Shown in pieces: positions 1-64,000 of a stretch of 64,000 bases of DNA (positions are counted from its first letter, which is position 1; the number at the start of each line of letters is the position of its first letter). The DNA comes from Flagellimonas onchidii (lineage in GTDB: Bacteria; Bacteroidota; Bacteroidia; Flavobacteriales; Flavobacteriaceae). The notes beneath the pieces are model-generated. The model made no database searches. It was not told the DNA's origin and saw only the letters and a list, made by a program, of their open reading frames with translations. The position numbers were made by a program, and so were the translations under genes. The stretch spans positions 1 through 64,000 of the forward strand of contig NZ_SRXX01000011.1 of assembly GCF_004804315.1 (NCBI RefSeq). The letters run 5' to 3'.

Positions 1-60
1 TTGTTTGGCAAGTTCTAATAATCCTAACTTTGGTTTGATGATCTTTTCTTCTGTACTCAT
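1..60 (-). CDS. N-terminus of an IS481-type transposase (cut by window edge)
   Basis: Only the first 20 codons are inside the window, reading leftwards from an ATG at 58-60: MSTEEKIIKPKLGLLELAKQ. This start resembles the N-terminus of IS481-family transposases of Flavobacteria, where it precedes the helix-turn-helix domain that binds the element ends; the family has a DDE (RNase H-fold) catalytic core that would lie outside the window. The assignment rests on recalled similarity of a short stretch, so it is tentative. Its position about 65 bp inside a candidate terminal repeat (101-126) fits an insertion sequence whose left part lies beyond the window. Confidence 0.5.
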   Translation of the reverse strand, partial: MSTEEKIIKPKLGLLELAKQ

Positions 61-126
61 CTGACAAATCTAATTTAAGGGTTAAACTAATTTATTAAGA
101 TTGTCAGATTAAGTCTTAACTATTAC
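1..126 (-). mobile_element. Right-hand end of an IS481-like insertion sequence (partial)
   Basis: Read on the minus strand, the DNA from 126 begins TGTAATAGTTAAGACTTAAT and continues to the transposase start at 60. A TGT-starting end with the internal palindrome TTAAGACTTAA is what I would expect for an IS481 terminal inverted repeat, but the partner repeat is outside the window, so the end at 126 is inferred. No target duplication can be checked. Confidence 0.4.
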
Positions 127-185
127 AGCTTAATTCTATTTAACGGTTAATTCTTATTTTTTTGAGTTGTAACCTCTTATCCCAT

Positions 186-224
186 ATAACCCGAAGGTCA
201 CTGGTTCGAGTCCAGTTCCCGCTA
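186..224 (+). other. 3' fragment of an initiator tRNA (CAT), likely attachment-site remnant
   Basis: The stretch holds the 3' half of a tRNA: ATAA after an anticodon position, the CCC side of an anticodon stem, AGGTC variable loop, a perfect T-arm ACTGG-TTCGAGT-CCAGT, the acceptor strand TCCCGCT and discriminator A. No matching 5' half lies upstream. The CCCGA stem side after ATAA fits the three G-C pairs of tRNA-fMet. A 3' tRNA fragment without its 5' half is the usual footprint left by an element that integrated into a tRNA gene. Downstream (225-265) comes a weak hairpin (GGGTTTCAAG..TTGAGGCTC) and a T-run, as often seen after such att sites. The rest of 225-433 shows nothing coding. Confidence 0.6.
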
Positions 225-433
225 CTTGCAAAGACAAGGGTTTCAAGAAATTGAGGCTCTTTTTTAATATCTAAAATTTACTTGGGTACAACAATCTAGA
301 GTTTTCTGATTTACTCATTTTTGTTAAACTTGTTTAGACTGTTTTAGTATTTATCCCCATATCAATTGGGGATTTATTAGTTTAGGTTTAAGAGGTTTCA
401 TAACAATAGGTTAGAGGGAAATCAGGAAGAAAG

Positions 434-661
434 CTAAATTCCTTTGAAAAACTCTTCCAAACTCAAATTATGGATTTTGAGAATCCTGATTAAGGTATTA
501 ATAGTGAAATTTTCTCCTTTTTCAATACGCCAATAATTCTTTCGAGGTAGACCATTTTCAATAGCAAAAGTTTCGTAACTGGTATATCCACTTTGTATTC
601 TTAGCTCTTTTACTCGATTAGCTATGAGTTCCCTTTCCTTTGTATAGTCAGCTTTCTGCAT
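434..661 (-). CDS. XRE-family helix-turn-helix regulator, 75 aa
   Basis: Small single-domain DNA-binding protein. After a charged N-terminus (residues 1-15), residues 16-72 match the Cro/C1 helix-turn-helix fold: VKELRIQSGYTSYETFA, a recognition stretch around NGLPRKNYWRIEKGENF, then a repeated TINTLIRILKIHNLSLEEFF helix typical of XRE repressors. No second domain is present. It is divergent from a small gene at 762, and the 100-bp gap contains a 16-bp inverted repeat likely to be its operator. The pair could be an autoregulated toxin-antitoxin-like or phage-remnant module, given the tRNA fragment and IS end next door. The fold is fairly certain; the role is inferred. Confidence 0.75.
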   Translation of the reverse strand: MQKADYTKERELIANRVKELRIQSGYTSYETFAIENGLPRKNYWRIEKGENFTINTLIRILKIHNLSLEEFFKGI

Positions 662-696
662 AAATGGGAAATTGCGGAAAACGCATGATATAGATT

Positions 697-712
697 ACGT
701 CAAATATGACGT
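697..712. promoter_or_regulatory. Inverted-repeat operator between divergent genes
   Basis: ACGTCA-AATA-TGACGT is a perfect 6+4+6 palindrome midway between the XRE gene (start 661) and the gene at 762, ending 8 bp before the TAnnTTTG box at 721. Position and symmetry fit a binding site for the XRE dimer that would control both directions. Confidence 0.55.
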
Positions 713-720
713 GTATTTAT

Positions 721-728
721 TATCTTTG
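721..728 (+). promoter_or_regulatory. TAnnTTTG (-7) promoter box
   Basis: TATCTTTG matches the Bacteroidota -7 consensus TAnnTTTG and lies 33 bp before the ATG at 762. No clear -33 TTTG was seen. Confidence 0.45.
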
Positions 729-761
729 TTCAAAATCCATAGGTCAGCGTCATTATAAACA

Positions 762-1028
762 ATGTTATCGTCGCAAAAAAATAATGAACCCCGATATCTT
801 CTTTGCCTCAGTAAGGATGCTAAACTACTGTTTCAAGTTTCTTTGAAGACTCTAATTGAATCGGAAAACTCTGATTTTATGGTTTACAAATTACGAGACA
901 GGAGCATGATAGATATACCAGACTATAAAGAATGGCTAGAAATTGTGGAAATTGATGAAGGCAAATATTCACTTTTACATCTGAACCTCTGTTACAAGAT
1001 TGGCAAGGAGGTAAGGCGTAATAAATAA
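762..1028 (+). CDS. Hypothetical protein, 88 aa
   Basis: Not recognised. A soluble, lysine- and leucine-rich 88-residue protein with no signal peptide or membrane segment, beginning MLSSQKNNEPRYLLCLSKD and ending in a basic KEVRRNK tail. It is divergent from the XRE regulator at 434-661, shares the palindromic operator at 697-712 with it, and has its own TAnnTTTG box. By context it could be the partner of the regulator in a small addiction or phage-derived module, but nothing in the sequence proves toxicity. Gene reality is supported by the promoter and by the lack of any competing frame. Confidence 0.55.
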   Translation: MLSSQKNNEPRYLLCLSKDAKLLFQVSLKTLIESENSDFMVYKLRDRSMIDIPDYKEWLEIVEIDEGKYSLLHLNLCYKIGKEVRRNK

Positions 1029-1106
1029 CTAGAAGAAGACATTAAAAAAGATAACTTTTTCTTTTACGCTATAAAAATGTCGTTTTTATCATGAGAGATT
1101 ATTTCT

Positions 1107-1520
1107 TTAATTGGCAAAAATCTCATCTGCATCCTTGAAGCTTTTAAACTCCAACATATATCCATTGGGATCTTGAACCAAAAACGAAAGATGTTCTCCT
1201 TTTTTACTTTGCATAAATGTCGCTTCGGTAGTGACCTCCAAATCCATTTGGAATAGCCTTGTATAAAGTTTACCCCAAATATCCACTGGTACAATAACAC
1301 CGAAATGGAAGGACGGTAAAATATAGTCTTCCAATTTGTAACTTTTAAAATCAAATTTAAAATCCCCTGCCTGTGTAAAGGTCAGTTGGTTACCGAACAG
1401 GTTAACATCCAACCATTTTCCCGTATTCCTTCCTAAACTTGCGCCTATGATATCTACATAGAAACTTTTGGTTTCTTCTATTTCCTTACAGGGCAATGCG
1501 AGGTGAAACTTGGCGTTCAT
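1107..1520 (-). CDS. VOC-family (glyoxalase/bleomycin-resistance fold) protein
   Basis: 137-residue protein of the vicinal oxygen chelate superfamily. Two beta-alpha-beta-beta-beta modules are visible: FHLALPCKEIEETKSFYVDIIGA at the N-terminus and the second half around FHFGVIVPVDIWGKLYTRL (about residues 70-90). The C-terminal SFLVQDPNGYMLEFKSF (about 112-128) is the hallmark last strands with the metal-ligand Glu of FKSF's LEF. Such proteins range from glyoxalases and dioxygenases to thiol transferases, and the substrate cannot be told from sequence. Its start overlaps the end of the NUDIX gene by 35 bp, so the two are probably co-transcribed. Confidence 0.85.
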   Translation of the reverse strand: MNAKFHLALPCKEIEETKSFYVDIIGASLGRNTGKWLDVNLFGNQLTFTQAGDFKFDFKSYKLEDYILPSFHFGVIVPVDIWGKLYTRLFQMDLEVTTEATFMQSKKGEHLSFLVQDPNGYMLEFKSFKDADEIFAN

Positions 1521-1938
1521 AATTGTCTTTGCTTTTTTGTTTTCTTCTTATGTTCTTGAAATATGCCTTTATGGCCATACGATCTGATTTATCCATAAAC
1601 TCAACTGCTTTCTTCCAACTCAGCCAAAGCACCGTTTCGAATTTATGTTTTTCCAAAACTTTGATTTTTGATGGCTTTAAAATGGTGTAATAGTAATTTT
1701 TGTTTATGATTTCAGTATCTGTCCGTTTAATATGGGACAAATAAAATTGAAGCTGTTCTTCAATCAGTTTCAGTGCTATTTCTTCTCCTGTTTCCCTAAT
1801 AAGGGCTTCTTCTTCGGTTTCTTTTCGCTTTTTGACACCTCCGGGTAATGTATATCTAATGGGCTTACCAACTTTTTTAAGGACCATGACCTTGGTTCCT
1901 TTGACAGCCAATAATCTTGATTTGACTATTTTTTTCAT
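1486..1938 (-). CDS. NUDIX hydrolase
   Basis: Hydrolase of nucleoside diphosphates linked to another moiety. The NUDIX box is visible at about residues 32-55 from the chosen start: GG-VKKRK-E-TEEEALI-RETGEEIAL, which fits Gx5Ex7REuxEExGu except for Ala in place of the last Gly. I chose the ATG at 1936-1938 (MKKIVKSRLLAVKG) because the 16 codons before it in the same frame look non-conserved and lie next to the preceding gene. The C-terminus is basic and low in complexity. It overlaps the VOC gene by 35 bp, suggesting translational coupling. Substrate unknown. Confidence 0.82.
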   Translation of the reverse strand: MKKIVKSRLLAVKGTKVMVLKKVGKPIRYTLPGGVKKRKETEEEALIRETGEEIALKLIEEQLQFYLSHIKRTDTEIINKNYYYTILKPSKIKVLEKHKFETVLWLSWKKAVEFMDKSDRMAIKAYFKNIRRKQKSKDNYERQVSPRIAL

Positions 1939-1995
1939 ATTCCTTTTTTTGGTTAAAAAGGGGCAGAAAAAATATCCCGCCCCCAAAGGTTTGAG

Positions 1996-2301
1996 TTAGT
2001 TAATCAAATCAAGGTTTACAATAATATAAACATCGTATTCCTCATCATTTTCGTCAATTTCAGTATCCGTCCAATAGGTAATCTCAAATTTCTTTCCCAC
2101 CAACTTATCCGAGTCCAGGTCATATTTCTTCGAAGCCTTTACATCAATATCTGAAAACTCGTACTCCAACTCATCATCATCAATAAAAGTGTAAACGCCC
2201 TCTTCTACACCAACATAAGTGGCTTTAACGGTAAACTCTTGCATGAAAGATTCTTGTACAAAAGCTGTTAAGGCTGTAAAAATTATTATAAGTGTTTTCA
2301 T
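1996..2301 (-). CDS. Small exported acidic protein, 101 aa
   Basis: Not recognised beyond its layout. Residues 1-20 (MKTLIIIFTALTAFVQESFM) form a Sec signal peptide, and the mature part is a short acidic beta-rich domain (VKATYVGVEEGVYTFIDDDE ... KKFEITYWTDTEIDENDEEY) that looks like a single OB-like or immunoglobulin-like sandwich. Likely periplasmic or surface. It is 10 bp upstream-adjacent to the NUDIX region on the same strand and may form a loose transcription unit with it. Confidence 0.6.
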   Translation of the reverse strand: MKTLIIIFTALTAFVQESFMQEFTVKATYVGVEEGVYTFIDDDELEYEFSDIDVKASKKYDLDSDKLVGKKFEITYWTDTEIDENDEEYDVYIIVNLDLIN

Positions 2302-2343
2302 GTTTCTTTGTTTTTAGATATCTGTCATTTTTAGTCCAACGAT

Positions 2344-2646
2344 TTATTCTTCTTCAAAATCTTTGGACTCATTAATATTTATTTCGTCATCAGATGAATC
2401 TTCATCATCATATTCTTCCATGGCCATGGTCAGTCGCTTACTTACCTTTACCAAATACAGAGTGTCCGCCGTTTTGACCTCAATACATTCCACCCATTCC
2501 CCTAGGGCGTTTCTGAAACTTATGATATCCCGATCTCCGTACCCATCCGCATATTTTTCCATGATAAGATCCAGAATATCCTTGTTCAATTTTTTATAAT
2601 CGACAATTACTCGTTTTAGGGCGTTGTTTCTCTTGTTCTCCTTCAT
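2344..2646 (-). CDS. Conserved Flavobacteria protein with acidic tail, 100 aa
   Basis: Small cytoplasmic protein of unknown function. The N-terminal half (KNNALKRVIVDYKKLNKDIL to ISFRNALGEWVECIEVKTAD) is a compact alpha/beta region. The C-terminal 25 residues are almost all Asp and Glu (EEYDDEDSSDDE ... DFEEE), as in several small Flavobacteria proteins that sit next to agmatinase/DHS genes. The start codon is 3 bp after the stop of the DHS-like gene on the same strand, so it is probably the last gene of the polyamine operon. Confidence 0.65.
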   Translation of the reverse strand: MKENKRNNALKRVIVDYKKLNKDILDLIMEKYADGYGDRDIISFRNALGEWVECIEVKTADTLYLVKVSKRLTMAMEEYDDEDSSDDEININESKDFEEE

Positions 2647-2648
2647 GA

Positions 2649-3626
2649 TTACATGTTTAATAGGTATGCAAAAATCAATGGAGCCACGATGGTGGCATCA
2701 CTCTCAATTATGAATTTTGGTGTATTAATGTCCAGCTTTCCCCATGTAATCTTTTCGTTTGGAACGGCTCCCGAATAAGATCCATAACTTGTGGTGGAAT
2801 CGCTTATCTGGCAGAAATAGCTCCAGAAAGGCGTATCAGTCTCTTCTAGGTCTTGGTACAACATTGGAACCACACAAATTGGAAAATCACCTGCGATTCC
2901 ACCTCCTATCTGAAAAAAGCCAATACCATTTTTGCTGTTGTTCTTGTACCAATCCGCCAAGAAGGTCATGTACTCAATTCCCGATTTCATGGTGCTTGCC
3001 TTAAGTTCTCCTTTGATGACATAACTGGCAAAAATGTTTCCCATAGTGCTATCTTCCCATCCTGGGACAACCATAGGTAGATTCGCTTGAGCGGCGGCAA
3101 ACATCCATGAATCTTTAATATCAATTTCATAGTGCTCTTCCAAGACACCAGAAAGTAAAAGGCGATACATAAATTCATGTGGGAACAAGCGTTCGCCGTT
3201 TTCATCAGCTTGTTTCCATATCTTATAGATATGTTTCTGCAAACGGCGGAACGCTTCTTCTTCTGGAATGCAGGTGTCGGTAACCCGATTGAGTCCACTT
3301 TCCAGTAAGTCCCATTCATCTTGTGGGGTCAGATCTCGATAATTGGGCACCCTTTTGTAGTGGGAATGGGCCACCAAGTTCATAATATCCTCTTCCAGAT
3401 TGGCACCTGTGCATGATATGATATGTACCTTTTTTGAACGAATCATCTCTGAAAAAATCTTACCCAGCTCCGCTGTGCTCATAGCTCCGGCCAACGACAC
3501 CAACATTTGAGATCCTTGCTCCAACTGTGCCTCATATCCCTTGGCGGCATCGACCAAAGAAGCTGCATTGAAATGCAAAAAGTGTTTCTCCAGAAATTGG
3601 GAGATTTTCCCTTTATTTTTCATCAT
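2649..3626 (-). CDS. Deoxyhypusine-synthase-like enzyme (probable homospermidine synthase)
   Basis: NAD-dependent aminobutyl-transfer enzyme of the deoxyhypusine synthase fold. Visible marks are the cofactor region LAGAMSTAELGKI, the segment SCTGANLEEDIMNLVAH, the glycine-rich IGGGIAGDFPICVVPM and the C-terminal WGKLD, whose Lys aligns with the catalytic lysine of deoxyhypusine synthase. Bacteria have no eIF5A, and bacterial members next to agmatinase are thought to make homospermidine from putrescine. I set the start near the Met pair at 3621-3626; an upstream in-frame ATG at 3684-3686 would lengthen the overlap with speB to 74 bp. Same-strand order is arginine decarboxylase, agmatinase, this gene. 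Confidence 0.85.
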   Translation of the reverse strand: MMKNKGKISQFLEKHFLHFNAASLVDAAKGYEAQLEQGSQMLVSLAGAMSTAELGKIFSEMIRSKKVHIISCTGANLEEDIMNLVAHSHYKRVPNYRDLTPQDEWDLLESGLNRVTDTCIPEEEAFRRLQKHIYKIWKQADENGERLFPHEFMYRLLLSGVLEEHYEIDIKDSWMFAAAQANLPMVVPGWEDSTMGNIFASYVIKGELKASTMKSGIEYMTFLADWYKNNSKNGIGFFQIGGGIAGDFPICVVPMLYQDLEETDTPFWSYFCQISDSTTSYGSYSGAVPNEKITWGKLDINTPKFIIESDATIVAPLIFAYLLNM

Positions 3627-4551
3627 ATTGCTCACCATTCCTTTCAAATTTTTCAAAATTGTAGGGTTGTTCATATTCATTCTCAATTTCTTCCATGTTC
3701 TGTTTGAATTTGTAGCTCAGCATTTTATAATAAAGCTTTGCTGCCAAGAAATCTGAGGACTTCTCCTTTTTATTAGGACAGAGCTCCACTATATCAAAAC
3801 CAACCACATTGCATTCTTCAAAAATCCGTTTTAGAAATTCAAGGGTTTCATACCAAAAAAGTCCTCCAGGTTCCGGTGTTCCGGTAGATGGAAGGATTGA
3901 GGGGTCCAGAGCATCCAAATCAAAAGTTATGTAAACATTGTCCGTCATCAAATCCAAAACATTGTCCATCCAATAGTCATTGGACATTATTTCATGTGCA
4001 AAAAAGACATGGTCACGGTTCATGACGGATACCTCCGACCGATCCATGCTACGAATACCTACTTGAACCAAATTTGTAATCTGAGAGGCTTCATACAAAG
4101 CGCAGGCGTGATTGTATTTAGAACCGTTGTATTCCTTTCGTAAATCAGCATGTGCATCGATTTGGAGTACTGTTAGTCCCTGATGTGCTTCATTGAACGC
4201 CCTAATGGCCCCTATGGAAACGGAATGCTCCCCGCCAATCATGGTGACCATTTTTCCTCGGTTGATAAAATCTTTTACCTCATTATGTACGGTGTTGACC
4301 ATGTTTTCCGGTGAATTGAAACCATCCAAGGTCTCGGTCAAATAAATTCCTTCTCGATATACTTCGCTATCGGTTTCAATGTCGTAGAGCTCCATATTCT
4401 CTGAAGCTTCCAAAAATGCTCCCGGGCCTTTATCGGCTCCTTTTCCCCAAGTGCTGGTGCCATCGTAGGCCACCGGGATCAACACCACTTTGGACTTTTC
4501 CGCGGATGCATACTCCTCGGGTATTCCAGCATAGGTTCTTATTAGTTTCAT
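3613..4551 (-). CDS. speB: Agmatinase (arginase/ureohydrolase family)
   Basis: Converts agmatine to putrescine and urea with a binuclear manganese centre. Metal ligands are visible in GGEHS (residues 106-110), DAHAD (132-136) and DLDALDPS (211-218), followed by STGTPEPGG. Length of 312 residues is normal for the family. It sits 12 bp after the arginine decarboxylase gene that supplies agmatine and overlaps the start of the DHS-like gene. The last 25 residues are acidic and variable. Agmatinase is preferred to arginase from context; guanidinobutyrase is possible. Confidence 0.92.
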   Translation of the reverse strand: MKLIRTYAGIPEEYASAEKSKVVLIPVAYDGTSTWGKGADKGPGAFLEASENMELYDIETDSEVYREGIYLTETLDGFNSPENMVNTVHNEVKDFINRGKMVTMIGGEHSVSIGAIRAFNEAHQGLTVLQIDAHADLRKEYNGSKYNHACALYEASQITNLVQVGIRSMDRSEVSVMNRDHVFFAHEIMSNDYWMDNVLDLMTDNVYITFDLDALDPSILPSTGTPEPGGLFWYETLEFLKRIFEECNVVGFDIVELCPNKKEKSSDFLAAKLYYKMLSYKFKQNMEEIENEYEQPYNFEKFERNGEQYDEK

Positions 4552-4563
4552 CTTAATTATAGT

Positions 4564-6015
4564 TTATGGTTGATAGACCATTTTTTTGTTCCTTAAAACC
4601 TTAGGCTTTGAAACCTTCGGTTTGCCATATCCCAAAATGGATAAAAAATCTCCGGCGGTCTGTTGTTCAGAAAAAACACGGGTCTTTAGGTTCCCTTCAA
4701 CATCTTTATCGATTAAAATATGTTTGGGCTGGGGAATCAAACAATGTTGCAACCCACCAAAACCACCTATGGTCTCTTGGTAGGCTCCTGTATTGAAAAA
4801 ACCTACATACAATGGCCGTTCCTTTTTGAACTTGGGAAGGTAGATGGCATTCATATGCTGCTCCGAATTGTAATAATCATCACTGTCGCATGTTAGCCCC
4901 CCCAATAACACTCTTTCGTATTCCTCGTTCCAGCGATTAAGGGAGAGCATGATAAATCGCTTGCTAATGGCCCACGAATCTGGAATGGTTGTTATGAACG
5001 AAGAATTGATCATGTTCCATTTCTCCCGATCATTCTGCTGTTTTTGATACAGGACTTGATAAATGGCCCCACCACTCTCACCCACAGTGAAGCTGCCAAA
5101 CTCGGTAAAGATGTCCGGAACCTCAACATTTGCTTCTCGGCAAGCCTGATTTATTTGGTTAACGATCTCATCCACCATGTACTCGTAATCGTAATCAAAT
5201 GCCAGTGAGTTTTTAATGGGAAAACCTCCGCCAATATTCAAACTGTCCAGTGTAGGGCATATTTTCTTTAGGTTGATGTATACCTTTAGGCATTTTAAAA
5301 GTTCGTTCCAATAGTAGGCAGTATCCCTAATTCCTGTATTGATAAAAAAGTGGAGCATTTTTAACTCAACTTTTGGATTGTCCTTAATAGCCTTTGAATA
5401 AAATGGAACTATGTTCTTATAACCTATGCCCAATCTTGAGGTATAAAACTCAAATTTGGGCTCTTCTTCAGAGGCAATCCGGATTCCTACTTTGAAGTTT
5501 CCGTGAATTTCATTCCCAAGTAGATCGAGTTCTTCAAAATTATCGATGATGGGGATGCAGTTTTTGTGGCCTTTGTTTATGAGTCGGGCAATTTTTTCAA
5601 CATATTCATCCCTTTTGAAACCGTTGCACAGCACAAAGGTCGAATCTGAAATCTTACCCTCAGCTTTCAGGTGTTCCACAATGTCAATATCGAACGTAGA
5701 AGAAGTCTCAATATGGATATTATTTTTGAGTGCTTCGTTTAGAACGTGTTCAAAATGTGAGCTCTTGGTGCAATAGCTATAATGATATGCACCAGCATAG
5801 TTATGTTTATGAATTGCTGTTGCGAACCATTTTTTGGCCCGCTGGATATTCTCGGATATTTTTGGGAGATAGGTGAACTTAAGGGGTGATCCATAACGGT
5901 GAATCATTTCCATAAGGTCAACCCCGTGAAAGTGCAAATTGTTCTCCACAAGTTGAAACTCCCTTTGTGGAAAATCATAGGTCTGTTCAATCAAATCGAT
6001 GTATTTGGTCTTCAT
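4564..6015 (-). CDS. speA: Arginine decarboxylase, PLP alanine-racemase-fold type
   Basis: Type III PLP-dependent decarboxylase that makes agmatine. The PLP lysine is probably K84 in YSYCTKSSHF; glycine-rich SLNIGGGFPIKNS and the C-terminal PLYVGFFNTGAYQ with Tyr near GGFGG are family marks for phosphate binding and the second-subunit active site. At 483 residues it is shorter than enterobacterial SpeA (about 630) and matches the Bacteroidota form, which lacks the large insert. It heads the operon arginine decarboxylase, agmatinase, DHS-like enzyme, small protein, a complete path from arginine through putrescine to homospermidine. Other basic amino-acid decarboxylation cannot be excluded. Confidence 0.85.
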   Translation of the reverse strand: MKTKYIDLIEQTYDFPQREFQLVENNLHFHGVDLMEMIHRYGSPLKFTYLPKISENIQRAKKWFATAIHKHNYAGAYHYSYCTKSSHFEHVLNEALKNNIHIETSSTFDIDIVEHLKAEGKISDSTFVLCNGFKRDEYVEKIARLINKGHKNCIPIIDNFEELDLLGNEIHGNFKVGIRIASEEEPKFEFYTSRLGIGYKNIVPFYSKAIKDNPKVELKMLHFFINTGIRDTAYYWNELLKCLKVYINLKKICPTLDSLNIGGGFPIKNSLAFDYDYEYMVDEIVNQINQACREANVEVPDIFTEFGSFTVGESGGAIYQVLYQKQQNDREKWNMINSSFITTIPDSWAISKRFIMLSLNRWNEEYERVLLGGLTCDSDDYYNSEQHMNAIYLPKFKKERPLYVGFFNTGAYQETIGGFGGLQHCLIPQPKHILIDKDVEGNLKTRVFSEQQTAGDFLSILGYGKPKVSKPKVLRNKKMVYQP

Positions 6016-7031
6016 CTGTATTTCGCATTAATAAAAAAGTGATTAAGGGTCGTGGTAATTGACCAATCTCAAATGCGGAATACAAAAAACCTATCAGGCG
6101 TAGAACCAAAAAATCGTAGATACAACCTACGGTAAGAAGAAAACATTTCGGAAGTCAGCCCTATTATTCGGTGTCCTATCCCTAAGACGGCTTTTTGGGT
6201 AGACTTCCTTATCCCCATTGGCCCGAACTTGAAAAAAGTTTTCAAAACAAAAGGCAATGCGTCCGATTAGTTGGACTCATTTACTTAAAGTAAACTTAGT
6301 AAAAAAATCAATCCGTAAACTTTTTCATATTAATATTTCCATTAGTTCGTTATTCATAAGGCAGTTTGAAGTTCATGTGCCATTCTTTGCAGTATTTTGA
6401 TTTTAATTAATGTTAAACAGAGTTATGTTATATTTCCAATAATCTCATTTTCTCTAAATTTTATGAATCAATTAAGTTTGGAGTGTTTTGGATAAATATG
6501 ACTGATGAGAACGGCACTTTGTGTTTACAGTTTTTGTCCTGCTTGCAGGACGAAGAATGTAAAGCAAGAGGATAACACGCTAACGCGATGTTATGTTTTT
6601 TAATTAATTGATTATCAATTAACTATGAATATCTGAGGTTTAACCAAAAAAAGTTTTTGCTGTAAAAACCTTGGTAAGCCCAGTAAACATTGGAATTTTT
6701 TACTGTAAAAAATATTATTTGCCTCGGTTTGTAGGTATTTGGGAAACTTTTTCGGTCAAATTTAATTTGACATCGTTTAGGGGTATTTGAAAGCCTCACT
6801 TCTAGATTGAAAAAAAGGATATTAAGGGGTATGGTAGGTGCGCCCTATTTTAATTTTACTTAACGCTTATTCTTTCCGAACACTATAAAATTAAAACAGG
6901 ATCCATGCGCAAAGTTTTAGGGTAAGTATTTGGGACAAATCGCAAGTAATTCTGGAAAAATTTAGATTGAAATGTTAAAGTTTGACTCCAAATAAAATTT
7001 TTCTCAATCTGCGTGCAAATTGCGTGCAAAT
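6016..7031. other. Gene-free kilobase upstream of speA
   Basis: I see no credible gene. A 62-codon frame at 6069-6257 has no family features or promoter. The region contains a two-hairpin element with T-run (6536-6600, separate entry), several AT-rich blocks, and at its right edge two tandem perfect copies of TGCGTGCAAAT (7010-7020 and 7021-7031) next to the tRNA-Asn terminator. The left part must carry the promoter of the speA operon, though no clean TAnnTTTG was found on the minus strand. Confidence 0.6.
6536..6600 (+). ncRNA. Two-hairpin structured element with T-run (sRNA or terminator-like)
   Basis: Hairpin 1 at 6536-6551 is GTCCTGC-TT-GCAGGAC. Hairpin 2 at 6572-6594 pairs ATAACA with TGTTAT and CGC with GCG around a TAAC loop with one bulged A. 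It is followed directly by G and six T, as in an intrinsic terminator on the plus strand. No plus-strand gene ends here, so it could be the 3' end of a small RNA or part of a dispersed repeat. Confidence 0.35.
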
Positions 7032-7066
7032 AAAAAAGGCTCCAGAGTGTGAATTTCTCTGAAGCC
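7032..7066 (-). terminator. Intrinsic terminator of tRNA-Asn
   Basis: On the minus strand, GGCTTCAGAG (7066-7057) pairs with CTCTGGAGCC (7047-7038) around a 9-nt loop, followed by six T (7037-7032). It lies 12 bases after the tRNA 3' end. Confidence 0.8.
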
Positions 7067-7078
7067 TTGCTGTTTCTG

Positions 7079-7152
7079 CTCCCCCTCTTGGGCTCGAACC
7101 AAGGACCCTCTGATTAACAGTCAGATGCTCTAACCAACTGAGCTAAGGAGGA
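7079..7152 (-). tRNA. tRNA-Asn (GTT)
   Basis: A complete 74-nt cloverleaf reads on the minus strand. The acceptor is TCCTCCT paired with AGGGGGA (one G-T pair). The D-arm is GCTCAGTTGGTTAGAGC. The anticodon stem-loop CTGACTGTTAATCAG places GTT at positions 34-36. The T-arm is CTTGG-TTCGAGC-CCAAG and the discriminator base is G. CCA is not encoded. Confidence 0.95.
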
Positions 7153-7206
7153 ATTTTTTATCCTAAGCGGGTGCAAATATAGTAGTTTCTTTATAACACC
7201 CCAAAC

Positions 7207-7234
7207 AAAAAAAGTGCTTTTCTATTTAAAAAGC
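7207..7234 (-). terminator. Intrinsic terminator overlapping the rseP stop
   Basis: On the minus strand GCTTTT (7234-7229) pairs with AAAAGC (7221-7216), followed after three bases by seven T (7213-7207). The hairpin straddles the rseP stop codon at 7222-7224. Confidence 0.5.
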
Positions 7235-8583
7235 CATTTATATAAATCGTTCCCATTGGCAAACAATAAAAGTCCAATCAAAAGAAAGAAACCAACCATT
7301 TGGGCATACTCCAAAAATTTATCGCTTGGCTTTCTACCCGTGACCATTTCATATAGTAAAAACATTACATGACCACCATCCAAAGCCGGAATCGGTAAAA
7401 TGTTCATAAACGCCAAAATAATCGATATCAATGCAGTGGTAGACCAAAACGCTGCCCAGTCCCAAGTATCTGGAAACATACTGCCAATAGCGGCAAAACC
7501 ACCAACTCCCTTATAGGCTCCTGTTTGCGGATTGAAAATCTTTTTTAATTGCTTTACATAACTGGATAACGTGGTAACACCCTTGTCGATTCCTGCTGGA
7601 ATGGCTTCCAAAAAAGTATACTTCTGGGTTTTGATTTTAAAATAACCCCTTTTCTCAAAATCCTCCATGGTAAGGCCTCCAATATCCAGCCCTAATTTTC
7701 CTTCATCGTTAACTTGAGCAACCAAACTGGCTTGACCCCCATCTTCTCTCTTAACAGCAATGTTAATCTCTTGCCCTTTATTCGCTTCCAAAATTTTGAA
7801 AACTTGATCTTGGTAAACGGATAGTTCACCATTAATACTTAAAAACTCATCCCCTTCTTTAAATCCAACATTTTTGTTATGGGAAGTTTTTGTAACATCA
7901 TTCACCACAAACGGGGCCCGCAGACTTATGAACCTAACTTTTTCTTCATCCTCCAAAAGCGTCGATATAAAATCAATCGGGATTTCTTTTTCAATACGCT
8001 TTCCGTCCCGTTCAATGGTTATGGTATTTCCATTAATGAGTTCAATGAACACATTGCCGAACTTCTCTATTTTGTTACCGTCTACAGCAATTATCTTATC
8101 CCCTGTTTGTATTCCAATCTTATCTCCTATTTCCTTTTCCGTTACCCAGACTCCATCACGGACACTATCCATTGGAATGTATTGATCCCCATAGGAATAT
8201 GCCATTCCAATATAAATGATAACGGCAAGTATAAAGTTTACGGTAACCCCTCCCAACATAATGATCAAACGCTGCCACGCTGGTTTACTTCTAAATTCCC
8301 AAGGTTTAGGTTCCTCCTTCATCTGCTCGGTATCCATACTCTCATCAATCATTCCCGCAATTTTCACATACCCGCCCAAGGGAAGCCAGCCAATTCCATA
8401 TACCGTTTCGCCAATTTTCTTTTTAAACAAAGAAAACTTAACATCGAAAAAGAGATAGAATTTTTCAACCCTTGTCTTAAAGGCCTTAGCAGGAATAAAA
8501 TGTCCTAGTTCATGAAGCACGATCAACAGGGACAAACTAAGGAAGAATTGTATGGTCTTTATTAAAATGGGGCTCATCAGCAA
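7222..8583 (-). CDS. rseP: Site-2 zinc metalloprotease RseP
   Basis: Intramembrane protease that cleaves anti-sigma factors and other membrane substrates inside the bilayer. The zinc motif HELGH is at residues 24-28 in the first membrane segment; the third ligand Asp lies in NILPIPALDGGH near residue 400. Two PDZ domains lie between (about 125-200, with GIQTGDKIIAVDG, and about 230-300, with VGFKEGDEFLSINGE). Length of 453 residues fits the E. coli-type RseP. An alternative start at Met3 (8577) is possible. An ECF sigma factor without an obvious classical anti-sigma lies elsewhere in this window (31573), but a link is only speculation. Confidence 0.93.
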   Translation of the reverse strand: MLMSPILIKTIQFFLSLSLLIVLHELGHFIPAKAFKTRVEKFYLFFDVKFSLFKKKIGETVYGIGWLPLGGYVKIAGMIDESMDTEQMKEEPKPWEFRSKPAWQRLIIMLGGVTVNFILAVIIYIGMAYSYGDQYIPMDSVRDGVWVTEKEIGDKIGIQTGDKIIAVDGNKIEKFGNVFIELINGNTITIERDGKRIEKEIPIDFISTLLEDEEKVRFISLRAPFVVNDVTKTSHNKNVGFKEGDEFLSINGELSVYQDQVFKILEANKGQEINIAVKREDGGQASLVAQVNDEGKLGLDIGGLTMEDFEKRGYFKIKTQKYTFLEAIPAGIDKGVTTLSSYVKQLKKIFNPQTGAYKGVGGFAAIGSMFPDTWDWAAFWSTTALISIILAFMNILPIPALDGGHVMFLLYEMVTGRKPSDKFLEYAQMVGFFLLIGLLLFANGNDLYKWLFK

Positions 8584-8716
8584 TTATCTGTTAAAACGCA
8601 CAAAAGTAAACTTTTAGATAGTGATAAAAAAACGCTTGACTCATGGCTACTTTGATTTAAGAAAGTTTTAGCAACAAAACTTCACTTTGAATGGTGATGA
8701 ATCCCCAACTGGGGCG

Positions 8717-8724
8717 TAATTTTG
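8717..8724 (+). promoter_or_regulatory. TAnnTTTG (-7) promoter box of the SCO gene
   Basis: TAATTTTG ends 6 bp before the GTG chosen as start (8731). If transcription begins the usual few bases after the box, the mRNA would be leaderless or nearly so. Confidence 0.5.
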
Positions 8725-8730
8725 TATTTG

Positions 8731-9405
8731 GTGTTATCATTTTTCTCAAAATATAAGTTCTTCGGAATGGTGTTGCTTGGATTATCCGCTGTGATCATCT
8801 ATCTTTTTTACAACGCCCTTCAACCAAAAAAAATGCTTCCGGTATTTCAACCTTCAATGGTAGATCAATCACTGGTAGATAGCACCCTTCATTATAAAAA
8901 GAAGTACCACAGCATTGTCGATTTTGAACTTATTAATCAAAATGGGGAAAAAATCACACAGGACGATTACAAGGACAAAATATATGTTGCGGATTTCTTC
9001 TTTACAACCTGCCCTACCATTTGCCCAATAATGACCAAAAACATGGCTCAAATCCAAAATTCAATTTTGGAGGATAAGGATGTGCTTTTGTTGTCCCATT
9101 CAGTTACCCCAGTTATCGATTCTGTCCCTCAATTGAAAAAATATGCCCTTGAAAAGGGGGTTGTTGACAGTAAATGGAATCTAGTCACAGGAGATAAGAA
9201 ACAGATATATGAATTGGCTAGAAAATCGTACCTAGCGGTTAAAAATGATGGTGATGGAGGGCCTTACGACATGATTCACACAGAGAATTTCATCCTCGTT
9301 GATAAGGAAAGAAGAATTCGTGGGTTTTATGATGGAACCAACAAGGAAGAAATTGAAAAATTACTTTCAGATTTGGAAATCCTAAAATCCAGCTACGCAG
9401 AATAG
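8731..9405 (+). CDS. SCO1/SenC-family copper chaperone / thioredoxin-like protein
   Basis: Membrane-anchored thioredoxin-fold protein that delivers copper to, or reduces, the Cu-A site of cytochrome c oxidase. One N-terminal membrane helix (about residues 10-28, FGMVLLGLSAVIIYLFY) is followed by the SCO domain with the CxxxC copper motif TTCPTICPI (Cys94 and Cys98) and the distal His in DMIHTENFILVD. I chose GTG 8731 (MLSFFSKYKFF) over an upstream TTG at 8722, because the TAnnTTTG box at 8717-8724 overlaps that TTG. It precedes feoAB by 88 bp but has its own promoter. Confidence 0.9.
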   Translation: MLSFFSKYKFFGMVLLGLSAVIIYLFYNALQPKKMLPVFQPSMVDQSLVDSTLHYKKKYHSIVDFELINQNGEKITQDDYKDKIYVADFFFTTCPTICPIMTKNMAQIQNSILEDKDVLLLSHSVTPVIDSVPQLKKYALEKGVVDSKWNLVTGDKKQIYELARKSYLAVKNDGDGGPYDMIHTENFILVDKERRIRGFYDGTNKEEIEKLLSDLEILKSSYAE

Positions 9406-9453
9406 ACTCCAATATCCAAACCATTTTGCAGCGCACATGTTCGCTTTTTTCCC

Positions 9454-9461
9454 TATTTTTG
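9454..9461 (+). promoter_or_regulatory. TAnnTTTG (-7) promoter box of the feo operon
   Basis: TATTTTTG lies 32 bp before the feoA GTG start, giving a leader of roughly 25 nt. No Fur-like palindrome was recognised next to it. Confidence 0.5.
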
Positions 9462-9493
9462 CTCTTACTTAAAATCAATCTAAATAATATTTA

Positions 9494-9736
9494 GTGGTTA
9501 CGGTTGCGGAATTGGAACATGGACAAAAGGGAGTGATAAAAGATTTTTCAAATGATATTCTCCCCATCAAACTATTGGAATTAGGGTGTCTGCCAGGGAA
9601 CATTGTTGAACTTGTACAGGTTGCTCCTTTGAATGACCCCATTTACATCAATGTTAACGGAAGTCATATTGCCATTCGGAGAACGCTTGCCAAGCAGATT
9701 GAAATTGATATCCAAGAAGACCCCAAAGCCATATGA
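9494..9736 (+). CDS. feoA: Ferrous iron transport protein A
   Basis: 80-residue SH3-like cytoplasmic protein that works with FeoB in ferrous iron uptake. The conserved core LLELGCLPGNIVELVQVAPL (residues 33-52) and NVNGSHIAIRRTLAKQI (about 55-71) are typical. The start is GTG at 9494; no in-frame ATG precedes it, and this choice gives the family's normal length. The stop overlaps the feoB ATG by 4 bp, so translation is probably coupled. Confidence 0.92.
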   Translation: MVTVAELEHGQKGVIKDFSNDILPIKLLELGCLPGNIVELVQVAPLNDPIYINVNGSHIAIRRTLAKQIEIDIQEDPKAI

Positions 9737-11925
9737 GCAAAAACATCAATGTTGCACTAATTGGCAATCCCAATACTGGAAAAACCTCAGTTTTTAATGC
9801 CCTCACAGGTCTAAAACAAAAAGTCGGTAACTACCCCGGAATCACAGTTGAAAAGAAAATGGGGGTCTGCAAGCTACCCAACGGTGTTAAAGCCAATATT
9901 TTAGATCTTCCCGGAACCTATAGTTTAAATACCACCTCATTGGACGAAAGTGTAGTGGTGGAAGTCCTTCTCAACAAAAACGACAAGAGCTATCCTGATG
10001 TTGCAGTCGTGGTATGCGATGTGGAAAACTTGAAAAGGAACCTACTACTTTTCACCCAAATCAAGGATTTAAAGATTCCAGCTATTTTGGTTATCAATAT
10101 GGCCGATCGTATGTCTAGAAAGGGTATTTCGTTGGACGTTGCTGCCTTGGAAGAAAAACTGGACACCAAAATAGCCTTGGTCAGTACAAGAAAAAACAAT
10201 GGTGTTCCGCGCATTAAAGAACTCATTGCAGATTATGCTTCCTTGTCCGCCGACCCAAATGTTGATACTTCAAGGATTTCACCAGAGTATTTTTCCCGCT
10301 TGCAAAAAGCTTTTCCCAATGAAGATTTGTACAAACTCTGGTTGGTCATTACCCAAGATGTCAATTTCACGGATATTGAAAAGAAGCGTATAGAAGATGC
10401 TACTTCCTTTTCGACCAAATCCAAAACAGAGCTCAAAAAATTACAGCATAAAGAAACCGTGCTGCGGTATCAGTTTATCAATAATACCTTAAAAGAAACC
10501 TACAAAGTTGACCTTCAAACCGCAAAAGGACTAAGGGCATCTCTAGATAAAATTTTGACCCATAAAATATTTGGGTATGTCATTTTCTTTGCCATTTTGC
10601 TATTGATATTCCAAGCCATTTTTGATTGGAGCACTTATCCAATGGATTTTATCGACGAGCAATTTGCCATAGCTAGTGAGTGGTTAAAAAACACGTTACC
10701 TCCTGGTGTTTTTACTGATTTGTTAGCAGAAGGAATCTTGGCAGGTATTGGAGGTGTTGTAATTTTCATTCCGCAAATCGCCTTTTTATTTCTCTTTATT
10801 TCCCTTTTGGAAGAATCAGGGTATATGAGCAGGGTGGTTTTTTTAATGGATCGATTAATGCGTCCCTTTGGATTGAGTGGAAAAAGTGTCGTTCCTTTAA
10901 TTTCGGGAACTGCCTGTGCTATTCCGGCAGTAATGGCCACCCGTACCATCGAAAACTGGAAAGAGCGGTTGATCACTATTTTGGTAACCCCATTTACCAC
11001 CTGTTCGGCAAGACTTCCTGTTTATTTAATTCTGATTGCATTGGTAATTCCAGAAGGCAGATTTTTGGGTTTAAGCTATCAGGCCCTGACCTTAATGCTA
11101 CTATATCTCATTGGATTTGGCATGGCGCTTTTTTCAGCCATGGTTTTGAACAAAATCCTGAAAATAAAGAGTCGTTCCCTTTTTATGGCCGAAATGCCCA
11201 CTTATCGATTGCCTTTGCTTAAAAATGTGGGCTATACCGTTTTGGAAAAAACCAAAAGCTTTGTTTTTGGAGCTGGAAAAATCATTTTGGCCATTTCCAT
11301 TGTCCTATGGTTTTTGGGGTCAAATGGAATTTCGGATGATTTCAAAAATGCCGAAAGCATCGTAACCCAACGAATCGAAGAACAAGGCCTTACTCCGTAC
11401 AGTAAGAATTACATTCAAAACAATCTTGATGGCTATTCTGAGGAAGGGAAACAAGACTCCATCCGAATAATGACCCCTATCCTAAAGGAAAGGGCCAGAG
11501 CACAGGAAATTGCAGGCTATAAATTAGAACATTCCTATATAGGTTATGCGGGCAAAGCTATTGAACCTGTAGTCAAACCTTTGGGTTACGACTGGAAAAT
11601 AGGGATTGCAGTTTTGACTTCATTTGCGGCACGCGAAGTTTTCGTTGGCACCTTAGCCACAATATACAGTGTTGGCAGCGATGAGGAAGAGACTATTAAA
11701 AACAGAATGGCGGCTGAACTGGATGCTTCTGGCAAGAAACCCCTTTTTAATTTGGCCTCAGGCATTTCCTTGATGCTATTTTATGCCTTTGCCATGCAAT
11801 GCATGAGTACACTGGCCATCGTAAAGCGAGAAACCAACACCTGGAAATGGCCTTTGCTTCAACTCCTTTTTATGAGTGTTTTTGCGTATCTTGTAGCGTT
11901 GACCGCTTTTCAAATCCTTAACTAA
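9733..11925 (+). CDS. feoB: Ferrous iron transporter B (GTPase-permease)
   Basis: Inner-membrane Fe(II) transporter with an N-terminal small-GTPase domain. G1 is GNPNTGKTS (residues 10-18), the G3 region is DLPGTYSLN (about 57-65), and G4 appears as INMADR. Two Gate motifs follow in the membrane part, including FTTCSARLPVYLIL and AAREVFVGTLATIY. At 730 residues it fits the family (about 700-770). It overlaps feoA upstream and a 49-residue Cys-rich partner downstream by one base, making a three-gene operon. Confidence 0.96.
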   Translation: MSKNINVALIGNPNTGKTSVFNALTGLKQKVGNYPGITVEKKMGVCKLPNGVKANILDLPGTYSLNTTSLDESVVVEVLLNKNDKSYPDVAVVVCDVENLKRNLLLFTQIKDLKIPAILVINMADRMSRKGISLDVAALEEKLDTKIALVSTRKNNGVPRIKELIADYASLSADPNVDTSRISPEYFSRLQKAFPNEDLYKLWLVITQDVNFTDIEKKRIEDATSFSTKSKTELKKLQHKETVLRYQFINNTLKETYKVDLQTAKGLRASLDKILTHKIFGYVIFFAILLLIFQAIFDWSTYPMDFIDEQFAIASEWLKNTLPPGVFTDLLAEGILAGIGGVVIFIPQIAFLFLFISLLEESGYMSRVVFLMDRLMRPFGLSGKSVVPLISGTACAIPAVMATRTIENWKERLITILVTPFTTCSARLPVYLILIALVIPEGRFLGLSYQALTLMLLYLIGFGMALFSAMVLNKILKIKSRSLFMAEMPTYRLPLLKNVGYTVLEKTKSFVFGAGKIILAISIVLWFLGSNGISDDFKNAESIVTQRIEEQGLTPYSKNYIQNNLDGYSEEGKQDSIRIMTPILKERARAQEIAGYKLEHSYIGYAGKAIEPVVKPLGYDWKIGIAVLTSFAAREVFVGTLATIYSVGSDEEETIKNRMAAELDASGKKPLFNLASGISLMLFYAFAMQCMSTLAIVKRETNTWKWPLLQLLFMSVFAYLVALTAFQILN

Positions 11926-12074
11926 TGGATACTTTTCAGCAAATTCTAATTTATATCACCTTGGCTATGGCTGTGGGGTATTTAGTCTGGAAGTTTATCC
12001 TACCCAAATCTTTGGTAAGAGGAAAAAAGCAAGCATCTAAAGCCTGCGGGCAAGATAGGTGTGGCTGTGATTAA
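11925..12074 (+). CDS. FeoB-associated Cys-rich small membrane protein, 49 aa
   Basis: A very short gene whose ATG (11925-11927) overlaps the last base of the feoB TAA. The product has one N-terminal membrane helix (QQILIYITLAMAVGYLVWKF, about residues 5-24), a basic linker (LVRGKKQASK) and a Cys-rich tail ACGQDRCGCD. This matches the layout of the FeoB-associated Cys-rich family (FeoC-like in position but unrelated), thought to help FeoB function or sense iron. It ends 3 bp before the convergent DUF423 gene. Confidence 0.85.
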   Translation: MDTFQQILIYITLAMAVGYLVWKFILPKSLVRGKKQASKACGQDRCGCD

Positions 12075-12077
12075 TCT

Positions 12078-12470
12078 TTAAACCATTGGTGCCACAAAAT
12101 GGAACAGTAGCAATACCCACCCAATCACCAACAACAAACCTCCAATGGGAGTCATAGGCCCAAAAACACGAAGCTTTTTGCCATTGGCGGCACTCAAGCA
12201 AAGTGCATAAATACTGAAAGAAAAAAGCAAAGTGCCGAAAATAAAACAGTTCACAATATAGGTATCCAATGCTTTGTCAAATCCCAAGTTGAAAGCAAGT
12301 ACCAGCAACAGGATAGCGTGATACATCTGATACCTCACCCCGGCCTCAAAGCTTTGTTGTTGTTCGGGAGTAAATCTCTTTTTTAATGCATGGGCGCCAA
12401 AAGCACCCAATATTACCGCTAGTAAACCGTAAAGGCCACCCATAAATTGGGCAAGTAAAATGGTTTCCAT
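12078..12470 (-). CDS. DUF423 small integral membrane protein
   Basis: 130-residue protein with four predicted membrane helices, about residues 8-28, 48-66, 70-92 and 100-125. The DUF423 signature LAVILGAFGAHALKKRFTPE (about 17-36) is followed by FEAGVRYQMYHAI. Function is unknown; the family is widespread (E. coli YgdD). It is convergent with the feo operon and followed upstream on its own strand by an exported DUF2141 gene 24 bp away. Confidence 0.88.
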   Translation of the reverse strand: METILLAQFMGGLYGLLAVILGAFGAHALKKRFTPEQQQSFEAGVRYQMYHAILLLVLAFNLGFDKALDTYIVNCFIFGTLLFSFSIYALCLSAANGKKLRVFGPMTPIGGLLLVIGWVLLLFHFVAPMV

Positions 12471-12494
12471 TCTATATGTTGAAATTTGAGAAGG

Positions 12495-12902
12495 CTAGAG
12501 CTCAATATCGATTTCAAAGTCTGAATTTACGCTAAAAACACATTCCTTGTATTTGGGAGGGCCAAAGGTTTTCATTTTGCCTTTAGAAAAGGCCACTTTT
12601 TCTGTAGGGATGCCCAACCAATTTTTATCAAGCTCATCATTGCCATTTTCATCATGGAAAATAGCCAAGGCGTACTCTCCAGCTGGCATATCCTCAATCT
12701 TTAAATCAACCACTCCTTTATGGGCTTGGGTAGAACCTGTTTTGACCACACCTTCAAACTTTAGAAAAGTCTCATCAGAATCGTATACCGCTACGTTGAT
12801 TTTACCATCTTCAGACGGAACGTTATGCACATGAATTGAAATGGTATTTTGGGAAAATAACCAGGCGGGCATTATGAAGACGCATAGGATAAGTGTTCTC
12901 AT
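12495..12902 (-). CDS. Exported DUF2141 protein
   Basis: 135-residue secreted protein. Residues 1-18 (MRTLILCVFIMPAWLFSQ) form a signal peptide. The mature beta-sandwich carries DUF2141 marks: GKINVAVYDSDETFLK, MPAGEYALAIFHDENGNDEL (the conserved HDxNxNxxLD loop, likely calcium- or surface-related) and GIPTEKVAFSKG. Probably periplasmic. The biochemical role is not known. It may be co-transcribed with the DUF423 gene downstream. Confidence 0.88.
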   Translation of the reverse strand: MRTLILCVFIMPAWLFSQNTISIHVHNVPSEDGKINVAVYDSDETFLKFEGVVKTGSTQAHKGVVDLKIEDMPAGEYALAIFHDENGNDELDKNWLGIPTEKVAFSKGKMKTFGPPKYKECVFSVNSDFEIDIEL

Positions 12903-12951
12903 AGTAAAACTGCGACTAAATTATCTTTCTTGAACATATACGACGTCAAAA

Positions 12952-13386
12952 CTAGTTTGGGTTTTTGAGCTTAGCCAACAATTCTTCTTTTAAAACCTCA
13001 TACACTTTTTGGGTTTCCAAACTATCCTTAAAATTAATGAACACTTTAAGGGAATCGCCATGCACCAAGCGTATTTTTTGCTGCCTTAAGTCATCCACAA
13101 AAACATAAACCTTGGTTTGGGTCAAAGAATCTTTGAAAATCCCTTTTTCCTTCGCTTCCCATGAAAAACCGTTCGAACGCTCCATTTCGGGCAGCTTATC
13201 AACAAATTTAATGCTGTCAATTTCTGAAATAGAGATTCTTTGATAGTAAATTCCAGATAGAATCTTTAACTCTCCTTCTTCAATTTTGTGCCAGTTTTTG
13301 TAGTGTATAACAAAAGCGAAAATACATATGAAAAGGGTTAGCACAATAAGTACGTTGCATAACCAATGTCTTTTCTTCTTATTCAT
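12952..13386 (-). CDS. Membrane-anchored PH-like protein, 144 aa
   Basis: One N-terminal membrane segment (residues 9-28, LCNVLIVLTLFICIFAFVIHY) is followed by a small beta-rich domain resembling bacterial PH-type domains: GELKILSGIYYQRISISEID ... KVYVFVDDLRQQKIRLVHGDSLKVFINFKD. Function unknown. Its start overlaps the end of the S9 peptidase gene by 8 bp, so it is probably translated from the same message. Confidence 0.6.
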   Translation of the reverse strand: MNKKKRHWLCNVLIVLTLFICIFAFVIHYKNWHKIEEGELKILSGIYYQRISISEIDSIKFVDKLPEMERSNGFSWEAKEKGIFKDSLTQTKVYVFVDDLRQQKIRLVHGDSLKVFINFKDSLETQKVYEVLKEELLAKLKNPN

Positions 13387-15418
13387 TTTCCTTATCCGTT
13401 CTAAACTTATCGAACCAAGCTACTGTATGTGCAATTTTGGTAATCAAATTACTGGGCTTACCTGCTATCCCATGGCTTGCACTTGGGATTTCAACCAATA
13501 CCGTCTCAATTTTGCGCAGTTTTAAGGCATGGTATAGTTGTTTGGCCTCACTTGGCGGGGTACGCAAATCGTTCATGCCAACCATGACCATCGTTGGGGT
13601 CTGTATATTACCAACGAGTGAAATGGGAGAAAATTTCCAATACCCTTCAAAATTTTCCCAAGGTTGTCCCGGGTACCGATGATTGAAGTAGTAAAAATAA
13701 TTATCAGCAACTAAGGTTTTATTGATCCAGTTCATTACAGGTTTTGCAACTACCGCTGCCTCAAATCTGTTGTTTTTTCCAATCATCCAAGCAGACATAA
13801 TACCTCCTGCGCTTCCGCCAGTCACGAACAGTTGATCTTCATGAGCAATCCCCTTTTTAATGCAGTAATCCACCCCATCCATCACATCGTTATAATCTTC
13901 TCCTGGGTAATTGTTGTAAAGCAAATTCCCAAATTCTTCCCCGTAACTGGTACTTCCTCTGGGATTCGGATAAAAAACGATATATCCAGCAGCCGCGTAG
14001 AGCTGCATTTCGGTGGAAAATCGGTCACCATAATTCAAGATAGGACCTCCATGGTTTTCCACCATAAAAGGATATTTTTTAGAAGCATCATAATTTGGAG
14101 GATACACTACCCAACCTTGTATGTCACGGCCATCCACAGATGATTTGTACCAAATCTCTTCTACTCTCCCCAATTCTCGATAATCAAGTAGAGCCCCATT
14201 CAGATTGGTAATCTTTATTGGGTTTTTGGCCTTTGGTTTAAGAATGGCTAATTCGGACGGATAGCTGGGTCGAGATTGCGTATAGGCAATAGTCCCATTT
14301 TTAGAAACACTGAACGATCCGCTTGCATATGGCCTACCCAAAGTAGTACCTCCTTGATTATCAAGTAATTTTGTAACAGTCCCAGAAAGCGAAATCTGTC
14401 CAATCTTTCCATTTCCTTTGTCGTCGTATTGAATGTAAACACCATCGCTTTTTGCATTCCACTGGATATCGGAAATGGTACGGTCCAGTGCTTCAGAAAT
14501 GACTCTTTTGCCACTTCCATCCATGTTCATGATATGCACTTTTCTGGTTTGAAAGGCCTGCACTTTATCTTCATATCCCAAATAGGCGATATACTTTCCA
14601 TTTGGTGATACTTTAGGACTGTAATCCGGTCCGTTTCTATTGGTCAAGGCCTTTATTTCGCCATTTTCAACATTGACCGAATAGATTTCGCTATTTCGGA
14701 AACGGTACTCCCAATCTTCAACCCTATTTGCTGAAAAATAGATTTTGCTTCCATCCATGGCCCAAGAAATCGTACCTCTATGGTGCCAATCCCCAGAAGT
14801 GATTTGCCGTGGCGCCCCACCATCTGCCGGAATGGTAAAAATATGGTTGAAACCAGGTTTTATATATCCCCTCCCGTCGGCCTCATGGTAAACCCTATCC
14901 GTAATCCGTGGTGTTTCGGCCCATTTGGCTCCCTTAGGCTTTTTAGGCATTTTGGCGATAACCGGAGGAGCTTTGGGAACATTCATGGAAAAGGCCAATG
15001 TTTTTCCGTCAGGGGACCAAGTCAATGAACTTGGGCTAAACGGTAATTGGGTCAATCGAGCCACTTTTCCAGAATCAACCCAGTACATATATATTTCGGA
15101 ACCTTCATCAGTGCTGCTTGCAAACGCGATTCGATTACCAGTTGGTGACCATACTGGACTACTTTCGCTTACCTCCCGTAATGTTAGTTTTTGATGCTGG
15201 CTTCCATCCGTTCTAATCATCCATAAATTTCCAACGGAACGATCTTTCATGATATCAAAGCCCATTCTTCTATATACCACCCATTCTCCATTTGGAGAAA
15301 TCTGTGGGTCAGACACATACTGAAGTCCAAATACATCGAGATAAGAAAAATTTTGCTTTTGTGCTGCTGAAAACTGTAGGGCACTAGCTGCTAGAACGAA
15401 AAGAAAGAGTCTCCGCAT
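13379..15418 (-). CDS. Exported S9 prolyl-oligopeptidase-family serine peptidase
   Basis: Periplasmic or outer-membrane peptidase with an N-terminal beta-propeller and C-terminal alpha/beta-hydrolase domain. A signal peptide is clear (MRRLFLFVLAASALQFSAAQ). Repeats of the type PQISPNGEWVVY, PVWSPTGNRIAF and LTWSPDGKTLAF mark TolB/WD-like propeller blades (about residues 30-400). The catalytic Ser is in FVTGGSAGGIMSAW; Asp is near MVGMNDLRTPPSEA and His in PSASHGIAG. The start at 15416-15418 is chosen because the signal peptide begins there; 27 upstream in-frame codons look spurious. Probably an acylaminoacyl/dipeptidyl peptidase, exact type unknown. Confidence 0.9.
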   Translation of the reverse strand: MRRLFLFVLAASALQFSAAQKQNFSYLDVFGLQYVSDPQISPNGEWVVYRRMGFDIMKDRSVGNLWMIRTDGSQHQKLTLREVSESSPVWSPTGNRIAFASSTDEGSEIYMYWVDSGKVARLTQLPFSPSSLTWSPDGKTLAFSMNVPKAPPVIAKMPKKPKGAKWAETPRITDRVYHEADGRGYIKPGFNHIFTIPADGGAPRQITSGDWHHRGTISWAMDGSKIYFSANRVEDWEYRFRNSEIYSVNVENGEIKALTNRNGPDYSPKVSPNGKYIAYLGYEDKVQAFQTRKVHIMNMDGSGKRVISEALDRTISDIQWNAKSDGVYIQYDDKGNGKIGQISLSGTVTKLLDNQGGTTLGRPYASGSFSVSKNGTIAYTQSRPSYPSELAILKPKAKNPIKITNLNGALLDYRELGRVEEIWYKSSVDGRDIQGWVVYPPNYDASKKYPFMVENHGGPILNYGDRFSTEMQLYAAAGYIVFYPNPRGSTSYGEEFGNLLYNNYPGEDYNDVMDGVDYCIKKGIAHEDQLFVTGGSAGGIMSAWMIGKNNRFEAAVVAKPVMNWINKTLVADNYFYYFNHRYPGQPWENFEGYWKFSPISLVGNIQTPTMVMVGMNDLRTPPSEAKQLYHALKLRKIETVLVEIPSASHGIAGKPSNLITKIAHTVAWFDKFRTDKENE

Positions 15419-15538
15419 AGTTTTGAAATTTGTAGTTTTAAAGGTAAGCAAAAGGAAAATCCTTAGAAATAAAATTACGGGTGTAATTCCACATTTCAAT
15501 TATCCAATAATAGAAATACAAAACCGTAATGTACGTGC

Positions 15539-15546
15539 TATCTTTG
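15539..15546 (+). promoter_or_regulatory. TAnnTTTG (-7) promoter box of the SDR gene
   Basis: TATCTTTG lies 20 bp before the ATG at 15567. It also argues against longer starts of this gene, which would begin upstream of the box. Confidence 0.5.
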
Positions 15547-15566
15547 ATAGCGATAAAAGTACCCGA

Positions 15567-16325
15567 ATGGAGTTCAAGAATAAAAATGTATTGATAACAG
15601 GCGCCTCCCGTGGAATTGGCAAGGCCACGGCAATTGCATTTGCCAAAAAAGGAGCTAAAATCGGCGTCAATTTTCGAAGTAATTTGGAGGAAGCAGAAAA
15701 GACCTTATCCGAATTACCTGGTGAGGGCCATCACCTTTTTCAAAAAGATATCAGTCAAAAAGAAAACTGCCAAGCTCTCATCAATGAATTTGTTTCAACT
15801 TTTGGCTCTTTGGATATTTTGGTGAACAATGCGGGAATTTCCATTTTTCATGACATTGACGAGGTAGATTTTGACCATTGGACCCATGCCTGGGAAAATA
15901 CGTTTAAGACCAATCTATTTGCCGCAGCCAATATGTGCTATTGTGCTGCACAAGCCATGATGGAATCGGGTGGAGGCCATATTGTCAATGTATCATCAAG
16001 GGGTGCATTCCGAGGAGAACCGACCAAGCCGGCATATGGAGCTAGCAAAGCTGCATTGAACGCCATGAGTCAATCCCTTGCTAAAAAACTAGCTCCACAC
16101 AACGTTTATGTTGGAGTCGTTGCACCAGGCTTTACCGAAACGGAAATGGCAGCCGTGACTTTGACACCCAAGGAGCGTGAAAATCTGCTACGGGAATCTC
16201 CTTTTCAGCGCATGGCGCAACCTGAGGAAGTCGCCCATGCTATCTTGTTTTTGGCTTCCGAAGGTGCTAAATATTCATCGGGAACCATAATTGATGTCAA
16301 TGGCGCCTCATATCTAAGAAGTTAA
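15567..16325 (+). CDS. Short-chain dehydrogenase/reductase
   Basis: NAD(P)-dependent oxidoreductase of the classical SDR type. The cofactor motif TGASRGIG is at residues 11-18, NNAG in ILVNNAGISIF, the catalytic Ser in NVSSRGAF, and YxxxK in AYGASKAALNAMS. Gly-rich C-terminal SSGTIIDVNGASYLR completes the fold. Length is 252 residues, normal for the family. I chose the ATG at 15567 since it gives the standard N-terminus (MEFKNKNVLITG) and follows the promoter box; the frame is open for 48 codons more upstream. Resembles FabG-type 3-oxoacyl reductases but substrate is unknown. Confidence 0.9.
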   Translation: MEFKNKNVLITGASRGIGKATAIAFAKKGAKIGVNFRSNLEEAEKTLSELPGEGHHLFQKDISQKENCQALINEFVSTFGSLDILVNNAGISIFHDIDEVDFDHWTHAWENTFKTNLFAAANMCYCAAQAMMESGGGHIVNVSSRGAFRGEPTKPAYGASKAALNAMSQSLAKKLAPHNVYVGVVAPGFTETEMAAVTLTPKERENLLRESPFQRMAQPEEVAHAILFLASEGAKYSSGTIIDVNGASYLRS

Positions 16326-16326
16326 T

Positions 16327-16800
16327 ATGAAAGCCTCCACCATTGCTCAACTTAAAAAGGAGCTACAACACCGTAACCCAGATGAGCTTTTATCACTTTG
16401 TTTGCGTTTGGCCAGGTTTAAAAAAGAAAACAAGGAACTCCTAACGTACCTACTTTTTGAAGCAGATCATGAAGCTGGTTTTATTGAAAGTGTTAAATCT
16501 GAAATTGATGAGCAGTTTACTGAAATCAATACCAACAGTTTCTTCTACATTAAAAAAAGTGTCCGAAAAATTTTGCGCAATATTAAAAAATATATCCGCT
16601 ATTCCGGTAACAAGGAAACCGAAGTGGAGCTTTTGTTGTATTTCTGCCAAAAACTGAAGGATTTTAGACCCTCAATAAAACGCAATGTAGCATTAAGCAA
16701 TTTGTACGATAGGCAATTGGTCTTTATCGAAAAGAAAATTAGTGCATTGCATGAGGATTTACAGTACGATTTTGGGCAAATTCTAGAAAGTTTAAAATAG
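16327..16800 (+). CDS. Hypothetical helical protein, 157 aa
   Basis: Not recognised. A soluble, mostly alpha-helical, lysine-rich protein without signal peptide or membrane segments. A first region (MKASTIAQLKKELQHRNPDE LLSLCLRLARFKKENKELL in two halves) looks like a helical bundle, and the centre KKSVRKILRNIKKYIRYSGN is strongly basic, which could contact nucleic acid or membranes. It begins 1 bp after the SDR stop codon and is surely in the same operon, but this says little about its job. Confidence 0.65.
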   Translation: MKASTIAQLKKELQHRNPDELLSLCLRLARFKKENKELLTYLLFEADHEAGFIESVKSEIDEQFTEINTNSFFYIKKSVRKILRNIKKYIRYSGNKETEVELLLYFCQKLKDFRPSIKRNVALSNLYDRQLVFIEKKISALHEDLQYDFGQILESLK

Positions 16801-16864
16801 CAACAGGCAACCTAAAGCACCTCAAAAGCGTCTTTTTTAGTAAAGAACCTTCATCAATCGAAAA

Positions 16865-17563
16865 ATGGAAGTAAATAACAAAACCGCACGCCTGGCCGGT
16901 CTCCTTTATTTTTTAGTAGTAATCACAGGAATATTTAGTTTGTTATATGTCCCCTCAAAGCTTATTGTTTGGGATAATCCTTCAATAACAGTTGAAAACA
17001 TTAAAGCTTCGGAAGGTCTATTTCGTTTAGAAATTTTAAGCGGTCTCCTCTGTTACCTTTTCTTCCTTCTATTACCTTTAGTACTCTACCAATTATTTAA
17101 AAAAACAAATAAAATTGTCGCCATAACAATGGTGGTGTTGGCAGTGGCGAGTGTTCCTATCTCATTTGGTAATATGGTGCATAAATTGGATATTCTTTCC
17201 CTGCTCAGCGGGGCTGAATATCTAAAAGCGTATACTCCAAATCAGATTCAGGCCCAGGTAATGTTAGCCTTAGAATCGTATAATTCGGGCAACTTGATAG
17301 CTCAAACCTTTTGGGGACTGTGGCTATTCCCATTCGGATATCTCGTTTTTAAATCTGGATTTTTACCTAAGCTTCTGGGCATTTTCTTAATGGTAGGTAG
17401 TATTGGATATTTTCTGGATTTTGTAGGTCGCATCGTATGCTCCGATTTTGGCAGTCTCGGGATAGCAGACTATTTAACCATCCCTGCTAGCATCGGTGAA
17501 ATTGGAACCTGTCTTTGGTTACTGATTATGGGAATCAAGCTGAAAAAATCGACTGCTGAATAA
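16865..17563 (+). CDS. DUF4386 multi-pass membrane protein
   Basis: 232 residues with about six hydrophobic segments (near 10-28, 56-78, 84-100, 140-160, 168-190 and 205-225). The N-terminal KTARLAGLLYFLVVITGIFS matches the start typical of DUF4386 proteins, and the later GSIGYFLDFVGR and PASIGEIGTCLWLLIMGIK segments fit too. Function unknown. It is followed 67 bp later by an AraC regulator, a common pairing of such small membrane proteins with regulators. Confidence 0.82.
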   Translation: MEVNNKTARLAGLLYFLVVITGIFSLLYVPSKLIVWDNPSITVENIKASEGLFRLEILSGLLCYLFFLLLPLVLYQLFKKTNKIVAITMVVLAVASVPISFGNMVHKLDILSLLSGAEYLKAYTPNQIQAQVMLALESYNSGNLIAQTFWGLWLFPFGYLVFKSGFLPKLLGIFLMVGSIGYFLDFVGRIVCSDFGSLGIADYLTIPASIGEIGTCLWLLIMGIKLKKSTAE

Positions 17564-17630
17564 GCGGTATTCGTATTTGGGATATTTAATTTTAAAACTT
17601 TACTTTCATAGAGAGTAATTTTTCCTCTAG

Positions 17631-18548
17631 GTGATATCCCAGTATTCCACATTGCAAGACTACTGCAAGGCCATTAATATTCCGCCTCCAAAACGGGATG
17701 ATTTTGATATTCGAAGTTTTCAAGAAAACATGCCGTCGGTAGTTCATAAAATGCCTCCTTTCAAACATGAATTTTATGCTATTGCCCTAAAGTTGGAAGG
17801 AAGCGGCAAAGCCATTTCGGGACATCATGAAAGCTTGGAAGGATCCACCGTTTTTTTTAATTCCCCGTTCCAAATCATCTCATGGGATATAGCACCGGAT
17901 TGGGAAGGCTATTATATCATTTTCACCAAAGATTTTATAGCTAAGTCCAAACACTTGTTGCACTTATTGGATGAATTCTCGTTCCTCAAAATTGACAAAG
18001 CCATTCCATTTGCGGTAGATGCCAAAGAAGCATTGCCAATACTTAGTGTGTTCCAGAATATCTACGAGGAACTTCAGAATGAAAAAGCGGATAGCCTCCT
18101 AATGCTGGAAGCTCAGGTACTGCTTTTGTTGAATTATGTAAAACGATATTTTAACTTAAAGGTCGATTCCAACGAAGCCTCAAAAGCCATTCGGAAAACG
18201 GATGTTAAGCTACTGTCAAGATTTCAAACACTTATTGAGACCCAGCTTCGTTCCGATGCACCATTGGGAAAAGGTAAAACACATTCCCCAAGCTACTATG
18301 CCAATCAACTGGGCATCCATCCCAACCATTTGAACACTATTGTCAAGAGCATTACACAACATACGGCAAAGCAACATGTTCACGAACATTTACTTCGATT
18401 GGCCAAATCCCGATTGCTCCAAACCGATATGAGTGTCAAGGAAATTGCCTATTCCCTACATTTTGATTCTCCGAACAACTTCAGCAGTTTTTTTAAAAAA
18501 TACACTGGAAAAACACCAAATTCCTTCAGAAAGGAAGCGATTCTTTGA
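17631..18548 (+). CDS. AraC-family transcriptional regulator
   Basis: 305-residue activator with a cupin-like N-terminal sensor (about residues 20-170, including PPFKHEFYAIALKLEGSGKA) and a C-terminal double helix-turn-helix (about 205-303: YYANQLGIHPNHLNTIVKSI, then MSVKEIAYSLHFDSPNNFSS FFKKYTGKTPNSFRK). The GTG start at 17631 gives the usual N-terminus (MISQYSTLQDYCKAINIPPP). Its four following genes on the same strand (two NTF2-like proteins and a hydrolase) are the natural regulatory candidates. Ligand unknown. Confidence 0.9.
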   Translation: MISQYSTLQDYCKAINIPPPKRDDFDIRSFQENMPSVVHKMPPFKHEFYAIALKLEGSGKAISGHHESLEGSTVFFNSPFQIISWDIAPDWEGYYIIFTKDFIAKSKHLLHLLDEFSFLKIDKAIPFAVDAKEALPILSVFQNIYEELQNEKADSLLMLEAQVLLLLNYVKRYFNLKVDSNEASKAIRKTDVKLLSRFQTLIETQLRSDAPLGKGKTHSPSYYANQLGIHPNHLNTIVKSITQHTAKQHVHEHLLRLAKSRLLQTDMSVKEIAYSLHFDSPNNFSSFFKKYTGKTPNSFRKEAIL

Positions 18549-18629
18549 TTTTTAGAGTTCTTGCTTTGATTTTATAAATCCATTCCTATGGGTGCTTTGG
18601 ACATTTGTACTGTTCAAAATTTACAACCC

Positions 18630-19139
18630 ATGAAAAAGTTGATATCCCTTTTTGCATTCACAATTTGTTTAACCCTAAACGCTCAAGAAATGGAACAATC
18701 CCATGTACAAACTGCTGTAACAAAATTGTTTGTTGCGACTGACCAACAAGATTGGTCATTGGTCGAGGAACAATTCACTGACAAGGTAAATCTAGATTAC
18801 TCATCCATGACAGGAAACCCAGCCGCAGAAGTTTCACCAAGTGAAATCACATCGGGTTGGAAAACGGTTTTACCCGGTTTCACCCACACCCATCATCAAC
18901 TTGGAAATTTTATAACAGCGATAGAAAATGACAAAGCCCATGTATTTGTATATGGTACCGCCTCGCATTTTCTAGAGGATGAAAACGGAAATGTTTGGAC
19001 CGTTATCGGTTCTTATGATTTCGATTTGATAAAAACCGGAGGCGACTGGAAAATCACCTCTATGACCTTTAACTACAAGTTTCAAGATGGTAATGGTGGA
19101 TTAATTCAAAAAGCTATAGAAAATGTCAATAAAAAATAA
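18630..19139 (+). CDS. Exported SnoaL/NTF2-like protein
   Basis: Residues 1-19 (MKKLISLFAFTICLTLNAQ) are a signal peptide, followed by one NTF2-like cone domain (VQTAVTKLFVATDQQDWSLV ... HTHHQLGNFITAIENDKAHV ... TGGDWKITSMTFNYKF). This fold binds or isomerises small ligands; the catalytic residues are not diagnosable. The start at 18630 is chosen because the signal peptide begins there; 14 upstream in-frame codons are ignored. The 3' end overlaps the next NTF2-like gene by 17 bp. Confidence 0.8.
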   Translation: MKKLISLFAFTICLTLNAQEMEQSHVQTAVTKLFVATDQQDWSLVEEQFTDKVNLDYSSMTGNPAAEVSPSEITSGWKTVLPGFTHTHHQLGNFITAIENDKAHVFVYGTASHFLEDENGNVWTVIGSYDFDLIKTGGDWKITSMTFNYKFQDGNGGLIQKAIENVNKK

Positions 19140-19653
19140 GCTAACAGGACTATCAGTAATCATTTTGGGACTTGTGTTGCTCTCATGCAATTCCAAGTCA
19201 CCAAATAACAACACAACAACTATGGACATACAGATTGCAACCCAGAACAAAGAGACCGTTAAAAAGTTCTTTAAAGCCCTGGAAAATGAAGATGTCAACA
19301 GCTTGGTAAATCTTTTTGCAAAAGATGCCGAACACATCAACCCATACCATTCCGATTTGTTTCCTAAAGGAGCCAAAGGAAAAGATGGAATCCGTACCTA
19401 CTGGACTCCTGTTTTTCCAAACTTCGATGGTATGGAATTTCCAATAGAGGACCTTTACGCCATGGAAGACCCGAACATCGTATTCGCAAAATACAAAGGC
19501 GATATCAAACTGAAGAATGATGCCGGTGTTTACAGCAACGATTATTACTCCACCTTTAAGTTTAATGGTTCAGGAGAAATCATTGAATACGTAGAAATTT
19601 TTAATCCCATTGTAGCCGCTCGTGGTTTTGGATTATTGGACCAAATAAAATAA
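19123..19653 (+). CDS. SnoaL/NTF2-like lipoprotein
   Basis: 176 residues. A lipoprotein signal peptide ends in the lipobox LLSC (Cys22), so the protein is membrane-tethered. The following NTF2-like domain (NKETVKKFFKALENEDVNSL VNLFAKDAEHINPYHSDLFP in two parts) is the SnoaL/ketosteroid-isomerase type, with ending IIEYVEIFNPIVAARGFGLL. It overlaps the previous NTF2-like gene by 17 bp and is followed 5 bp later by an alpha/beta-hydrolase lipoprotein. The tandem suggests a small extracytoplasmic pathway under the AraC regulator at 17631. Confidence 0.82.
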   Translation: MSIKNKLTGLSVIILGLVLLSCNSKSPNNNTTTMDIQIATQNKETVKKFFKALENEDVNSLVNLFAKDAEHINPYHSDLFPKGAKGKDGIRTYWTPVFPNFDGMEFPIEDLYAMEDPNIVFAKYKGDIKLKNDAGVYSNDYYSTFKFNGSGEIIEYVEIFNPIVAARGFGLLDQIK

Positions 19654-19658
19654 AAAAC

Positions 19659-20690
19659 ATGAAAACGTACATTTTAACCTTAGTTGCGGCAACATGCTTG
19701 TTAGGCTGCAACAGAAACAAAAAAGAAGTCAAATCGGAAAATTCGAAAGAACAAATAGAAACGTCAAATCAAGAACAGATGAAAAAAGTAAATTTTAAAA
19801 GTGAAGGATTGAATTTAGTGGGAAACCTTTACTATCCCAATAATTATAAAGAAGGTTCCACCCATCCCGCAGTTGTCGTTTCTGGAAGCTGGACCACCGT
19901 AAAAGAGCAAATGGCAGGGCTATATGCCGAAAGACTTGCTGAAAAAGGTTTGATCACTTTAGCTTTTGATTTTCGAAATTTCGGCGAGAGTGAAGGTCTC
20001 CCTCGAGTTTATGAAAGTCCTACTTTAAAAATCAAGGACATTGAGAACGCAGTTGCCTTCCTAAAAACATTACCTGAAGTGGACAGCGATCATATTGGAG
20101 CATTTGGAGTGTGCGCAGGTTCTATGTACACCTTGATGGCATCGGCGGAAGATGCTGATATTAAAGCTGTGGCTACCGTTGCTTCATGGTTGCATGATGG
20201 AGAGGCCGTTAAACTGTTCTATGGTGGCGAAGAAGGAGTTCAACAAAGAATAACTGCTGCACAAAATGCCAAAAAGCGTTTTGCCGAAACTGGGGAAATC
20301 GAATATATACCCGCAATTTCCACCACTGATGAAAGTGCTGCCATGTTCGGGGAGTTTGATTACTATTTAAATCCTGAGCGCGGAGCTATCCCCGAATGGA
20401 ATGCAGACCAATTTGCCGTTGCTACTTGGGAAGATTGGTTGACCCTTGACCCATTTCCTGCTGCTGCAAAATTGAACAAGCCTGTTTTTATGGTTCATAG
20501 TGATGGTAGTGTTTTGCCTGATTATACCCGAAAATTTTACGAGGCCATCCCTTCGGAGGATAAGGAATTGCTTTGGGTAGATACGGAACTGCCTTCGCCC
20601 ACGCACCAATTTTCTTTCTATGACCAAGAGGAAGAAGTTTCCCTTGCCGTAAATGCCGTTGGGAAATTCTTTAATGAAAAATTGAAATAG
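19659..20690 (+). CDS. Alpha/beta-hydrolase lipoprotein with Cys nucleophile
   Basis: 343 residues. The lipobox LLGC (Cys17) follows a signal peptide. The hydrolase core begins around residue 50. The nucleophile elbow reads FGVCAGSMY (G-x-C-x-G) with Cys in place of Ser, as in dienelactone-hydrolase-like and YcjY-like proteins. The acid and His are plausibly in FMVHSDGSVLPD and SPTHQFSFYD. It is the last gene of the AraC-NTF2-NTF2-hydrolase cluster. Substrate unknown; a role in detoxifying or breaking down an ester or lactone outside the cytoplasm is inferred. Confidence 0.82.
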   Translation: MKTYILTLVAATCLLGCNRNKKEVKSENSKEQIETSNQEQMKKVNFKSEGLNLVGNLYYPNNYKEGSTHPAVVVSGSWTTVKEQMAGLYAERLAEKGLITLAFDFRNFGESEGLPRVYESPTLKIKDIENAVAFLKTLPEVDSDHIGAFGVCAGSMYTLMASAEDADIKAVATVASWLHDGEAVKLFYGGEEGVQQRITAAQNAKKRFAETGEIEYIPAISTTDESAAMFGEFDYYLNPERGAIPEWNADQFAVATWEDWLTLDPFPAAAKLNKPVFMVHSDGSVLPDYTRKFYEAIPSEDKELLWVDTELPSPTHQFSFYDQEEEVSLAVNAVGKFFNEKLK

Positions 20691-20746
20691 CAAGGGTTAA
20701 CCGAGATTAGTATCCGTGTTTTGGTCTCAAGCTGAAGCGCGGATAT

Positions 20747-21946
20747 CTATTTCCTATTCTTTTTAAACCATAAAAAACCTAATCCTACCAAAGCTAGCAC
20801 AGTACAAGCATACATTGTAACAGGAATGTTTTGATACTGGTCTTGATAGTACCATCCCGATAAAAGGGCTCCCAACCCTATGCCCGCTTCAAGAGCAATA
20901 AACATGGTCGCAATACCTTTTCCTCGCTGTTCTTCGGGACTCAAATCCACGGTCCATGCGTTCAATGCTGGAGAAAGAACTCCCATAGAAAGTCCATATA
21001 TAGCAGCGGCGAACAACAATCCATTAGTTGTTTGAAAAAATGCCATAATTAGCAGGGCGAAACACAGCAAAATAAGTCCTATCATGGTGACCACTTTACG
21101 TCCTATTCTATCCGAGACTTTCCCTGCCAAAAAACGAATGGTCAATGAAGCAATGGTGAATACCATAAAAAAACTTCCCTTATTCCGTATACCCAGATAG
21201 TCACTCCAATCCGGAATCAATGTCAACACCATTCCAAACGCAAAATAGGATAAGAAAGTAATGATCGCGGGTGTCATCACTTTCAATGAAATGATATCCT
21301 TACTTGAAATTTTGAGCATTGAGAAGGTGAATGACTTTACATTATCTAAAGTCTCTCGAAGTTTATAAATCAATAAAATAGATATCAATGCCATGACAGA
21401 TGAACTGTGAAACAGCACATCATATGAATAATGAAGTTTGATAGTGCTACCAATAGCGGGACCTAGCGCCAAACCACATGTAAAAAATACGCCTTGAATG
21501 CCAAAAGCTTCGCCCCAACGCTGGGCGGGAACTATATCGGCAACATAAGCTGCAATAGCAGTTGGCGTAAAACCTGTGGAAAATCCGTGAACTAACCGCA
21601 AGAACAAAAAACCGGCAACAGTAGTCAAAACTGGATATAGAAATCCACAAACTACACAGACCAATGCGCCAAAAATCATGACGGGTTTACGTCCTATCTT
21701 ATCCGTTAGCACCCCACTAAAGGGGCGAGAAAGCCCTGCAGTCAATGTAAATAAAGCAATGATAAGGCCAATGTATTTAGAACCGCCTAGCCCAGAAAGA
21801 TACCCTGGCAATTCAGGAATAAGCATATTATAACTGCTAGAGAAGAGCAGAGAACTCAAACACAATAATCCAAATCTAAGATTGTAGATCGGGTGTACTT
21901 TATTTGGTCTGGTAATGCTATCTTGTAGGTTCATATTTGACACCAA
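20747..21946 (-). CDS. Major facilitator superfamily transporter
   Basis: 399 residues with twelve predicted membrane helices. The MFS motif A is visible as GVLTDKIGRKPV between helices 2 and 3 (about residues 79-90), and a second copy-like GKVSDRIGRKVV follows helix 8. RLVHGFSTGFTPTAIAAYVAD resembles motif of drug-efflux MFS (EmrD/Bcr-like). Met5 (21934) is an equally plausible start. It is divergent from a Crp-like regulator 53 bp away, which may control it. Substrate unknown. Confidence 0.88.
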   Translation of the reverse strand: MVSNMNLQDSITRPNKVHPIYNLRFGLLCLSSLLFSSSYNMLIPELPGYLSGLGGSKYIGLIIALFTLTAGLSRPFSGVLTDKIGRKPVMIFGALVCVVCGFLYPVLTTVAGFLFLRLVHGFSTGFTPTAIAAYVADIVPAQRWGEAFGIQGVFFTCGLALGPAIGSTIKLHYSYDVLFHSSSVMALISILLIYKLRETLDNVKSFTFSMLKISSKDIISLKVMTPAIITFLSYFAFGMVLTLIPDWSDYLGIRNKGSFFMVFTIASLTIRFLAGKVSDRIGRKVVTMIGLILLCFALLIMAFFQTTNGLLFAAAIYGLSMGVLSPALNAWTVDLSPEEQRGKGIATMFIALEAGIGLGALLSGWYYQDQYQNIPVTMYACTVLALVGLGFLWFKKNRK

Positions 21947-21999
21947 AGAAATAGCCCCTTTTTGAATTTGAAAAGGACATTTGTCCCAACCTTCAAAAA

Positions 22000-22554
22000 A
22001 TGATACGCATCAATACCGAACTACTGAATTATATCACCCGGTTGCATTGCTCCGGAGATTATCCCATGATTGTGGAGGGGGAAGCTCAAGCTGGAGAAAA
22101 GATCATTGTGCAAAAAACCAAGGTCTTTGCACTATACATTATTAAAACTGGAATGGTCAAATGTTATCATACCATTGATACTGGCACTTATTTTATACAA
22201 GAGTTTTTTGGAGAGGGCGAGCCTTTTGGTGAGATTGAAATCTTTACTGGGGAATTTAGTTTTTGCACGGTTGAGGCCCTTACCCCGATTTCCTATTTTA
22301 AGATTTCCAAGACCGATTTAGAAGAACTTGTCAAAAAAGATGCTGCTTTTAATAGTCTTTTGTTTAAAATGATGGCTTCCAAAATTAGGTATACGGCAGT
22401 GAGACATTCGTACAATCAATCGCATTCCTTGAAATTGAATCTAAAAAGATTGACAGATGACTTTCCAGATCTATTGGAAAAAATTTCAAAGACCGATATT
22501 GCCAACTACCTCGGCATCACGGTGAGAAGCTTGAATCGGGTTTTGAAAAATTAG
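22000..22554 (+). CDS. Crp/Fnr-family regulator
   Basis: 184 residues, slightly short for the family. Residues about 15-120 form the cyclic-nucleotide-binding beta-roll (GMVKCYHTIDTGTYFIQEFF GEGEPFGEIEIFTGEF in two parts). A long dimer helix follows, then a short C-terminal helix-turn-helix (SKTDIANYLGITVRSLNRVL). The phosphate-binding cassette lacks a clear RxA arginine, so cAMP binding is doubtful. It is divergent from the MFS transporter, suggesting local control. Confidence 0.85.
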   Translation: MIRINTELLNYITRLHCSGDYPMIVEGEAQAGEKIIVQKTKVFALYIIKTGMVKCYHTIDTGTYFIQEFFGEGEPFGEIEIFTGEFSFCTVEALTPISYFKISKTDLEELVKKDAAFNSLLFKMMASKIRYTAVRHSYNQSHSLKLNLKRLTDDFPDLLEKISKTDIANYLGITVRSLNRVLKN

Positions 22555-22559
22555 TTGGG

Positions 22560-23381
22560 TTACCCAAGACCCACATCCAACATCATCATAATGATAAATC
22601 CACCGATAAAGCCCATGGTGGCAATGTCAGTGTATTTGTCTCTCTGAGTTTCTGGAATCACCTCTTCCACCACCACAAAAATCATGGCTCCGGCCGCGAA
22701 AGAAAGCGCATAGGGTAAAATAGGTTCAAAAGTGAGCACGGCCCAAGCCCCCAAAACGGCTGCAATGGGTTCTACCATGGCCGAAGCCTGTCCGTACATA
22801 AAGCTTTTTTTTCTACTCAGACCCTGTCTACGCAATGGCATAGCTACGGCAAATCCTTCTGGAAAGTTTTGAAGCCCAATTCCCAATGCCAATGCAACGG
22901 CACCACCGATGGTCGCCCCATCAAAACCAGCGGCCACGCCTCCAAAAAGTACTCCTACGGCCAATCCCTCCGGAATGTTGTGCAACGTAATAGCGAGAGT
23001 CAATAAAGTGGTTCTGTGCCAAGGTGTCTTTACTCCTTCAGCTTCGCTTTCCTTAAAATTGATATGCAAATGGGGCAATACTTTATCCAGTCCGAAGATA
23101 AAAGCGGCTCCTAAAAGAAACCCAACCGCGGCTGGAATCACTTTCACAAAACCTTCGCCTTCGCTCATTTCAATTCCAGGTGCCAATAAACTCCAAAAAC
23201 TGGCAGCCACCATCACTCCACCTGTAAAGCCTAACATGCCATCTAAAACTGCCCGGTTCATTCCCTTAAAGAAAAAGACCAAAGCTGCTCCAGCAGCGGT
23301 TAAGCCCCAAGTAAAAAGCGTGGCATAAAATGCTGCTAAGATTGGGTCTATGCTTTCAAAATATTGGATTATTTCTTCCAT
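22560..23381 (-). CDS. ZIP-family divalent metal transporter
   Basis: 273-residue ZupT/ZIP-type carrier for zinc, iron or manganese. About eight membrane helices are visible. Helix 4 and 5 metal motifs are HNIPEGLAVGV and NFPEGFAVAMPL, where His and Glu ligands line the transport path. The start codon overlaps the stop of the upstream mntR-like gene by one base, so the regulator and transporter are translated together. With the TonB receptor divergent from the regulator, the three genes form a metal uptake module. Confidence 0.92.
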   Translation of the reverse strand: MEEIIQYFESIDPILAAFYATLFTWGLTAAGAALVFFFKGMNRAVLDGMLGFTGGVMVAASFWSLLAPGIEMSEGEGFVKVIPAAVGFLLGAAFIFGLDKVLPHLHINFKESEAEGVKTPWHRTTLLTLAITLHNIPEGLAVGVLFGGVAAGFDGATIGGAVALALGIGLQNFPEGFAVAMPLRRQGLSRKKSFMYGQASAMVEPIAAVLGAWAVLTFEPILPYALSFAAGAMIFVVVEEVIPETQRDKYTDIATMGFIGGFIIMMMLDVGLG

Positions 23382-24037
23382 TAATCGTTCAGTTTTACGT
23401 AAAGATTAGATGCTATTTGGTGTGAGATATGAAGTTGTTTCTCGTCCATTTGAATATGGAGCGATTGATCAAACTCTTCCTTTTCAAGAATTTCAATGGT
23501 TTTTCCCAAGGCAATACCGTTTTTGTCGAGAAATTTCAAAAAGGTCGATGAAGTATCCTTCACCCCAACACAAACCCCTTTGGTATTAATATCGACCTCG
23601 CTCAACAATTGCTTGTCCCGCTCCATAAATTTTCCATCCTTGCTGGGAATGGGATCGCCATGGGGGTCATATTTGGGAAAATCGAGCAATTCGTCAATCT
23701 TATCAATGAGCTTTTCACTTTTGATATGCTCCAATTGCTCAGCCACCTCGTGTACCTCATCCCAAGAAAAATCAAGTTTCTTGACCAAAAAAACTTCCCA
23801 AAGACGATGCTTTCGGATAATTGAAAGTGCAGTTTTCACCCCGATATCCGTCAAGGAAACGCCTTGGTACTTTTTATAATGTACCAATCCTTTTTCGGCC
23901 AACTTCCGGGCCATATCGGTAACCGAAGAAGGTTTGGTTTCCATCTGTTCGGCAATGGCATTGGTAGCAACTGTGATAGAATTGCTTCCGCCCAAATGAA
24001 AGATGGTTTTTATGTAATTCTCCTCTGATCGGGTCAT
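23381..24037 (-). CDS. DtxR/MntR-family metal-dependent repressor
   Basis: 218 residues. The N-terminal winged helix (MTRSEENYIKTIFHLGG ... ETKPSSVTDMARKLAEKGLV) is followed by the dimer/metal domain with HRLWEVFLVKKLDFSWDEVH and EQLEHIKSEKL (ligands Glu, His and others), and a C-terminal FeoA/SH3-like domain (about 145-218). It is co-translated with the ZIP transporter and divergent from a TonB receptor whose promoter contains a TTTAG-N6-CTAAA repeat. MntR- or IdeR-like; which metal it senses cannot be told. Confidence 0.92.
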   Translation of the reverse strand: MTRSEENYIKTIFHLGGSNSITVATNAIAEQMETKPSSVTDMARKLAEKGLVHYKKYQGVSLTDIGVKTALSIIRKHRLWEVFLVKKLDFSWDEVHEVAEQLEHIKSEKLIDKIDELLDFPKYDPHGDPIPSKDGKFMERDKQLLSEVDINTKGVCVGVKDTSSTFLKFLDKNGIALGKTIEILEKEEFDQSLHIQMDEKQLHISHQIASNLYVKLND

Positions 24038-24050
24038 AGCTTATTAAAAT

Positions 24051-24135
24051 GTCACCTCGAAGTCATCCTGAGCATGTCGAAGGAGCGAGCGAGAGGTCAT
24101 TATCTTTTGTAGTTCTCGACTGCGCTCGAACTGAC
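24051..24135. repeat. Dispersed palindromic repeat, copy A
   Basis: Begins GTCACCTCGA and ends TCGAACTGAC, which are near-perfect inverted copies of each other, with internal short inverted stretches such as CTGAGCATGTCGAAGG and TTCTCGACTGCGCTCGAA. Copies B (27668) and C (30277) share the same ends. Related dispersed repeats are familiar in Flavobacteriaceae intergenic regions. Confidence 0.6.
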
Positions 24136-24184
24136 CATAAATTTAATTTTTCCAAAAATACATTTTTATTTATAAAAACAAATT

Positions 24185-24200
24185 TTTAGTTTTGTCTAAA
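24185..24200 (+). promoter_or_regulatory. Promoter box with overlapping candidate DtxR-type operator
   Basis: TAGTTTTG (24187-24194) matches TAnnTTTG and lies 22 bp before the TTG start of the TonB receptor. TTTAG-TTTTGT-CTAAA (24185-24200) is a 5+6+5 inverted repeat exactly over that box, resembling the TTAGG..CCTAA style of DtxR-family sites. Binding would block transcription. Confidence 0.4.
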
Positions 24201-24216
24201 TTTAAATTTACTGAAA

Positions 24217-26490
24217 TTGAAAAATAGATTTGGTCATCTTGTATTTTTAGTATTCGTCCTAGGCTTAAGTACCTTCGGATTTGGACAAAATGCTACATTA
24301 AAAGGTAGGGTGACCGAAAATGGGCAACCCGTTGCCTTTGCCAATGTACTTTTAAAGGGTACCCAAGTGGGAACGGCATCCAATGCTGACGGATATTACG
24401 AGCTTACCAATATTGAGCCTGGGGAGTACGCCCTCATCGCTTCTTCTATAGGTTATATTTCCTTCAGAACCTCTATTTTAATTGGAAAGGGAGAGGTAAA
24501 AACCATTGACATCGAACTAGAAGCTTCCGCTGAAAGTTTGGAAGAAACAGTGGTTACCGGAACACTAAAAGCCGTAAGCCGATTGGAAAGTGCTGTCCCT
24601 GTTGAAGTGTATAAACCGACTTTCCTGAAAAAGAATCCGACCCCAAATATTTTTGAGGCGCTTCAGAACGTCAATGGTGTACGCCCCCAGATCAACTGTA
24701 ACGTTTGTAATACGGGAGATATCCATATTAATGGATTAGAAGGGCCATATACTTTGGTTTTAATTGATGGAATGCCCATTGTCAGTGGACTTGGGACGGT
24801 ATATGGGTTGTCAGGAATTCCCAATTCTCTCATAGAACAGATTGAAATCGTAAAAGGCCCTGCCTCTACTTTGTATGGTAGCGAAGCAGTTGGCGGCTTG
24901 ATCAATATTATTACCAAACATGCACCCAATGCCCCAGAATTTTTTGCTGATGCCTATGTAACGGGTTGGGGTGAGTACAACCTGGATGTAGGTTCCAAAA
25001 TTGAAGTGGGCAAAAAAACCGACCTACTCCTTGGGGTCAACTATTTTAATTACGACCAAGTCATTGACAACAATGGCGATAACTTTACCGATCTTACGCT
25101 TCAAGATAGAATCTCCGTGTTCCAAAAATGGAATTTTAAGCGAAAGGATTCCAAATTATTCTCCATCGCCGGGAGGTTCTTTTATGAAGATCGATGGGGA
25201 GGTGAACTACAATGGACTCCAGAGTTTCGAGGAGGTGATGAAATCTATGGGGAAAGCATCTATACCCGCAGATGGGAGGTTTTGGGGAAATATCAGTTGC
25301 CCATTGACGAAAAAGTGATGCTATCGGTATCCTATAACGACCATAATCAGAATTCGGTTTATGGTGACACTCCTTATTTGGCCGACCAGCGTATTGGTTT
25401 TGCACAGATGACCTGGGATAAAACCGTTGGAAATCACGATTTACTATTTGGAAGTGCTGTTCGATACAATTATTATGATGATAATACACCCGCTACGGTA
25501 ACTTCCGATGAAGTTTGGATTCCCAGTGTATTTGTTCAGGACGAGCTCAAGTTGGCAGAAAAGCATTCCATTTTAGGAGGGCTGCGTTACGATTATGATC
25601 AACGACATGGCAATATCTTCACTCCAAGAGCGGCTTATAAATGGAAAATTTCTGACAACGACATTTTCAGGGTCAATGCTGGAACAGGATTTCGGGTGGT
25701 AAACCTTTTTACCGAAGATCATGCTGCGCTAACAGGTTCTCGGGATGTCATAATTGCTGAAGCATTGAAACCCGAACGTTCCATAAATGTCAACCTTAAC
25801 TACTTAAAAAAGATTTATGGAGATAATGGCACTTTTGTAGGCATTGATGCATCAGCCTTTTATACTCATTTCTCCAATATTATTTTGCCGGATTATGACA
25901 CCAATCCCAACCAGATTATCTATGATAACTTGGACGGTAAATCCGTTTCGCAAGGGGTCAGTGCCAATATTGATTTGGTATTACCGAATGGACTTAAATT
26001 TTTGGTAGGCGCTACTTGGCAAGATGTGAGCAATACCGAAGACGGTGTGACCGAACGCCAGATTTTGACCGAGAGCTTTACCGGGACCTGGAATGTCTCC
26101 TACACCTTTCGGAATTTGGATTTGACCGTGGACTATACCGGAAACCTATACGGCCCCATGCGATTGCCCTTGTTGGGTGATTTGGACCCAAGGTCACCCA
26201 AATCTCCTACGTGGAGCATCCAGAACATACAATTTACCTATAAAGGGTTGGACAAATTTGAGTTTTATGGTGGTGTTAAAAATCTGTTGGATTGGACCCC
26301 GAACCGCGGCAACCCATTTATCATTGCCCGGGCCAATGATCCTTTTGATAGGAATGTACAGTTTGATGCACAAGGCAATGCAGTTGCCACCGCCGACAAT
26401 CCTTATGCCCTTACTTTTGATCCTAGCTATGTATATGGCCCCAACCAAGGGATTAGAGCCTTCTTTGGGTTGAGGTATACGGTTTTTTAG
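24217..26490 (+). CDS. TonB-dependent outer-membrane receptor
   Basis: 757 residues. Signal peptide at 1-23 (KNRFGHLVFLVFVLGLSTFG). A CarboxypepD_reg-like domain follows (about 27-108: GRVTENGQPVAFANVLLKGT). The plug domain (about 115-225) includes INCNVCNTGDIHINGLEGPY and the typical IEQIEIVKGPASTLYGSEAV. A 22-strand barrel ends in the aromatic FFGLRYTVF. The CNVC pair is unusual in a plug and may bind metal. Starts with TTG at 24217. It is divergent from the MntR-like regulator/ZIP pair, so I infer uptake of a metal or metal chelate. Confidence 0.92.
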   Translation: MKNRFGHLVFLVFVLGLSTFGFGQNATLKGRVTENGQPVAFANVLLKGTQVGTASNADGYYELTNIEPGEYALIASSIGYISFRTSILIGKGEVKTIDIELEASAESLEETVVTGTLKAVSRLESAVPVEVYKPTFLKKNPTPNIFEALQNVNGVRPQINCNVCNTGDIHINGLEGPYTLVLIDGMPIVSGLGTVYGLSGIPNSLIEQIEIVKGPASTLYGSEAVGGLINIITKHAPNAPEFFADAYVTGWGEYNLDVGSKIEVGKKTDLLLGVNYFNYDQVIDNNGDNFTDLTLQDRISVFQKWNFKRKDSKLFSIAGRFFYEDRWGGELQWTPEFRGGDEIYGESIYTRRWEVLGKYQLPIDEKVMLSVSYNDHNQNSVYGDTPYLADQRIGFAQMTWDKTVGNHDLLFGSAVRYNYYDDNTPATVTSDEVWIPSVFVQDELKLAEKHSILGGLRYDYDQRHGNIFTPRAAYKWKISDNDIFRVNAGTGFRVVNLFTEDHAALTGSRDVIIAEALKPERSINVNLNYLKKIYGDNGTFVGIDASAFYTHFSNIILPDYDTNPNQIIYDNLDGKSVSQGVSANIDLVLPNGLKFLVGATWQDVSNTEDGVTERQILTESFTGTWNVSYTFRNLDLTVDYTGNLYGPMRLPLLGDLDPRSPKSPTWSIQNIQFTYKGLDKFEFYGGVKNLLDWTPNRGNPFIIARANDPFDRNVQFDAQGNAVATADNPYALTFDPSYVYGPNQGIRAFFGLRYTVF

Positions 26491-26556
26491 ACTTTCTACT
26501 TTGTTATCTTAATTCTATTACTAAATTACTATTAACCACCGTTAGGTAATATTAGC

Positions 26557-27261
26557 ATGAACATCTTCAAACGACATACAAAAGTTAAACACATAAAAAA
26601 GTTTGAAAACAATGTTGTACATATCCTTAAAAAGGATTTTCCAAACATTTATGAAGTATCGAAACTTATCGAGTTGGATACCATCTCTACACATTATAGC
26701 AACGGAATTCCATCAGGAATAACTTTACTTCATCGGTATGTTAGTAATGTGGCATATGAAACTGCCATGCGGAATCATCGCTCACATTTTTTTATTGATG
26801 GCATCACTGTTTGGAACAAGAAAAGCAATGATTTTCAACAAATACGCTTACGCTTTTCAAATAACATTATTCAAGGAATCGATGTTGAAAATCCAACTAA
26901 ATTTCATAGAAATTTCGATTTAAATAAAGTTGGAAAAGAATCTATAAAAATTGAAGACCTTCCTATTGGGGAAAACCCAGATAAAAAAATAGCGGAAAAA
27001 ATACTGAAATCTCTAACCAAAGAACAAATTGAGCTTTTGGAATTGGAATACACTTTCGAAATTGAATTTGAAGAAAAATTCTTCTACACAATTTTAGATA
27101 TGGAAGATGGAAATTATATCGCAACGGATAAAAAAGGAAAAATATATCGATTGAATCACGACCATCAAGAAAGGGTTAAGCTGATTTCAAATAACCCCAC
27201 TGCCTTTTTTGACATATACAATGGACAGAAAAACGAATTGGAAAATATAATGTACAAATAA
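26557..27261 (+). CDS. Hypothetical protein, 234 aa
   Basis: Not recognised. A soluble lysine- and isoleucine-rich protein with no signal peptide or membrane helices. Its composition is more AT-rich than its neighbours and it lacks a clear promoter box, which hints at later acquisition. Segments such as LEYTFEIEFEEKFFYTILDM and GKIYRLNHDHQERVKLISNN look like a beta-rich domain of the kind seen in immunity-type or SMI1-like proteins, but no motif fixes this. It lies between the TonB receptor and a SymE-like toxin. Confidence 0.6.
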   Translation: MNIFKRHTKVKHIKKFENNVVHILKKDFPNIYEVSKLIELDTISTHYSNGIPSGITLLHRYVSNVAYETAMRNHRSHFFIDGITVWNKKSNDFQQIRLRFSNNIIQGIDVENPTKFHRNFDLNKVGKESIKIEDLPIGENPDKKIAEKILKSLTKEQIELLELEYTFEIEFEEKFFYTILDMEDGNYIATDKKGKIYRLNHDHQERVKLISNNPTAFFDIYNGQKNELENIMYK

Positions 27262-27412
27262 AACCCACTTACAAGCCATTTAAATCCGTCATTCGCTGAA
27301 AGCCAAAAACTCTGAAAAGGATTATCCCCAACCTATCAAAAGTTCTGCTTCCACTCCAATTTTCTTATAATTCTTTAGCTAAAAGCCCAACTTTAACATA
27401 ATTCGCTTTCGG

Positions 27413-27658
27413 TTGTTCACTATACCGAACACGAGTAAAAAAATTCCATCCTATATTCGTTCCAACGAATATTTGTCCTTGAAAAAGCCCCGAAAACTTA
27501 AGATCCATGGAAAATTCCGTCGCCGTAGATGGGATCATACCACTGTTCCCGAAATCCGGTTAGAGGGCCGTTGGTTGGAAGAACTCGGTTTTGAGCAGGG
27601 CAAAACGGTCAAGGTCATTCAAGAAAATAGGGTTTTGGTGCTTATTCTAGAAGATTAA
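27413..27658 (+). CDS. SymE-family toxin-like protein, 81 aa
   Basis: Small basic protein. The second half (about residues 44-80: TTVPEIRLEGRWLEELGFE and QGKTVKVIQENRVLVLILED) fits the SymE_toxin domain (PF08845) of SOS-induced type I toxins, which in E. coli is related to AbrB/MazE folds and condenses nucleoids. A basic KKPRKLKIHGKFRRRRW precedes it. It starts with TTG (27413). A perfect 8-bp hairpin (27453-27472) sits in its early coding region. The antisense RNA (SymR) expected for this family was not located. It is followed at once by dispersed repeat B. Confidence 0.72.
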   Translation: MFTIPNTSKKIPSYIRSNEYLSLKKPRKLKIHGKFRRRRWDHTTVPEIRLEGRWLEELGFEQGKTVKVIQENRVLVLILED

Positions 27659-27667
27659 AGGCATCCC

Positions 27668-27786
27668 GTCAGTTCGAGTGATTTTGAGGTACGAAAAATC
27701 GTATCGAGAACCATATTGAAGTTGAAATTCTTGTTTTCGATACAAATTTTCACTGATCACAATCGTGAAAATTCACTCAAACTGAC
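27668..27786. repeat. Dispersed palindromic repeat, copy B
   Basis: Ends GTCAGTTCGAGTGA and TCACTCAAACTGAC form an imperfect inverted repeat around about 90 bp holding smaller inverted stretches (CGTATCGAGAAC versus GTTTTCGATAC). Same family as copies A and C. An 81-codon frame running through it and into the next gene start is best regarded as accidental. Confidence 0.65.
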
Positions 27787-27891
27787 AAATTTCATCAAGG
27801 TGTCACATTTTGTGACACCTAAAACTCAATTGGTGAAAATCTGTGGGATTCGTGTCAAATTGAAAACTGTCTCATACTCCCTTCCTTTTCT

Positions 27892-27899
27892 TATTTTTG
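27892..27899 (+). promoter_or_regulatory. TAnnTTTG (-7) promoter box of chrA
   Basis: TATTTTTG lies 45 bp before the ATG at 27945. Confidence 0.45.
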
Positions 27900-27944
27900 G
27901 CACATATTCAAGATTAGTTCATCCAACCAAAAACCTAATCCAAA

Positions 27945-29066
27945 ATGTCTCAAAAAAATGAGCTAAGGGAAGTTGCAAAACTGTTCTTTAAATTAGGGTG
28001 CATCGCATTTGGCGGTCCTGCAGCACACGTTGCCATGATGGAGGACGAGGTGGTCAAAAAACGAAAGTGGATGACCCAGGAGCATTTTCTTGACCTGGTG
28101 GGGGCCACCAATCTTATCCCAGGCCCGAACTCTACTGAAATGACCATGCATTGTGGGCACGAGCGTGCCGGTTGGAAGGGCCTTTTTGTGGCGGGCATCT
28201 GCTTTATCTTTCCCGCAGTTGTTATTACCGCCGTTTTTGCATGGCTCTATGAACAATACGGTCAACTACCAAAAGTTGAACCTTTTATTTATGGCATCAA
28301 GCCTGCCGTGATTGCCATTATTGTTATGGCCGCATTTCGATTGGGTAAAAAAGCGGTCAAAACCACCGAGCTTGCCATTTTGGGAAGTATTGCCTTAGGT
28401 GCATGTTTGCTAGGAGTAAACGAAATTGCCGCACTCTTTGGCACAGCTTTATTGGGCTTAATACTCTATTTCGCGAAAAAAAGTTCGCGAAATGTCAATA
28501 GTTTTGTTCCCTTTTTGTTTTTCTCCATGGATGGAGTTGCAAAATTAGGAACCCTTAAAATATTTCTCACCTTCTTAAAAGTAGGGGCAATTCTTTATGG
28601 CAGCGGTTATGTACTGTTTGCTTTTTTAGATGCAGAGTTGGTCGCCAATGGTTGGCTGACCAGACAAGCCCTAATTGATTCTGTCGCGGTCGGACAAATA
28701 ACTCCCGGACCTGTACTATCAACTGCTACTTTTATCGGTTGGCAAATGAACGGAGCAATGGGAGCACTAGTTGCAACACTTGGAATTTTTCTACCTTCTT
28801 TTCTTTTTGTACTGGCATTAAATCCCTTGATTCCCAAAATGCGAAAATCAAAGATCATAGGTTCAGTTTTAGATGCCGTCAATGTAGCTGCGGTAGCACT
28901 TATCATAGCCGTTTGCATAGAAATGGGAAAAGACACCTTGATCGATTGGAGAACAACCGTCATTGCCATTGCCAGTTTGATCGTTGTTTTTGTTTTTAAA
29001 AAACTGAACAGCGCCTTTATCGTTTTTGGGGGAGCTTTGCTGGGATATTTATTGACTTTTATTTAA
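27945..29066 (+). CDS. chrA: Chromate transporter, long-chain two-domain type
   Basis: 373 residues with two tandem Chromate_transp domains, as in long-chain CHR proteins. The first domain shows FFKLGCIAFGGPAAHVAMME and GATNLIPGPNSTEMTMHCGH (about 13-33 and 53-72). The second repeats the theme with FLKVGAILYGSGYVLFAFLD and VAVGQITPGPVLSTATFIGW (about 208-270). The PGP motifs are the family mark. About ten membrane helices are present. Members export chromate in resistant bacteria, but many in non-exposed bacteria may move sulfate or another anion. Confidence 0.92.
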   Translation: MSQKNELREVAKLFFKLGCIAFGGPAAHVAMMEDEVVKKRKWMTQEHFLDLVGATNLIPGPNSTEMTMHCGHERAGWKGLFVAGICFIFPAVVITAVFAWLYEQYGQLPKVEPFIYGIKPAVIAIIVMAAFRLGKKAVKTTELAILGSIALGACLLGVNEIAALFGTALLGLILYFAKKSSRNVNSFVPFLFFSMDGVAKLGTLKIFLTFLKVGAILYGSGYVLFAFLDAELVANGWLTRQALIDSVAVGQITPGPVLSTATFIGWQMNGAMGALVATLGIFLPSFLFVLALNPLIPKMRKSKIIGSVLDAVNVAAVALIIAVCIEMGKDTLIDWRTTVIAIASLIVVFVFKKLNSAFIVFGGALLGYLLTFI

Positions 29067-29105
29067 TTGATTTTTCAATACAGTCTCCCAATATTTTCCT
29101 TTCCG

Positions 29106-29113
29106 TATTTTTG
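29106..29113 (+). promoter_or_regulatory. TAnnTTTG (-7) promoter box of crtY
   Basis: TATTTTTG ends only 4 bp before the ATG at 29118, so the transcript would start at or next to the start codon. Confidence 0.5.
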
Positions 29114-29117
29114 AGAT

Positions 29118-30260
29118 ATGTCCAACTTTGATCATATCATTATAGGTGCCGGGGCCGCGGGTCTTTTGTTGGCCGATGCCCTTACCAGTGATGATCATTT
29201 TTCATCCAGCTCTATTTTGATCATTGATCAAGACAACAAAACCAAAAACGATCGCACTTGGTGTTTTTGGGAAAAAGAAAATGGAAAGTTCGACTCCTTG
29301 CTCCATAAAAGTTGGTCCAATATCCATTTTGCCGGGCAGAAGTGGGATCGTTCCTCCTCTATTGCTCCCTATCAATATAAAATGCTTCGGGGCATTGATT
29401 TGTATAATCATTATGTGAACAGAATCAAGGAGCATCCCAACGTGACTTGGGTCAAGGACCGTGTGGTTTTGGTGGAGGAAAATGGAAGCAAAGTCTTGGT
29501 CACTGCCCAAAACGGGTTTCACACCGGAAGCATAGCTTTCGACAGTCGCTTCAATCCAGAACCGATACAAAAGCAGCAAAAATATCCCTTGTTGCAACAG
29601 CACTTTTTAGGTTGGTTTATAAAAACAGAAAAACCAATTTTTAAACCCGGAGAAGCCACTTTTATGGACTTTTCCATTCCACAAAAAGAAAATACCCGGT
29701 TTATGTACGTGCTTCCCTTTTCGGAAACTGAGGCACTTCTGGAATACACTTTATTCTCGGAACATTTCCTTGAAAAATCAGAATACGAAGCGGGAATCCG
29801 AGATTATATCGAACAAAAACTAGGGAATACAAACTTTGAAATCATGGAGGTGGAGCAAGGTACCATTCCCATGACCTGCTACAAGTTCCACAAACACAAT
29901 TCCGATAGAGTCATGCATATTGGTATTGCGGGAGGATGGGCCAAACCCAGCACTGGTTTTACGTTTTACAACACCAGCAAAAAGGTTACTGATTTGGTTG
30001 TTCATTTGAAAAAAGGGAAACCCTTGTCCAAATTCCACAAAAGGACAAAGTTTTGGTTTTATGATTTGTTGCTCTTAGACATTTTGTACAAGCATAACCA
30101 TTTAGGGCATTCCATATTTGAAGCTATGTTCAAAAAAAGAAAGCCGCAATTGATTCTTAAATTCTTGGATGAGGAAACTTCCCTTTGGGAAGATCTTCAA
30201 ATTATCAGCGCCTGCCCAAAGCTTCCTTTTGTAAAAGCACTTTTTGGTAGAATATTTTAA
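29118..30260 (+). CDS. crtY: Lycopene beta-cyclase
   Basis: Flavoprotein that closes the beta rings of lycopene to make beta-carotene. The N-terminal dinucleotide motif IIGAGAAGLLLADAL (residues 7-21) is followed by IDQDNKTKNDRTWCFWEKEN (the conserved RTWCFW). Later come MDFSIPQKENTRFMYVLPFS, EYTLFSEHFL and GIAGGWAKPSTGFTFYN, all typical of CrtY/CrtL. Length of 380 is normal. With the polyprenyl synthase at 30405 it contributes to carotenoid (probably zeaxanthin-type) pigment, the usual yellow-orange colour of this family. The phytoene synthase and desaturase genes are not in the window. Confidence 0.93.
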   Translation: MSNFDHIIIGAGAAGLLLADALTSDDHFSSSSILIIDQDNKTKNDRTWCFWEKENGKFDSLLHKSWSNIHFAGQKWDRSSSIAPYQYKMLRGIDLYNHYVNRIKEHPNVTWVKDRVVLVEENGSKVLVTAQNGFHTGSIAFDSRFNPEPIQKQQKYPLLQQHFLGWFIKTEKPIFKPGEATFMDFSIPQKENTRFMYVLPFSETEALLEYTLFSEHFLEKSEYEAGIRDYIEQKLGNTNFEIMEVEQGTIPMTCYKFHKHNSDRVMHIGIAGGWAKPSTGFTFYNTSKKVTDLVVHLKKGKPLSKFHKRTKFWFYDLLLLDILYKHNHLGHSIFEAMFKKRKPQLILKFLDEETSLWEDLQIISACPKLPFVKALFGRIF

Positions 30261-30276
30261 GGTTGAAGAAATTTAC

Positions 30277-30402
30277 GTCAGTTTGAGTGATTTTTGCAAA
30301 AAATCGTATCGAAAACAAGTAAATTTTGACTGAAAAGCTTCTCGATACATCCCGAGCATGCTTCGACTCCGCTCAGCATTCGTTCGGGACACTCGAAGTG
30401 AC
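30277..30402. repeat. Dispersed palindromic repeat, copy C
   Basis: Starts GTCAGTTTGAGTGA and ends ACACTCGAAGTGAC, inverted relative to each other, with an inner hairpin of CCCGAGCATGCT type near 30351-30388. Related to copies A and B. It fills the convergent gap between crtY and the polyprenyl synthase gene, ending 2 bp from the latter's stop. Confidence 0.65.
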
Positions 30403-30404
30403 TT

Positions 30405-31388
30405 CTAAACAGTTCGTCCCATTAGGGATTCCCCAAATTGCCGTAACACTAATTTATTGGATTCTGGCATATTAATGTTCGTCAAAGCATCAAATGCCTT
30501 TTGAGTGTAGGCTTCAATCTCAGCTTTGGTCTTTTCCACAGCACCACTTTTCTCAAAAATGGATTTCACTGTGCTTACTTTAGCCTCAGAATCTTCAGGT
30601 TTTAGGGAATAGAGATGCATAAGGCCTTCTTTCTGATCTTGGGGCGCGGCTTCCAACGCTTTTAAGTAGAGAAAGGTTTTTTTGTTTTCGATAATGTCAC
30701 CACCAACTTGTTTTCCAAAGGTTTTAGGGTCACCGAAAGCATCCAAATAGTCATCTTGCAATTGAAAAGCGATGCCCAAATTTTTGCCGAACTCATAAAT
30801 CGCATTGGTGTTGGCTTCCGAAGCGTTTGCGATTATCGCTCCCATCTTCATGGCAGCTGCGACCAAAACTGCCGTTTTGTATTCAATCATTTTAAGGTAT
30901 TCGGGAATGGTAACATCATCGCGTGATTCAAAATCCACATCGAATTGTTGTCCTTCGCAAACCTCAATGGCTGTTTTGCTAAAAAGTGAAGTCAATTTCT
31001 TAAACACATCGGGAGGATAACTCTCCAAATATTGATAGGAATTAATCAACATAGCATCTCCGGACAAAATTCCGGTATTGATATCCCATTTTTCATGTAC
31101 GGTGGTTTTTCCCCTCCGTAAAGGCGCATCATCCATAATATCATCATGCACCAAAGAAAAGTTATGGAATACCTCAACCGTCAAAGCCGCATCTAAAGCA
31201 TCTTCATAGTTTCCTCCAAACAAATCGGTGGTCATTAAAGCAAGCACAGGGCGCAAACGCTTTCCTCCCAAACCCAAAATATAAACCATGGGCTCATATA
31301 GATTTTGAGGTTCTTGTAGTTTCACCTTATTTTCTAAGTGGGAAATAAATGCGGATCGGTATATGTCCACGGACTCGGAATTCATCAT
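30405..31388 (-). CDS. Trans-polyprenyl diphosphate synthase
   Basis: Chain-elongating isoprenoid synthase (farnesyl or geranylgeranyl diphosphate). The first Asp-rich motif is LVHDDIMDDAPLRRGK and the second is FQLQDDYLDAFGD. Both aspartate clusters bind Mg-diphosphate; GGKRLRP near residue 50 is the diphosphate/IPP contact. The start at the Met pair 31383-31388 is chosen because the TAnnTTTG box on the minus strand (31393-31400) lies only 4 bp upstream. A longer in-frame start at 31427 would be upstream of the promoter. It supplies precursors to quinones and carotenoids with dxs and crtY in this window. Confidence 0.9.
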   Translation of the reverse strand: MMNSESVDIYRSAFISHLENKVKLQEPQNLYEPMVYILGLGGKRLRPVLALMTTDLFGGNYEDALDAALTVEVFHNFSLVHDDIMDDAPLRRGKTTVHEKWDINTGILSGDAMLINSYQYLESYPPDVFKKLTSLFSKTAIEVCEGQQFDVDFESRDDVTIPEYLKMIEYKTAVLVAAAMKMGAIIANASEANTNAIYEFGKNLGIAFQLQDDYLDAFGDPKTFGKQVGGDIIENKKTFLYLKALEAAPQDQKEGLMHLYSLKPEDSEAKVSTVKSIFEKSGAVEKTKAEIEAYTQKAFDALTNINMPESNKLVLRQFGESLMGRTV

Positions 31389-31392
31389 GCAC

Positions 31393-31400
31393 CAAAAATA
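31393..31400 (-). promoter_or_regulatory. TAnnTTTG (-7) promoter box of the polyprenyl synthase gene
   Basis: TATTTTTG on the minus strand, four bases before the ATG at 31388. Predicts a leaderless message and fixes the gene start. Confidence 0.5.
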
Positions 31401-31515
31401 AGCGCAATTAATGAATTTAGCGGACAAATATTAATACATCCCTATCACATTCATTTTCAATACTTAAAAACAAAAATTTAGCAAGATTAGAAAAAAGTTT
31501 GCCAAAAAAACGCAA

Positions 31516-31523
31516 TAGATTTG
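31516..31523 (+). promoter_or_regulatory. TAnnTTTG (-7) promoter box of the ECF sigma gene
   Basis: TAGATTTG with a TTTG at 31498-31501 upstream (14-bp gap, shorter than the usual spacing). It lies 49 bp before the GTG at 31573. Confidence 0.4.
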
Positions 31524-31572
31524 AAAACCTTCGTCTTTATAGTTGAAGACAGCAAACAGTCTTTTTTAAACG

Positions 31573-32118
31573 GTGACCAACAAAGAGAATTATAATAATC
31601 TAACGGCCTTTTTTAACGACGAATATCAGTCGCTCAAGGGGTATGTACAATCTAAAGTGCATGATTCCACCGAACGCGATGCCGAGGATATTGTCCAGGA
31701 CGTAGCCTTACGAATATTCTCTAGGTCGGATGATTTATCTCCCATCACCAACATTGCCGGTTTTGTTTACAACTCGGTAAGAAACAAGATCATTGATGTG
31801 ATGCGCACCAAAAAAGAAAGTGTCCACGAAAGTGAAGGTTTGGAAACACAATGGGCCGAGTTTGCTGAATTGTTTTATGGGAAGGCAGACAATTCGTATC
31901 CGGAAGAATTGATGCACGCCCTGAAAAATGCGATCAAACGTCTGAGGTCTTCGTACCAAGACATCATTATCGCAGTAGACTTTGAAGGTTATTCCTATAG
32001 GGAAATTGCAGAACAAACAGGCATATCGCCCGGTACACTAATGTCAAGAAGGCATCGGGCGCTATCCCTGCTATCAGAATATTTAGAAACAGAAAAAAAT
32101 AAGAGTATAAAAAACTAA
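31573..32118 (+). CDS. ECF-type RNA polymerase sigma factor
   Basis: 181 residues with GTG start. Region 2 is visible in ERDAEDIVQDVALRIFSRSD (RNA polymerase core contact and -10 reading) and region 4 in EGYSYREIAEQTGISPGTLM SRRHRAL (-35 helix-turn-helix). There is no classical anti-sigma gene next to it. Instead a small two-helix membrane protein starts 5 bp downstream and is a candidate partner. Targets unknown. Confidence 0.9.
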   Translation: MTNKENYNNLTAFFNDEYQSLKGYVQSKVHDSTERDAEDIVQDVALRIFSRSDDLSPITNIAGFVYNSVRNKIIDVMRTKKESVHESEGLETQWAEFAELFYGKADNSYPEELMHALKNAIKRLRSSYQDIIIAVDFEGYSYREIAEQTGISPGTLMSRRHRALSLLSEYLETEKNKSIKN

Positions 32119-32123
32119 AAGAT

Positions 32124-32558
32124 ATGGAACCAAGTGATCTATACTATGAAAGAAAAGTGGAGAAAAAAGTGAAGAAATATGTAACCAAAGGGTTCAAGAT
32201 ATTTTTCATGATTGTTATGGGCATCCTCTTTATATTTTTAATGGGGTTTGTGTTTATGTGGTTATGGAACTGGCTCATGCCCGATATTTTTGGATTGACC
32301 ACCCTTACCTACTGGCAATCTTTTGGCTTGCTATTATTGGCAAAAATCATTTTTGGATTTGGAAGTGATTCATCAGGACCAGGTAGCAAAAAACACAAAA
32401 AGCACAAAAAATGGGATCGTTTTTGCGACCCGAAAAATGGGGGTTCCGATTGGACCTACTATGATCAATATTGGAAAGAAGAAGGCAAGGCAGCCTTTGA
32501 TTCCTATGTACAACGAGTTAAAACTGAAAAAGCAAATGACACCGAAGAAGAGAACTAA
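32124..32558 (+). CDS. Small membrane protein partnered with ECF sigma factor
   Basis: 144 residues, not in a family I recognise. A basic N-terminus (KVEKKVKKYVTKGFK) leads into one or two membrane segments (about 25-48, FFMIVMGILFIFLMGFVFMW, and about 60-76). The C-terminal half is cytoplasmic-looking and charged, with GPGSKKHKKHKKWDRFCDPK and GSDWTYYDQYWKEEGKAAF. Its place directly after the sigma gene, with a membrane anchor and soluble tail, is what one expects for a non-canonical anti-sigma factor, but this is only context. Confidence 0.65.
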   Translation: MEPSDLYYERKVEKKVKKYVTKGFKIFFMIVMGILFIFLMGFVFMWLWNWLMPDIFGLTTLTYWQSFGLLLLAKIIFGFGSDSSGPGSKKHKKHKKWDRFCDPKNGGSDWTYYDQYWKEEGKAAFDSYVQRVKTEKANDTEEEN

Positions 32559-32720
32559 TGTGCTCCAAAGAATAGAAAACTACGGGCGAAGGGCTTTTTT
32601 TTGGAGTTCAAAACCTAAAACAACAGGTCAGTCCAATTCTCCTGCCCCCGTTCGTCAATATAGTGTTGATTAGCAGCGAATAATCACTGAATCACAATCG
32701 TTAAATAATTGTAAAACTTT

Positions 32721-32748
32721 GGAAACTTTTTTTGTTTTTAAAGTTTCC
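32721..32748. promoter_or_regulatory. Inverted-repeat operator of the TetR-efflux operon
   Basis: GGAAACTTT at 32721-32729 and AAAGTTTCC at 32740-32748 form a perfect 9-bp inverted repeat with a 10-bp spacer. It lies just upstream of the TAnnTTTG box at 32754-32761, as expected for a TetR-type repressor controlling its own operon. Confidence 0.6.
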
Positions 32749-32753
32749 AGAAT

Positions 32754-32761
32754 TATTTTTG
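32754..32761 (+). promoter_or_regulatory. TAnnTTTG (-7) promoter box of the efflux operon
   Basis: TATTTTTG, 9 bp before the tetR-like ATG at 32771 and 5 bp after the operator repeat. Confidence 0.5.
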
Positions 32762-32770
32762 CTGGCGATT

Positions 32771-33376
32771 ATGCGAGAAAAGATTTTACATAAGGCGACT
32801 GAACTGTTTTTGAACCTAGGTTTCAAGAGTGTGACGATGGATGATTTGGCCAACGAAATGGGAATTTCGAAAAAAACAATCTATTCCCATTTTGAAAACA
32901 AGACCAAACTAGTAGAGGAAAGCACTATAGCATTGTTCTGGTTTATTTCAAATGGAATCGACGAAATTATTGCGCTGCAGAAAAACCCTATCGAGGAGCT
33001 ATATGAAATAAAAAGGTTTGTCATGCTTCATCTAAAAGACGAAAAATCCTCACCCCAATACCAATTGCAGAAATACTATCCAAAAATACATGAAACCTTG
33101 AAGAAAAAACAATTTGAGGTAATGCACGAATGTGTTTTTGACAATGTGAAACGGGGAATGGACATGGGCATATATCGTGAAAATTTGAATGTTGAATTTG
33201 TGGGGCGGATTTATTTCTCAGGAGTTATCAGCATAAAGGACAATAGCCTTTTTCCGATTCAAATTTTCTCCATGTCGCAACTTATGGATTACTATCTAGA
33301 ATATCATCTGAGGGGTATTGTAACTCCAAAGGGACGAAAAATATTAAACTCAATCATCAATTCAAATCAAGAATAA
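32771..33376 (+). CDS. TetR-family repressor of RND efflux operon
   Basis: 201 residues. The N-terminal helix-turn-helix (LFLNLGFKSVTMDDLANEMG then ISKKTIYSHFENKTKLVEES) is standard TetR_N; the remainder is the helical ligand and dimer domain. The ATG at 32771 is chosen because the TATTTTTG box ends 9 bp before it. It is first in a four-gene operon: the TolC gene begins at the very next base, then an adaptor and an RND pump. A perfect 9-bp inverted repeat upstream suggests autorepression released by a pump substrate. Confidence 0.9.
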   Translation: MREKILHKATELFLNLGFKSVTMDDLANEMGISKKTIYSHFENKTKLVEESTIALFWFISNGIDEIIALQKNPIEELYEIKRFVMLHLKDEKSSPQYQLQKYYPKIHETLKKKQFEVMHECVFDNVKRGMDMGIYRENLNVEFVGRIYFSGVISIKDNSLFPIQIFSMSQLMDYYLEYHLRGIVTPKGRKILNSIINSNQE

Positions 33377-34708
33377 ATGCGATCAACCATCATTGGCCTG
33401 CTTTTGGCACTGCCATTGTACATGCAGGCACAAACTTCAAACAGTTTTAGTTTGGACGAGGCCATAGCCCATGCGCTAGAACATAATTATAGCGCTATTA
33501 ATGCAAATAGGGACATCGTGGATGCCCAAAAGCAAAAGTGGGAAACCATTGCAACCGGATTACCTCAAATTTCAGGAGCTATCAATTATCAAAATCAGCT
33601 GAAGCAGCCTGTAAGCCAGATTCCAGCTGAGTTTTTCCCAGATGGAGAACCTGGAACTTTTGTTGAAGTAGTTTTCGGACAACCACAATCAGCAACGGCA
33701 ACTGCCACCTTGGAGCAACAGATTTTCGATGGATCCTATATTGTGGGGGTTCAGGCCACCAAAGCATTTTTAAGCTATAGCCAAAACAACAAGGAGAAAA
33801 CGGACCTTGAAGTTCGAAAAGCAGTTGTGGAAGCCTATGGCAATGTGCTTTTGGCTCAAGAGAGCGTTTTGATTTCAGAAAACAATAAAGCTACCCTTGA
33901 GAAGAACCTATATGAGACCAAGCGCATCTTTGAAAATGGACTTGGTGATGAAGAAAGTGTAGATCAGCTTCAAATCACTCTGTCTTCTGTTGAAAATCAA
34001 CTCAAGAATGCCAAGCGTCTCGAGAAAATAACCCTTCAAATGTTGAATCTTGTATTGGGATTACCCATCGAAAATGCTACGGTTTTGACCGAGGGCTTGG
34101 ATGACCTCACACAAAAACAGATAAACTTTGGCCTGATTGATTCTCAATTCAATATTGAGAACAACGTGGACTACAAATTGGCCATCAACTTGGAAGAGCA
34201 ACGCTATTTTGAACATAAATTGGCCAAGAGTAGAGCATTACCCACACTTAATGCCTTTGTCAACTATGGCGGATCTTCATTTAGTGATCGTTTCAACTTT
34301 TTAAGCAGTGGCCAAGAATGGTTTGGTTCATCCGTGTTAGGTTTCAATTTAAACGTTCCTATTTTTAGTTCCTTCGGCAGAAGTGCAAGCACACAACGCG
34401 CCAAAATTGCCTTGGAAAAGGCCAAAACCCAGCTAACGGAAGCAGAAGAGCAAATCCGATTACAACTGGAAAGCGCCAAAAGCGAGTACATTTTGGCCAT
34501 TGAGGAATACGGTACTTCCAAACAGAATTTGGAGCTCGCTGAACGTATTGAAAACAAGAATCAGATAAAATATTCTGAAGGTTTAGCGACCAGTTTTGAG
34601 CTTAGACAGGCCCAAACCCAATTATATTCCACCCAGCAAGAATATCTACAATCTATGGTGGACGTAATCAACAACAAAACAGAATTGGAAATTATATTAA
34701 ATCAATAA
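33377..34708 (+). CDS. TolC-family outer-membrane efflux protein
   Basis: 443 residues. A signal peptide (residues 1-19, MRSTIIGLLLALPLYMQAQ) is followed by two OEP repeats of long coiled helices with beta-barrel strands, e.g. SLDEAIAHALEHNYSAINAN and KNQIKYSEGLATSFELRQAQ. It makes the outer-membrane exit duct for the RND pump. The gene directly abuts the TetR stop codon and is followed 24 bp later by the adaptor. Confidence 0.92.
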   Translation: MRSTIIGLLLALPLYMQAQTSNSFSLDEAIAHALEHNYSAINANRDIVDAQKQKWETIATGLPQISGAINYQNQLKQPVSQIPAEFFPDGEPGTFVEVVFGQPQSATATATLEQQIFDGSYIVGVQATKAFLSYSQNNKEKTDLEVRKAVVEAYGNVLLAQESVLISENNKATLEKNLYETKRIFENGLGDEESVDQLQITLSSVENQLKNAKRLEKITLQMLNLVLGLPIENATVLTEGLDDLTQKQINFGLIDSQFNIENNVDYKLAINLEEQRYFEHKLAKSRALPTLNAFVNYGGSSFSDRFNFLSSGQEWFGSSVLGFNLNVPIFSSFGRSASTQRAKIALEKAKTQLTEAEEQIRLQLESAKSEYILAIEEYGTSKQNLELAERIENKNQIKYSEGLATSFELRQAQTQLYSTQQEYLQSMVDVINNKTELEIILNQ

Positions 34709-34732
34709 TCTAAATAGAAAAACCTTATCATC

Positions 34733-35923
34733 ATGAAAAACATAACATACATTGTCTTAGCTGCCATGGTTCTCTACGCATGTGGAGGTGGTGATAAAAA
34801 TACCGTGGAAAGCGCAATTGCAAGCAATGATCTAAATGTTATTCGCGCAAAGCAAGCGGAAATCTCCGAGCAACGAAAGGCCCTAGAAAAAGACCTTCAT
34901 ATTTTGGATTCTGTAATCTCCTCTTTGGATGACAATGCCAAATTGCCCTTGGTAACAACAATAGAAGCCAAAACCCAAAAATTCAATCATTATTTGGAGC
35001 TTCAAGGTGACGTAATGACCAAACAAAATGTACTTATCTACCCCGAAATGGCCGGTACACTGAACCGAGTTTATGTCAAAGAGGGGCAGAAAGTTTCAAA
35101 AGGACAAATATTGGCATCTATCGATGATGGTGGCTTGTCCAGTCAATTAGCCCAATTAAAAACGCAGGCTGCACTTGCCAAGACTACCTTTGAGCGTCAA
35201 AAAAGATTGTGGGATCAGAACATTGGTTCCGAGATTCAATATTTGGAGGCAAAGACTTCCTATGAAGCTCAAGAAAATGCAGTAAAGCAAATGCAGAGCC
35301 AAGTGGGCAAATCTGCTATTAGAGCTCCTTTTTCGGGAATTATCGATGACGTAATAAAAGATCAAGGTACAGTGGTTAGTCCAGGCCCAGGGTCGGAAGT
35401 TTTCAGAATTGTGAATCTATCCAATATGTACATTGAAGTTGAGGTTCCTGAAAGTCATTTGCCAAATGTAACCCCTGGTAAGGACGTTCATGTTTATTTC
35501 CCCGTATTGGGAGATAGCGTAACTACCAAAATAAGGCAAACTGGTAATTTTATCAATCCTAGTAACAGGTCTTTTACCGCTGAAATTCCAGTTCCTAGCG
35601 AAGGAGGAAAAGTAAAGCCGAACCTTACTGCCAAAGTGATGATCAATGATTACACCAATGACAAGGCCATCTTAATTCCTCAAAGTATTGTGTCAGAAAA
35701 TGCAGAAGGAGAGCAATATGTGTATTTAATTGGAGCTGATTCTACCTCCTCCGATGCCATTGCACACAAAGCTATTATCACCACTGGAAAAACCCAAGGT
35801 GATTTTGTAGAGGTACTTTCCGGAATTAACAGTGGAGATGGTATAATTGATGAAGGGGCACGTAGTGTAAAGGAAGGACAGAAGGTAAGAATTAAGAATG
35901 GTGATCAAGGCCATGGGAAATAG
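34733..35923 (+). CDS. RND efflux periplasmic adaptor (membrane fusion) lipoprotein
   Basis: 396 residues. The lipobox VLYAC (Cys17) anchors it. An alpha-helical hairpin (about 35-70, 130-190, SQLAQLKTQAALAKTTFERQ) and a biotinyl-lipoyl-like half motif (VYVKEGQKVSKGQILASIDD) precede the beta-barrel and membrane-proximal domains (about 215-390). It bridges the pump and TolC in a three-part efflux complex. It belongs to the HlyD_D23/MFP class. Confidence 0.93.
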   Translation: MKNITYIVLAAMVLYACGGGDKNTVESAIASNDLNVIRAKQAEISEQRKALEKDLHILDSVISSLDDNAKLPLVTTIEAKTQKFNHYLELQGDVMTKQNVLIYPEMAGTLNRVYVKEGQKVSKGQILASIDDGGLSSQLAQLKTQAALAKTTFERQKRLWDQNIGSEIQYLEAKTSYEAQENAVKQMQSQVGKSAIRAPFSGIIDDVIKDQGTVVSPGPGSEVFRIVNLSNMYIEVEVPESHLPNVTPGKDVHVYFPVLGDSVTTKIRQTGNFINPSNRSFTAEIPVPSEGGKVKPNLTAKVMINDYTNDKAILIPQSIVSENAEGEQYVYLIGADSTSSDAIAHKAIITTGKTQGDFVEVLSGINSGDGIIDEGARSVKEGQKVRIKNGDQGHGK

Positions 35924-35992
35924 TCAACAGAGCATCTCTGTGGAAAACCATCAACTAACGTCTATCAACTATAGACCTAAGACTTATACAGC

Positions 35993-38900
35993 ATGAGTAA
36001 ACAAAAGAAACAAGTAGATAAAGAATTCAGATTGTCCTCATGGGCCATCGACAACAAAACAACCATGTATGTTTTGATTGCAGTAATTCTTTTTCTAGGG
36101 GCTTCAGCATACTTTAGTATGCCAAGAGAGAACTTCCCCGAAATTAAAGAAACCAAAATCTATATCAGTTCGCTCTATCCCGGAAACACCGCGGAAGATA
36201 TTGAAAAACTGATAACTGACCCTCTTGAAGATGAACTTAAGACCGTAAGTAATGTGGTTGAGATTACCTCAACCTCGCAAGAAGATTATTCCATGATCAT
36301 TGTGGAATTTGACGAAAATATTACTGTTGAGGCTGCAAAGCAAAAGGTTAAGGATGAGGTTGACTCCCAAACAGCGGGAGAGGATTGGCCGACATTTAAC
36401 GGCGCCAAAGTGGAACCGAATGTTTTTGACCTGAGTATGTCTGAAGAAATCCCAATTCTCAATATCAACATCTCAGGAGATTATCCAGTGGATAAACTTA
36501 AAGAATATGGTGAGTATTTGGAAGATGAAATTGAGGGATTATCAGAGATAAAGCAGGTGGATATCCGTGGTGCGCAGGAAAAAGAAGTTGAAGTTGCTGT
36601 TGACATCTATAAAATGATGGCTGCCCAAGTAAGCTTTGATGATATTATCAATGCCATCAGCAGGGAAAACATGACCACTTCCGCCGGTAACCTTATTACC
36701 AGCGGGCAGCGCAGAACTATTAGAATTGTTGGTGAAATTGACAAGCCCAACGATTTGAACAACTTTGTGGTAAAATCAGAAAATGGAGACCCTGTATATC
36801 TAAGAGATGTTGCCAAAGTAACTTTTAAGGAAGAGGACAAGACCACTTATGCAAGAGAGTTTGGACATCCGGTAGTAATGTTGGATGTTAAAAAACGTGC
36901 TGGTAAAAACATGGTGGCTGCGGCTGAACAGATTCAAGTAATTGTAGAAAATGCAGTTAAAAATGTATTCCCCCAAGACCTTGAAGTCTCCATTGCCAAC
37001 GACCAATCTTCAAAGACCATTGGTCAAGTGGACGATTTGGTAAACAATATCATCTTCGGGATTATTCTGGTGGTAACCGTTCTTATGTTCTTTTTAGGAT
37101 TTAAGAACGCACTCTTTGTTGGATTCGCAATCCCCATGTCCATGTTCATGTCGCTCATGATTTTGAGCACCTTGGGGTATACCATGAACACCATGATCTT
37201 GTTTGGTCTGATTATGGGATTGGGAATGCTAGTAGATAACGGTATTGTGGTTGTAGAAAATGTGTACCGTCTTATTGACCAAGAAGGAATGTCTCGCTTG
37301 GAGGCTGCCAAAAAAGGAATAGGTGAAATTGCATTTCCAATCATTATTTCGACTTTGACGACAGTAGCGGCCTTCGTTCCGCTAGGGTTATGGCCAGGGG
37401 TAATGGGACAGTTTATGATATATTTCCCGGTGACCCTATCCGTAGTATTAGGTTCTTCCCTATTTGTGGCCATCTTCTTTAACTCGGTATTGGTTTCACG
37501 CTATATGACTACTGAGGACAAGGAAATGCCTATGAAGCAAATAATCCAAATAACATCAATCGTTGCAGGAATTGGATTGTTGATTATCCTTTTTGGAGGA
37601 AGCTACAGAGCTTTGGGTACCCTTATGGTCTTTACTGCCATCATGCTTTGGGTTTACAGGCTTTTCTTAAGAGGTTGGGCCAATGGATTCCAAAACAGGG
37701 TATTACCAAGATGGGAGAAATTCTATGAAAGAACATTACGTAGGGCATTAACAGGTAGAAAGCCAATTTTTATCGCCATTGGAACATTTGTGTTGCTCAT
37801 CGTTGCCTTTATGGGCTTTGGAGCTTCAGTTGGCAGTCAGCGAACCAAAGTGGAGTTTTTCCCTGACAACACCCCAAACCAGATTATTGTTTATATCGAA
37901 TATCCTGAAGGGACAGATATCAAAAAAACCAATGAAATTACCCAAGATATCGAAAAGCGGGTCTATGAAATCGTAAACGAAGACGCGTACTTGCACGGAG
38001 ACTATAACTTCTTGGTAGAAAGTGCAGTTTCCCAAGTGGGTGAAGGTGCGGGTAACCCACAAACAGATGGAGGTTCCGCGGCAGAGATGCCTCACCGTGG
38101 AAAAATTACCTCCACCATGCGAGAATACAAGTTCCGAGAGGGGGCAGATAGTAACGAATTATTGAAAAAAGTTCAGGAAGCATTGAAGGATGTTTACCCT
38201 GGTGTTGCCATTTCGGTCGAAAAAGATGCCGTGGGTCCTCCCACTGGATATCCAATAAATATTGAATTGGAAGGTAATGACTATTCCGAGCTTATTACTA
38301 CAGCCGAAAAAATGCGGAATTATATCAATTCCAAAAATATTCCCGGAATTGACGAGCTTAAAATTGATGTGAACAAATCCAAGCCATCCATGTTGGTTGA
38401 AGTAGACCGTAAAAAGGCTGGAGAACTTGGTGTGTCTACAGGACAGGTCGGACAGCAGCTTCGAAATTCCATTTTTGGAGCAAAAGCTGGTATTTATAAG
38501 GAAGATGGTGAAGATTACGACATTTATGTTCGCTTTAATGAAGAGAACCGATACAACACCAGTGCTATCTTTAACCAAAAAATCACTTTTAAAGATCAGA
38601 ACTCTGGACAAACCAAAGAAGTTCCTATATCCGCAGTAGCAAAACAGGTGAATACCTCTGGCTTCAGTGCCATTAAACATAGAGAAACGCAAAGAGTGGT
38701 TACCGTTTATTCCGCTTTGGCCCCTGGGTTTACTGATGCCGGAGCCATTGTTAGCAAGGTACAGGAAGAAATGGCTGGATTTACCGACCTTCCTGCGGAC
38801 ATTAAAATTGACTATACTGGTCAGATCGAAGAACAAAATAAGCAAATGGCCTTCCTTATGGGAGCATTTTTTACCGGACTCGGATTGATCTTCTTTATTT

Positions 38901-39502
38901 TGATTTTCCAGTTTAATTCGATTTCCAAGCCCGGAATCATCATGCTTGCAATTTTCTTGAGTTTGATAGGGGTATTTGGAGGAATAGTAGCCACGGGAAG
39001 CGCCTTTGTAATTATGATGACCATGATGGGAATTATTTCACTGGCAGGTATCGTAGTAAACAATGGTGTGGTGCTATTGGATTACACTCAGTTATTGATT
39101 GATAGGAAAAAAGTAGAACTCGATTTGGAGGAAGAAGATCTTTTAGATTCCAAGGACTTTATGGAAGCTGTGGTTAAAGGTGGTAAAGCAAGGCTACGTC
39201 CAGTTCTGTTGACCGCAATCACTACGATTCTTGGGCTGATTCCACTAGCAACCGGATTCAACATCAACTTTTTTACATTGTTCAGCGAGTTCAACCCTAA
39301 CATTTACTTTGGAGGAGATAACGTAATTTTCTGGGGGCCTTTAGCTTGGACTGTAATCTACGGATTGTTGGTTGCCACCTTCTTGACCTTGATTGTGGTT
39401 CCAATACTATTCAGTTTGGTTTACAGAGTTAAGGTAAGACTCCATAGAAGAAAAGTGAGAAAAGAAGAAAACAACAAGAATGTTTTAGATATTGCAGCGT
39501 AG
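35993..39502 (+). CDS. RND-family efflux pump permease
   Basis: 1169 residues, longer than the roughly 1040 of AcrB. Twelve membrane helices and two large periplasmic loops are visible. The helix-4 proton-relay region reads GLGMLVDNGIVVVENVYRLI, keeping the first Asp and with Asn at the second, and helix 10 has VVNNGVVLLDY where AcrB has Lys. That pattern is common among Bacteroidota pumps. N-terminal MPRENFPEIKETKIYI and the C-terminal MMGIISLAGIVVNN are typical of the HAE/AcrB superfamily. It probably expels hydrophobic drugs or other toxic compounds under the TetR regulator upstream. Confidence 0.94.
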   Translation: MSKQKKQVDKEFRLSSWAIDNKTTMYVLIAVILFLGASAYFSMPRENFPEIKETKIYISSLYPGNTAEDIEKLITDPLEDELKTVSNVVEITSTSQEDYSMIIVEFDENITVEAAKQKVKDEVDSQTAGEDWPTFNGAKVEPNVFDLSMSEEIPILNINISGDYPVDKLKEYGEYLEDEIEGLSEIKQVDIRGAQEKEVEVAVDIYKMMAAQVSFDDIINAISRENMTTSAGNLITSGQRRTIRIVGEIDKPNDLNNFVVKSENGDPVYLRDVAKVTFKEEDKTTYAREFGHPVVMLDVKKRAGKNMVAAAEQIQVIVENAVKNVFPQDLEVSIANDQSSKTIGQVDDLVNNIIFGIILVVTVLMFFLGFKNALFVGFAIPMSMFMSLMILSTLGYTMNTMILFGLIMGLGMLVDNGIVVVENVYRLIDQEGMSRLEAAKKGIGEIAFPIIISTLTTVAAFVPLGLWPGVMGQFMIYFPVTLSVVLGSSLFVAIFFNSVLVSRYMTTEDKEMPMKQIIQITSIVAGIGLLIILFGGSYRALGTLMVFTAIMLWVYRLFLRGWANGFQNRVLPRWEKFYERTLRRALTGRKPIFIAIGTFVLLIVAFMGFGASVGSQRTKVEFFPDNTPNQIIVYIEYPEGTDIKKTNEITQDIEKRVYEIVNEDAYLHGDYNFLVESAVSQVGEGAGNPQTDGGSAAEMPHRGKITSTMREYKFREGADSNELLKKVQEALKDVYPGVAISVEKDAVGPPTGYPINIELEGNDYSELITTAEKMRNYINSKNIPGIDELKIDVNKSKPSMLVEVDRKKAGELGVSTGQVGQQLRNSIFGAKAGIYKEDGEDYDIYVRFNEENRYNTSAIFNQKITFKDQNSGQTKEVPISAVAKQVNTSGFSAIKHRETQRVVTVYSALAPGFTDAGAIVSKVQEEMAGFTDLPADIKIDYTGQIEEQNKQMAFLMGAFFTGLGLIFFILIFQFNSISKPGIIMLAIFLSLIGVFGGIVATGSAFVIMMTMMGIISLAGIVVNNGVVLLDYTQLLIDRKKVELDLEEEDLLDSKDFMEAVVKGGKARLRPVLLTAITTILGLIPLATGFNINFFTLFSEFNPNIYFGGDNVIFWGPLAWTVIYGLLVATFLTLIVVPILFSLVYRVKVRLHRRKVRKEENNKNVLDIAA

Positions 39503-39520
39503 TTGGAAAAGTTGTTTTCA

Positions 39521-39554
39521 AAAAAAAAGCCCCGGTCAAAACCGGGGCTTTTTT
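39521..39554. terminator. Bidirectional intrinsic terminator
   Basis: AAGCCCCGGT (39527-39536), loop CAAA, ACCGGGGCTT (39541-39550), then six T on the plus strand (39549-39554). Eight A precede it on the plus strand, giving a T-run on the minus strand too. It ends the RND operon and the convergent MORN gene. Confidence 0.92.
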
Positions 39555-39569
39555 GTAATTGTTTTTTTG

Positions 39570-39920
39570 TTATCGATTTGTTGACGCAATTTCGGATTGA
39601 TTCCAATTTTTTACATCAACAATGCGGTTTTCTGAAAAATCCACCTCCCTCAAAATCTCCTTTTCCCAGAAAAACCATTTTCCAGACTTTACGCCATTTA
39701 TGTACTTGCCCGAAGCTATCTTTTTACCTTCTGTGTTATACATGAACCATTGTCCGTGCAACTTACCGTTTAAAAAATGTCCCGTTTGGGCAATTTGGCC
39801 ATTTTCGTGAAAATATGTTGCTTTTACCATTTCACCCACCTTTTCCAAAGTAGGCTCAGAGTTCTGGGAATACATACAAACCGAAAATAGCACCGCCATA
39901 AAAAATACTGCTTTCTTCAT
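39570..39920 (-). CDS. Exported MORN/YwqK-like repeat protein, 116 aa
   Basis: Signal peptide at 1-19 (MKKAVFFMAVLFSVCMYSQ). Two to three MORN-type repeats follow: YFHENGQIAQTGHFLNGKLHG, QWFMYNTEGKKIASGKYIN and GVKSGKWFFWEKEILREV. Databases often label such proteins as a YwqK-family antitoxin, but a signal peptide makes an antitoxin role unlikely. Function unknown. Confidence 0.8.
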   Translation of the reverse strand: MKKAVFFMAVLFSVCMYSQNSEPTLEKVGEMVKATYFHENGQIAQTGHFLNGKLHGQWFMYNTEGKKIASGKYINGVKSGKWFFWEKEILREVDFSENRIVDVKNWNQSEIASTNR

Positions 39921-40192
39921 ATGCTATAGGTTTTAACTTGTTTAATAATCTTAACGTAATAAAGATAGGAAGTATTTTACATTAAAGACATATTTACATA
40001 ACATTAAATTTACATTTACATCATATATAACTAATAATCAGATAATTATCCAATGTTAAGTTTTTAAAACGAAGGGTTTCATCGAAAAATATTACATTAA
40101 ATCTGATTATTTTATAAAATAAATCAATCCCTTTAGCTAACATTCCATATCAGAAAATGTATATATGTAGCAAGAAATTTTGACATTCCTCT

Positions 40193-40200
40193 TAAATTTG
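40193..40200 (+). promoter_or_regulatory. TAnnTTTG (-7) promoter box of aspS
   Basis: TAAATTTG lies 19 bp before the ATG at 40220. The 299-bp gap from 39921 is otherwise AT-rich, with no second feature seen. Confidence 0.5.
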
Positions 40201-40219
40201 CCCTCCATTAAGAGATATC

Positions 40220-41968
40220 ATGTATAGAGACAATACTTGCGGCGCCCTAAGGGCATCTGACATCAATTCAGCAGTAACCCTAAGTGGATGGGTACATAAA
40301 GTAAGGGATAAAGGTTTTGTGGTCTGGGTAGACCTTAGAGATCGCTATGGCCTTACGCAATTGGTTTTTGATCAAGACCGTACATCATCCGAATTATTGG
40401 ACAAAGCCAAAGTATTGGGAAGGGAGTCCGTAATAAGGATAAAAGGAGAAATCATTGAAAGAGCCTCCAAAAATCCCAACATCCCTACAGGAGATATTGA
40501 GGTACTTGTAAAAGAACTTGAAATCCTGAACGATTCGCTTCTTCCTCCATTCACCATTGAAGACGATACTGATGGTGGTGAAGACATCCGCATGAAATAC
40601 CGATATCTGGATATCCGAAGAAACCCTGTCAAAGACAACCTTATCTTTAGGCATAAGGTGACCATGGAGGTAAGGAAACACCTTTCCGACAAGGGATTTA
40701 TCGAAGTTGAAACTCCATATCTTATTAAGTCCACACCCGAAGGTGCGAGGGATTTTGTAGTGCCTAGTCGCATGAACGAAGGTCAATTTTATGCATTGCC
40801 TCAGTCACCACAAACCTTTAAGCAATTGCTGATGGTCGGGGGAATGGATAAGTATTTCCAGATTGTGAAATGTTTCAGGGATGAAGATCTTCGTGCCGAT
40901 AGGCAGCCAGAATTTACCCAGATTGATTGCGAAATGGCCTTTGTTGAGCAAGAAGATATTTTGAATGCGTTTGAAGGCTTGACCAAGCATCTTTTAAAGG
41001 AAATTAAAGGAATAGATGTAGAAGATTTTCCAAGAATAACCTATGATGAAGCCATGAAGCGATTTGGCAACGACAAACCCGATGTCCGTTTTGGTATGGA
41101 ATTCGGTGAATTGAATGCTGTTGCCCAACACAAAGATTTTAATGTCTTCAACTCAGCAGAATTGGTGGTCGGAATCGCTGTTCCCGGTGGAGCTTCGTAC
41201 ACCCGAAAAGAAATTGACAAACTCATTGATTGGGTAAAACGCCCTCAAGTTGGAGCCAAAGGCATGGTCTATGTAAAATGCAATGAAGATGGCACCTATA
41301 AATCGTCTGTGGATAAATTCTATGACCAAGAAGATTTGGCCAAATGGGCAGAAGCAACCAATGCCAAAGCAGGCGACTTAATATGTGTGCTTTCTGGAAC
41401 CATCAATGAGACCAGAGCGCAGCTAAGTGCTCTTCGCATGGAGTTAGCTGAGCGTTTGGGCCTTAGAAAACCAGATGAATTTGCTCCACTTTGGGTCATT
41501 GATTTTCCATTATTGGAATTGGATGAAGAAACTGGTACTTATCATGCCATGCACCATCCATTCACCTCTCCTAAACCAGGTCAGTTGGAGTTATTGGAAA
41601 CGGAACCAGGTAAAGTGAAAGCCAATGCGTATGATTTGGTATTGAACGGAAACGAAATAGGTGGTGGTTCCATCAGAATCCATGATAAAGAAATTCAGGC
41701 CACTATGTTCAAACATTTAGGGTTCACTCCTGAAGAAGCCAAAGCCCAATTCGGCTTTCTAATGGATGCGTTCCAATATGGAGCGCCTCCTCATGGTGGA
41801 ATCGCTTTTGGTTTAGATAGACTAGTTGCCATTTTAGGTGGCCAAGAAACCATTCGAGATTTTATCGCCTTCCCGAAAAACAATAGCGGAAGAGATGTGA
41901 TGATTGATGCTCCTGCTACAATTGATGAAGAACAATTGAAGGAACTGCATCTTAAATTGGATATCTAA
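40220..41968 (+). CDS. aspS: Aspartyl-tRNA synthetase
   Basis: Class II synthetase that charges tRNA-Asp. The N-terminal OB fold (about 1-105, including [20 protein letters not shown]) is followed by motif 2, [18 protein letters not shown] (about 217-234), the bacterial GAD insert (about 280-410) and motif 3, [15 protein letters not shown] (near 530). Length of 582 residues is the bacterial type. Whether it is strictly tRNA-Asp specific cannot be judged here. It is followed by a strong terminator at 41979. Confidence 0.97.
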
Positions 41969-41978
41969 GTAAACTAAC

Positions 41979-42004
41979 ATCCCGCCTTTGAGCGGGATTT
42001 TTTA
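41979..42004 (+). terminator. Intrinsic terminator of aspS
   Basis: ATCCCGC (41979-41985) pairs with GCGGGAT (41992-41998) around a six-base loop, followed by a T-run. It lies 11 bp after the aspS stop. Confidence 0.9.
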
Positions 42005-42031
42005 ATACTTTTAAGTATCTCATAGTTCTTC

Positions 42032-43816
42032 ATGTCCAACAAAAAGAAAAACTGGCTCACCCGTTTCCTAAAATGGCGATATAAAAATATCTCCAATCGC
42101 ACTTTTGTGCACATCATGAGTATAGTGGTTGGGTTTTTGGCCGGATTGGTATCCGTCACTTTAAAAAATGTTACCTACTTTATTCAATCCGCACTGGAAG
42201 AGGGAATTGTATTTTCTCAAAACCAATTATATTTTGTTTTGCCGATTATTGGCTTAACCTTGGTCTATCTATATGTAAAATATGTGCATAAAAAGCCTAT
42301 TCAACATGCCGTGTCTTCCATAATCTTTGCTTTATCCAAAAAAGGAGGCATACTAAAGGTTAAAAACATTTATACTCCCTTGATTGCAGCTCCCTTAACC
42401 GTTGGTTTTGGAGGTTCTGTTGGATTGCTGGGGCCAGCCGTTAAATCAGGTTCCGCATTGAGTTCCAATTTGAGTAGATTGTTTCATATAGATGCCAAAA
42501 CAAGGTCGCTTTTGGTGGCCTGCGCATCCGCGGGCGCCATTTCATCCATTTTTCAGTCCCCTATTGCCGCTATCATTTTTGCGGTGGAAGTATTCACTTT
42601 GGATCTTACCATGTTGTCCATGCTACCACTTTTATTAGCTTCTATTTCAGGGGTGCTTACCTCCTACTTTTTTCTAGGGAACGAAGTACTCTTTAGTTTT
42701 TCGTTATCCGAAGGGTTTCAACTTAATGACACCTTATTTTATGTACTGTTGGGGGTAGGCACTGCATTTGCTTCTATCTATTTCACGAAAATGTACTTTG
42801 GTATTTTGGAATTCTTCAAACGGTTTAAAAGTCCGAAATATAAATTGCTGGTCGGCGGGATTGCTATAGGAATCATGTTGTATGCTATTCCTCCACTATA
42901 TGGTGAAGGTTTTGGTTTTATCAACAATCTACTGGATGGAAATCATCTAAAAGCACTTGGCACAACACCTTTTGACGCCTATATCGATAACATTTGGATG
43001 GTCATTGCACTTCTGTTTGGCATCACCATTTTTAAGGCAATTGCAATGACAGCTACATTTGCTGCAGGCGGTGCAGGTGGAATCTTCATTCCCACAATGG
43101 TCATGGGAAGCGCTTTGGGCAATGTTGTAGCCAAGGTCATCAACAATATTGGTCTTGGATTTTCAGTTTCCGAAAGTAACTTCACTTTAATTGGAATGGC
43201 AGGATTGATTGCAGGAGTAATCCATGCCCCTTTAACGGCAATCTTCTTGATTGCAGAAATCACTGGAGGCTACCAACTTTTTGTTCCTTTGATGATTACG
43301 GCTTCCATTTCGTTTCTCATCACCAAAAATGCCTTGGACTATACTATATATACCAAGGAGCTAGCAAAAATAGGGGCATTGCTAACCCACAACAAAGATC
43401 AGATGGTTTTGGGCCTTATGGAAATGGACAACGTTATTGAAACCAACTTTAGGTCAGTGCATCCTGAGATGTCGCTGGGCCAAATGCTGCATGAATCTGT
43501 TTCTAAATCCAAGCGAAATATCTTTCCTGTACTTAACGAGGAAGAAAAATTGATGGGTATTATTGTTTTGGATGATATTCGAGAATTTATGTTCGATAGG
43601 TCGCTTTATGAATCAACCTTTGTCAAAAATCTTATGCACGCCCCTCCCGAGCATATTTTTTATGATTCGGACAATATGAAAGCTGTAATGCAAAAGTTTC
43701 AGGATAGCGGAGCTTGGAATCTTCCAGTAATCAAAGATGGTAAATATGTGGGCTTTATTTCCAAGTCCAAACTATTGACCGCTTACCGGAGAAAACTCAT
43801 AAATTATACCCGATGA
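42032..43816 (+). CDS. ClC-family chloride channel with CBS pair, gating Glu replaced
   Basis: 594 residues. The ClC membrane domain spans about 20-435 and a CBS pair lies about 460-590 (e.g. HESVSKSKRNIFPVLNEEEK). Signature motifs are GGSVGLLGPAV at residues 127-137 and GGAGGIFIPTMVMG (GxFxP) later. The GxEGP-type motif reads GLLGP: the external gating glutamate (E148 in the E. coli protein) is Leu133, codon CTG at 42428-42430. Exchangers normally need this Glu for protons, so the protein may be a pure chloride channel. The next gene overlaps by 4 bp. Confidence 0.92.
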   Translation: MSNKKKNWLTRFLKWRYKNISNRTFVHIMSIVVGFLAGLVSVTLKNVTYFIQSALEEGIVFSQNQLYFVLPIIGLTLVYLYVKYVHKKPIQHAVSSIIFALSKKGGILKVKNIYTPLIAAPLTVGFGGSVGLLGPAVKSGSALSSNLSRLFHIDAKTRSLLVACASAGAISSIFQSPIAAIIFAVEVFTLDLTMLSMLPLLLASISGVLTSYFFLGNEVLFSFSLSEGFQLNDTLFYVLLGVGTAFASIYFTKMYFGILEFFKRFKSPKYKLLVGGIAIGIMLYAIPPLYGEGFGFINNLLDGNHLKALGTTPFDAYIDNIWMVIALLFGITIFKAIAMTATFAAGGAGGIFIPTMVMGSALGNVVAKVINNIGLGFSVSESNFTLIGMAGLIAGVIHAPLTAIFLIAEITGGYQLFVPLMITASISFLITKNALDYTIYTKELAKIGALLTHNKDQMVLGLMEMDNVIETNFRSVHPEMSLGQMLHESVSKSKRNIFPVLNEEEKLMGIIVLDDIREFMFDRSLYESTFVKNLMHAPPEHIFYDSDNMKAVMQKFQDSGAWNLPVIKDGKYVGFISKSKLLTAYRRKLINYTR

Positions 43817-44076
43817 AGTTCAAAATGAAATACCTGATTGTCCTTATTGTCTTGTTTTCTTTTGGATCCATTATTTATGGTTTTAGCATTAAAGAAGAGC
43901 AAACAGCTACGGCCAATAAGTTTATTGGGGCGGGGACAGCAGCGCTTTTTTTGATTGCAATGCCGCTTTTTTTGTTCAAGGAAAGCAAGGGAAAGGATAT
44001 GAAAGATTATATGTTGACCAAGGAAAACATCAGAAAAATGCAGTCTCAGGAAGAAAAAAAATCTGAAAATCAATAA
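43813..44076 (+). CDS. Two-helix small membrane protein, 87 aa
   Basis: Not recognised. Two hydrophobic segments (about residues 7-24, YLIVLIVLFSFGSIIYGF, and about 40-58, GAGTAALFLIAMPLFLF) and a charged lysine/glutamate-rich tail. It overlaps the ClC stop by 4 bp (ATGA) and is probably translated with it, so it may be a helper of the channel; no direct evidence. Confidence 0.6.
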   Translation: MKFKMKYLIVLIVLFSFGSIIYGFSIKEEQTATANKFIGAGTAALFLIAMPLFLFKESKGKDMKDYMLTKENIRKMQSQEEKKSENQ

Positions 44077-44156
44077 TTTTTCAAAGATTTCACGCACATT
44101 TTACCTCTAGCCATTTTAAATAGTATATTTTCGTGTTTTAACAATTATTTTTTTTA

Positions 44157-44348
44157 ATGACTGGAACAGTAAAATTTTTTAATGAATCTAAAGGTTATGG
44201 ATTCATTACCAACGACGACACCGGAAAAGACATCTTTGTTCATGTTACTGCATTGAACGGAGTATCATTGAACGAAGGCGACAAAGTAGAATACCAAGAA
44301 GAAGAAGGAAGAAAAGGAGTGGTTGCTGCACAAGTGCAAGTAATCTAA
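44157..44348 (+). CDS. Cold-shock-domain protein
   Basis: 63-residue single CSD protein. RNP1 is KGYGFI (residues 12-17) and RNP2 is DIFVH (25-29). It binds single-stranded RNA and DNA and is probably an RNA chaperone. The gene has its own terminator at 44376. Leader is short and AT-rich, with no long cold-shock type 5' region seen. Confidence 0.95.
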   Translation: MTGTVKFFNESKGYGFITNDDTGKDIFVHVTALNGVSLNEGDKVEYQEEEGRKGVVAAQVQVI

Positions 44349-44375
44349 CAACAATATTTTATTTTGATTTGTTTG

Positions 44376-44404
44376 AATCCCGGCCCGTAGGTCGGGATTT
44401 TTAT
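44376..44404 (+). terminator. Intrinsic terminator of csp
   Basis: AATCCCG (44376-44382) pairs with CGGGATT (44393-44399) around a 10-base loop, followed by a T-run that reaches the convergent tadA stop. Confidence 0.85.
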
Positions 44405-44857
44405 TTAATTTAAATTCCTTCTTTGGATAAAAAAACGTTTCAACATTTCCGAAGCTTCATTTTCCAAAATTCCACCGACAATTTCCGTTTTTGGATGCAG
44501 ATTCCCACCCATAACCTTGTAACCGCGCTCCAAATCGGGAGCTCCATAAACAACTTTTGAAATCTGGCTCCAGTATAAAGCCCCTGCACACATTTGACAG
44601 GGCTCCAAAGTAACATATAGGGTGCATCCATGAAGATACTTTCCTCCCAAAAAGTTCGAAGCCGCGGTAATGGCCTGCATTTCAGCATGCGCAGTCACAT
44701 CATGCAAACGTTCCGTCAGATTATGTGCTCTTCCAATAATTCTATTGTTCACGGTTACCACAGCTCCTACGGGCACCTCACCCCTTTCGAAAGCAATCTC
44801 AGCCTCTTGCAAAGCTTTCTTCATAAAATATGTGTCGTCGAATGGATTCTCCACCAT
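44405..44857 (-). CDS. tadA: tRNA-specific adenosine deaminase
   Basis: Deaminates A34 of tRNA-Arg(ACG) to inosine. Zinc and catalytic residues are in THAEM (His57, Glu59) and PCQMC (Cys87, Cys90) of the CMP/dCMP-type deaminase fold. ALYWSQISKVVYGAPDLERG is also typical of TadA. Length of 150 residues fits. Convergent with csp and divergent from dxs. Guanine deaminase is a less likely reading. Confidence 0.92.
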   Translation of the reverse strand: MVENPFDDTYFMKKALQEAEIAFERGEVPVGAVVTVNNRIIGRAHNLTERLHDVTAHAEMQAITAASNFLGGKYLHGCTLYVTLEPCQMCAGALYWSQISKVVYGAPDLERGYKVMGGNLHPKTEIVGGILENEASEMLKRFFIQRRNLN

Positions 44858-44912
44858 TTCCTGTCCAATTTTAAGATAACTAAACTACACATAACAATTT
44901 ACCAATAATAGG

Positions 44913-44920
44913 TATTTTTG
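44913..44920 (+). promoter_or_regulatory. TAnnTTTG (-7) promoter box of dxs
   Basis: TATTTTTG, 11 bp before the TTG start at 44932; predicts a very short leader of only a few bases. Confidence 0.45.
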
Positions 44921-44931
44921 TTTTTAATTTC

Positions 44932-46713
44932 TTGGAAAAGCTTTTATCACATATCAACTCTCCAGCGGACCTAAAAAAACTGCCATTGGACAATCTTTCT
45001 CAACTTGCCCAAGAACTGAGGGGGTTTATTATAGATGTTGTCTCTACAAAAGAGGGACACCTTGGTGCCAGTTTAGGAGTTGTTGAGCTAACCATTGCAA
45101 TACATTACGTTTTTAATGCCCCAAATGACAAATTGATTTGGGATGTGGGCCATCAGGCATATGGCCATAAAATACTAACAGGTCGAAAAGATATCTTTGA
45201 TTCCAACAGGCAAATAGGAGGCATCAGTGGATTCCCAAAAAGAAGTGAGAGTGAGTATGATGATTTTGGAACCGGACATAGCTCAACAGCCATTTCCGCA
45301 GCTTTGGGCATGGCACTGGCATCAAAACTGCAGGGAGATATGTCCAAACATCACATAGCAGTAGTAGGAGATGCCTCCATTGCAAGCGGAATGGCATTTG
45401 AAGGATTGAACCATCTAGGTGTTACCGATGTCAACACACTTATTATTTTAAACGATAATGCCATTGGTATTGACCCAAGTGTAGGAGCACTAAAAAAATA
45501 CTTGACCAACGTAAAGAAGGGAACGGCAAAAGACGAAAACATCTTTGAGTGTCTAAATCTAGATTACACAGGACCCGTTGATGGGCATGATATGGAAGTG
45601 TTGATTAAAGAACTGAATCGTCTTAAGACGGTCAAAGGTCCTAAATTGCTCCACATTATTACAACTAAAGGAAAGGGGCTTAAAAAAGCGGAAGAAAACC
45701 AAGTCGTCTATCATGCTCCTGGAAAATTTGATAAGGATACTGGTGAACGACTAAAAAAATCTAAAGAACATCTTCCTCCCAAATACCAAGATGTTTTTGG
45801 ACATACATTGGTCGACCTTGCAAAGAAGAATGAAAAAATTGTAGGTATCACACCCGCAATGCCTACAGGAAGTTCCCTTAAATTCATGATGGATGAAATT
45901 CCTGAAAGGGCGTTTGACGTTGGTATCGCGGAGCAACATGCCGTTACCTTAGCCGCAGGAATGGCAACCCAAGGACTTGTTCCTTTTTGTAATATTTATT
46001 CCACATTTTTGCAACGCGCCTATGATCAAGTAATACATGATGTAGCACTTCAGAATCTACCGGTTATTTTTTGCTTGGACAGAGCCGGACTTGTTGGACA
46101 GGATGGTGCAACGCATCATGGTGTATTTGATTTGGCTTATTTGCGATGTATCCCAAACTTGATCATTTTTGCACCCATGAACGAAATGGAGCTTCGCAAC
46201 ATTATGTATACCGCGCAGTTAGGCCTAAATGGCCCTATTGCCATTCGTTACCCAAGAGGGCGTGGTTTACACTTGGGTTGGAAGAATCATTATGAGACCA
46301 TAAAGATTGGTTCAGCGAATTGCATAAAAGAAGGAATCTCAATCGCTATCCTTTCCATAGGACATATCGGTAATATGGTTTTTAAAATACTTGATGAAAT
46401 AGACCATAAAGACACTATCGGGCATTACAATATGCGGTTTGTAAAACCATTGGATATGAAAATGCTTCATAAAATCTTCAAAAAGTACAATCATATCATT
46501 ACTCTTGAAGATGGATGCAAAACTGGCGGCTTTGGTTCAGCAATTTTAGAATTTGCCAATCGTGAAGGTTACCATAAAACCGTTAAGGTTTTTGGAGTTC
46601 CTGACAAATTTGTTGAACACGGAACAATTCCTGAAACCCAAGCGATGGCTGGTATAGATTTTGATGCAATACATTCTTATATAAAGTCAACCCTCAACCA
46701 ATGCGACCAATAA
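44932..46713 (+). CDS. dxs: 1-deoxy-D-xylulose-5-phosphate synthase
   Basis: Thiamine-diphosphate enzyme that starts the MEP isoprenoid pathway from pyruvate and glyceraldehyde 3-phosphate. The TPP half shows GHQAYGHKILTGR, GTGHSSTAISAALG, VVGDASIASGMAFEGLNHLG and LILNDNAIGID; the C-terminal half has FDVGIAEQHAVTLAAGMA and DRAGLVGQDGATHHGVFD. It starts with TTG at 44932 and is 593 residues, a little short of the enterobacterial 620. The 3' end overlaps the DUF3078 gene by 13 bp. Confidence 0.95.
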   Translation: MEKLLSHINSPADLKKLPLDNLSQLAQELRGFIIDVVSTKEGHLGASLGVVELTIAIHYVFNAPNDKLIWDVGHQAYGHKILTGRKDIFDSNRQIGGISGFPKRSESEYDDFGTGHSSTAISAALGMALASKLQGDMSKHHIAVVGDASIASGMAFEGLNHLGVTDVNTLIILNDNAIGIDPSVGALKKYLTNVKKGTAKDENIFECLNLDYTGPVDGHDMEVLIKELNRLKTVKGPKLLHIITTKGKGLKKAEENQVVYHAPGKFDKDTGERLKKSKEHLPPKYQDVFGHTLVDLAKKNEKIVGITPAMPTGSSLKFMMDEIPERAFDVGIAEQHAVTLAAGMATQGLVPFCNIYSTFLQRAYDQVIHDVALQNLPVIFCLDRAGLVGQDGATHHGVFDLAYLRCIPNLIIFAPMNEMELRNIMYTAQLGLNGPIAIRYPRGRGLHLGWKNHYETIKIGSANCIKEGISIAILSIGHIGNMVFKILDEIDHKDTIGHYNMRFVKPLDMKMLHKIFKKYNHIITLEDGCKTGGFGSAILEFANREGYHKTVKVFGVPDKFVEHGTIPETQAMAGIDFDAIHSYIKSTLNQCDQ

Positions 46714-47768
46714 TTTGTTTTTTGTTTTTTTTCCTGTGCTCTTTTCTATCATCGTACGCTCAAGTAAACCCTTTAAGCGTTTTTGAACGAGACCCAGATA
46801 CCACTGCTTCAGCCTTTGAAGTTATCCGAATAAAGGATATTAAACTTAAGTATGTACCACGTGGCGCAAAATTAACAAGTCCAGTGACAGTACTTAATCG
46901 GATTAAACCCATTTTAAAAAAATACAAGCGATTTGTGCCGCACTCTTTTTGGGACAAAACCAATCAATTTGCACTCAATATTAATGAGGTTGCCTTTGTC
47001 AACTGGAATGCAGGTGGCGACAATTCTGTTTCCGCCCTTGCCAACATGAAATTCAACCGGAATTACAAATTCCGCTACCTCAACTGGAACAATGAGCTCC
47101 GTTTGCGCTATGGGCTAAATGCCCAAGAGGGAAGGCAGCTTAGAAAAACAGATGATCAAATCAGGTTTGCCTCTACCTTCGGTTTTAGAAAAGATACCAT
47201 TACCAATTGGTACTATTCGGTGAAAGCCAACTTTAACACCCAATTTTCAAACGGTTACAAATATCCAAACAGAACCACCCCCATTTCTCGTTTTATGGCA
47301 CCTGGTTATTTATTCCTGGGAGCAGGTACAAGTTATATTCCTGATGGAAAAAAATTCAACCTATACATTTCTCCTGTCACTCAAAAAGCCACATTTGTTT
47401 TGGACGAAGATTTATCTGAGCAAGGGGTTTTTGGGGTTGAAAAGGGCGAGCATACTTTTATGGAGTTTGGTTTTTTGGTGACCAATTCTTGGGAAAAAGA
47501 AGTGCTTAAAAATGTGCTGATGAATCATCGCATCAGCCTATATTCAGACTATTTGCAAAGTTTTGGAAACATAGACGTGGACTGGGAATTAAATTTCCTT
47601 CTTAAGGTCAACAAAAACATTAACGCCAATATAGGTTCCCATGTCATTTTTGATGACGATATCAAGTTTGATGAAGTGGCGGATGCCGATGGTAACATTG
47701 TAGACCCAGGTATTCCAAAAATCCAATTTAAACAATTACTGGGTGTAGGGCTCAACTATGCCTTTTAA
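46701..47768 (+). CDS. Exported DUF3078 protein (outer-membrane-barrel-like)
   Basis: 355 residues. Signal peptide at 1-20 (MRPIICFLFFFLCSFLSSYA). The rest is rich in amphipathic beta-strands ending in a typical Phe-terminated strand (LLGVGLNYAF), so an outer-membrane barrel is likely. The DUF3078 core appears in LNINEVAFVNWNAGGDNSVS and FRYLNWNNELRLRYGLN. The gene overlaps dxs by 13 bp and its stop overlaps the convergent dgt stop by 3 bp. Function unknown. Confidence 0.85.
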   Translation: MRPIICFLFFFLCSFLSSYAQVNPLSVFERDPDTTASAFEVIRIKDIKLKYVPRGAKLTSPVTVLNRIKPILKKYKRFVPHSFWDKTNQFALNINEVAFVNWNAGGDNSVSALANMKFNRNYKFRYLNWNNELRLRYGLNAQEGRQLRKTDDQIRFASTFGFRKDTITNWYYSVKANFNTQFSNGYKYPNRTTPISRFMAPGYLFLGAGTSYIPDGKKFNLYISPVTQKATFVLDEDLSEQGVFGVEKGEHTFMEFGFLVTNSWEKEVLKNVLMNHRISLYSDYLQSFGNIDVDWELNFLLKVNKNINANIGSHVIFDDDIKFDEVADADGNIVDPGIPKIQFKQLLGVGLNYAF

Positions 47769-49123
47769 AATTGTTTGCCCATCAATTTATTGTGGATATG
47801 GACTGCCGCACTATCTGACAAGCTGGCTACAAAACAACACGTGTCCAATAAAATTTTATAGATGGTTTTATCTGGATTGTTGTAATTATCCGGCAGGCTC
47901 TTTAACAGCAGTCTATCATAATTGGTATCGGTACCTTGCTTAACATTAATCAATGAAGTGGTATACAAATCGAGAATATCCGAGATAATTTTATATCCCG
48001 CCAATTCCTTGTCTATGACTTCAGTGGATTGGTAGACTTTTTCAACACTTAATTTTATAATATCATCAATCTGGGCTTGGTATTTGCCGCAATCCAAAAG
48101 GGCAGCATCAAAATCACCACTTAGAATTTTAGTTTCGTTGGTCACAAACACATCAACAGCATCCCTGATTAGGGTGCTAATAGCCAATGCTCTTAAATAA
48201 CTCAATCGATCACTTGAAGTGGTCATGGCATTGTATTTTTTCGTGTTGATATTGTCTTTGACTAAGTTGATAAGGTACTCTAGTGCGTATTCTTCCGGAA
48301 TGAGTCCCAAGTTGATGCCGTCTTCAAAATCGATAATGGTGTAGCAAATGTCATCCGCAGCTTCGACCAGATAAGTCAGCGGATGTCTAAAAAACCCAGT
48401 CCCTGGATTGTTTGGATTGGGAATCAATTCCAGTTCCTTGACCACATCCATAAAAAAATCTTCCTCGGACTGAAAAAAACCAAACTTTTTATCCGCTATA
48501 TGCTTAGAGGGCCTTTTGGGCAATGATGCCTTGGGATACTTCATAAAAGCGCCCAAGGTGGCATAACTTAAACGCAATCCTCCTGGCACTCCTTCCCTAG
48601 ACTCTGTGAGCAACTTGAACCCATTGGCGTTGCCCTCAAAGTTCACTAAATCCTGAAACTCAATATCGGAAAGCAAACCTTTATATTTTTGGCCGTTGCC
48701 CTGTTCAAAATAATTGCCAATAGCCTTTTCGCCACTGTGCCCAAAGGGTGGATTGCCAATATCATGAGCCAATGCCGCCGCCGCAACAATAGCACCGAAA
48801 TCATTGAATCTGTAACCATGAACCTCTTTTAAAGCAGGATACTTTTCCAAAATTTGCTTTCCCGAAATGCGCCCCAAACTCCTTCCAACCACAGAAACCT
48901 CAAGGCTATGGGTGAGGCGGGTATGTACAAAATCTTTTTTTGAACCTACACTTATGGGAAGCGGAATTACTTGGGTCTTATCTTGAAGACTCCTAAAGGC
49001 CGAAGAAAAAATGATACGATCATAGTCCACCTCAAAACCCAAACGGGTTTCTTCTTGTTCTATTCGAAGTCTTTTATGCGTATCGCCTTGGCGTTTAAGA
49101 GATAATAGGGTTTCCCAGTTCAT
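47765..49123 (-). CDS. dgt: dGTP triphosphohydrolase
   Basis: HD-domain enzyme that hydrolyses dGTP to deoxyguanosine and triphosphate, lowering dNTPs and limiting phage replication in some bacteria. The HD motif ligands appear in RLTHSLEVSVVGRSLG and AALAHDIGNPPFGHSGEKAI, with a later ADDICYTIIDFEDGI. Length of 452 residues is close to the E. coli-type Dgt class. It runs towards DUF3078 with overlapping stops. Confidence 0.9.
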   Translation of the reverse strand: MNWETLLSLKRQGDTHKRLRIEQEETRLGFEVDYDRIIFSSAFRSLQDKTQVIPLPISVGSKKDFVHTRLTHSLEVSVVGRSLGRISGKQILEKYPALKEVHGYRFNDFGAIVAAAALAHDIGNPPFGHSGEKAIGNYFEQGNGQKYKGLLSDIEFQDLVNFEGNANGFKLLTESREGVPGGLRLSYATLGAFMKYPKASLPKRPSKHIADKKFGFFQSEEDFFMDVVKELELIPNPNNPGTGFFRHPLTYLVEAADDICYTIIDFEDGINLGLIPEEYALEYLINLVKDNINTKKYNAMTTSSDRLSYLRALAISTLIRDAVDVFVTNETKILSGDFDAALLDCGKYQAQIDDIIKLSVEKVYQSTEVIDKELAGYKIISDILDLYTTSLINVKQGTDTNYDRLLLKSLPDNYNNPDKTIYKILLDTCCFVASLSDSAAVHIHNKLMGKQF

Positions 49124-49329
49124 ACAGATTGGAATAAAGGTGCAATATACTGTTTATGCCCGCATTGTATAATTGCCATTGCGAATTTTAAATAAACAGT
49201 AAGTTTAAACATAAGTTAATCTTTAGATTACAATTAATTGGTTTTCCTATAGGATTTTTGTCTTTGTCTTAAGACCGATAGATTTCTCAATATATTAGTT
49301 TTTGTCAGCTACTTTTTGAAATCTAGATT

Positions 49330-49355
49330 ATGGCCACCTTGGCCAAGGTGGCCAT
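49330..49355. other. Perfect 26-bp palindrome with flanking T/A runs
   Basis: ATGGCCACCTTGG followed directly by its exact reverse complement, with TTTTAAAAA after it. It lies in the divergent 306-bp gap between dgt and the phosphate porin, 75 bp before the porin start. With no loop it could form a cruciform or a tight hairpin terminator of an unseen small RNA. It is not at the end of any gene I see. The rest of 49124-49364 is AT-rich and otherwise featureless. Confidence 0.7.
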
Positions 49356-49364
49356 TTTAAAAAT

Positions 49365-49391
49365 AACATAAACCAAACATTAACTTAACAT
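49365..49391 (+). promoter_or_regulatory. Pho-box-like direct repeats upstream of the phosphate porin
   Basis: AACAT occurs at 49365, 49376 and 49387, exactly 11 bp apart, the spacing of PhoB-type direct-repeat sites (7-bp units with 4-bp gaps). It ends about 10 bp upstream of a weak TTCTTTG element at 49401-49407, so a response regulator bound here could activate the porin promoter. Confidence 0.45.
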
Positions 49392-49429
49392 TGGTATTGG
49401 TTCTTTGCACCCGACAAAAACTAGTATTG

Positions 49430-50632
49430 ATGAAATTTAAATTCTTGGCCTTTGGCCTTGTTCTGCTTTTTAGTATCTCCAGTTATTCTCAAAAAGTTGA
49501 AGCTCCTAAATTCGGAAAGGGTCTTTTAAATATTATGGGCAAAGACAGTACTTGGAGCATGAAATTTGCCTTAAGAATGCAATTTCTTGGCACAGCAACT
49601 TGGGACAGAAGTGACAATGATGACTTCATAAACCCAGAGCAGAACTTTTTGATTAGAAGATCAAGATTTAAGTTTGATGGTTTCGCCTACTCTCCAAAAC
49701 TTAGGTATAAATTTGAGCTGGGATTGTCCAATCGCGACCTTTCCGGGGCCAGCGAATTTACTAATAATGCTCCTCGATATATTCTTGATGCGGTGGTAAT
49801 GTGGAATTTTTATGAGAATTTTGAACTATGGGTAGGGCAAACCAAACTTCCGGGCAATATAGAGCGAGTTATCTCTTCTGGAAATCTACAGCAGGTGGAT
49901 CGTTCTTTATTGAACAGTAGGTTTACCATAGATCGAGATATGGGCATTCAATTAAGACATTACTTTAATCTTACCGACAAGTTTTTGGTTCGTGAAAAAT
50001 TTGCAATCTCGCAAGGCGAAGGTAGAAATGTGACGACTGGTAATCTGGGTGGGCATCAGTATACTTCAAGAATTGAATTACTCCCTTTTGGGAAGTTCAA
50101 AGGCAAGGGAGACTATAAAGGTGTTGATCTTAATCGAGAAAAGACACCAAAACTAATGCTAGCGGCAACTTACGATATTAATGCCAATGCAGTTAAAACA
50201 AGGAGCAACCAAGGATCCTATATGACTAATGACACTGGTTTTTATGAAACCAACATCAACACAACATTTGTAGATGCCATGTTCAAGTATAATGGTTTTT
50301 CGTTTATGGGGGAATATGCCCACAGAACAGCTAAAGATCCTGTTGCCACGAATTCTGATAATTCGGCAACAGGGGATATTGTTTTGATCGGAAGCGCCTT
50401 AAACTTGCAAAGCGGGTATCTTTTCAGAAATAATCTGGAGGTTTCTGGTAGATACACCTCACTCGATTATGACAATATTACACTTACAAATGACAGGAAA
50501 CAATACACTCTTGGTCTTTCAAAATATATTGTTGGACACAAATTAAAAGTTCAAACGGATTTGAGCTATCTTACCATTGACAATGGCACCGATGAATTGA
50601 TGTATCGATTGCAAATGGAGGTACATTTTTAG
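49430..50632 (+). CDS. Porin, phosphate-selective OprO/OprP-like
   Basis: 400 residues. The signal peptide begins at the chosen ATG (MKFKFLAFGLVLLFSISSYS); 13 in-frame codons upstream are ignored. The mature part is a 16-strand-type barrel: LRMQFLGTATWDRSDNDDFI, FLIRRSRFKFDGFAYSPKL and the aromatic C-terminal strand YRLQMEVHF. Resembles OprO/OprP porins; phosphate selectivity is inferred from the PiT transporter 74 bp downstream and the Pho-like repeats upstream. Confidence 0.85.
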   Translation: MKFKFLAFGLVLLFSISSYSQKVEAPKFGKGLLNIMGKDSTWSMKFALRMQFLGTATWDRSDNDDFINPEQNFLIRRSRFKFDGFAYSPKLRYKFELGLSNRDLSGASEFTNNAPRYILDAVVMWNFYENFELWVGQTKLPGNIERVISSGNLQQVDRSLLNSRFTIDRDMGIQLRHYFNLTDKFLVREKFAISQGEGRNVTTGNLGGHQYTSRIELLPFGKFKGKGDYKGVDLNREKTPKLMLAATYDINANAVKTRSNQGSYMTNDTGFYETNINTTFVDAMFKYNGFSFMGEYAHRTAKDPVATNSDNSATGDIVLIGSALNLQSGYLFRNNLEVSGRYTSLDYDNITLTNDRKQYTLGLSKYIVGHKLKVQTDLSYLTIDNGTDELMYRLQMEVHF

Positions 50633-50706
50633 GCAAAAAATAACCTTTAAATAACATTGATAGTCAGCAAAGTATAGACATTTGACAATTATTTTTAGAA
50701 ACGATT

Positions 50707-53010
50707 ATGGACAATATTTACCTTTTAATGATTATAGCCCTAGCCGCCTTGGCCATTGCCGATTTGGTTGTAGGGGTAAGTAATGATGCGGTTAATTTTT
50801 TGAACTCCGCCATTGGCTCTAAAGCCATCTCTTTCAAGACCATAATGATAATAGCCAGTGCCGGTATAGCATGTGGTGCCATATTTTCTAGCGGACTTAT
50901 GGAGGTCGCCCGGAAAGGTATTTTTAATCCAGGAGAGTTTTACTTTCAAGAGATCATGTTCATATTTATGGCGGTAATGATTACGGATATATTGCTGCTA
51001 GATTTCTTTAATACACTCGGAATGCCAACCTCAACAACGGTTTCCATAGTCTTTGAGTTGTTGGGTGCCGCAGTTGCCATGTCTCTTCTTAAAATTGGTG
51101 CTGCCAATGGGAGTTTTGCGGATGTGGTCAACTATATCAATACATCCAAGGCCATTCAAATTATCTCAGGTATTTTGCTCTCGGTTCTGGTGGCATTCAC
51201 CATTGGTGCCATTGTTCAGTGGATATCCAGACTGTTATTGTCCTATAATTTTGAGAAAAAGGCAAAATGGGTAGGTGCTTTATTCGGAGGAGTTGCCTTA
51301 TCCTCAATGGTATATTTTATATTGATGAAAGGGATAAAAGGGACTCCATATGCCGGTTTAAGCTTTGAAATTTTGGGCGGGATGAAAATTAAGGATTTTC
51401 TTGAGGCTAAAGTGGTTCCAATTGTGGCGGTAAACTTTGTAGTATGGTCCATCCTTTCGTATATATTTATCCATGTAGCCAAATGGAACATCTATAAAAT
51501 AATTATAGGAGTAGGCACCTTTGCCTTGGCACTTGCTTTTGCAGGAAATGATTTGGTAAATTTCATAGGGGTCCCCATTGCCGCATGGCAAAGTTATGAA
51601 GCTTGGGTAGCTTCAGGGGTTCCTGCTACAGAATTCAGCATGGACGTTTTGTCTAAAAAAGTCCCTACTCCAACGTTTTTGCTCTTTGTTGCAGGAATAG
51701 TTATGGTGGTTACGCTATGGCTTTCCAAAAAGGCGCGTTATGTAGCTGATACTGAAATCAACCTTTCAAGGGAAGGTGAGGCCAAAGAGAGGTTCCAACC
51801 CAATTATATCTCCAGAGGACTTGTAAGGTTGTTCTCCAATCTTTCACAATATTTCAACTCGTTATTACCGAAAAAAGTAAAGGCAAATCTGGATAAGCGG
51901 TTTGAAAAACCTGTAATCGCCTTGTCTCAGGATAGGGTTCACAGACTTCCTGCTTTTGACATGGTACGAGCTGCGGTTAATCTTATGGTTGCAGGTATAT
52001 TGATTTCCATTGCAACTTCTTACAAATTGCCTTTGTCCACAACTTATGTAACTTTTATGGTAGCCATGGGAACCTCCTTGGCAGATCGAGCTTGGGGTGC
52101 AGAAAGTGCAGTGTATCGCGTTGCAGGGGTACTCAATGTAATTGGTGGTTGGTTTGGAACGGCCATTATCGCGTTCATATCTGCCGGTACCATTTTGACT
52201 CTTATTAATTTTGGCCAAGGAGCAGCTATTGCCATTCTTTTATTTGCCGCAATACTTTTATTGATCAGAAACTATACGGCTTATAACAAAAAAGCAAAAG
52301 AGCAAAAAGCCGAAGATAGCCTTAATCGAGCCGAAAGCAGCTCCATACAAGGGGTAATCGAAGAAAGCGCCAACAATATTGCCAATGTTCTAAAAAGAAC
52401 CAATAAAATCTATACCAACTCTATAAACGGTTTGGCCAAACAAGATTTGGAGCTTTTGAAAAAGAACAAAAAACAAGGAACAAAACTCTCGGACGAGATT
52501 GAAGATCTTCGAAATCATCTTTTCTTTTTTATCAAAAACCTGGATGAGGCCAACGTTGGAGCAAGTAATTTCTACATCAATACCTTAGCGCATCTAACAG
52601 ACATTGCTCAATCATTGGAATACATAGGCAAAGTAAGTCTTAAGCATGTCAACAATAACCACAAGAAATTAAAGTACAATCAAATCAAAGAGCTCAAAGA
52701 GCTGGATCTTGAACTGGAAAAACTAATTGCCAACACCCAACGAATTTTTGAAAACAGGTCTTTCGAAGAAATCGAGGGCACCTTACAGGGCAAAAAAGAG
52801 TTGTTCAAGTTGGTTTCTGACAAGATTGAAAGACAGGTTGCAAGAACACGAACCGAAGAGTCAAGTCCAAAGAACACTACCCTATACTTCTCCATATTGA
52901 CAGAGAGTAAAGATTTAGTAGAAGTTGTATTTGAGCTTTTGGAGCTTTACTTCGTTGAACATGACAGTTCCGTAGAGCCCGCAAGGATAGAACCTACAGA
53001 ACCTGCTTAA
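50707..53010 (+). CDS. PiT-family phosphate transporter with PhoU-like tail
   Basis: 767 residues. The inorganic-phosphate transporter signatures GVSNDAVNFLNSAIGSKA (about 23-40) and AFAGNDLVNFIGVPIAAWQ lie in the two inverted halves. PLSTTYVTFMVAMGTSLADR marks the second half. From about residue 520 on, a helical, lysine-rich domain (EESANNIANVLKRTNKIYTN, INTLAHLTDIAQSLEYIGKV) resembles PhoU-type regulatory bundles fused to the permease. It follows the porin by 74 bp and precedes the broken DUF6503 gene by 17 bp, probably one operon. Confidence 0.92.
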   Translation: MDNIYLLMIIALAALAIADLVVGVSNDAVNFLNSAIGSKAISFKTIMIIASAGIACGAIFSSGLMEVARKGIFNPGEFYFQEIMFIFMAVMITDILLLDFFNTLGMPTSTTVSIVFELLGAAVAMSLLKIGAANGSFADVVNYINTSKAIQIISGILLSVLVAFTIGAIVQWISRLLLSYNFEKKAKWVGALFGGVALSSMVYFILMKGIKGTPYAGLSFEILGGMKIKDFLEAKVVPIVAVNFVVWSILSYIFIHVAKWNIYKIIIGVGTFALALAFAGNDLVNFIGVPIAAWQSYEAWVASGVPATEFSMDVLSKKVPTPTFLLFVAGIVMVVTLWLSKKARYVADTEINLSREGEAKERFQPNYISRGLVRLFSNLSQYFNSLLPKKVKANLDKRFEKPVIALSQDRVHRLPAFDMVRAAVNLMVAGILISIATSYKLPLSTTYVTFMVAMGTSLADRAWGAESAVYRVAGVLNVIGGWFGTAIIAFISAGTILTLINFGQGAAIAILLFAAILLLIRNYTAYNKKAKEQKAEDSLNRAESSSIQGVIEESANNIANVLKRTNKIYTNSINGLAKQDLELLKKNKKQGTKLSDEIEDLRNHLFFFIKNLDEANVGASNFYINTLAHLTDIAQSLEYIGKVSLKHVNNNHKKLKYNQIKELKELDLELEKLIANTQRIFENRSFEEIEGTLQGKKELFKLVSDKIERQVARTRTEESSPKNTTLYFSILTESKDLVEVVFELLELYFVEHDSSVEPARIEPTEPA

Positions 53011-53027
53011 TTTCATAATTTTACGTT

Positions 53028-53390
53028 ATGCGCTGGTTTATTCTTGTTTTAGTCCTTCTTATCCAAAATGTGTTATCTGCTCAAGAGTTGTTGGAAAGAG
53101 CAATCAATTTTCATGACCCAAACCAACAGTGGAGCAAATTTAACGGCTCGTTTGAGGTACTCATGAAGACCCCTGGTTCAACTGACCGCTTAAGTGTGAT
53201 AAGCATGGACTTTCCTAGACAGCAATTTGCCCTTGAGGTCAAAAAGGATAGCATATTCTATACCTATATCTTTGATAAGGACCGATGTGAAACAAGCTTA
53301 AATGGTTCCAAGGAAATTTCAGATGAAAATCGAAAAAAGTATCGGTTGACTTGTGATGGTGGAAAGATGATGCAGGATTACTACACCTAG
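53028..53390 (+). pseudogene. 5' part of a DUF6503 gene split by an insertion
   Basis: Residues 1-18 are a signal peptide (MRWFILVLVLLIQNVLSA), then a DUF6503-like domain (ELLERAINFHDPNQQWSKFN ... CDGGKMMQDYYT) that stops abruptly at TAG 53388-53390. The stop is made from the last TA of the att core and the first G of the element. The rest of the gene is found 6.47 kb away at 59850-60190. Joining the halves across one copy of ACTACACCTA keeps the frame and gives about 230 residues, like the intact paralogue at 53431-54153. It belongs to the phosphate porin/PiT operon. Confidence 0.9.
53380..53389. repeat. Left attachment core (attL), ACTACACCTA
   Basis: Direct repeat of 10 bp identical to 59850-59859. 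Left flank is host gene (GATT), right flank is element (GGTTGAAGG). It is the presumed crossover core for the large serine recombinase. Confidence 0.8.
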
Positions 53391-53430
53391 GTTGAAGGTA
53401 TATTTTATGTATCATCATTAATAATCGTTT

Positions 53431-54153
53431 TCAGTTCAAAGATTCGGATTTGGTCAAGGTATCAGTACCCAAGTGTTTATCATCCTTGTTGTAGTACCAC
53501 GCCCTCACTTTTGGCATCTTAATGTTGGCAACCACTTCCATCTCACTCAGTAGGATATACTCCCCATCATTCTTCGATTCATCATGGAAGAATTGGTACA
53601 CTTCCATTGCATAGGTCTTAGGGTCAAAATAGAAGTACCAAGTATCATCACCCACTTCTTTGTCATAAGTAACTTTTAGAACAAGATACTCCTTGCCCTT
53701 GAAGACTTTACTTTGTACAATGGGGTCTAAGTTCGTACCCGTATCCCTAAGTTTCATCGGCAGACCATATAAGTAAAGATAATAGTCCTTCATTGTTCTT
53801 GCACGGTCGCAGTTCAACCTATGCTCTTTTTTCAATTCTTCTGAAATGTCCGTACTGCCGTTCATCTTTAGGATGCATTCACCATCGTTTAGGGTCTGTT
53901 CAGTTGTAACCGTTCCGTTAATTGCGGTCAACTTAAAAAACCCCCTCTGCATATCGACCTCAATTTGGCTTAATCTCTCCCTTCCATCTGGATAGGACAT
54001 TGTGATATACATTTTCTCCTTTAGGTTTCCCCATCTTCCCTCTGGGTCATGATAGGAAATAGTCCTCTCCAACAGTTCGGATGCAGTCAAGGATTGACCC
54101 ATTAAATAGTACGAGCCAAATAGAAATGTCAATGCAAGGAAGCAGCTTTTCAT
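53431..54153 (-). CDS. Intact DUF6503 protein carried by the element
   Basis: 240 residues with a signal peptide (KSCFLALTFLFGSYYLMG), likely periplasmic or outer-membrane. The domain runs from ASELLERTISYHDPEGRWG to the C-terminal WYYNKDDKHLGTDTL. The part after KDYYLYLYGLPMKL is strikingly similar to the 3' half of the disrupted host gene (GKEYLVLKV, WYFYFDP, AMEVYQF, NDGEYILL, WYYNKDDK shared), whereas the N-terminal half is more diverged. At the homologous att position the core is changed (ATTATCTTTA instead of ACTACACCTA), so it should not be a target. It starts 10 bp after the recombinase stop, so it is probably co-expressed. Looks like a replacement for the gene the element breaks. Confidence 0.88.
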   Translation of the reverse strand: MKSCFLALTFLFGSYYLMGQSLTASELLERTISYHDPEGRWGNLKEKMYITMSYPDGRERLSQIEVDMQRGFFKLTAINGTVTTEQTLNDGECILKMNGSTDISEELKKEHRLNCDRARTMKDYYLYLYGLPMKLRDTGTNLDPIVQSKVFKGKEYLVLKVTYDKEVGDDTWYFYFDPKTYAMEVYQFFHDESKNDGEYILLSEMEVVANIKMPKVRAWYYNKDDKHLGTDTLTKSESLN

Positions 54154-54163
54154 ATACTAGATT

Positions 54164-55867
54164 TTAAATCAAATGTGTTACCCTTGCCTCGTGGTCATAA
54201 ATTGGTTCGGGTTCACTATCATAGTAAAAATAGGGTTTATAATCCATGAAGGTAGGCTGAATAGAACCATCTGGCAGCTTAATCTCAAAGCCTTCTCCCT
54301 CAATTACATCGAAATTATCCGAAAGAACCTTGTCATTGACCTCTTTTATAACAGGTACATTGTTCCACCATCTAAGTTCGTCAGATGCTTTTTTAAACTT
54401 TTGTTTAAGCATCTTCCCCGTTAAAATCAATTCAGGATAGTGCCTGTTGACAGCAAAACCTTTCTTTGTGTGAATATAGTATGAAAGGGCAAGTCTTTTG
54501 TACTTGAATACAATGTCAATCCTGCGAACTTTGTCTATTCCGAACACCCCTATTTCATGGATGTATTTTTGAGCCAATTCTCTTTTGACCGTATTTGGTA
54601 GGCTCACAGTACCCTTAAAGTTGAGGTCTGAAAGGTCAGGTTTGTTGTAAGACTGAATTTGTGAACTGACTACTTTTATCTCTCTTGTTAGTTTCTCTCT
54701 ATCTTTTTTGATTCGCTGACTTATGGTTTCTAGTGCCTCTAAAGTCAATGCGTTACTTATTAACATCTCTCCATGTCTTACCTCTTGTTTTAGAAGGTCG
54801 TCCATCTCATCTTGTACGTTCCTTAACCTTTCTTTGAGTTCATCAAGACCATTTTGGTTGGACAGTTCCCTTTCAATGAGGTCTTGGAGGTTATTCAACA
54901 TTACATACCAAACTAGGTCATCAAGGAAAGAGGCATTAATATTTGTTGAAGTACATTTCTTTGGGTCGTCCCTTTTGGTAGCACACATATAATGAGGGTA
55001 TTTTGTCTGCATACCTAAGTATCTATTCCCACAGTTGTTGCACCTAATTAATCCGTTGAGGTAGAACCTATCTGGGTTATGTACTCCCTTAGTAGTAGCG
55101 TTCTGCTCCAAAGTAGCCAATGAACGCTCGAAAAGTTCACGGTCAATCAACGCAGGACATGGTACATGTGAACCTTTGAAATTTCGCTGTCCGTAGTACA
55201 TGGGATTGTGAAGTACTTTAAGAACCGATGTTTTTTTCCATTTGCCACCAAAGTAAGGAGGTATTCTCATACGGTTCAGTCTATCTCGTATTGCCCCTGC
55301 CGTCTCACCATTCGCAGACCACTCAAATATTGACTTTACAATTCCTTCCGTCTCTGGATTTGGTATCAATTCTCGTTCCGACCCTTTGCTATATCCGAAA
55401 GGCATCCTACCATGAACCTTGCCCTCTTTGAAATTCTTTTCAATTACACCTGCAACGTGTTTTTTCGTTAGGTCAACATAGAATTGCCCAGTCGCTGACA
55501 TTATGGAGTCTAAAAGTTTTGCTGTGGGGTCATCGTAATTGAACTTCTCACGGTCATAGTAAATCTCAACTTTATGCCTTCTACAAACCGTTTGCACTTT
55601 CATTCGTGCCTCATCCGACCTATAAAGGCGGTACTGATGCCAAACATACAAATGGGTTATATCACCTGAGACAATATCTAAAAGAAGCTGTGAAAGTCCT
55701 TCTCTTTCGTCTGGGGACGTTGTGCCAGAAACTCCCTCATCCGTATAAGTCCTATATGAAAGTCCAAGTTCAACAGCCATTTCTTTGCCCTTCTCAATTT
55801 GGAAGTCAATCGAACGGTCTTCGTCATCTTCTTTTTCCCCTGAAATTCTTGCGTAGATTCCTAACAT
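54164..55867 (-). CDS. Large serine recombinase (integrase)
   Basis: 567 residues. The N-terminal resolvase domain starts MLGIYARISGEKEDD, with catalytic Ser9 in YARIS and the usual RLYRSDEARMK region. A Recombinase domain (PF07508 type, about 155-270) follows, then a zinc-ribbon (RCNNCGNRYLGMQ ... CATKRDDPKKC, CxxC..C..C) and a coiled coil (about 320-400, LDELKERLRNVQDEMDDLLK). These are the marks of phage and mobile-element integrases that act between short att sites. Its sites here are probably the ACTACACCTA repeats. It lies upstream of the DUF6503 gene on the same strand. Confidence 0.95.
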   Translation of the reverse strand: MLGIYARISGEKEDDEDRSIDFQIEKGKEMAVELGLSYRTYTDEGVSGTTSPDEREGLSQLLLDIVSGDITHLYVWHQYRLYRSDEARMKVQTVCRRHKVEIYYDREKFNYDDPTAKLLDSIMSATGQFYVDLTKKHVAGVIEKNFKEGKVHGRMPFGYSKGSERELIPNPETEGIVKSIFEWSANGETAGAIRDRLNRMRIPPYFGGKWKKTSVLKVLHNPMYYGQRNFKGSHVPCPALIDRELFERSLATLEQNATTKGVHNPDRFYLNGLIRCNNCGNRYLGMQTKYPHYMCATKRDDPKKCTSTNINASFLDDLVWYVMLNNLQDLIERELSNQNGLDELKERLRNVQDEMDDLLKQEVRHGEMLISNALTLEALETISQRIKKDREKLTREIKVVSSQIQSYNKPDLSDLNFKGTVSLPNTVKRELAQKYIHEIGVFGIDKVRRIDIVFKYKRLALSYYIHTKKGFAVNRHYPELILTGKMLKQKFKKASDELRWWNNVPVIKEVNDKVLSDNFDVIEGEGFEIKLPDGSIQPTFMDYKPYFYYDSEPEPIYDHEARVTHLI

Positions 55868-55971
55868 AATACCAAAATACTAATCTATGTTTAATAAAAC
55901 AATATGTAATAATTTTATATTGATTATCTCATAAAATGAGTTAGGTAAATCGTTTGCTACGGCTACAACCT

Positions 55972-56010
55972 AATATTTCGGATATACCCATCTGTGGGAA
56001 ATCGAATATT
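55972..56010. other. Long imperfect hairpin between the two recombinase genes
   Basis: AATATTTCG (55972-55980) pairs with CGAATATT (56003-56010, one bulge), with inner CCCA and TGGG (around 55987-55997). It lies in the 292-bp gap (55868-56159) between the divergent large recombinase and resolvase genes, where a replication origin, res site or regulatory site of the element would be expected. No iterons were found. Confidence 0.45.
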
Positions 56011-56159
56011 TACAATACCCCCCGTTCGATTTATGTAGAATTAAGATTACTTCGTTCCAAATTCAACCTATACCACAGAATAGCACAGTTTTAACATCTA
56101 AAATTTGCACTTTAACGATTATATTTTAGCACATGTTGATAATAGTACACATTTGTTCT

Positions 56160-56774
56160 ATGAAAAAAGCAAAATATATTCGAGTTAGTACAACCGAACA
56201 AAGTACCGAACGACAAAAAGAGAATGGATTTAAGCTGTTTATTGATAAAGTTTCAGGTTCAGTCCCATTTAACGAACGTAAAGCAGCCTCAAAATTGCTT
56301 ATAGAAGCCGATAAGGGCGATTTGAGCGAGGTTCACGTTCACGCTATCGATAGACTTGGGCGCAACACATTGGACATCTTAGAAACCATTAAAACACTTA
56401 CCGAAAAAGGAGTCAATGTTGTATCACAAAAAGAGGGATTCTGTACTCTTGTCGATGGAAAAGAGAATCCAACAGCAAAACTGGTAATTTCAATCATGGC
56501 AACGTTAGCGGAGTATGAATTAAACCTTATCAAGGAACGTCAAAGAGAGGGAATCCAGAGGGCAAAGGAGAGGGGAGTTTATACTGCCAATGGTGGAAGT
56601 AACCCATTAACTGACGAACAGTTTTTAAGCAAGGCTAAAAATGCCTTATGTGCCAAACATCTTAGAGCAGGTGAGAGTATCAGAAGAGCAGCAAAGCTAT
56701 CTGGTGTTTCTAATGCGACTTCACAAAAAGTCAAAAGGATAATGAACTCCGTTAAGAATGTGAGCGTCCTTTAA
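56160..56774 (+). CDS. Small serine resolvase/invertase
   Basis: 204 residues. The resolvase domain begins AKYIRVSTTEQSTERQ with catalytic Ser10, contains AIDRLGRNTLDILETIKTL and the VISIMATLAEYELNLIKERQ dimer helix, and ends in a helix-turn-helix (ESIRRAAKLSGVSNATSQKV). The ATG at 56160 gives the usual N-terminus; nine codons upstream are ignored. Such enzymes resolve plasmid or transposon multimers. With the large integrase it makes two different serine recombinases in one 6.5-kb element. The stop overlaps the convergent polymerase-like gene by 4 bp. Confidence 0.92.
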   Translation: MKKAKYIRVSTTEQSTERQKENGFKLFIDKVSGSVPFNERKAASKLLIEADKGDLSEVHVHAIDRLGRNTLDILETIKTLTEKGVNVVSQKEGFCTLVDGKENPTAKLVISIMATLAEYELNLIKERQREGIQRAKERGVYTANGGSNPLTDEQFLSKAKNALCAKHLRAGESIRRAAKLSGVSNATSQKVKRIMNSVKNVSVL

Positions 56775-57925
56775 GAGTTAGGAACTTTGAGTTCTAATTG
56801 AATATCCATTGTTTCCAACGTATCCCGAATGACAGATTCCACCGTTTTTAAATCTCGCCTGTGAAAGATAATCGAATCGTGTTTGCTAATAGCAGGAACA
56901 CCTATTTCATGTAATTTACGAAGCACCCCATCAATGTAGATTTCAGACTCTTTCTGTTGCATGGCAATTGCAAGTTCCCTGTTGCTACTTTTCCGTTTGT
57001 ACTTCTCGATTATAGCCATAGATTCAGGATAGAGTCTTGTCATTATTCTCTTCGTTTTATTGTCATGATAGTGTTTGGAGTAAATAGTTTTCATGACTAA
57101 ATCCTTTGCTTCTTCACGAGAGCAATCCAGCTTGTCAGCTAATCTTTCATAAAGTACCCCACAAATAGCATCTGTAACAAAATCATCATTAACCTTTGCC
57201 TTTATCATATTTGCTAGAATGGCAAATTGACTGTTTTTGGCATCGATTTCGACAAGGTTGTTAGATTTCATGATATGTTCTACCAGAATAGAAGGCATAT
57301 TAGTAAAGTTGGTATTTAGCCTGTCATTGACTGGACTCATTGAAGCCCTAACAACACCTGACTGTAAAAGTCTGATTGACCTGTACCATGAATAGCGTTT
57401 GAAATTAAGTGAGCCATTTTCAACTGGTAATTCATTGTCTATGAGACTACTTAAAACAGAGTAGTCAATTTCAATAGTCTTTAGGAAATCCAGAAGACCT
57501 TGAAAATATGGTCGGTCAGATTCAGATGGCTGAAAAGCATCTATATTTGTCAAGGATACAACCTCTAGGTCTGCCCAATTAGTAACTATTGAGGGACTTA
57601 TCCGATAGCCTAACGACTTACGTCTAAATTCTGCATAATCATTATCACATTCAACTACTCCCTCACTTATGAGTACGCTTAACCACTCTCTGTATCTGCT
57701 GTTAAATTGTTTCCTAAGAAACTTTGCCCCCATAGGAGAATAGACATCAGGCTGCAACTTCTTGATTAATAATCTGCTAACAATCATGTCCAGAAAATAT
57801 AGGCTGTGATTGGTTTTAATACGACTTAACTCAAGACTGCGAACAGCCTTAACAAGTTCTACTGGCAAACAAACTGCATGTTTAGAAGCTGTTAAAGAGT
57901 GTTTAGAGGGAGTATGGACATCCAT
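56771..57925 (-). CDS. Compact family-A DNA-polymerase-like protein
   Basis: 384 residues, no signal peptide. Three motifs resemble the palm and fingers of family-A polymerases in the right order: A, LVEIDAKNSQFAIL (Asp228); B, REEAKDLVMKTIY (Arg270, Lys274, Tyr282, the R-x3-K-x3-F-x3-Y pattern with Met for Phe); C, SKHDSIIFH (His349, Asp350). The Asp pair would bind two metals. No 3'-5' or 5'-3' exonuclease domain is present. N-terminal 200 residues are helical and unrecognised. I infer a replication or primer-extension protein of the element, perhaps its initiator, but weak similarity leaves room for another role. Confidence 0.6.
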   Translation of the reverse strand: MDVHTPSKHSLTASKHAVCLPVELVKAVRSLELSRIKTNHSLYFLDMIVSRLLIKKLQPDVYSPMGAKFLRKQFNSRYREWLSVLISEGVVECDNDYAEFRRKSLGYRISPSIVTNWADLEVVSLTNIDAFQPSESDRPYFQGLLDFLKTIEIDYSVLSSLIDNELPVENGSLNFKRYSWYRSIRLLQSGVVRASMSPVNDRLNTNFTNMPSILVEHIMKSNNLVEIDAKNSQFAILANMIKAKVNDDFVTDAICGVLYERLADKLDCSREEAKDLVMKTIYSKHYHDNKTKRIMTRLYPESMAIIEKYKRKSSNRELAIAMQQKESEIYIDGVLRKLHEIGVPAISKHDSIIFHRRDLKTVESVIRDTLETMDIQLELKVPNS

Positions 57926-58169
57926 GAAGGTATAACATATAAACCCAGCCTTTATTGTACCTTTATGTTACCACATTTTTAAGTTTACATGAACACTTGC
58001 CCGTCAATTTATAAATAGAAGGTTTGCGTGAGAAGGTTACAACGTATCACAGCTAAACCTACCCTAACATAGAGTACTCTTTTTGGTATTCTTAAATATC
58101 TGTAAACAACTGATAAACATTAATTTAGGTAAACATTTATGTTGTCCCTTCCCATGTCGTATATTCCAA

Positions 58170-58430
58170 TCAAAAATCTGCAATATTTGCCTCAGAAATG
58201 GATATTATGGAGTTGTTTTCAATACTAATAGGACTTTTACCTAGAATCTTTTTAGAAACGTGGTTCAATGCAATAAGATGAAGTGCTTGGAAATGTGAAC
58301 CAACAATGTTTGTATTGATTGCACTTCTGCATAAATCGACAATCTCGTCCTTGCTATATTCGGAATATCGTGAAATTAGTTTGCCAATTTTATCTTTATC
58401 ATTTGGTCTAGGCAAATACCAGTGTTTCAA
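58170..58430 (-). CDS. Hypothetical element protein, 86 aa
   Basis: Not recognised. A small soluble helical protein (KIGKLISRYSEYSKDEIVDL, VGSHFQALHLIALNHVSKKI) with no signal peptide. It is on the minus strand between the polymerase-like gene (245 bp away) and a lipoprotein gene. No promoter box was seen. Confidence 0.5.
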   Translation of the reverse strand: MKHWYLPRPNDKDKIGKLISRYSEYSKDEIVDLCRSAINTNIVGSHFQALHLIALNHVSKKILGKSPISIENNSIISISEANIADF

Positions 58431-58468
58431 CTGAACAATTTTTAAATCTTATGAACTTAAATCAATCT

Positions 58469-58948
58469 TCATTGGAGAGGATATTCATAGTCATTATTCC
58501 AAAAGGCTTTTTTTGTCTCCTTTGAATAAGCTGTTGACCAAAGTTTGCTTTCAACTGGAATCGGAATCGGCAATTCAAACCCATTATAATAAAACACCTC
58601 TTCGTAAAAAGTTAGCTGTTCCTTAAAGATGAAAGTCGTAATAATTTTGGTTAAGGACTGCGTTTCGGACACATGGCTTATCTTAAAATCTTGAGTTTGA
58701 AATTGCCATTGTTCATCCAAGTTCATTTTAATACGATAAATCTTTTCCAATGCCTTCTTTGAATCTGCGGTTCTAGGTGTGATATTATTGTCATCAGAAA
58801 GTTCACTTTGTATAGACTTAAAGCCATCACCATAATACCACTCTATTATGGCTTTTGAATTTTCAATTTCCAAATCAGATGACTTTTTGCCACATGATAG
58901 TATTGACAATAAAACAACAGCAAGTAAGATAATTCTTTTAGTGTTCAT
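58469..58948 (-). CDS. Lipoprotein of the element, 159 aa
   Basis: A lipobox LLSILSC (Cys19) follows a signal peptide, so the protein is a membrane-bound lipoprotein. The mature part (SKAIIEWYYGDGFKSIQSEL ... TTFIFKEQLTFYEEVFYYNG) looks like a small alpha/beta domain; no family is recognised. It is 15 bp downstream of another lipoprotein gene on the same strand and likely co-transcribed. Possibly cargo with a surface or phage-exclusion role, which is only a guess. Confidence 0.6.
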   Translation of the reverse strand: MNTKRIILLAVVLLSILSCGKKSSDLEIENSKAIIEWYYGDGFKSIQSELSDDNNITPRTADSKKALEKIYRIKMNLDEQWQFQTQDFKISHVSETQSLTKIITTFIFKEQLTFYEEVFYYNGFELPIPIPVESKLWSTAYSKETKKAFWNNDYEYPLQ

Positions 58949-58963
58949 AAGCCGTGCGGATTA

Positions 58964-59422
58964 TCATTGCCTTTCCCAAACTGTAAAAGTGTAAATACTA
59001 TCCCCTCCGAAGTCAACACATGGGTCGTCAACTCCGAATTTCATCAAATCGTCCTCAAACTCGACCTCAACTATATCCCTTCTAGTTTCACCGTTGACAG
59101 TAAATAATAACAAATATTTACCATCATCAGTCTTTTCCCAAATACCTTTTTGGTCTTCTATTTCAGTTAGTTCTCCATTAATATAATCCCCATAAGTTCC
59201 ATCAGCATCAAAAACAAATAATGCTCCATCATTTGGATTTTCATTTAGCCTTTCCGTTCTAACGTTTTCCGTACCACAGTAATAATCATTTTCAGACACA
59301 AATTTCCATTTACCAATTATTAAATCTTGGGTTGGATTTTCCTCTTCGTTATCACTTGAACATGATGAAATAATCAGAAGTGTTAAAAACAATAGAGTTT
59401 GAAATATCAATTTTAGCTTCAT
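58964..59422 (-). CDS. Lipocalin-like lipoprotein of the element, 152 aa
   Basis: Lipobox IISSC (Cys21) after a signal peptide. The mature domain has the lipocalin-like pattern of Bacteroidota secreted proteins: LIIGKWKFVSENDYYCGTEN, ALFVFDADGTYGDYINGELT, GIWEKTDDGKYLLLFTVNG and the ending DSIYTFTVWERQ. Ligand and function unknown. It is divergent from the XRE gene at 59519 and heads a two-gene lipoprotein unit. Confidence 0.68.
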   Translation of the reverse strand: MKLKLIFQTLLFLTLLIISSCSSDNEEENPTQDLIIGKWKFVSENDYYCGTENVRTERLNENPNDGALFVFDADGTYGDYINGELTEIEDQKGIWEKTDDGKYLLLFTVNGETRRDIVEVEFEDDLMKFGVDDPCVDFGGDSIYTFTVWERQ

Positions 59423-59518
59423 TAGAATATGTTTAGAATTTCATAAAGAACGTATATTCTTACATATTAGTATCATGCATGCTAACAAAATTAACATCCA
59501 GATTAGTCATATTGCTGT

Positions 59519-59755
59519 GTGCCAATAAACCTAACAGCAGAAGACAGAGAAATTATAATCCAAGTAGGACTTCGTGTGAAGAACCTAAGGAATAACTTGG
59601 GTATTTCACAAGATGAATTGGCACTTAGAGCAGATACCACTAAATCACAGGTTTTCAGAATCGAACATGGCGAAATTAACTGTACATTAGCTACTTTGGG
59701 TAGGTTTGCCAAAGCATTAGGAGTTAATATAAAAGAACTGTTTGAATACGACTAA
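59519..59755 (+). CDS. XRE-family regulator of the element, 78 aa
   Basis: Single helix-turn-helix protein: LRVKNLRNNLGISQDELALR, then ADTTKSQVFRIEHGEINCTL and LGRFAKALGVNIKELFEYD. It starts with GTG at 59519. It lies 95 bp from attR, divergent from the lipoproteins. It probably represses element genes, including perhaps the recombinase, but no operator palindrome was identified. Confidence 0.8.
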   Translation: MPINLTAEDREIIIQVGLRVKNLRNNLGISQDELALRADTTKSQVFRIEHGEINCTLATLGRFAKALGVNIKELFEYD

Positions 59756-59849
59756 TGTATGGATTGAATATTATAAAGGGAGAGTTTCTTGCATTGTACC
59801 CTTGGCATCTGTAATCAAGCTGTATTGAATTATCATGCTCAAAATGAAC

Positions 59850-59859
59850 ACTACACCTA
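59850..59859. repeat. Right attachment core (attR), ACTACACCTA
   Basis: Identical to the core at 53380-53389. Left flank is element (GAAC), right flank is host gene (TTTATATGG). Confidence 0.8.
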
Positions 59860-60190
59860 TTTATATGGGCTTCCCATGAAGCTTAAAGACCCTGGCACTA
59901 TTCTTTCCGATAAAGTGCAAACCAAAACCTTTAAGGGCAAAGAATATTTGGTCTTGAAAGTCAATTATGAAGGTGGTGTTGGAGATGATGTTTGGTACTT
60001 TTATTTTGACCCTAAATCTTATGCCATGGAGGTTTACCAATTCTACCATGCCGAATTAGAAAACGATGGAGAGTATATTCTTCTGGAAGGTTTGGAAGAA
60101 ATCAATGGGATTCTAATGCCCAAAACCCGACTATGGTACTACAATAAGGATGATAAGTTTTTGGGAACCGACATCCTAATAAAGAAATAG
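59850..60190 (+). pseudogene. 3' part of the split DUF6503 gene
   Basis: Continues the frame broken at 53390. From the core it reads YTYLYGLPMKLKDPGT and on through GKEYLVLKVNYEGG, WYFYFDPKSYAMEVYQF and MPKTRLWYYNKDDK to the stop at 60188-60190. It is open for some codons upstream into the element (from 59789) but without a plausible start or signal peptide, so it is probably not expressed as a functional protein. Original gene size after rejoining is about 230 residues. Confidence 0.88.
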
Positions 60191-60204
60191 TGAAATTCTG
60201 TGAA

Positions 60205-60789
60205 CTATCGGTAAAAATTCATCTCATCCATATACTTCCATACCGCCTCTGGAAGTAAGGGACGAATGTTTTTTCCTTCCCTATGTTTTTTCCGAATGAA
60301 TGTTGATGAGATTTCCATGACTGGAGCGTCCACTTTAGTGATTTTTGGATGATCTTCAAATCTGTGTTCTATAGTACCTTCGGAAATTCTCGGATATACG
60401 TAAATAGAGTAGTTTTCAAGTATTGCTTCGAAGTTCTTCCATTTATGAAAGCCTTTTAAGTTATCTTCCCCCATTATCAATGCAAATCGATATTCTTGCC
60501 CGTATGCTTCATCCAAATGCACCAAAGTGTTTATAGTGTAATTGGGTTGCGGTAAATCAAATTCAATTTTACTGGGCTTTAGTTTCGGATACTCCTGCAA
60601 AGCTTCAAACACCATCTGGTATCTGTGGTGGTCATCTAAAAGCGATTGCTTTGTTTTAAAGGGGCTTTGTGGTGTTATCACAAACCATACCTCATCCAAA
60701 TCAGAAAACTCCACCATGTGGTTGGCAATGGCCAAATGACCTATATGAATAGGATTAAATGTTCCAAAGTATAGCCCCACATTTTTCAT
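60205..60789 (-). CDS. nadD: Nicotinate-nucleotide adenylyltransferase
   Basis: Adenylates NaMN in NAD synthesis. The nucleotidyltransferase motif GTFNPIHIGH is at residues 9-18, and the ISSTFIRKKHREG near the C-terminus is the second ATP motif (S/T-x-x-R). Length of 194 residues is normal. It lies 3 bp downstream of gmk in a nadD-gmk-yicC cluster on the minus strand, a known arrangement in Bacteroidota. Confidence 0.95.
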   Translation of the reverse strand: MKNVGLYFGTFNPIHIGHLAIANHMVEFSDLDEVWFVITPQSPFKTKQSLLDDHHRYQMVFEALQEYPKLKPSKIEFDLPQPNYTINTLVHLDEAYGQEYRFALIMGEDNLKGFHKWKNFEAILENYSIYVYPRISEGTIEHRFEDHPKITKVDAPVMEISSTFIRKKHREGKNIRPLLPEAVWKYMDEMNFYR

Positions 60790-60792
60790 AAG

Positions 60793-61392
60793 CTATTCTT
60801 CTTCTGAGTCCGAAATGGCAGCACCCACAAAATCTGCAACGAGTTGATGGGATTCCTTTAGGGCAACATCCAAATCGTAATTTTTGATGACCTTATCAAA
60901 CTGAGGGGCTGTAGCCAACTCTACAGACGCCTTAGCAACCCTCATATTAATCTTATCCTCGTTTTCTGTACTTCGCTTCTTAAGCCTGATTTTTAGTTCA
61001 TCAACACTGGGGGGTTTAACAAATACCGCAAGTGTTTCTTCTGGGAATTTCTTTTTGATTCGAAGACCTCCGACAACATCGATATCAAAAATAACGTTCT
61101 TCCCTTCTGCCCAAAGTCGCTCCACCTCACTCTTCAAAGTTCCATAGAAGTTGTCGCGGTAAACTTCTTCCCATTCCAGGAAATCATCATTTTTGATATG
61201 TTTTTTAAATTCTGAAATGGATATGAAATAATAATTTACCCCTTCCTTTTCCTTACCCCTTCTAGGTCTTGATGTGGCCGAAACAGAAAAAGCCAAGTTC
61301 AGCTCAGGTTGTTCCAAAAGGTGTCTTACTATGGTAGTTTTACCACTTCCCGAAGGAGCAGAAAAAATAATGAGTTTTCCTCCTTTTTTCAT
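60793..61392 (-). CDS. gmk: Guanylate kinase
   Basis: Phosphorylates GMP to GDP. The P-loop is APSGSGKTT (residues 12-20). GMP-binding marks are SATSRPRRGKEKEGVNYYFI and EVYRDNFYGTLKSEVERL. Length of 199 residues is normal. Its start overlaps the end of yicC by 4 bp. Confidence 0.97.
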   Translation of the reverse strand: MKKGGKLIIFSAPSGSGKTTIVRHLLEQPELNLAFSVSATSRPRRGKEKEGVNYYFISISEFKKHIKNDDFLEWEEVYRDNFYGTLKSEVERLWAEGKNVIFDIDVVGGLRIKKKFPEETLAVFVKPPSVDELKIRLKKRSTENEDKINMRVAKASVELATAPQFDKVIKNYDLDVALKESHQLVADFVGAAISDSEEE

Positions 61393-62246
61393 AGGACATT
61401 GAGCATTTGCTCCTTTATTTTTTCCAATTCGTCCTTCATTTGTACCACCAGCTGTTGCATGGGAGCATAGTTGGCCTTAGAGCCAATGGTATTGATTTCC
61501 CTACCAATTTCCTGAGCTATAAACCCTAGTTTTTTGCCGTTTGAGTCATTTGATCTTAGTGTACTTTCAAAGTAATCCAAATGATTGGCCAAACGTACTT
61601 TTTCCTCAGTGATGTCATATTTTTCCAAGTAGTAAATCAATTCTTGTTCAAATCGATTTTCATCTAAATCAACCTTAAGATCGGCAACTGCTTTTTCCAG
61701 CCTTTCCCTTACTGTATCCAACCTTTCCGGGTCCATCATTTTCACTTTGTCCAGTAGGGAGTTCAATGTTTCAAGCCGACCAATGAAATCCTTTTCCAAG
61801 ACCAAACCTTCTTCGCTTCTGAATTTTGCGATTTCAGACAGTGCTTCTTTCATGGCTGATTTAATGGCTTCGTACTCCGCTTCATCAATATCTCCCTTTT
61901 CACTTTTCATTGTGTCCGGTAAGCGAATGGCCAACTCCAACAATTTCAAATCATCACCCTTCACAATATCTGCCAACTGTTGCATATATTTTTTCACAAC
62001 ACCTTGATTTACTTCTGCACTGGTCTCCTCGCCTGTAATCTCAACATATAGCCCAAAATCCACCTTACCACGCACCAAAACATCTGCTATCATTTTGCGA
62101 AGCTCCAGTTCTTTCTCTCTATAGAATTGTGGGATTCTGGCATTAATATCCAGATTTTTACTGTTCAGCGATTTAAGCTCAATGGTGATTTTTTTGGAAG
62201 GAAGCTGTACAACATGCTTTCCAAATCCGGTCATGGATTGAATCAT
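61389..62246 (-). CDS. yicC: YicC-family endoribonuclease
   Basis: 285 residues. The N-terminal MIQSMTGFGKHVV is the family signature (YicC_N), and the C-terminal DUF1732 part ends GFIAQEIGREINTIGSKAN, with the conserved metal-binding Glu/Arg/Glu. Members cleave RNA in E. coli and B. subtilis. It is first in the yicC-gmk-nadD cluster. Confidence 0.93.
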   Translation of the reverse strand: MIQSMTGFGKHVVQLPSKKITIELKSLNSKNLDINARIPQFYREKELELRKMIADVLVRGKVDFGLYVEITGEETSAEVNQGVVKKYMQQLADIVKGDDLKLLELAIRLPDTMKSEKGDIDEAEYEAIKSAMKEALSEIAKFRSEEGLVLEKDFIGRLETLNSLLDKVKMMDPERLDTVRERLEKAVADLKVDLDENRFEQELIYYLEKYDITEEKVRLANHLDYFESTLRSNDSNGKKLGFIAQEIGREINTIGSKANYAPMQQLVVQMKDELEKIKEQMLNVL

Positions 62247-62332
62247 ATGGGATGATTAAATTTTGGCAAAGGTAACCAAAAATGGAGTTAGGCATGTCTC
62301 AACGAAAAGCCTGTATTCCTGTTAACAACTTT

Positions 62333-63091
62333 CTATTTTAACTCTCTTACCCAGATATTTCTGAAGCTTACCCTACTGTTATCCCTATGGTCCTGCAACA
62401 TTAACGGAGCCTTTCCATGTGCCTCATATTTAGGCCAACCTATGTATTCAATAGTGCCCTCAATCTCAAAGTGATCCTGAATCAACACACCGTTGTGCAA
62501 TATTGTAATCGTAGCGGGTTTAACAATATTTCCTCCTCTGCTGAATTCCGGGGCGTGAAAAATAATGTCGTAAGCATTCCATTCACCTGTGGGTGAAGAT
62601 GCCATTGCCAAAGGAATTCCTTGCTTATACAATGCTCCAACCTGACCGTTTACATAGGTGGGGTTGTCGTTATTGTCCAACACCTGGACTTCATATCTTT
62701 TTTGGATAAAAACCCCGCTGTTGGCCCTTTGTTGCCCTTTGTTCAGGACTTTTTGGGGGGATTTCCATTCCAAGTGCAACTGCATGCTACCAAAATTTTG
62801 TTTGGTTTGTATATTCCCAGTCTTGTTGCCAACAGTCATACTACCATCTTTGTTCAAATGCCATTTAACAGCTGTACTATCAGCAGTAGTTATCCACTGA
62901 TCAAAGTTACTCCCATCAAATAATATGATTGCATCACTAGGTGGGGCTCCATTTTGCCCTGGAATTACCCGAGGTGGAACTGGTTTATAGATTTCTGTTG
63001 CTTCGGGGTTGGTTGGTCCCTTTTTTTGACCAAATGCAAAGCCAATCATTAAAGTAAATACTCCAAAAAGAGCACTTCGGCGTTTCATCAT
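62333..63091 (-). CDS. Exported DUF1080 (3-keto-glycoside hydrolase-type) protein
   Basis: 252 residues. Signal peptide at about 1-21 (KRRSALFGVFTLMIGFAFG). The concanavalin-like DUF1080 fold is visible in AIILFDGSNFDQWITTADS, NSGVFIQKRYEVQVLDNNDN and GKAPLMLQDHRDNSRVSFRN. This family includes 3-keto-disaccharide/3-keto-glycoside hydrolases. It lies 1 bp from a second DUF1080 gene on the same strand, so they are surely co-transcribed. Confidence 0.85.
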   Translation of the reverse strand: MMKRRSALFGVFTLMIGFAFGQKKGPTNPEATEIYKPVPPRVIPGQNGAPPSDAIILFDGSNFDQWITTADSTAVKWHLNKDGSMTVGNKTGNIQTKQNFGSMQLHLEWKSPQKVLNKGQQRANSGVFIQKRYEVQVLDNNDNPTYVNGQVGALYKQGIPLAMASSPTGEWNAYDIIFHAPEFSRGGNIVKPATITILHNGVLIQDHFEIEGTIEYIGWPKYEAHGKAPLMLQDHRDNSRVSFRNIWVRELK

Positions 63092-63092
63092 A

Positions 63093-63845
63093 TTATAGCT
63101 CCTTAATCTTTACATTTCTATATCCAATAACCAAAGGTTCTCCGTGATCTTGAAATGCAATCTTCCCTGTTCTCGACGTTCCGAAACCTTCCCAAGTAGC
63201 AAATTTGGAGTTGGAAACCATAGTGTCCCAAGCTTCTCCATTAACCGGAAATTCAACAATCTTCACATCATTTAAAACCACACTACCCTGATTGGTATCA
63301 TGATTTATGGTAATTAGATAATGGTTCCACTCACCAACTGGCTTAACCACATCTTGGGACGGGGAAACCATATCATACAACGCACCTGCCCTATGACTTG
63401 TGCCATTCTTGGCATCTGGGTGGTCCACATTGTCCAATACTTGAATCTCTGGACCTGTTTGATAGGGTTCTTTGTATTTATCCCCTTCTTGTACACCCCA
63501 CATGATTCCACTGTTTGCTCCACTGGACACCATCCATTCTACAGAAAGCACAAAATTGGTATATTCTTTATCTGTAACTATGTTAAACCGCTTTCCTTCT
63601 TCCTTATGTTTTGGTTTTAAAAGCATGGCTCCGTCTTCAAGTTTCCAACCATCGGTTATTTCCATGCCAGAAAAAATATGCCAGCCATCAAAAGAAGTTC
63701 CGTCAAACAAAACCGTCCATTCACCATCCTGTTCCTCCGTTTGAGTCTCCATTTCTTGTGTAATTTCCTCTTTTGACTCTTCTTTTGGTTTGTCCTTGCA
63801 AGCAAACATCACAGCAAAAGCTGTCAATAAAACTAACTTTTTCAT
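63093..63845 (-). CDS. DUF1080 lipoprotein (3-keto-glycoside hydrolase-type)
   Basis: 250 residues. A signal peptide ends in the lipobox MFAC (Cys16), so it is a lipoprotein. The DUF1080 domain shows VLFDGTSFDGWHIFSGM, NSGIMWGVQEGDKYKEPYQT, GPEIQVLDNVDHPDAK and ATWEGFGTSRTGKIAFQDHG. Its ATG overlaps the stop of the upstream partial gene by 3 bp (ATGA). Together with the neighbour and the upstream sugar-isomerase-like gene it forms a probable keto-glycoside catabolic operon. Confidence 0.87.
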   Translation of the reverse strand: MKKLVLLTAFAVMFACKDKPKEESKEEITQEMETQTEEQDGEWTVLFDGTSFDGWHIFSGMEITDGWKLEDGAMLLKPKHKEEGKRFNIVTDKEYTNFVLSVEWMVSSGANSGIMWGVQEGDKYKEPYQTGPEIQVLDNVDHPDAKNGTSHRAGALYDMVSPSQDVVKPVGEWNHYLITINHDTNQGSVVLNDVKIVEFPVNGEAWDTMVSNSKFATWEGFGTSRTGKIAFQDHGEPLVIGYRNVKIKEL

Positions 63846-64000
63846 AATCCCAGTATTTTTTTAAGTTTTTCTGTATCTGTCTCGGCTCCAGCAAAATCAT
63901 CAAAGGTTTTGGTGGTAGCCTCTATAATATGATCTTGAATGAACTTGGCGCCTTCCCTAGCACCTTGTTCCGGGCTTTTTATGCAACACTCCCATTCCAT
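63842..64000 (-). CDS. C-terminus of a probable sugar phosphate isomerase/epimerase (partial)
   Basis: Only the last 52 residues are inside the window: EWECCIKSPEQGAREGAKFI then QDHIIEATTKTFDDFAGAE and a TDTEKLKKILGL end. EWE-x(n)-GAxEGAxF resembles the end of AP-endonuclease-family (TIM-barrel) sugar isomerases of Bacteroidota, though some Gfo/Idh oxidoreductases end in a similar way. The TGA at 63842-63844 overlaps the DUF1080 ATG, so the operon continues leftwards. The rest is beyond the window. Confidence 0.5.
   Translation of the reverse strand: MEWECCIKSPEQGAREGAKFIQDHIIEATTKTFDDFAGAETDTEKLKKILGL

Follow-up and report, generated by a model that had tools for sequence, protein, structure and literature searches.

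An element with a large serine recombinase splits a flavobacterial DUF6503 gene and carries an intact orthologue of it

The window, by which we mean the whole 64-kb stretch of DNA analysed, contains a DUF6503 gene whose two halves are separated by a 6.5-kb element bordered by two copies of the 10-bp core ACTACACCTA. The features of the locus are as follows.

53028..53389, + strand: 5' portion of the native DUF6503 gene, immediately 3' of the PiT transporter gene, ending in the junction TAG
53380..53389, + strand: left att core, ACTACACCTA
53431..54153, - strand: carried intact DUF6503 gene, 240 aa, predicted LolA/LolB-like fold; the element's outermost gene, separated from the left core by 41 bp
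54164..55867, - strand: large serine recombinase (LSR), 567 aa, with resolvase, recombinase and zinc-ribbon domains
56133..56774, + strand: small serine resolvase/invertase, 213 aa
56771..57925, - strand: 384-aa protein with no assigned function, remote kin limited to five uncultured phage records of very large size
58170..58430, - strand: small ORF, 86 aa, no family matches, coding status unsure
58469..58948, - strand: putative lipoprotein (judged from its start), 159 aa, no family matches above threshold
58964..59422, - strand: putative lipoprotein (judged from its start), 152 aa, sub-threshold Lipocalin_4 match
59519..59755, + strand: helix-turn-helix regulator, 78 aa
59850..59859, + strand: right att core, ACTACACCTA
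59860..60190, + strand: 3' portion of the native DUF6503 gene; nadD comes next, on the opposite strand

Both strands of the 64 kb were searched for the core, and its two copies lie on the same strand at a spacing of 6470 bp; shuffled windows contained it 0.06 times on average, and none of 100 contained it twice. Since the bases flanking the core differ on either side, the repeat identity is exactly 10 bp. Joining the flanks at a single core yields an open DUF6503 frame of 230 codons. Unjoined, the frame of the native N-terminal half (55.6 bits against PF20113) stops at a TAG created by the junction, and at this TAG there is no in-frame fusion of element sequence to the truncated half. The core search and the joined translation bear out the preliminary description, which had the gene split between identical 10-bp cores 6470 bp apart and rejoining in frame; a short identical core at both ends of an insertion in a conserved host gene, with a target that can be rejoined, is the anatomy of an LSR element. 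A test for a quasi-dyad around the crossover gave 13 of 22 pairs at attP (shuffle p 0.07) and p 0.82 at attB.

LSRs use short att cores, and the catalytic role of the Ser in their resolvase domain is established. The LSR of the element is full-length, falls within the size range of the class (∼500-600 aa), and matches PF00239 in its N-terminal resolvase domain (67.6 bits), PF07508 (57.1 bits) and PF13408 (41.7 bits); an N-terminal YARIS motif and four zinc-ribbon Cys align with those of its relatives. The N-terminal part, YARIS motif included, also aligns with the TP901-1 integrase (3bvp). Comparison of the element proteins with Pfam, PHROGs and NCBIfam gave no convincing match to the relaxase or type IV secretion genes of integrative conjugative elements, and no structural PHROG, as would mark a prophage, was matched at E up to 0.1 by the eight proteins scanned. 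A structure model of the 384-aa protein was set aside (pLDDT 36). A 44-bp inverted match (70%) between the native N-terminal half and the LSR gene was taken as chance.

The carried DUF6503 gene (240 codons, 180 bits against PF20113) starts 10 bp past the LSR stop codon, on the same strand and intact, as first described. We collected 140 DUF6503 sequences, of which two with a stop in translation and 14 identical proteins were dropped to leave 124. In the tree the native gene falls in the clade of its genus, and the carried gene groups with Zeaxanthinibacter and Cellulophaga in a clade of eight rows (SH-aLRT 100); by sequence, it shares the target's orthologous group but originates in a different Flavobacteriaceae lineage. 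Of the 74 sites at which 90% or more of 122 natural orthologues agree, 73 are retained in the carried copy, and its sole departure, Thr to Leu, is inside the att core. As a complete orthologue it gives the element coding capacity for the target's product, as in target-restoring elements. The family looks periplasmic, judging from a signal-peptide-like start and the LolA-like predicted fold.

The carried and native proteins are 33-35% identical in the N-terminal half and 71% identical in the C-terminal half. Natural DUF6503 pairs average 41% and 71%, respectively, so a contrast of this kind is normal for the family. We rejected a chimera or gene conversion in the C-terminal half, because natural pairs of about the same N-half identity reach 68% (sd 5%) there as against 71%; for the carried gene, moreover, the nearest relatives agree for both halves. 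In a dN/dS comparison, dS was saturated for the carried copy. A second DUF6503 homologue is present in the source genome on another contig. Homologues of the carried protein numbered zero in viral_contigs and zero in the phage collection, and a comparison with plasmids gave one hit (35%).

The att core sits in a highly conserved stretch of the family and is exact in 27 of the 124 genes, the native one included. No other gene of the set matches it as poorly as the carried copy, with 5 of 10 positions mismatched, and the LSR should therefore not attack that copy. The preliminary description had taken this as a recoding that would stop self-targeting. The carried copy does lack the core, but all six rows of its subclade (support 85) have Leu or Gln in place of Thr at this position, and the five natural genes among them have poor cores with 3-4 mismatches. 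Because Leu or Gln is common to the whole subclade, the difference was probably inherited from the donor lineage, and recoding as an adaptation against self-targeting was not upheld. Easy recombination between the carried DNA and the native halves is not expected, given their divergence and opposite orientation.

In the genus, a check proposed in the preliminary description showed no interruption of the PiT-adjacent gene in any of the 29 best-scoring loci fetched, and nadD was seen adjoining DUF6503 in 27 of these. In 4 of the 36 genus genomes DUF6503 is lacking from its place between PiT and nadD; it has an internal deletion in another genome (G150) and is reduced to a remnant in a further one (G088). 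The target is therefore dispensable in some genomes and its replacement is not needed for life, which counts against a strict rescue reading. The native gene is probably cotranscribed with the PiT gene; transcription from the PiT side could reach it but not the carried gene. A promoter scan gave loose matches and nothing better.

The preliminary description had also proposed looking for the same recombinase in Flavobacteriaceae genomes. Close LSR relatives numbered zero in genome_contigs and zero in viral_contigs, in searches that depend on exact short peptides. More distant matches were found across the family (32 of 349 genomes), the genus (23 of 71) and the order (28 of 296), each tally including the source genome, and in 13 of 119 relatives of G340. 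Identity was highest at 42% in G421, across 229 residues, and 44% in G497, across 88 residues of a frame 93 residues long. Every phage and plasmid match was below 60% identity, and an attP pattern search of viral_contigs returned none. Of 116 loci that the carried protein matched in genome_contigs, 80 were kept, and none of these 80 has a P0001 match nearby, a comparison that unrelated recombinases would escape.

Insertion combined with a spare target was found in none of 88 other LSR regions screened. These comprised 30 regions from the first searches, 54 of 96 PF07508 places (places already in the set or with short or broken frames being omitted), three further places in genus genomes, and L318, which repeats G374 and so leaves 87 distinct loci. 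Under the same settings the screen detects the window itself; it misses target halves more than ∼10 kb from the LSR, and the three cases in which an LSR element splits radC were checked separately. Two screen hits examined closely proved to be an IS3-type transposase (L278) and an unrelated small gene pair (L290), and the remaining hits were judged from their coordinates to be tandem or dispersed paralogues. Neighbourhoods of LSR matches in the relatives of G340 and in genomes of the order were screened at five short loci only. When the carried protein was compared with 95 regions retrieved because they surround an LSR match or its element, a single DUF6503 gene was found, in L310; it is intact, and chromosomal genes lie in the 7.5 kb that separate it from the LSR. 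The preliminary description had held that LSR homologues always lacking a neighbouring DUF6503 gene would speak against its reading; with this one non-adjacent case in 95 regions the observation comes close to that, although the LSRs concerned are distant. Among the titles listed by literature searches on narrow terms, in itself weak evidence of absence, none concerns such a design, and the locus is a single case (n = 1).

We consider it fairly probable that the locus records a recent and precise LSR integration by an element carrying a foreign orthologue as a stand-in for its target. The 6.5-kb element would have inserted by means of its own LSR at the 10-bp core in the DUF6503 gene of a marine bacterium of the Allomuricauda/Flagellimonas type, bringing with it, directly behind the LSR, a complete DUF6503 gene acquired from another Flavobacteriaceae lineage. 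It would thereby break the host copy and supply another, and the carried gene most likely stands in for the first, expressed from its own strand and probably together with the recombinase. That the target's orthologue should be found among about eight element genes by chance seems very unlikely. Precise integration and the intact gene of the same orthologous group, as first described, both stand, and the recoding claim as worded does not; that the element spares its host may still be the benefit.

Alternatively, the carried gene could be ordinary cargo that changes the cell envelope, a LolA/LolB-like carrier of lipids or lipoproteins, and its relatedness to the target would have arisen incidentally through DNA capture while the element lived in the same gene of another host. 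The predicted fold, the two putative lipoproteins also encoded by the element and the dispensability of the target in some genomes are consistent with this account, but we regard it as unlikely: faulty excision from within a gene would be expected to take half of it rather than the whole, and the 3-4 core mismatches of the natural subclade genes make the lineage of the carried copy an unlikely earlier home for this LSR. Less likely again is that the value of the arrangement lies in an exchange of alleles, the native protein being switched off and a different version brought in, for example to alter a trait of the surface or of trafficking that phages exploit, and not in sparing the host. The proteins differ most in the N-terminal half and the family looks periplasmic, in line with this reading; however, a defence library matched only the HTH regulator, and generically, among seven element proteins, and the phage collection holds no homologue of the carried protein. 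Two unrelated events, namely uptake of a foreign DUF6503 gene into the element on other grounds and an independent choice of site by the LSR, are very improbable, since the carried gene is the target's orthologue and not a random gene and lies 10 bp behind the LSR within the att cores, even though no second example was found and three related LSR elements lack a copy of their target, radC.

If the carried gene truly stands in for the target, mobile elements can use conserved protein-coding genes as landing sites, which are numerous and widely shared, without the usual cost, and the arrangement would offer one route to xenologous displacement of a chromosomal gene by a distant orthologue; it also predicts a testable dependence of the host on the element. 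A bolder proposal, which we put forward tentatively as possible but short of probable, is insertion and rescue as a strategy: an operon pairing an LSR with a foreign orthologue of that LSR's target, proof against attack, would allow low-cost occupation of a conserved gene in many hosts, and decay of the native halves would then make the host depend on the element. Synthetic cleave-and-rescue gene drives likewise break a native copy and supply an enzyme-proof one, but they are engineered and nuclease-based, and drive inheritance is not claimed for the present element. If true, the proposal would describe a natural bacterial counterpart, in which a whole gene is replaced by a cross-genus orthologue and not patched at one end.

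Natural elements that restore their targets offer partial parallels. The e14 prophage enters the conserved icd gene of E. coli site-specifically and keeps its reading frame by supplying a 3' end that joins onto the native 5' part (PMC6379469), in contrast to the complete, separate gene on the opposite strand here. Similarly, mobile ORFs of fungal mitochondria enter atp6, atp9, cox2 and nad3 and bring, as a foreign carboxy-terminus, a diverged segment of the gene they enter that was acquired horizontally (PMC3630166); these rely on a homing endonuclease and a C-terminal patch giving a hybrid gene, as opposed to an LSR and a whole stand-alone orthologue. Both of these known examples patch an end by fusion, and a whole replacement gene sets the present element apart from them. 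Among LSRs, the phage integrases of TP901-1 and phi105 share the domain order but are 24-25% identical and reside on phages, whereas the present element has no phage structural gene. Closer are three of the four best LSR matches (G374, G421 and G215; E-value ranks 1, 2 and 4 among the matches in family and genus genomes, 36-42% identical over the aligned part), which also split a conserved gene, radC, but differ in target, gene order and size (∼14-33 kb) and hold no spare radC inside. The element in G374 encodes a small serine resolvase as well, like the one described here.

The core ACTACACCTA occurs in two exact copies in the window, and the bases flanking it differ between the two copies on either side. 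Fusing the flanks at a single core yields a DUF6503 protein (PF20113) of 230 residues; left unjoined, the N-terminal half of the native gene meets a TAG stop at the junction. That the rejoined frame is still intact suggests a recent insertion. The main features of the element are as follows.

53380–53389, first copy of the core
53431–54153, reverse strand, complete DUF6503 gene (240 aa), the carried copy, 10 bp behind the recombinase gene and on the same strand
54164–55867, reverse strand, large serine recombinase (LSR, 567 aa)
56133–56774, small serine resolvase
56771–57925, reverse strand, 384-aa protein with no assigned function
59850–59859, second copy of the core

The element also contains a small ORF, genes for two putative lipoproteins and one for an HTH regulator, and no relaxase, secretion or phage structural genes were detected among the element proteins scanned. 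The 384-aa protein gave no match above threshold in Pfam or NCBIfam and no kin in plasmids; its only kin in the phage collection (∼25% identity) are in five uncultured phage records of 634 to 735 kb.

Among the best-scoring loci fetched from the genus, DUF6503 is intact beside the PiT transporter gene in 29 of 29, with nadD visible beyond it in 27, and a match above 170 bits was obtained in 31 of the 36 genus genomes searched, the window's own included. In G377, the end of the gene lies at a contig edge, adjoining nadD. Three genomes (G361, G369 and G371; loci L240–L242) have no DUF6503 gene between PiT and nadD, and in G355 (L243) a different open frame, 387 residues long, occupies that place. 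Outside the genus but in the same family, the gene is cut to 96 aa by an in-frame internal deletion in G150 (L324, 9288–9578) and is only a remnant in G088. DUF6503 is thus widely kept, yet not indispensable. Its predicted LolA/LolB-like fold (model m4e82fa5b07e4) suggests a role for the family as a periplasmic carrier of lipids or lipoproteins.

The core spans the codons of Tyr-Tyr-Thr-Tyr, within a segment that the family conserves strongly. Of 124 DUF6503 genes, 27 match it perfectly, the native gene among them, and 43 have one mismatch; the carried copy alone has five. At the 74 sites kept in at least 90% of the 122 natural orthologues, the carried copy departs once, from Thr to Leu, within the core. 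The preliminary description had taken this core to be recoded against self-targeting, a reading we do not retain: in the carried copy's subclade (support 85), each of the six rows shows Leu or Gln at this position, and the change was therefore probably inherited. By its sequence, the carried version, an intact orthologue of foreign origin, stems from a lineage that would have made a poor target for the LSR.

Most likely, LSR-mediated attP × attB recombination at the 10-bp core broke the native gene. The carried orthologue would then take over, read from the opposite strand and probably together with the LSR, which would spare it because it lacks the core. The sequence itself shows the anatomy of the element, its target, and the orthology, foreign origin, intactness and core mismatch of the carried gene. 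From these we infer that the element is mobile, that the carried gene is expressed and takes over, and that this brings a benefit; rescue is a likely, if putative, function of the carried DUF6503.

The genomes and contigs searched yielded no close relative of the LSR, the best long matches showing 36 to 42% identity. In three (G215, G374 and G421) of the four best matches by E-value in the family and genus searches, the fourth being G330, radC is split, its 5′ part beside the LSR and its 3′ part ∼14 to 33 kb away, and the cut falls at nearly the same place in all three loci (L086, L106 and L107). None of the three elements contains a spare radC, the other RadC matches of these three genomes lying outside them. 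Among 88 LSR regions (87 distinct loci), none paired a gene with an adjacent broken copy in the manner of the window, which scored positive under the same settings. A search of 95 fetched regions for the carried protein returned one DUF6503, in L310, intact and separated from the LSR by 7.5 kb that includes chromosomal genes. The window is therefore the sole example within what was searched. The sequence finding is solid and unusual, although it weighs less because there is only one case and its target is dispensable.

In the portions of the literature consulted, e14 supplies the 3′ end of icd (PMC6379469), and fungal mitochondrial mobile ORFs bring in a foreign carboxy-terminus, creating a hybrid gene (PMC3630166). 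Both restore the target by fusion with an end patch, whereas the window element involves no fusion and places a whole orthologue beside the recombinase; a narrow literature search returned no description of this design.

In the locus L272 (G268), nadD (5188–5763) and an unrelated-looking LSR (8917–10464) lie ∼3 kb apart; the genome search with the carried protein listed no match in G268. The radC-splitting elements measure ∼14 kb (L106, G374), ∼23 kb (L107, G421) and ∼33 kb (L086, G215), and the window's genome (G000) has eight RadC-domain matches versus two to four in five relatives searched alongside. In the window (56133–56774), L106 (13385–13984) and L088 (7839–8432), the LSR is found together with a small serine resolvase-like protein, perhaps a resolution system of such elements.
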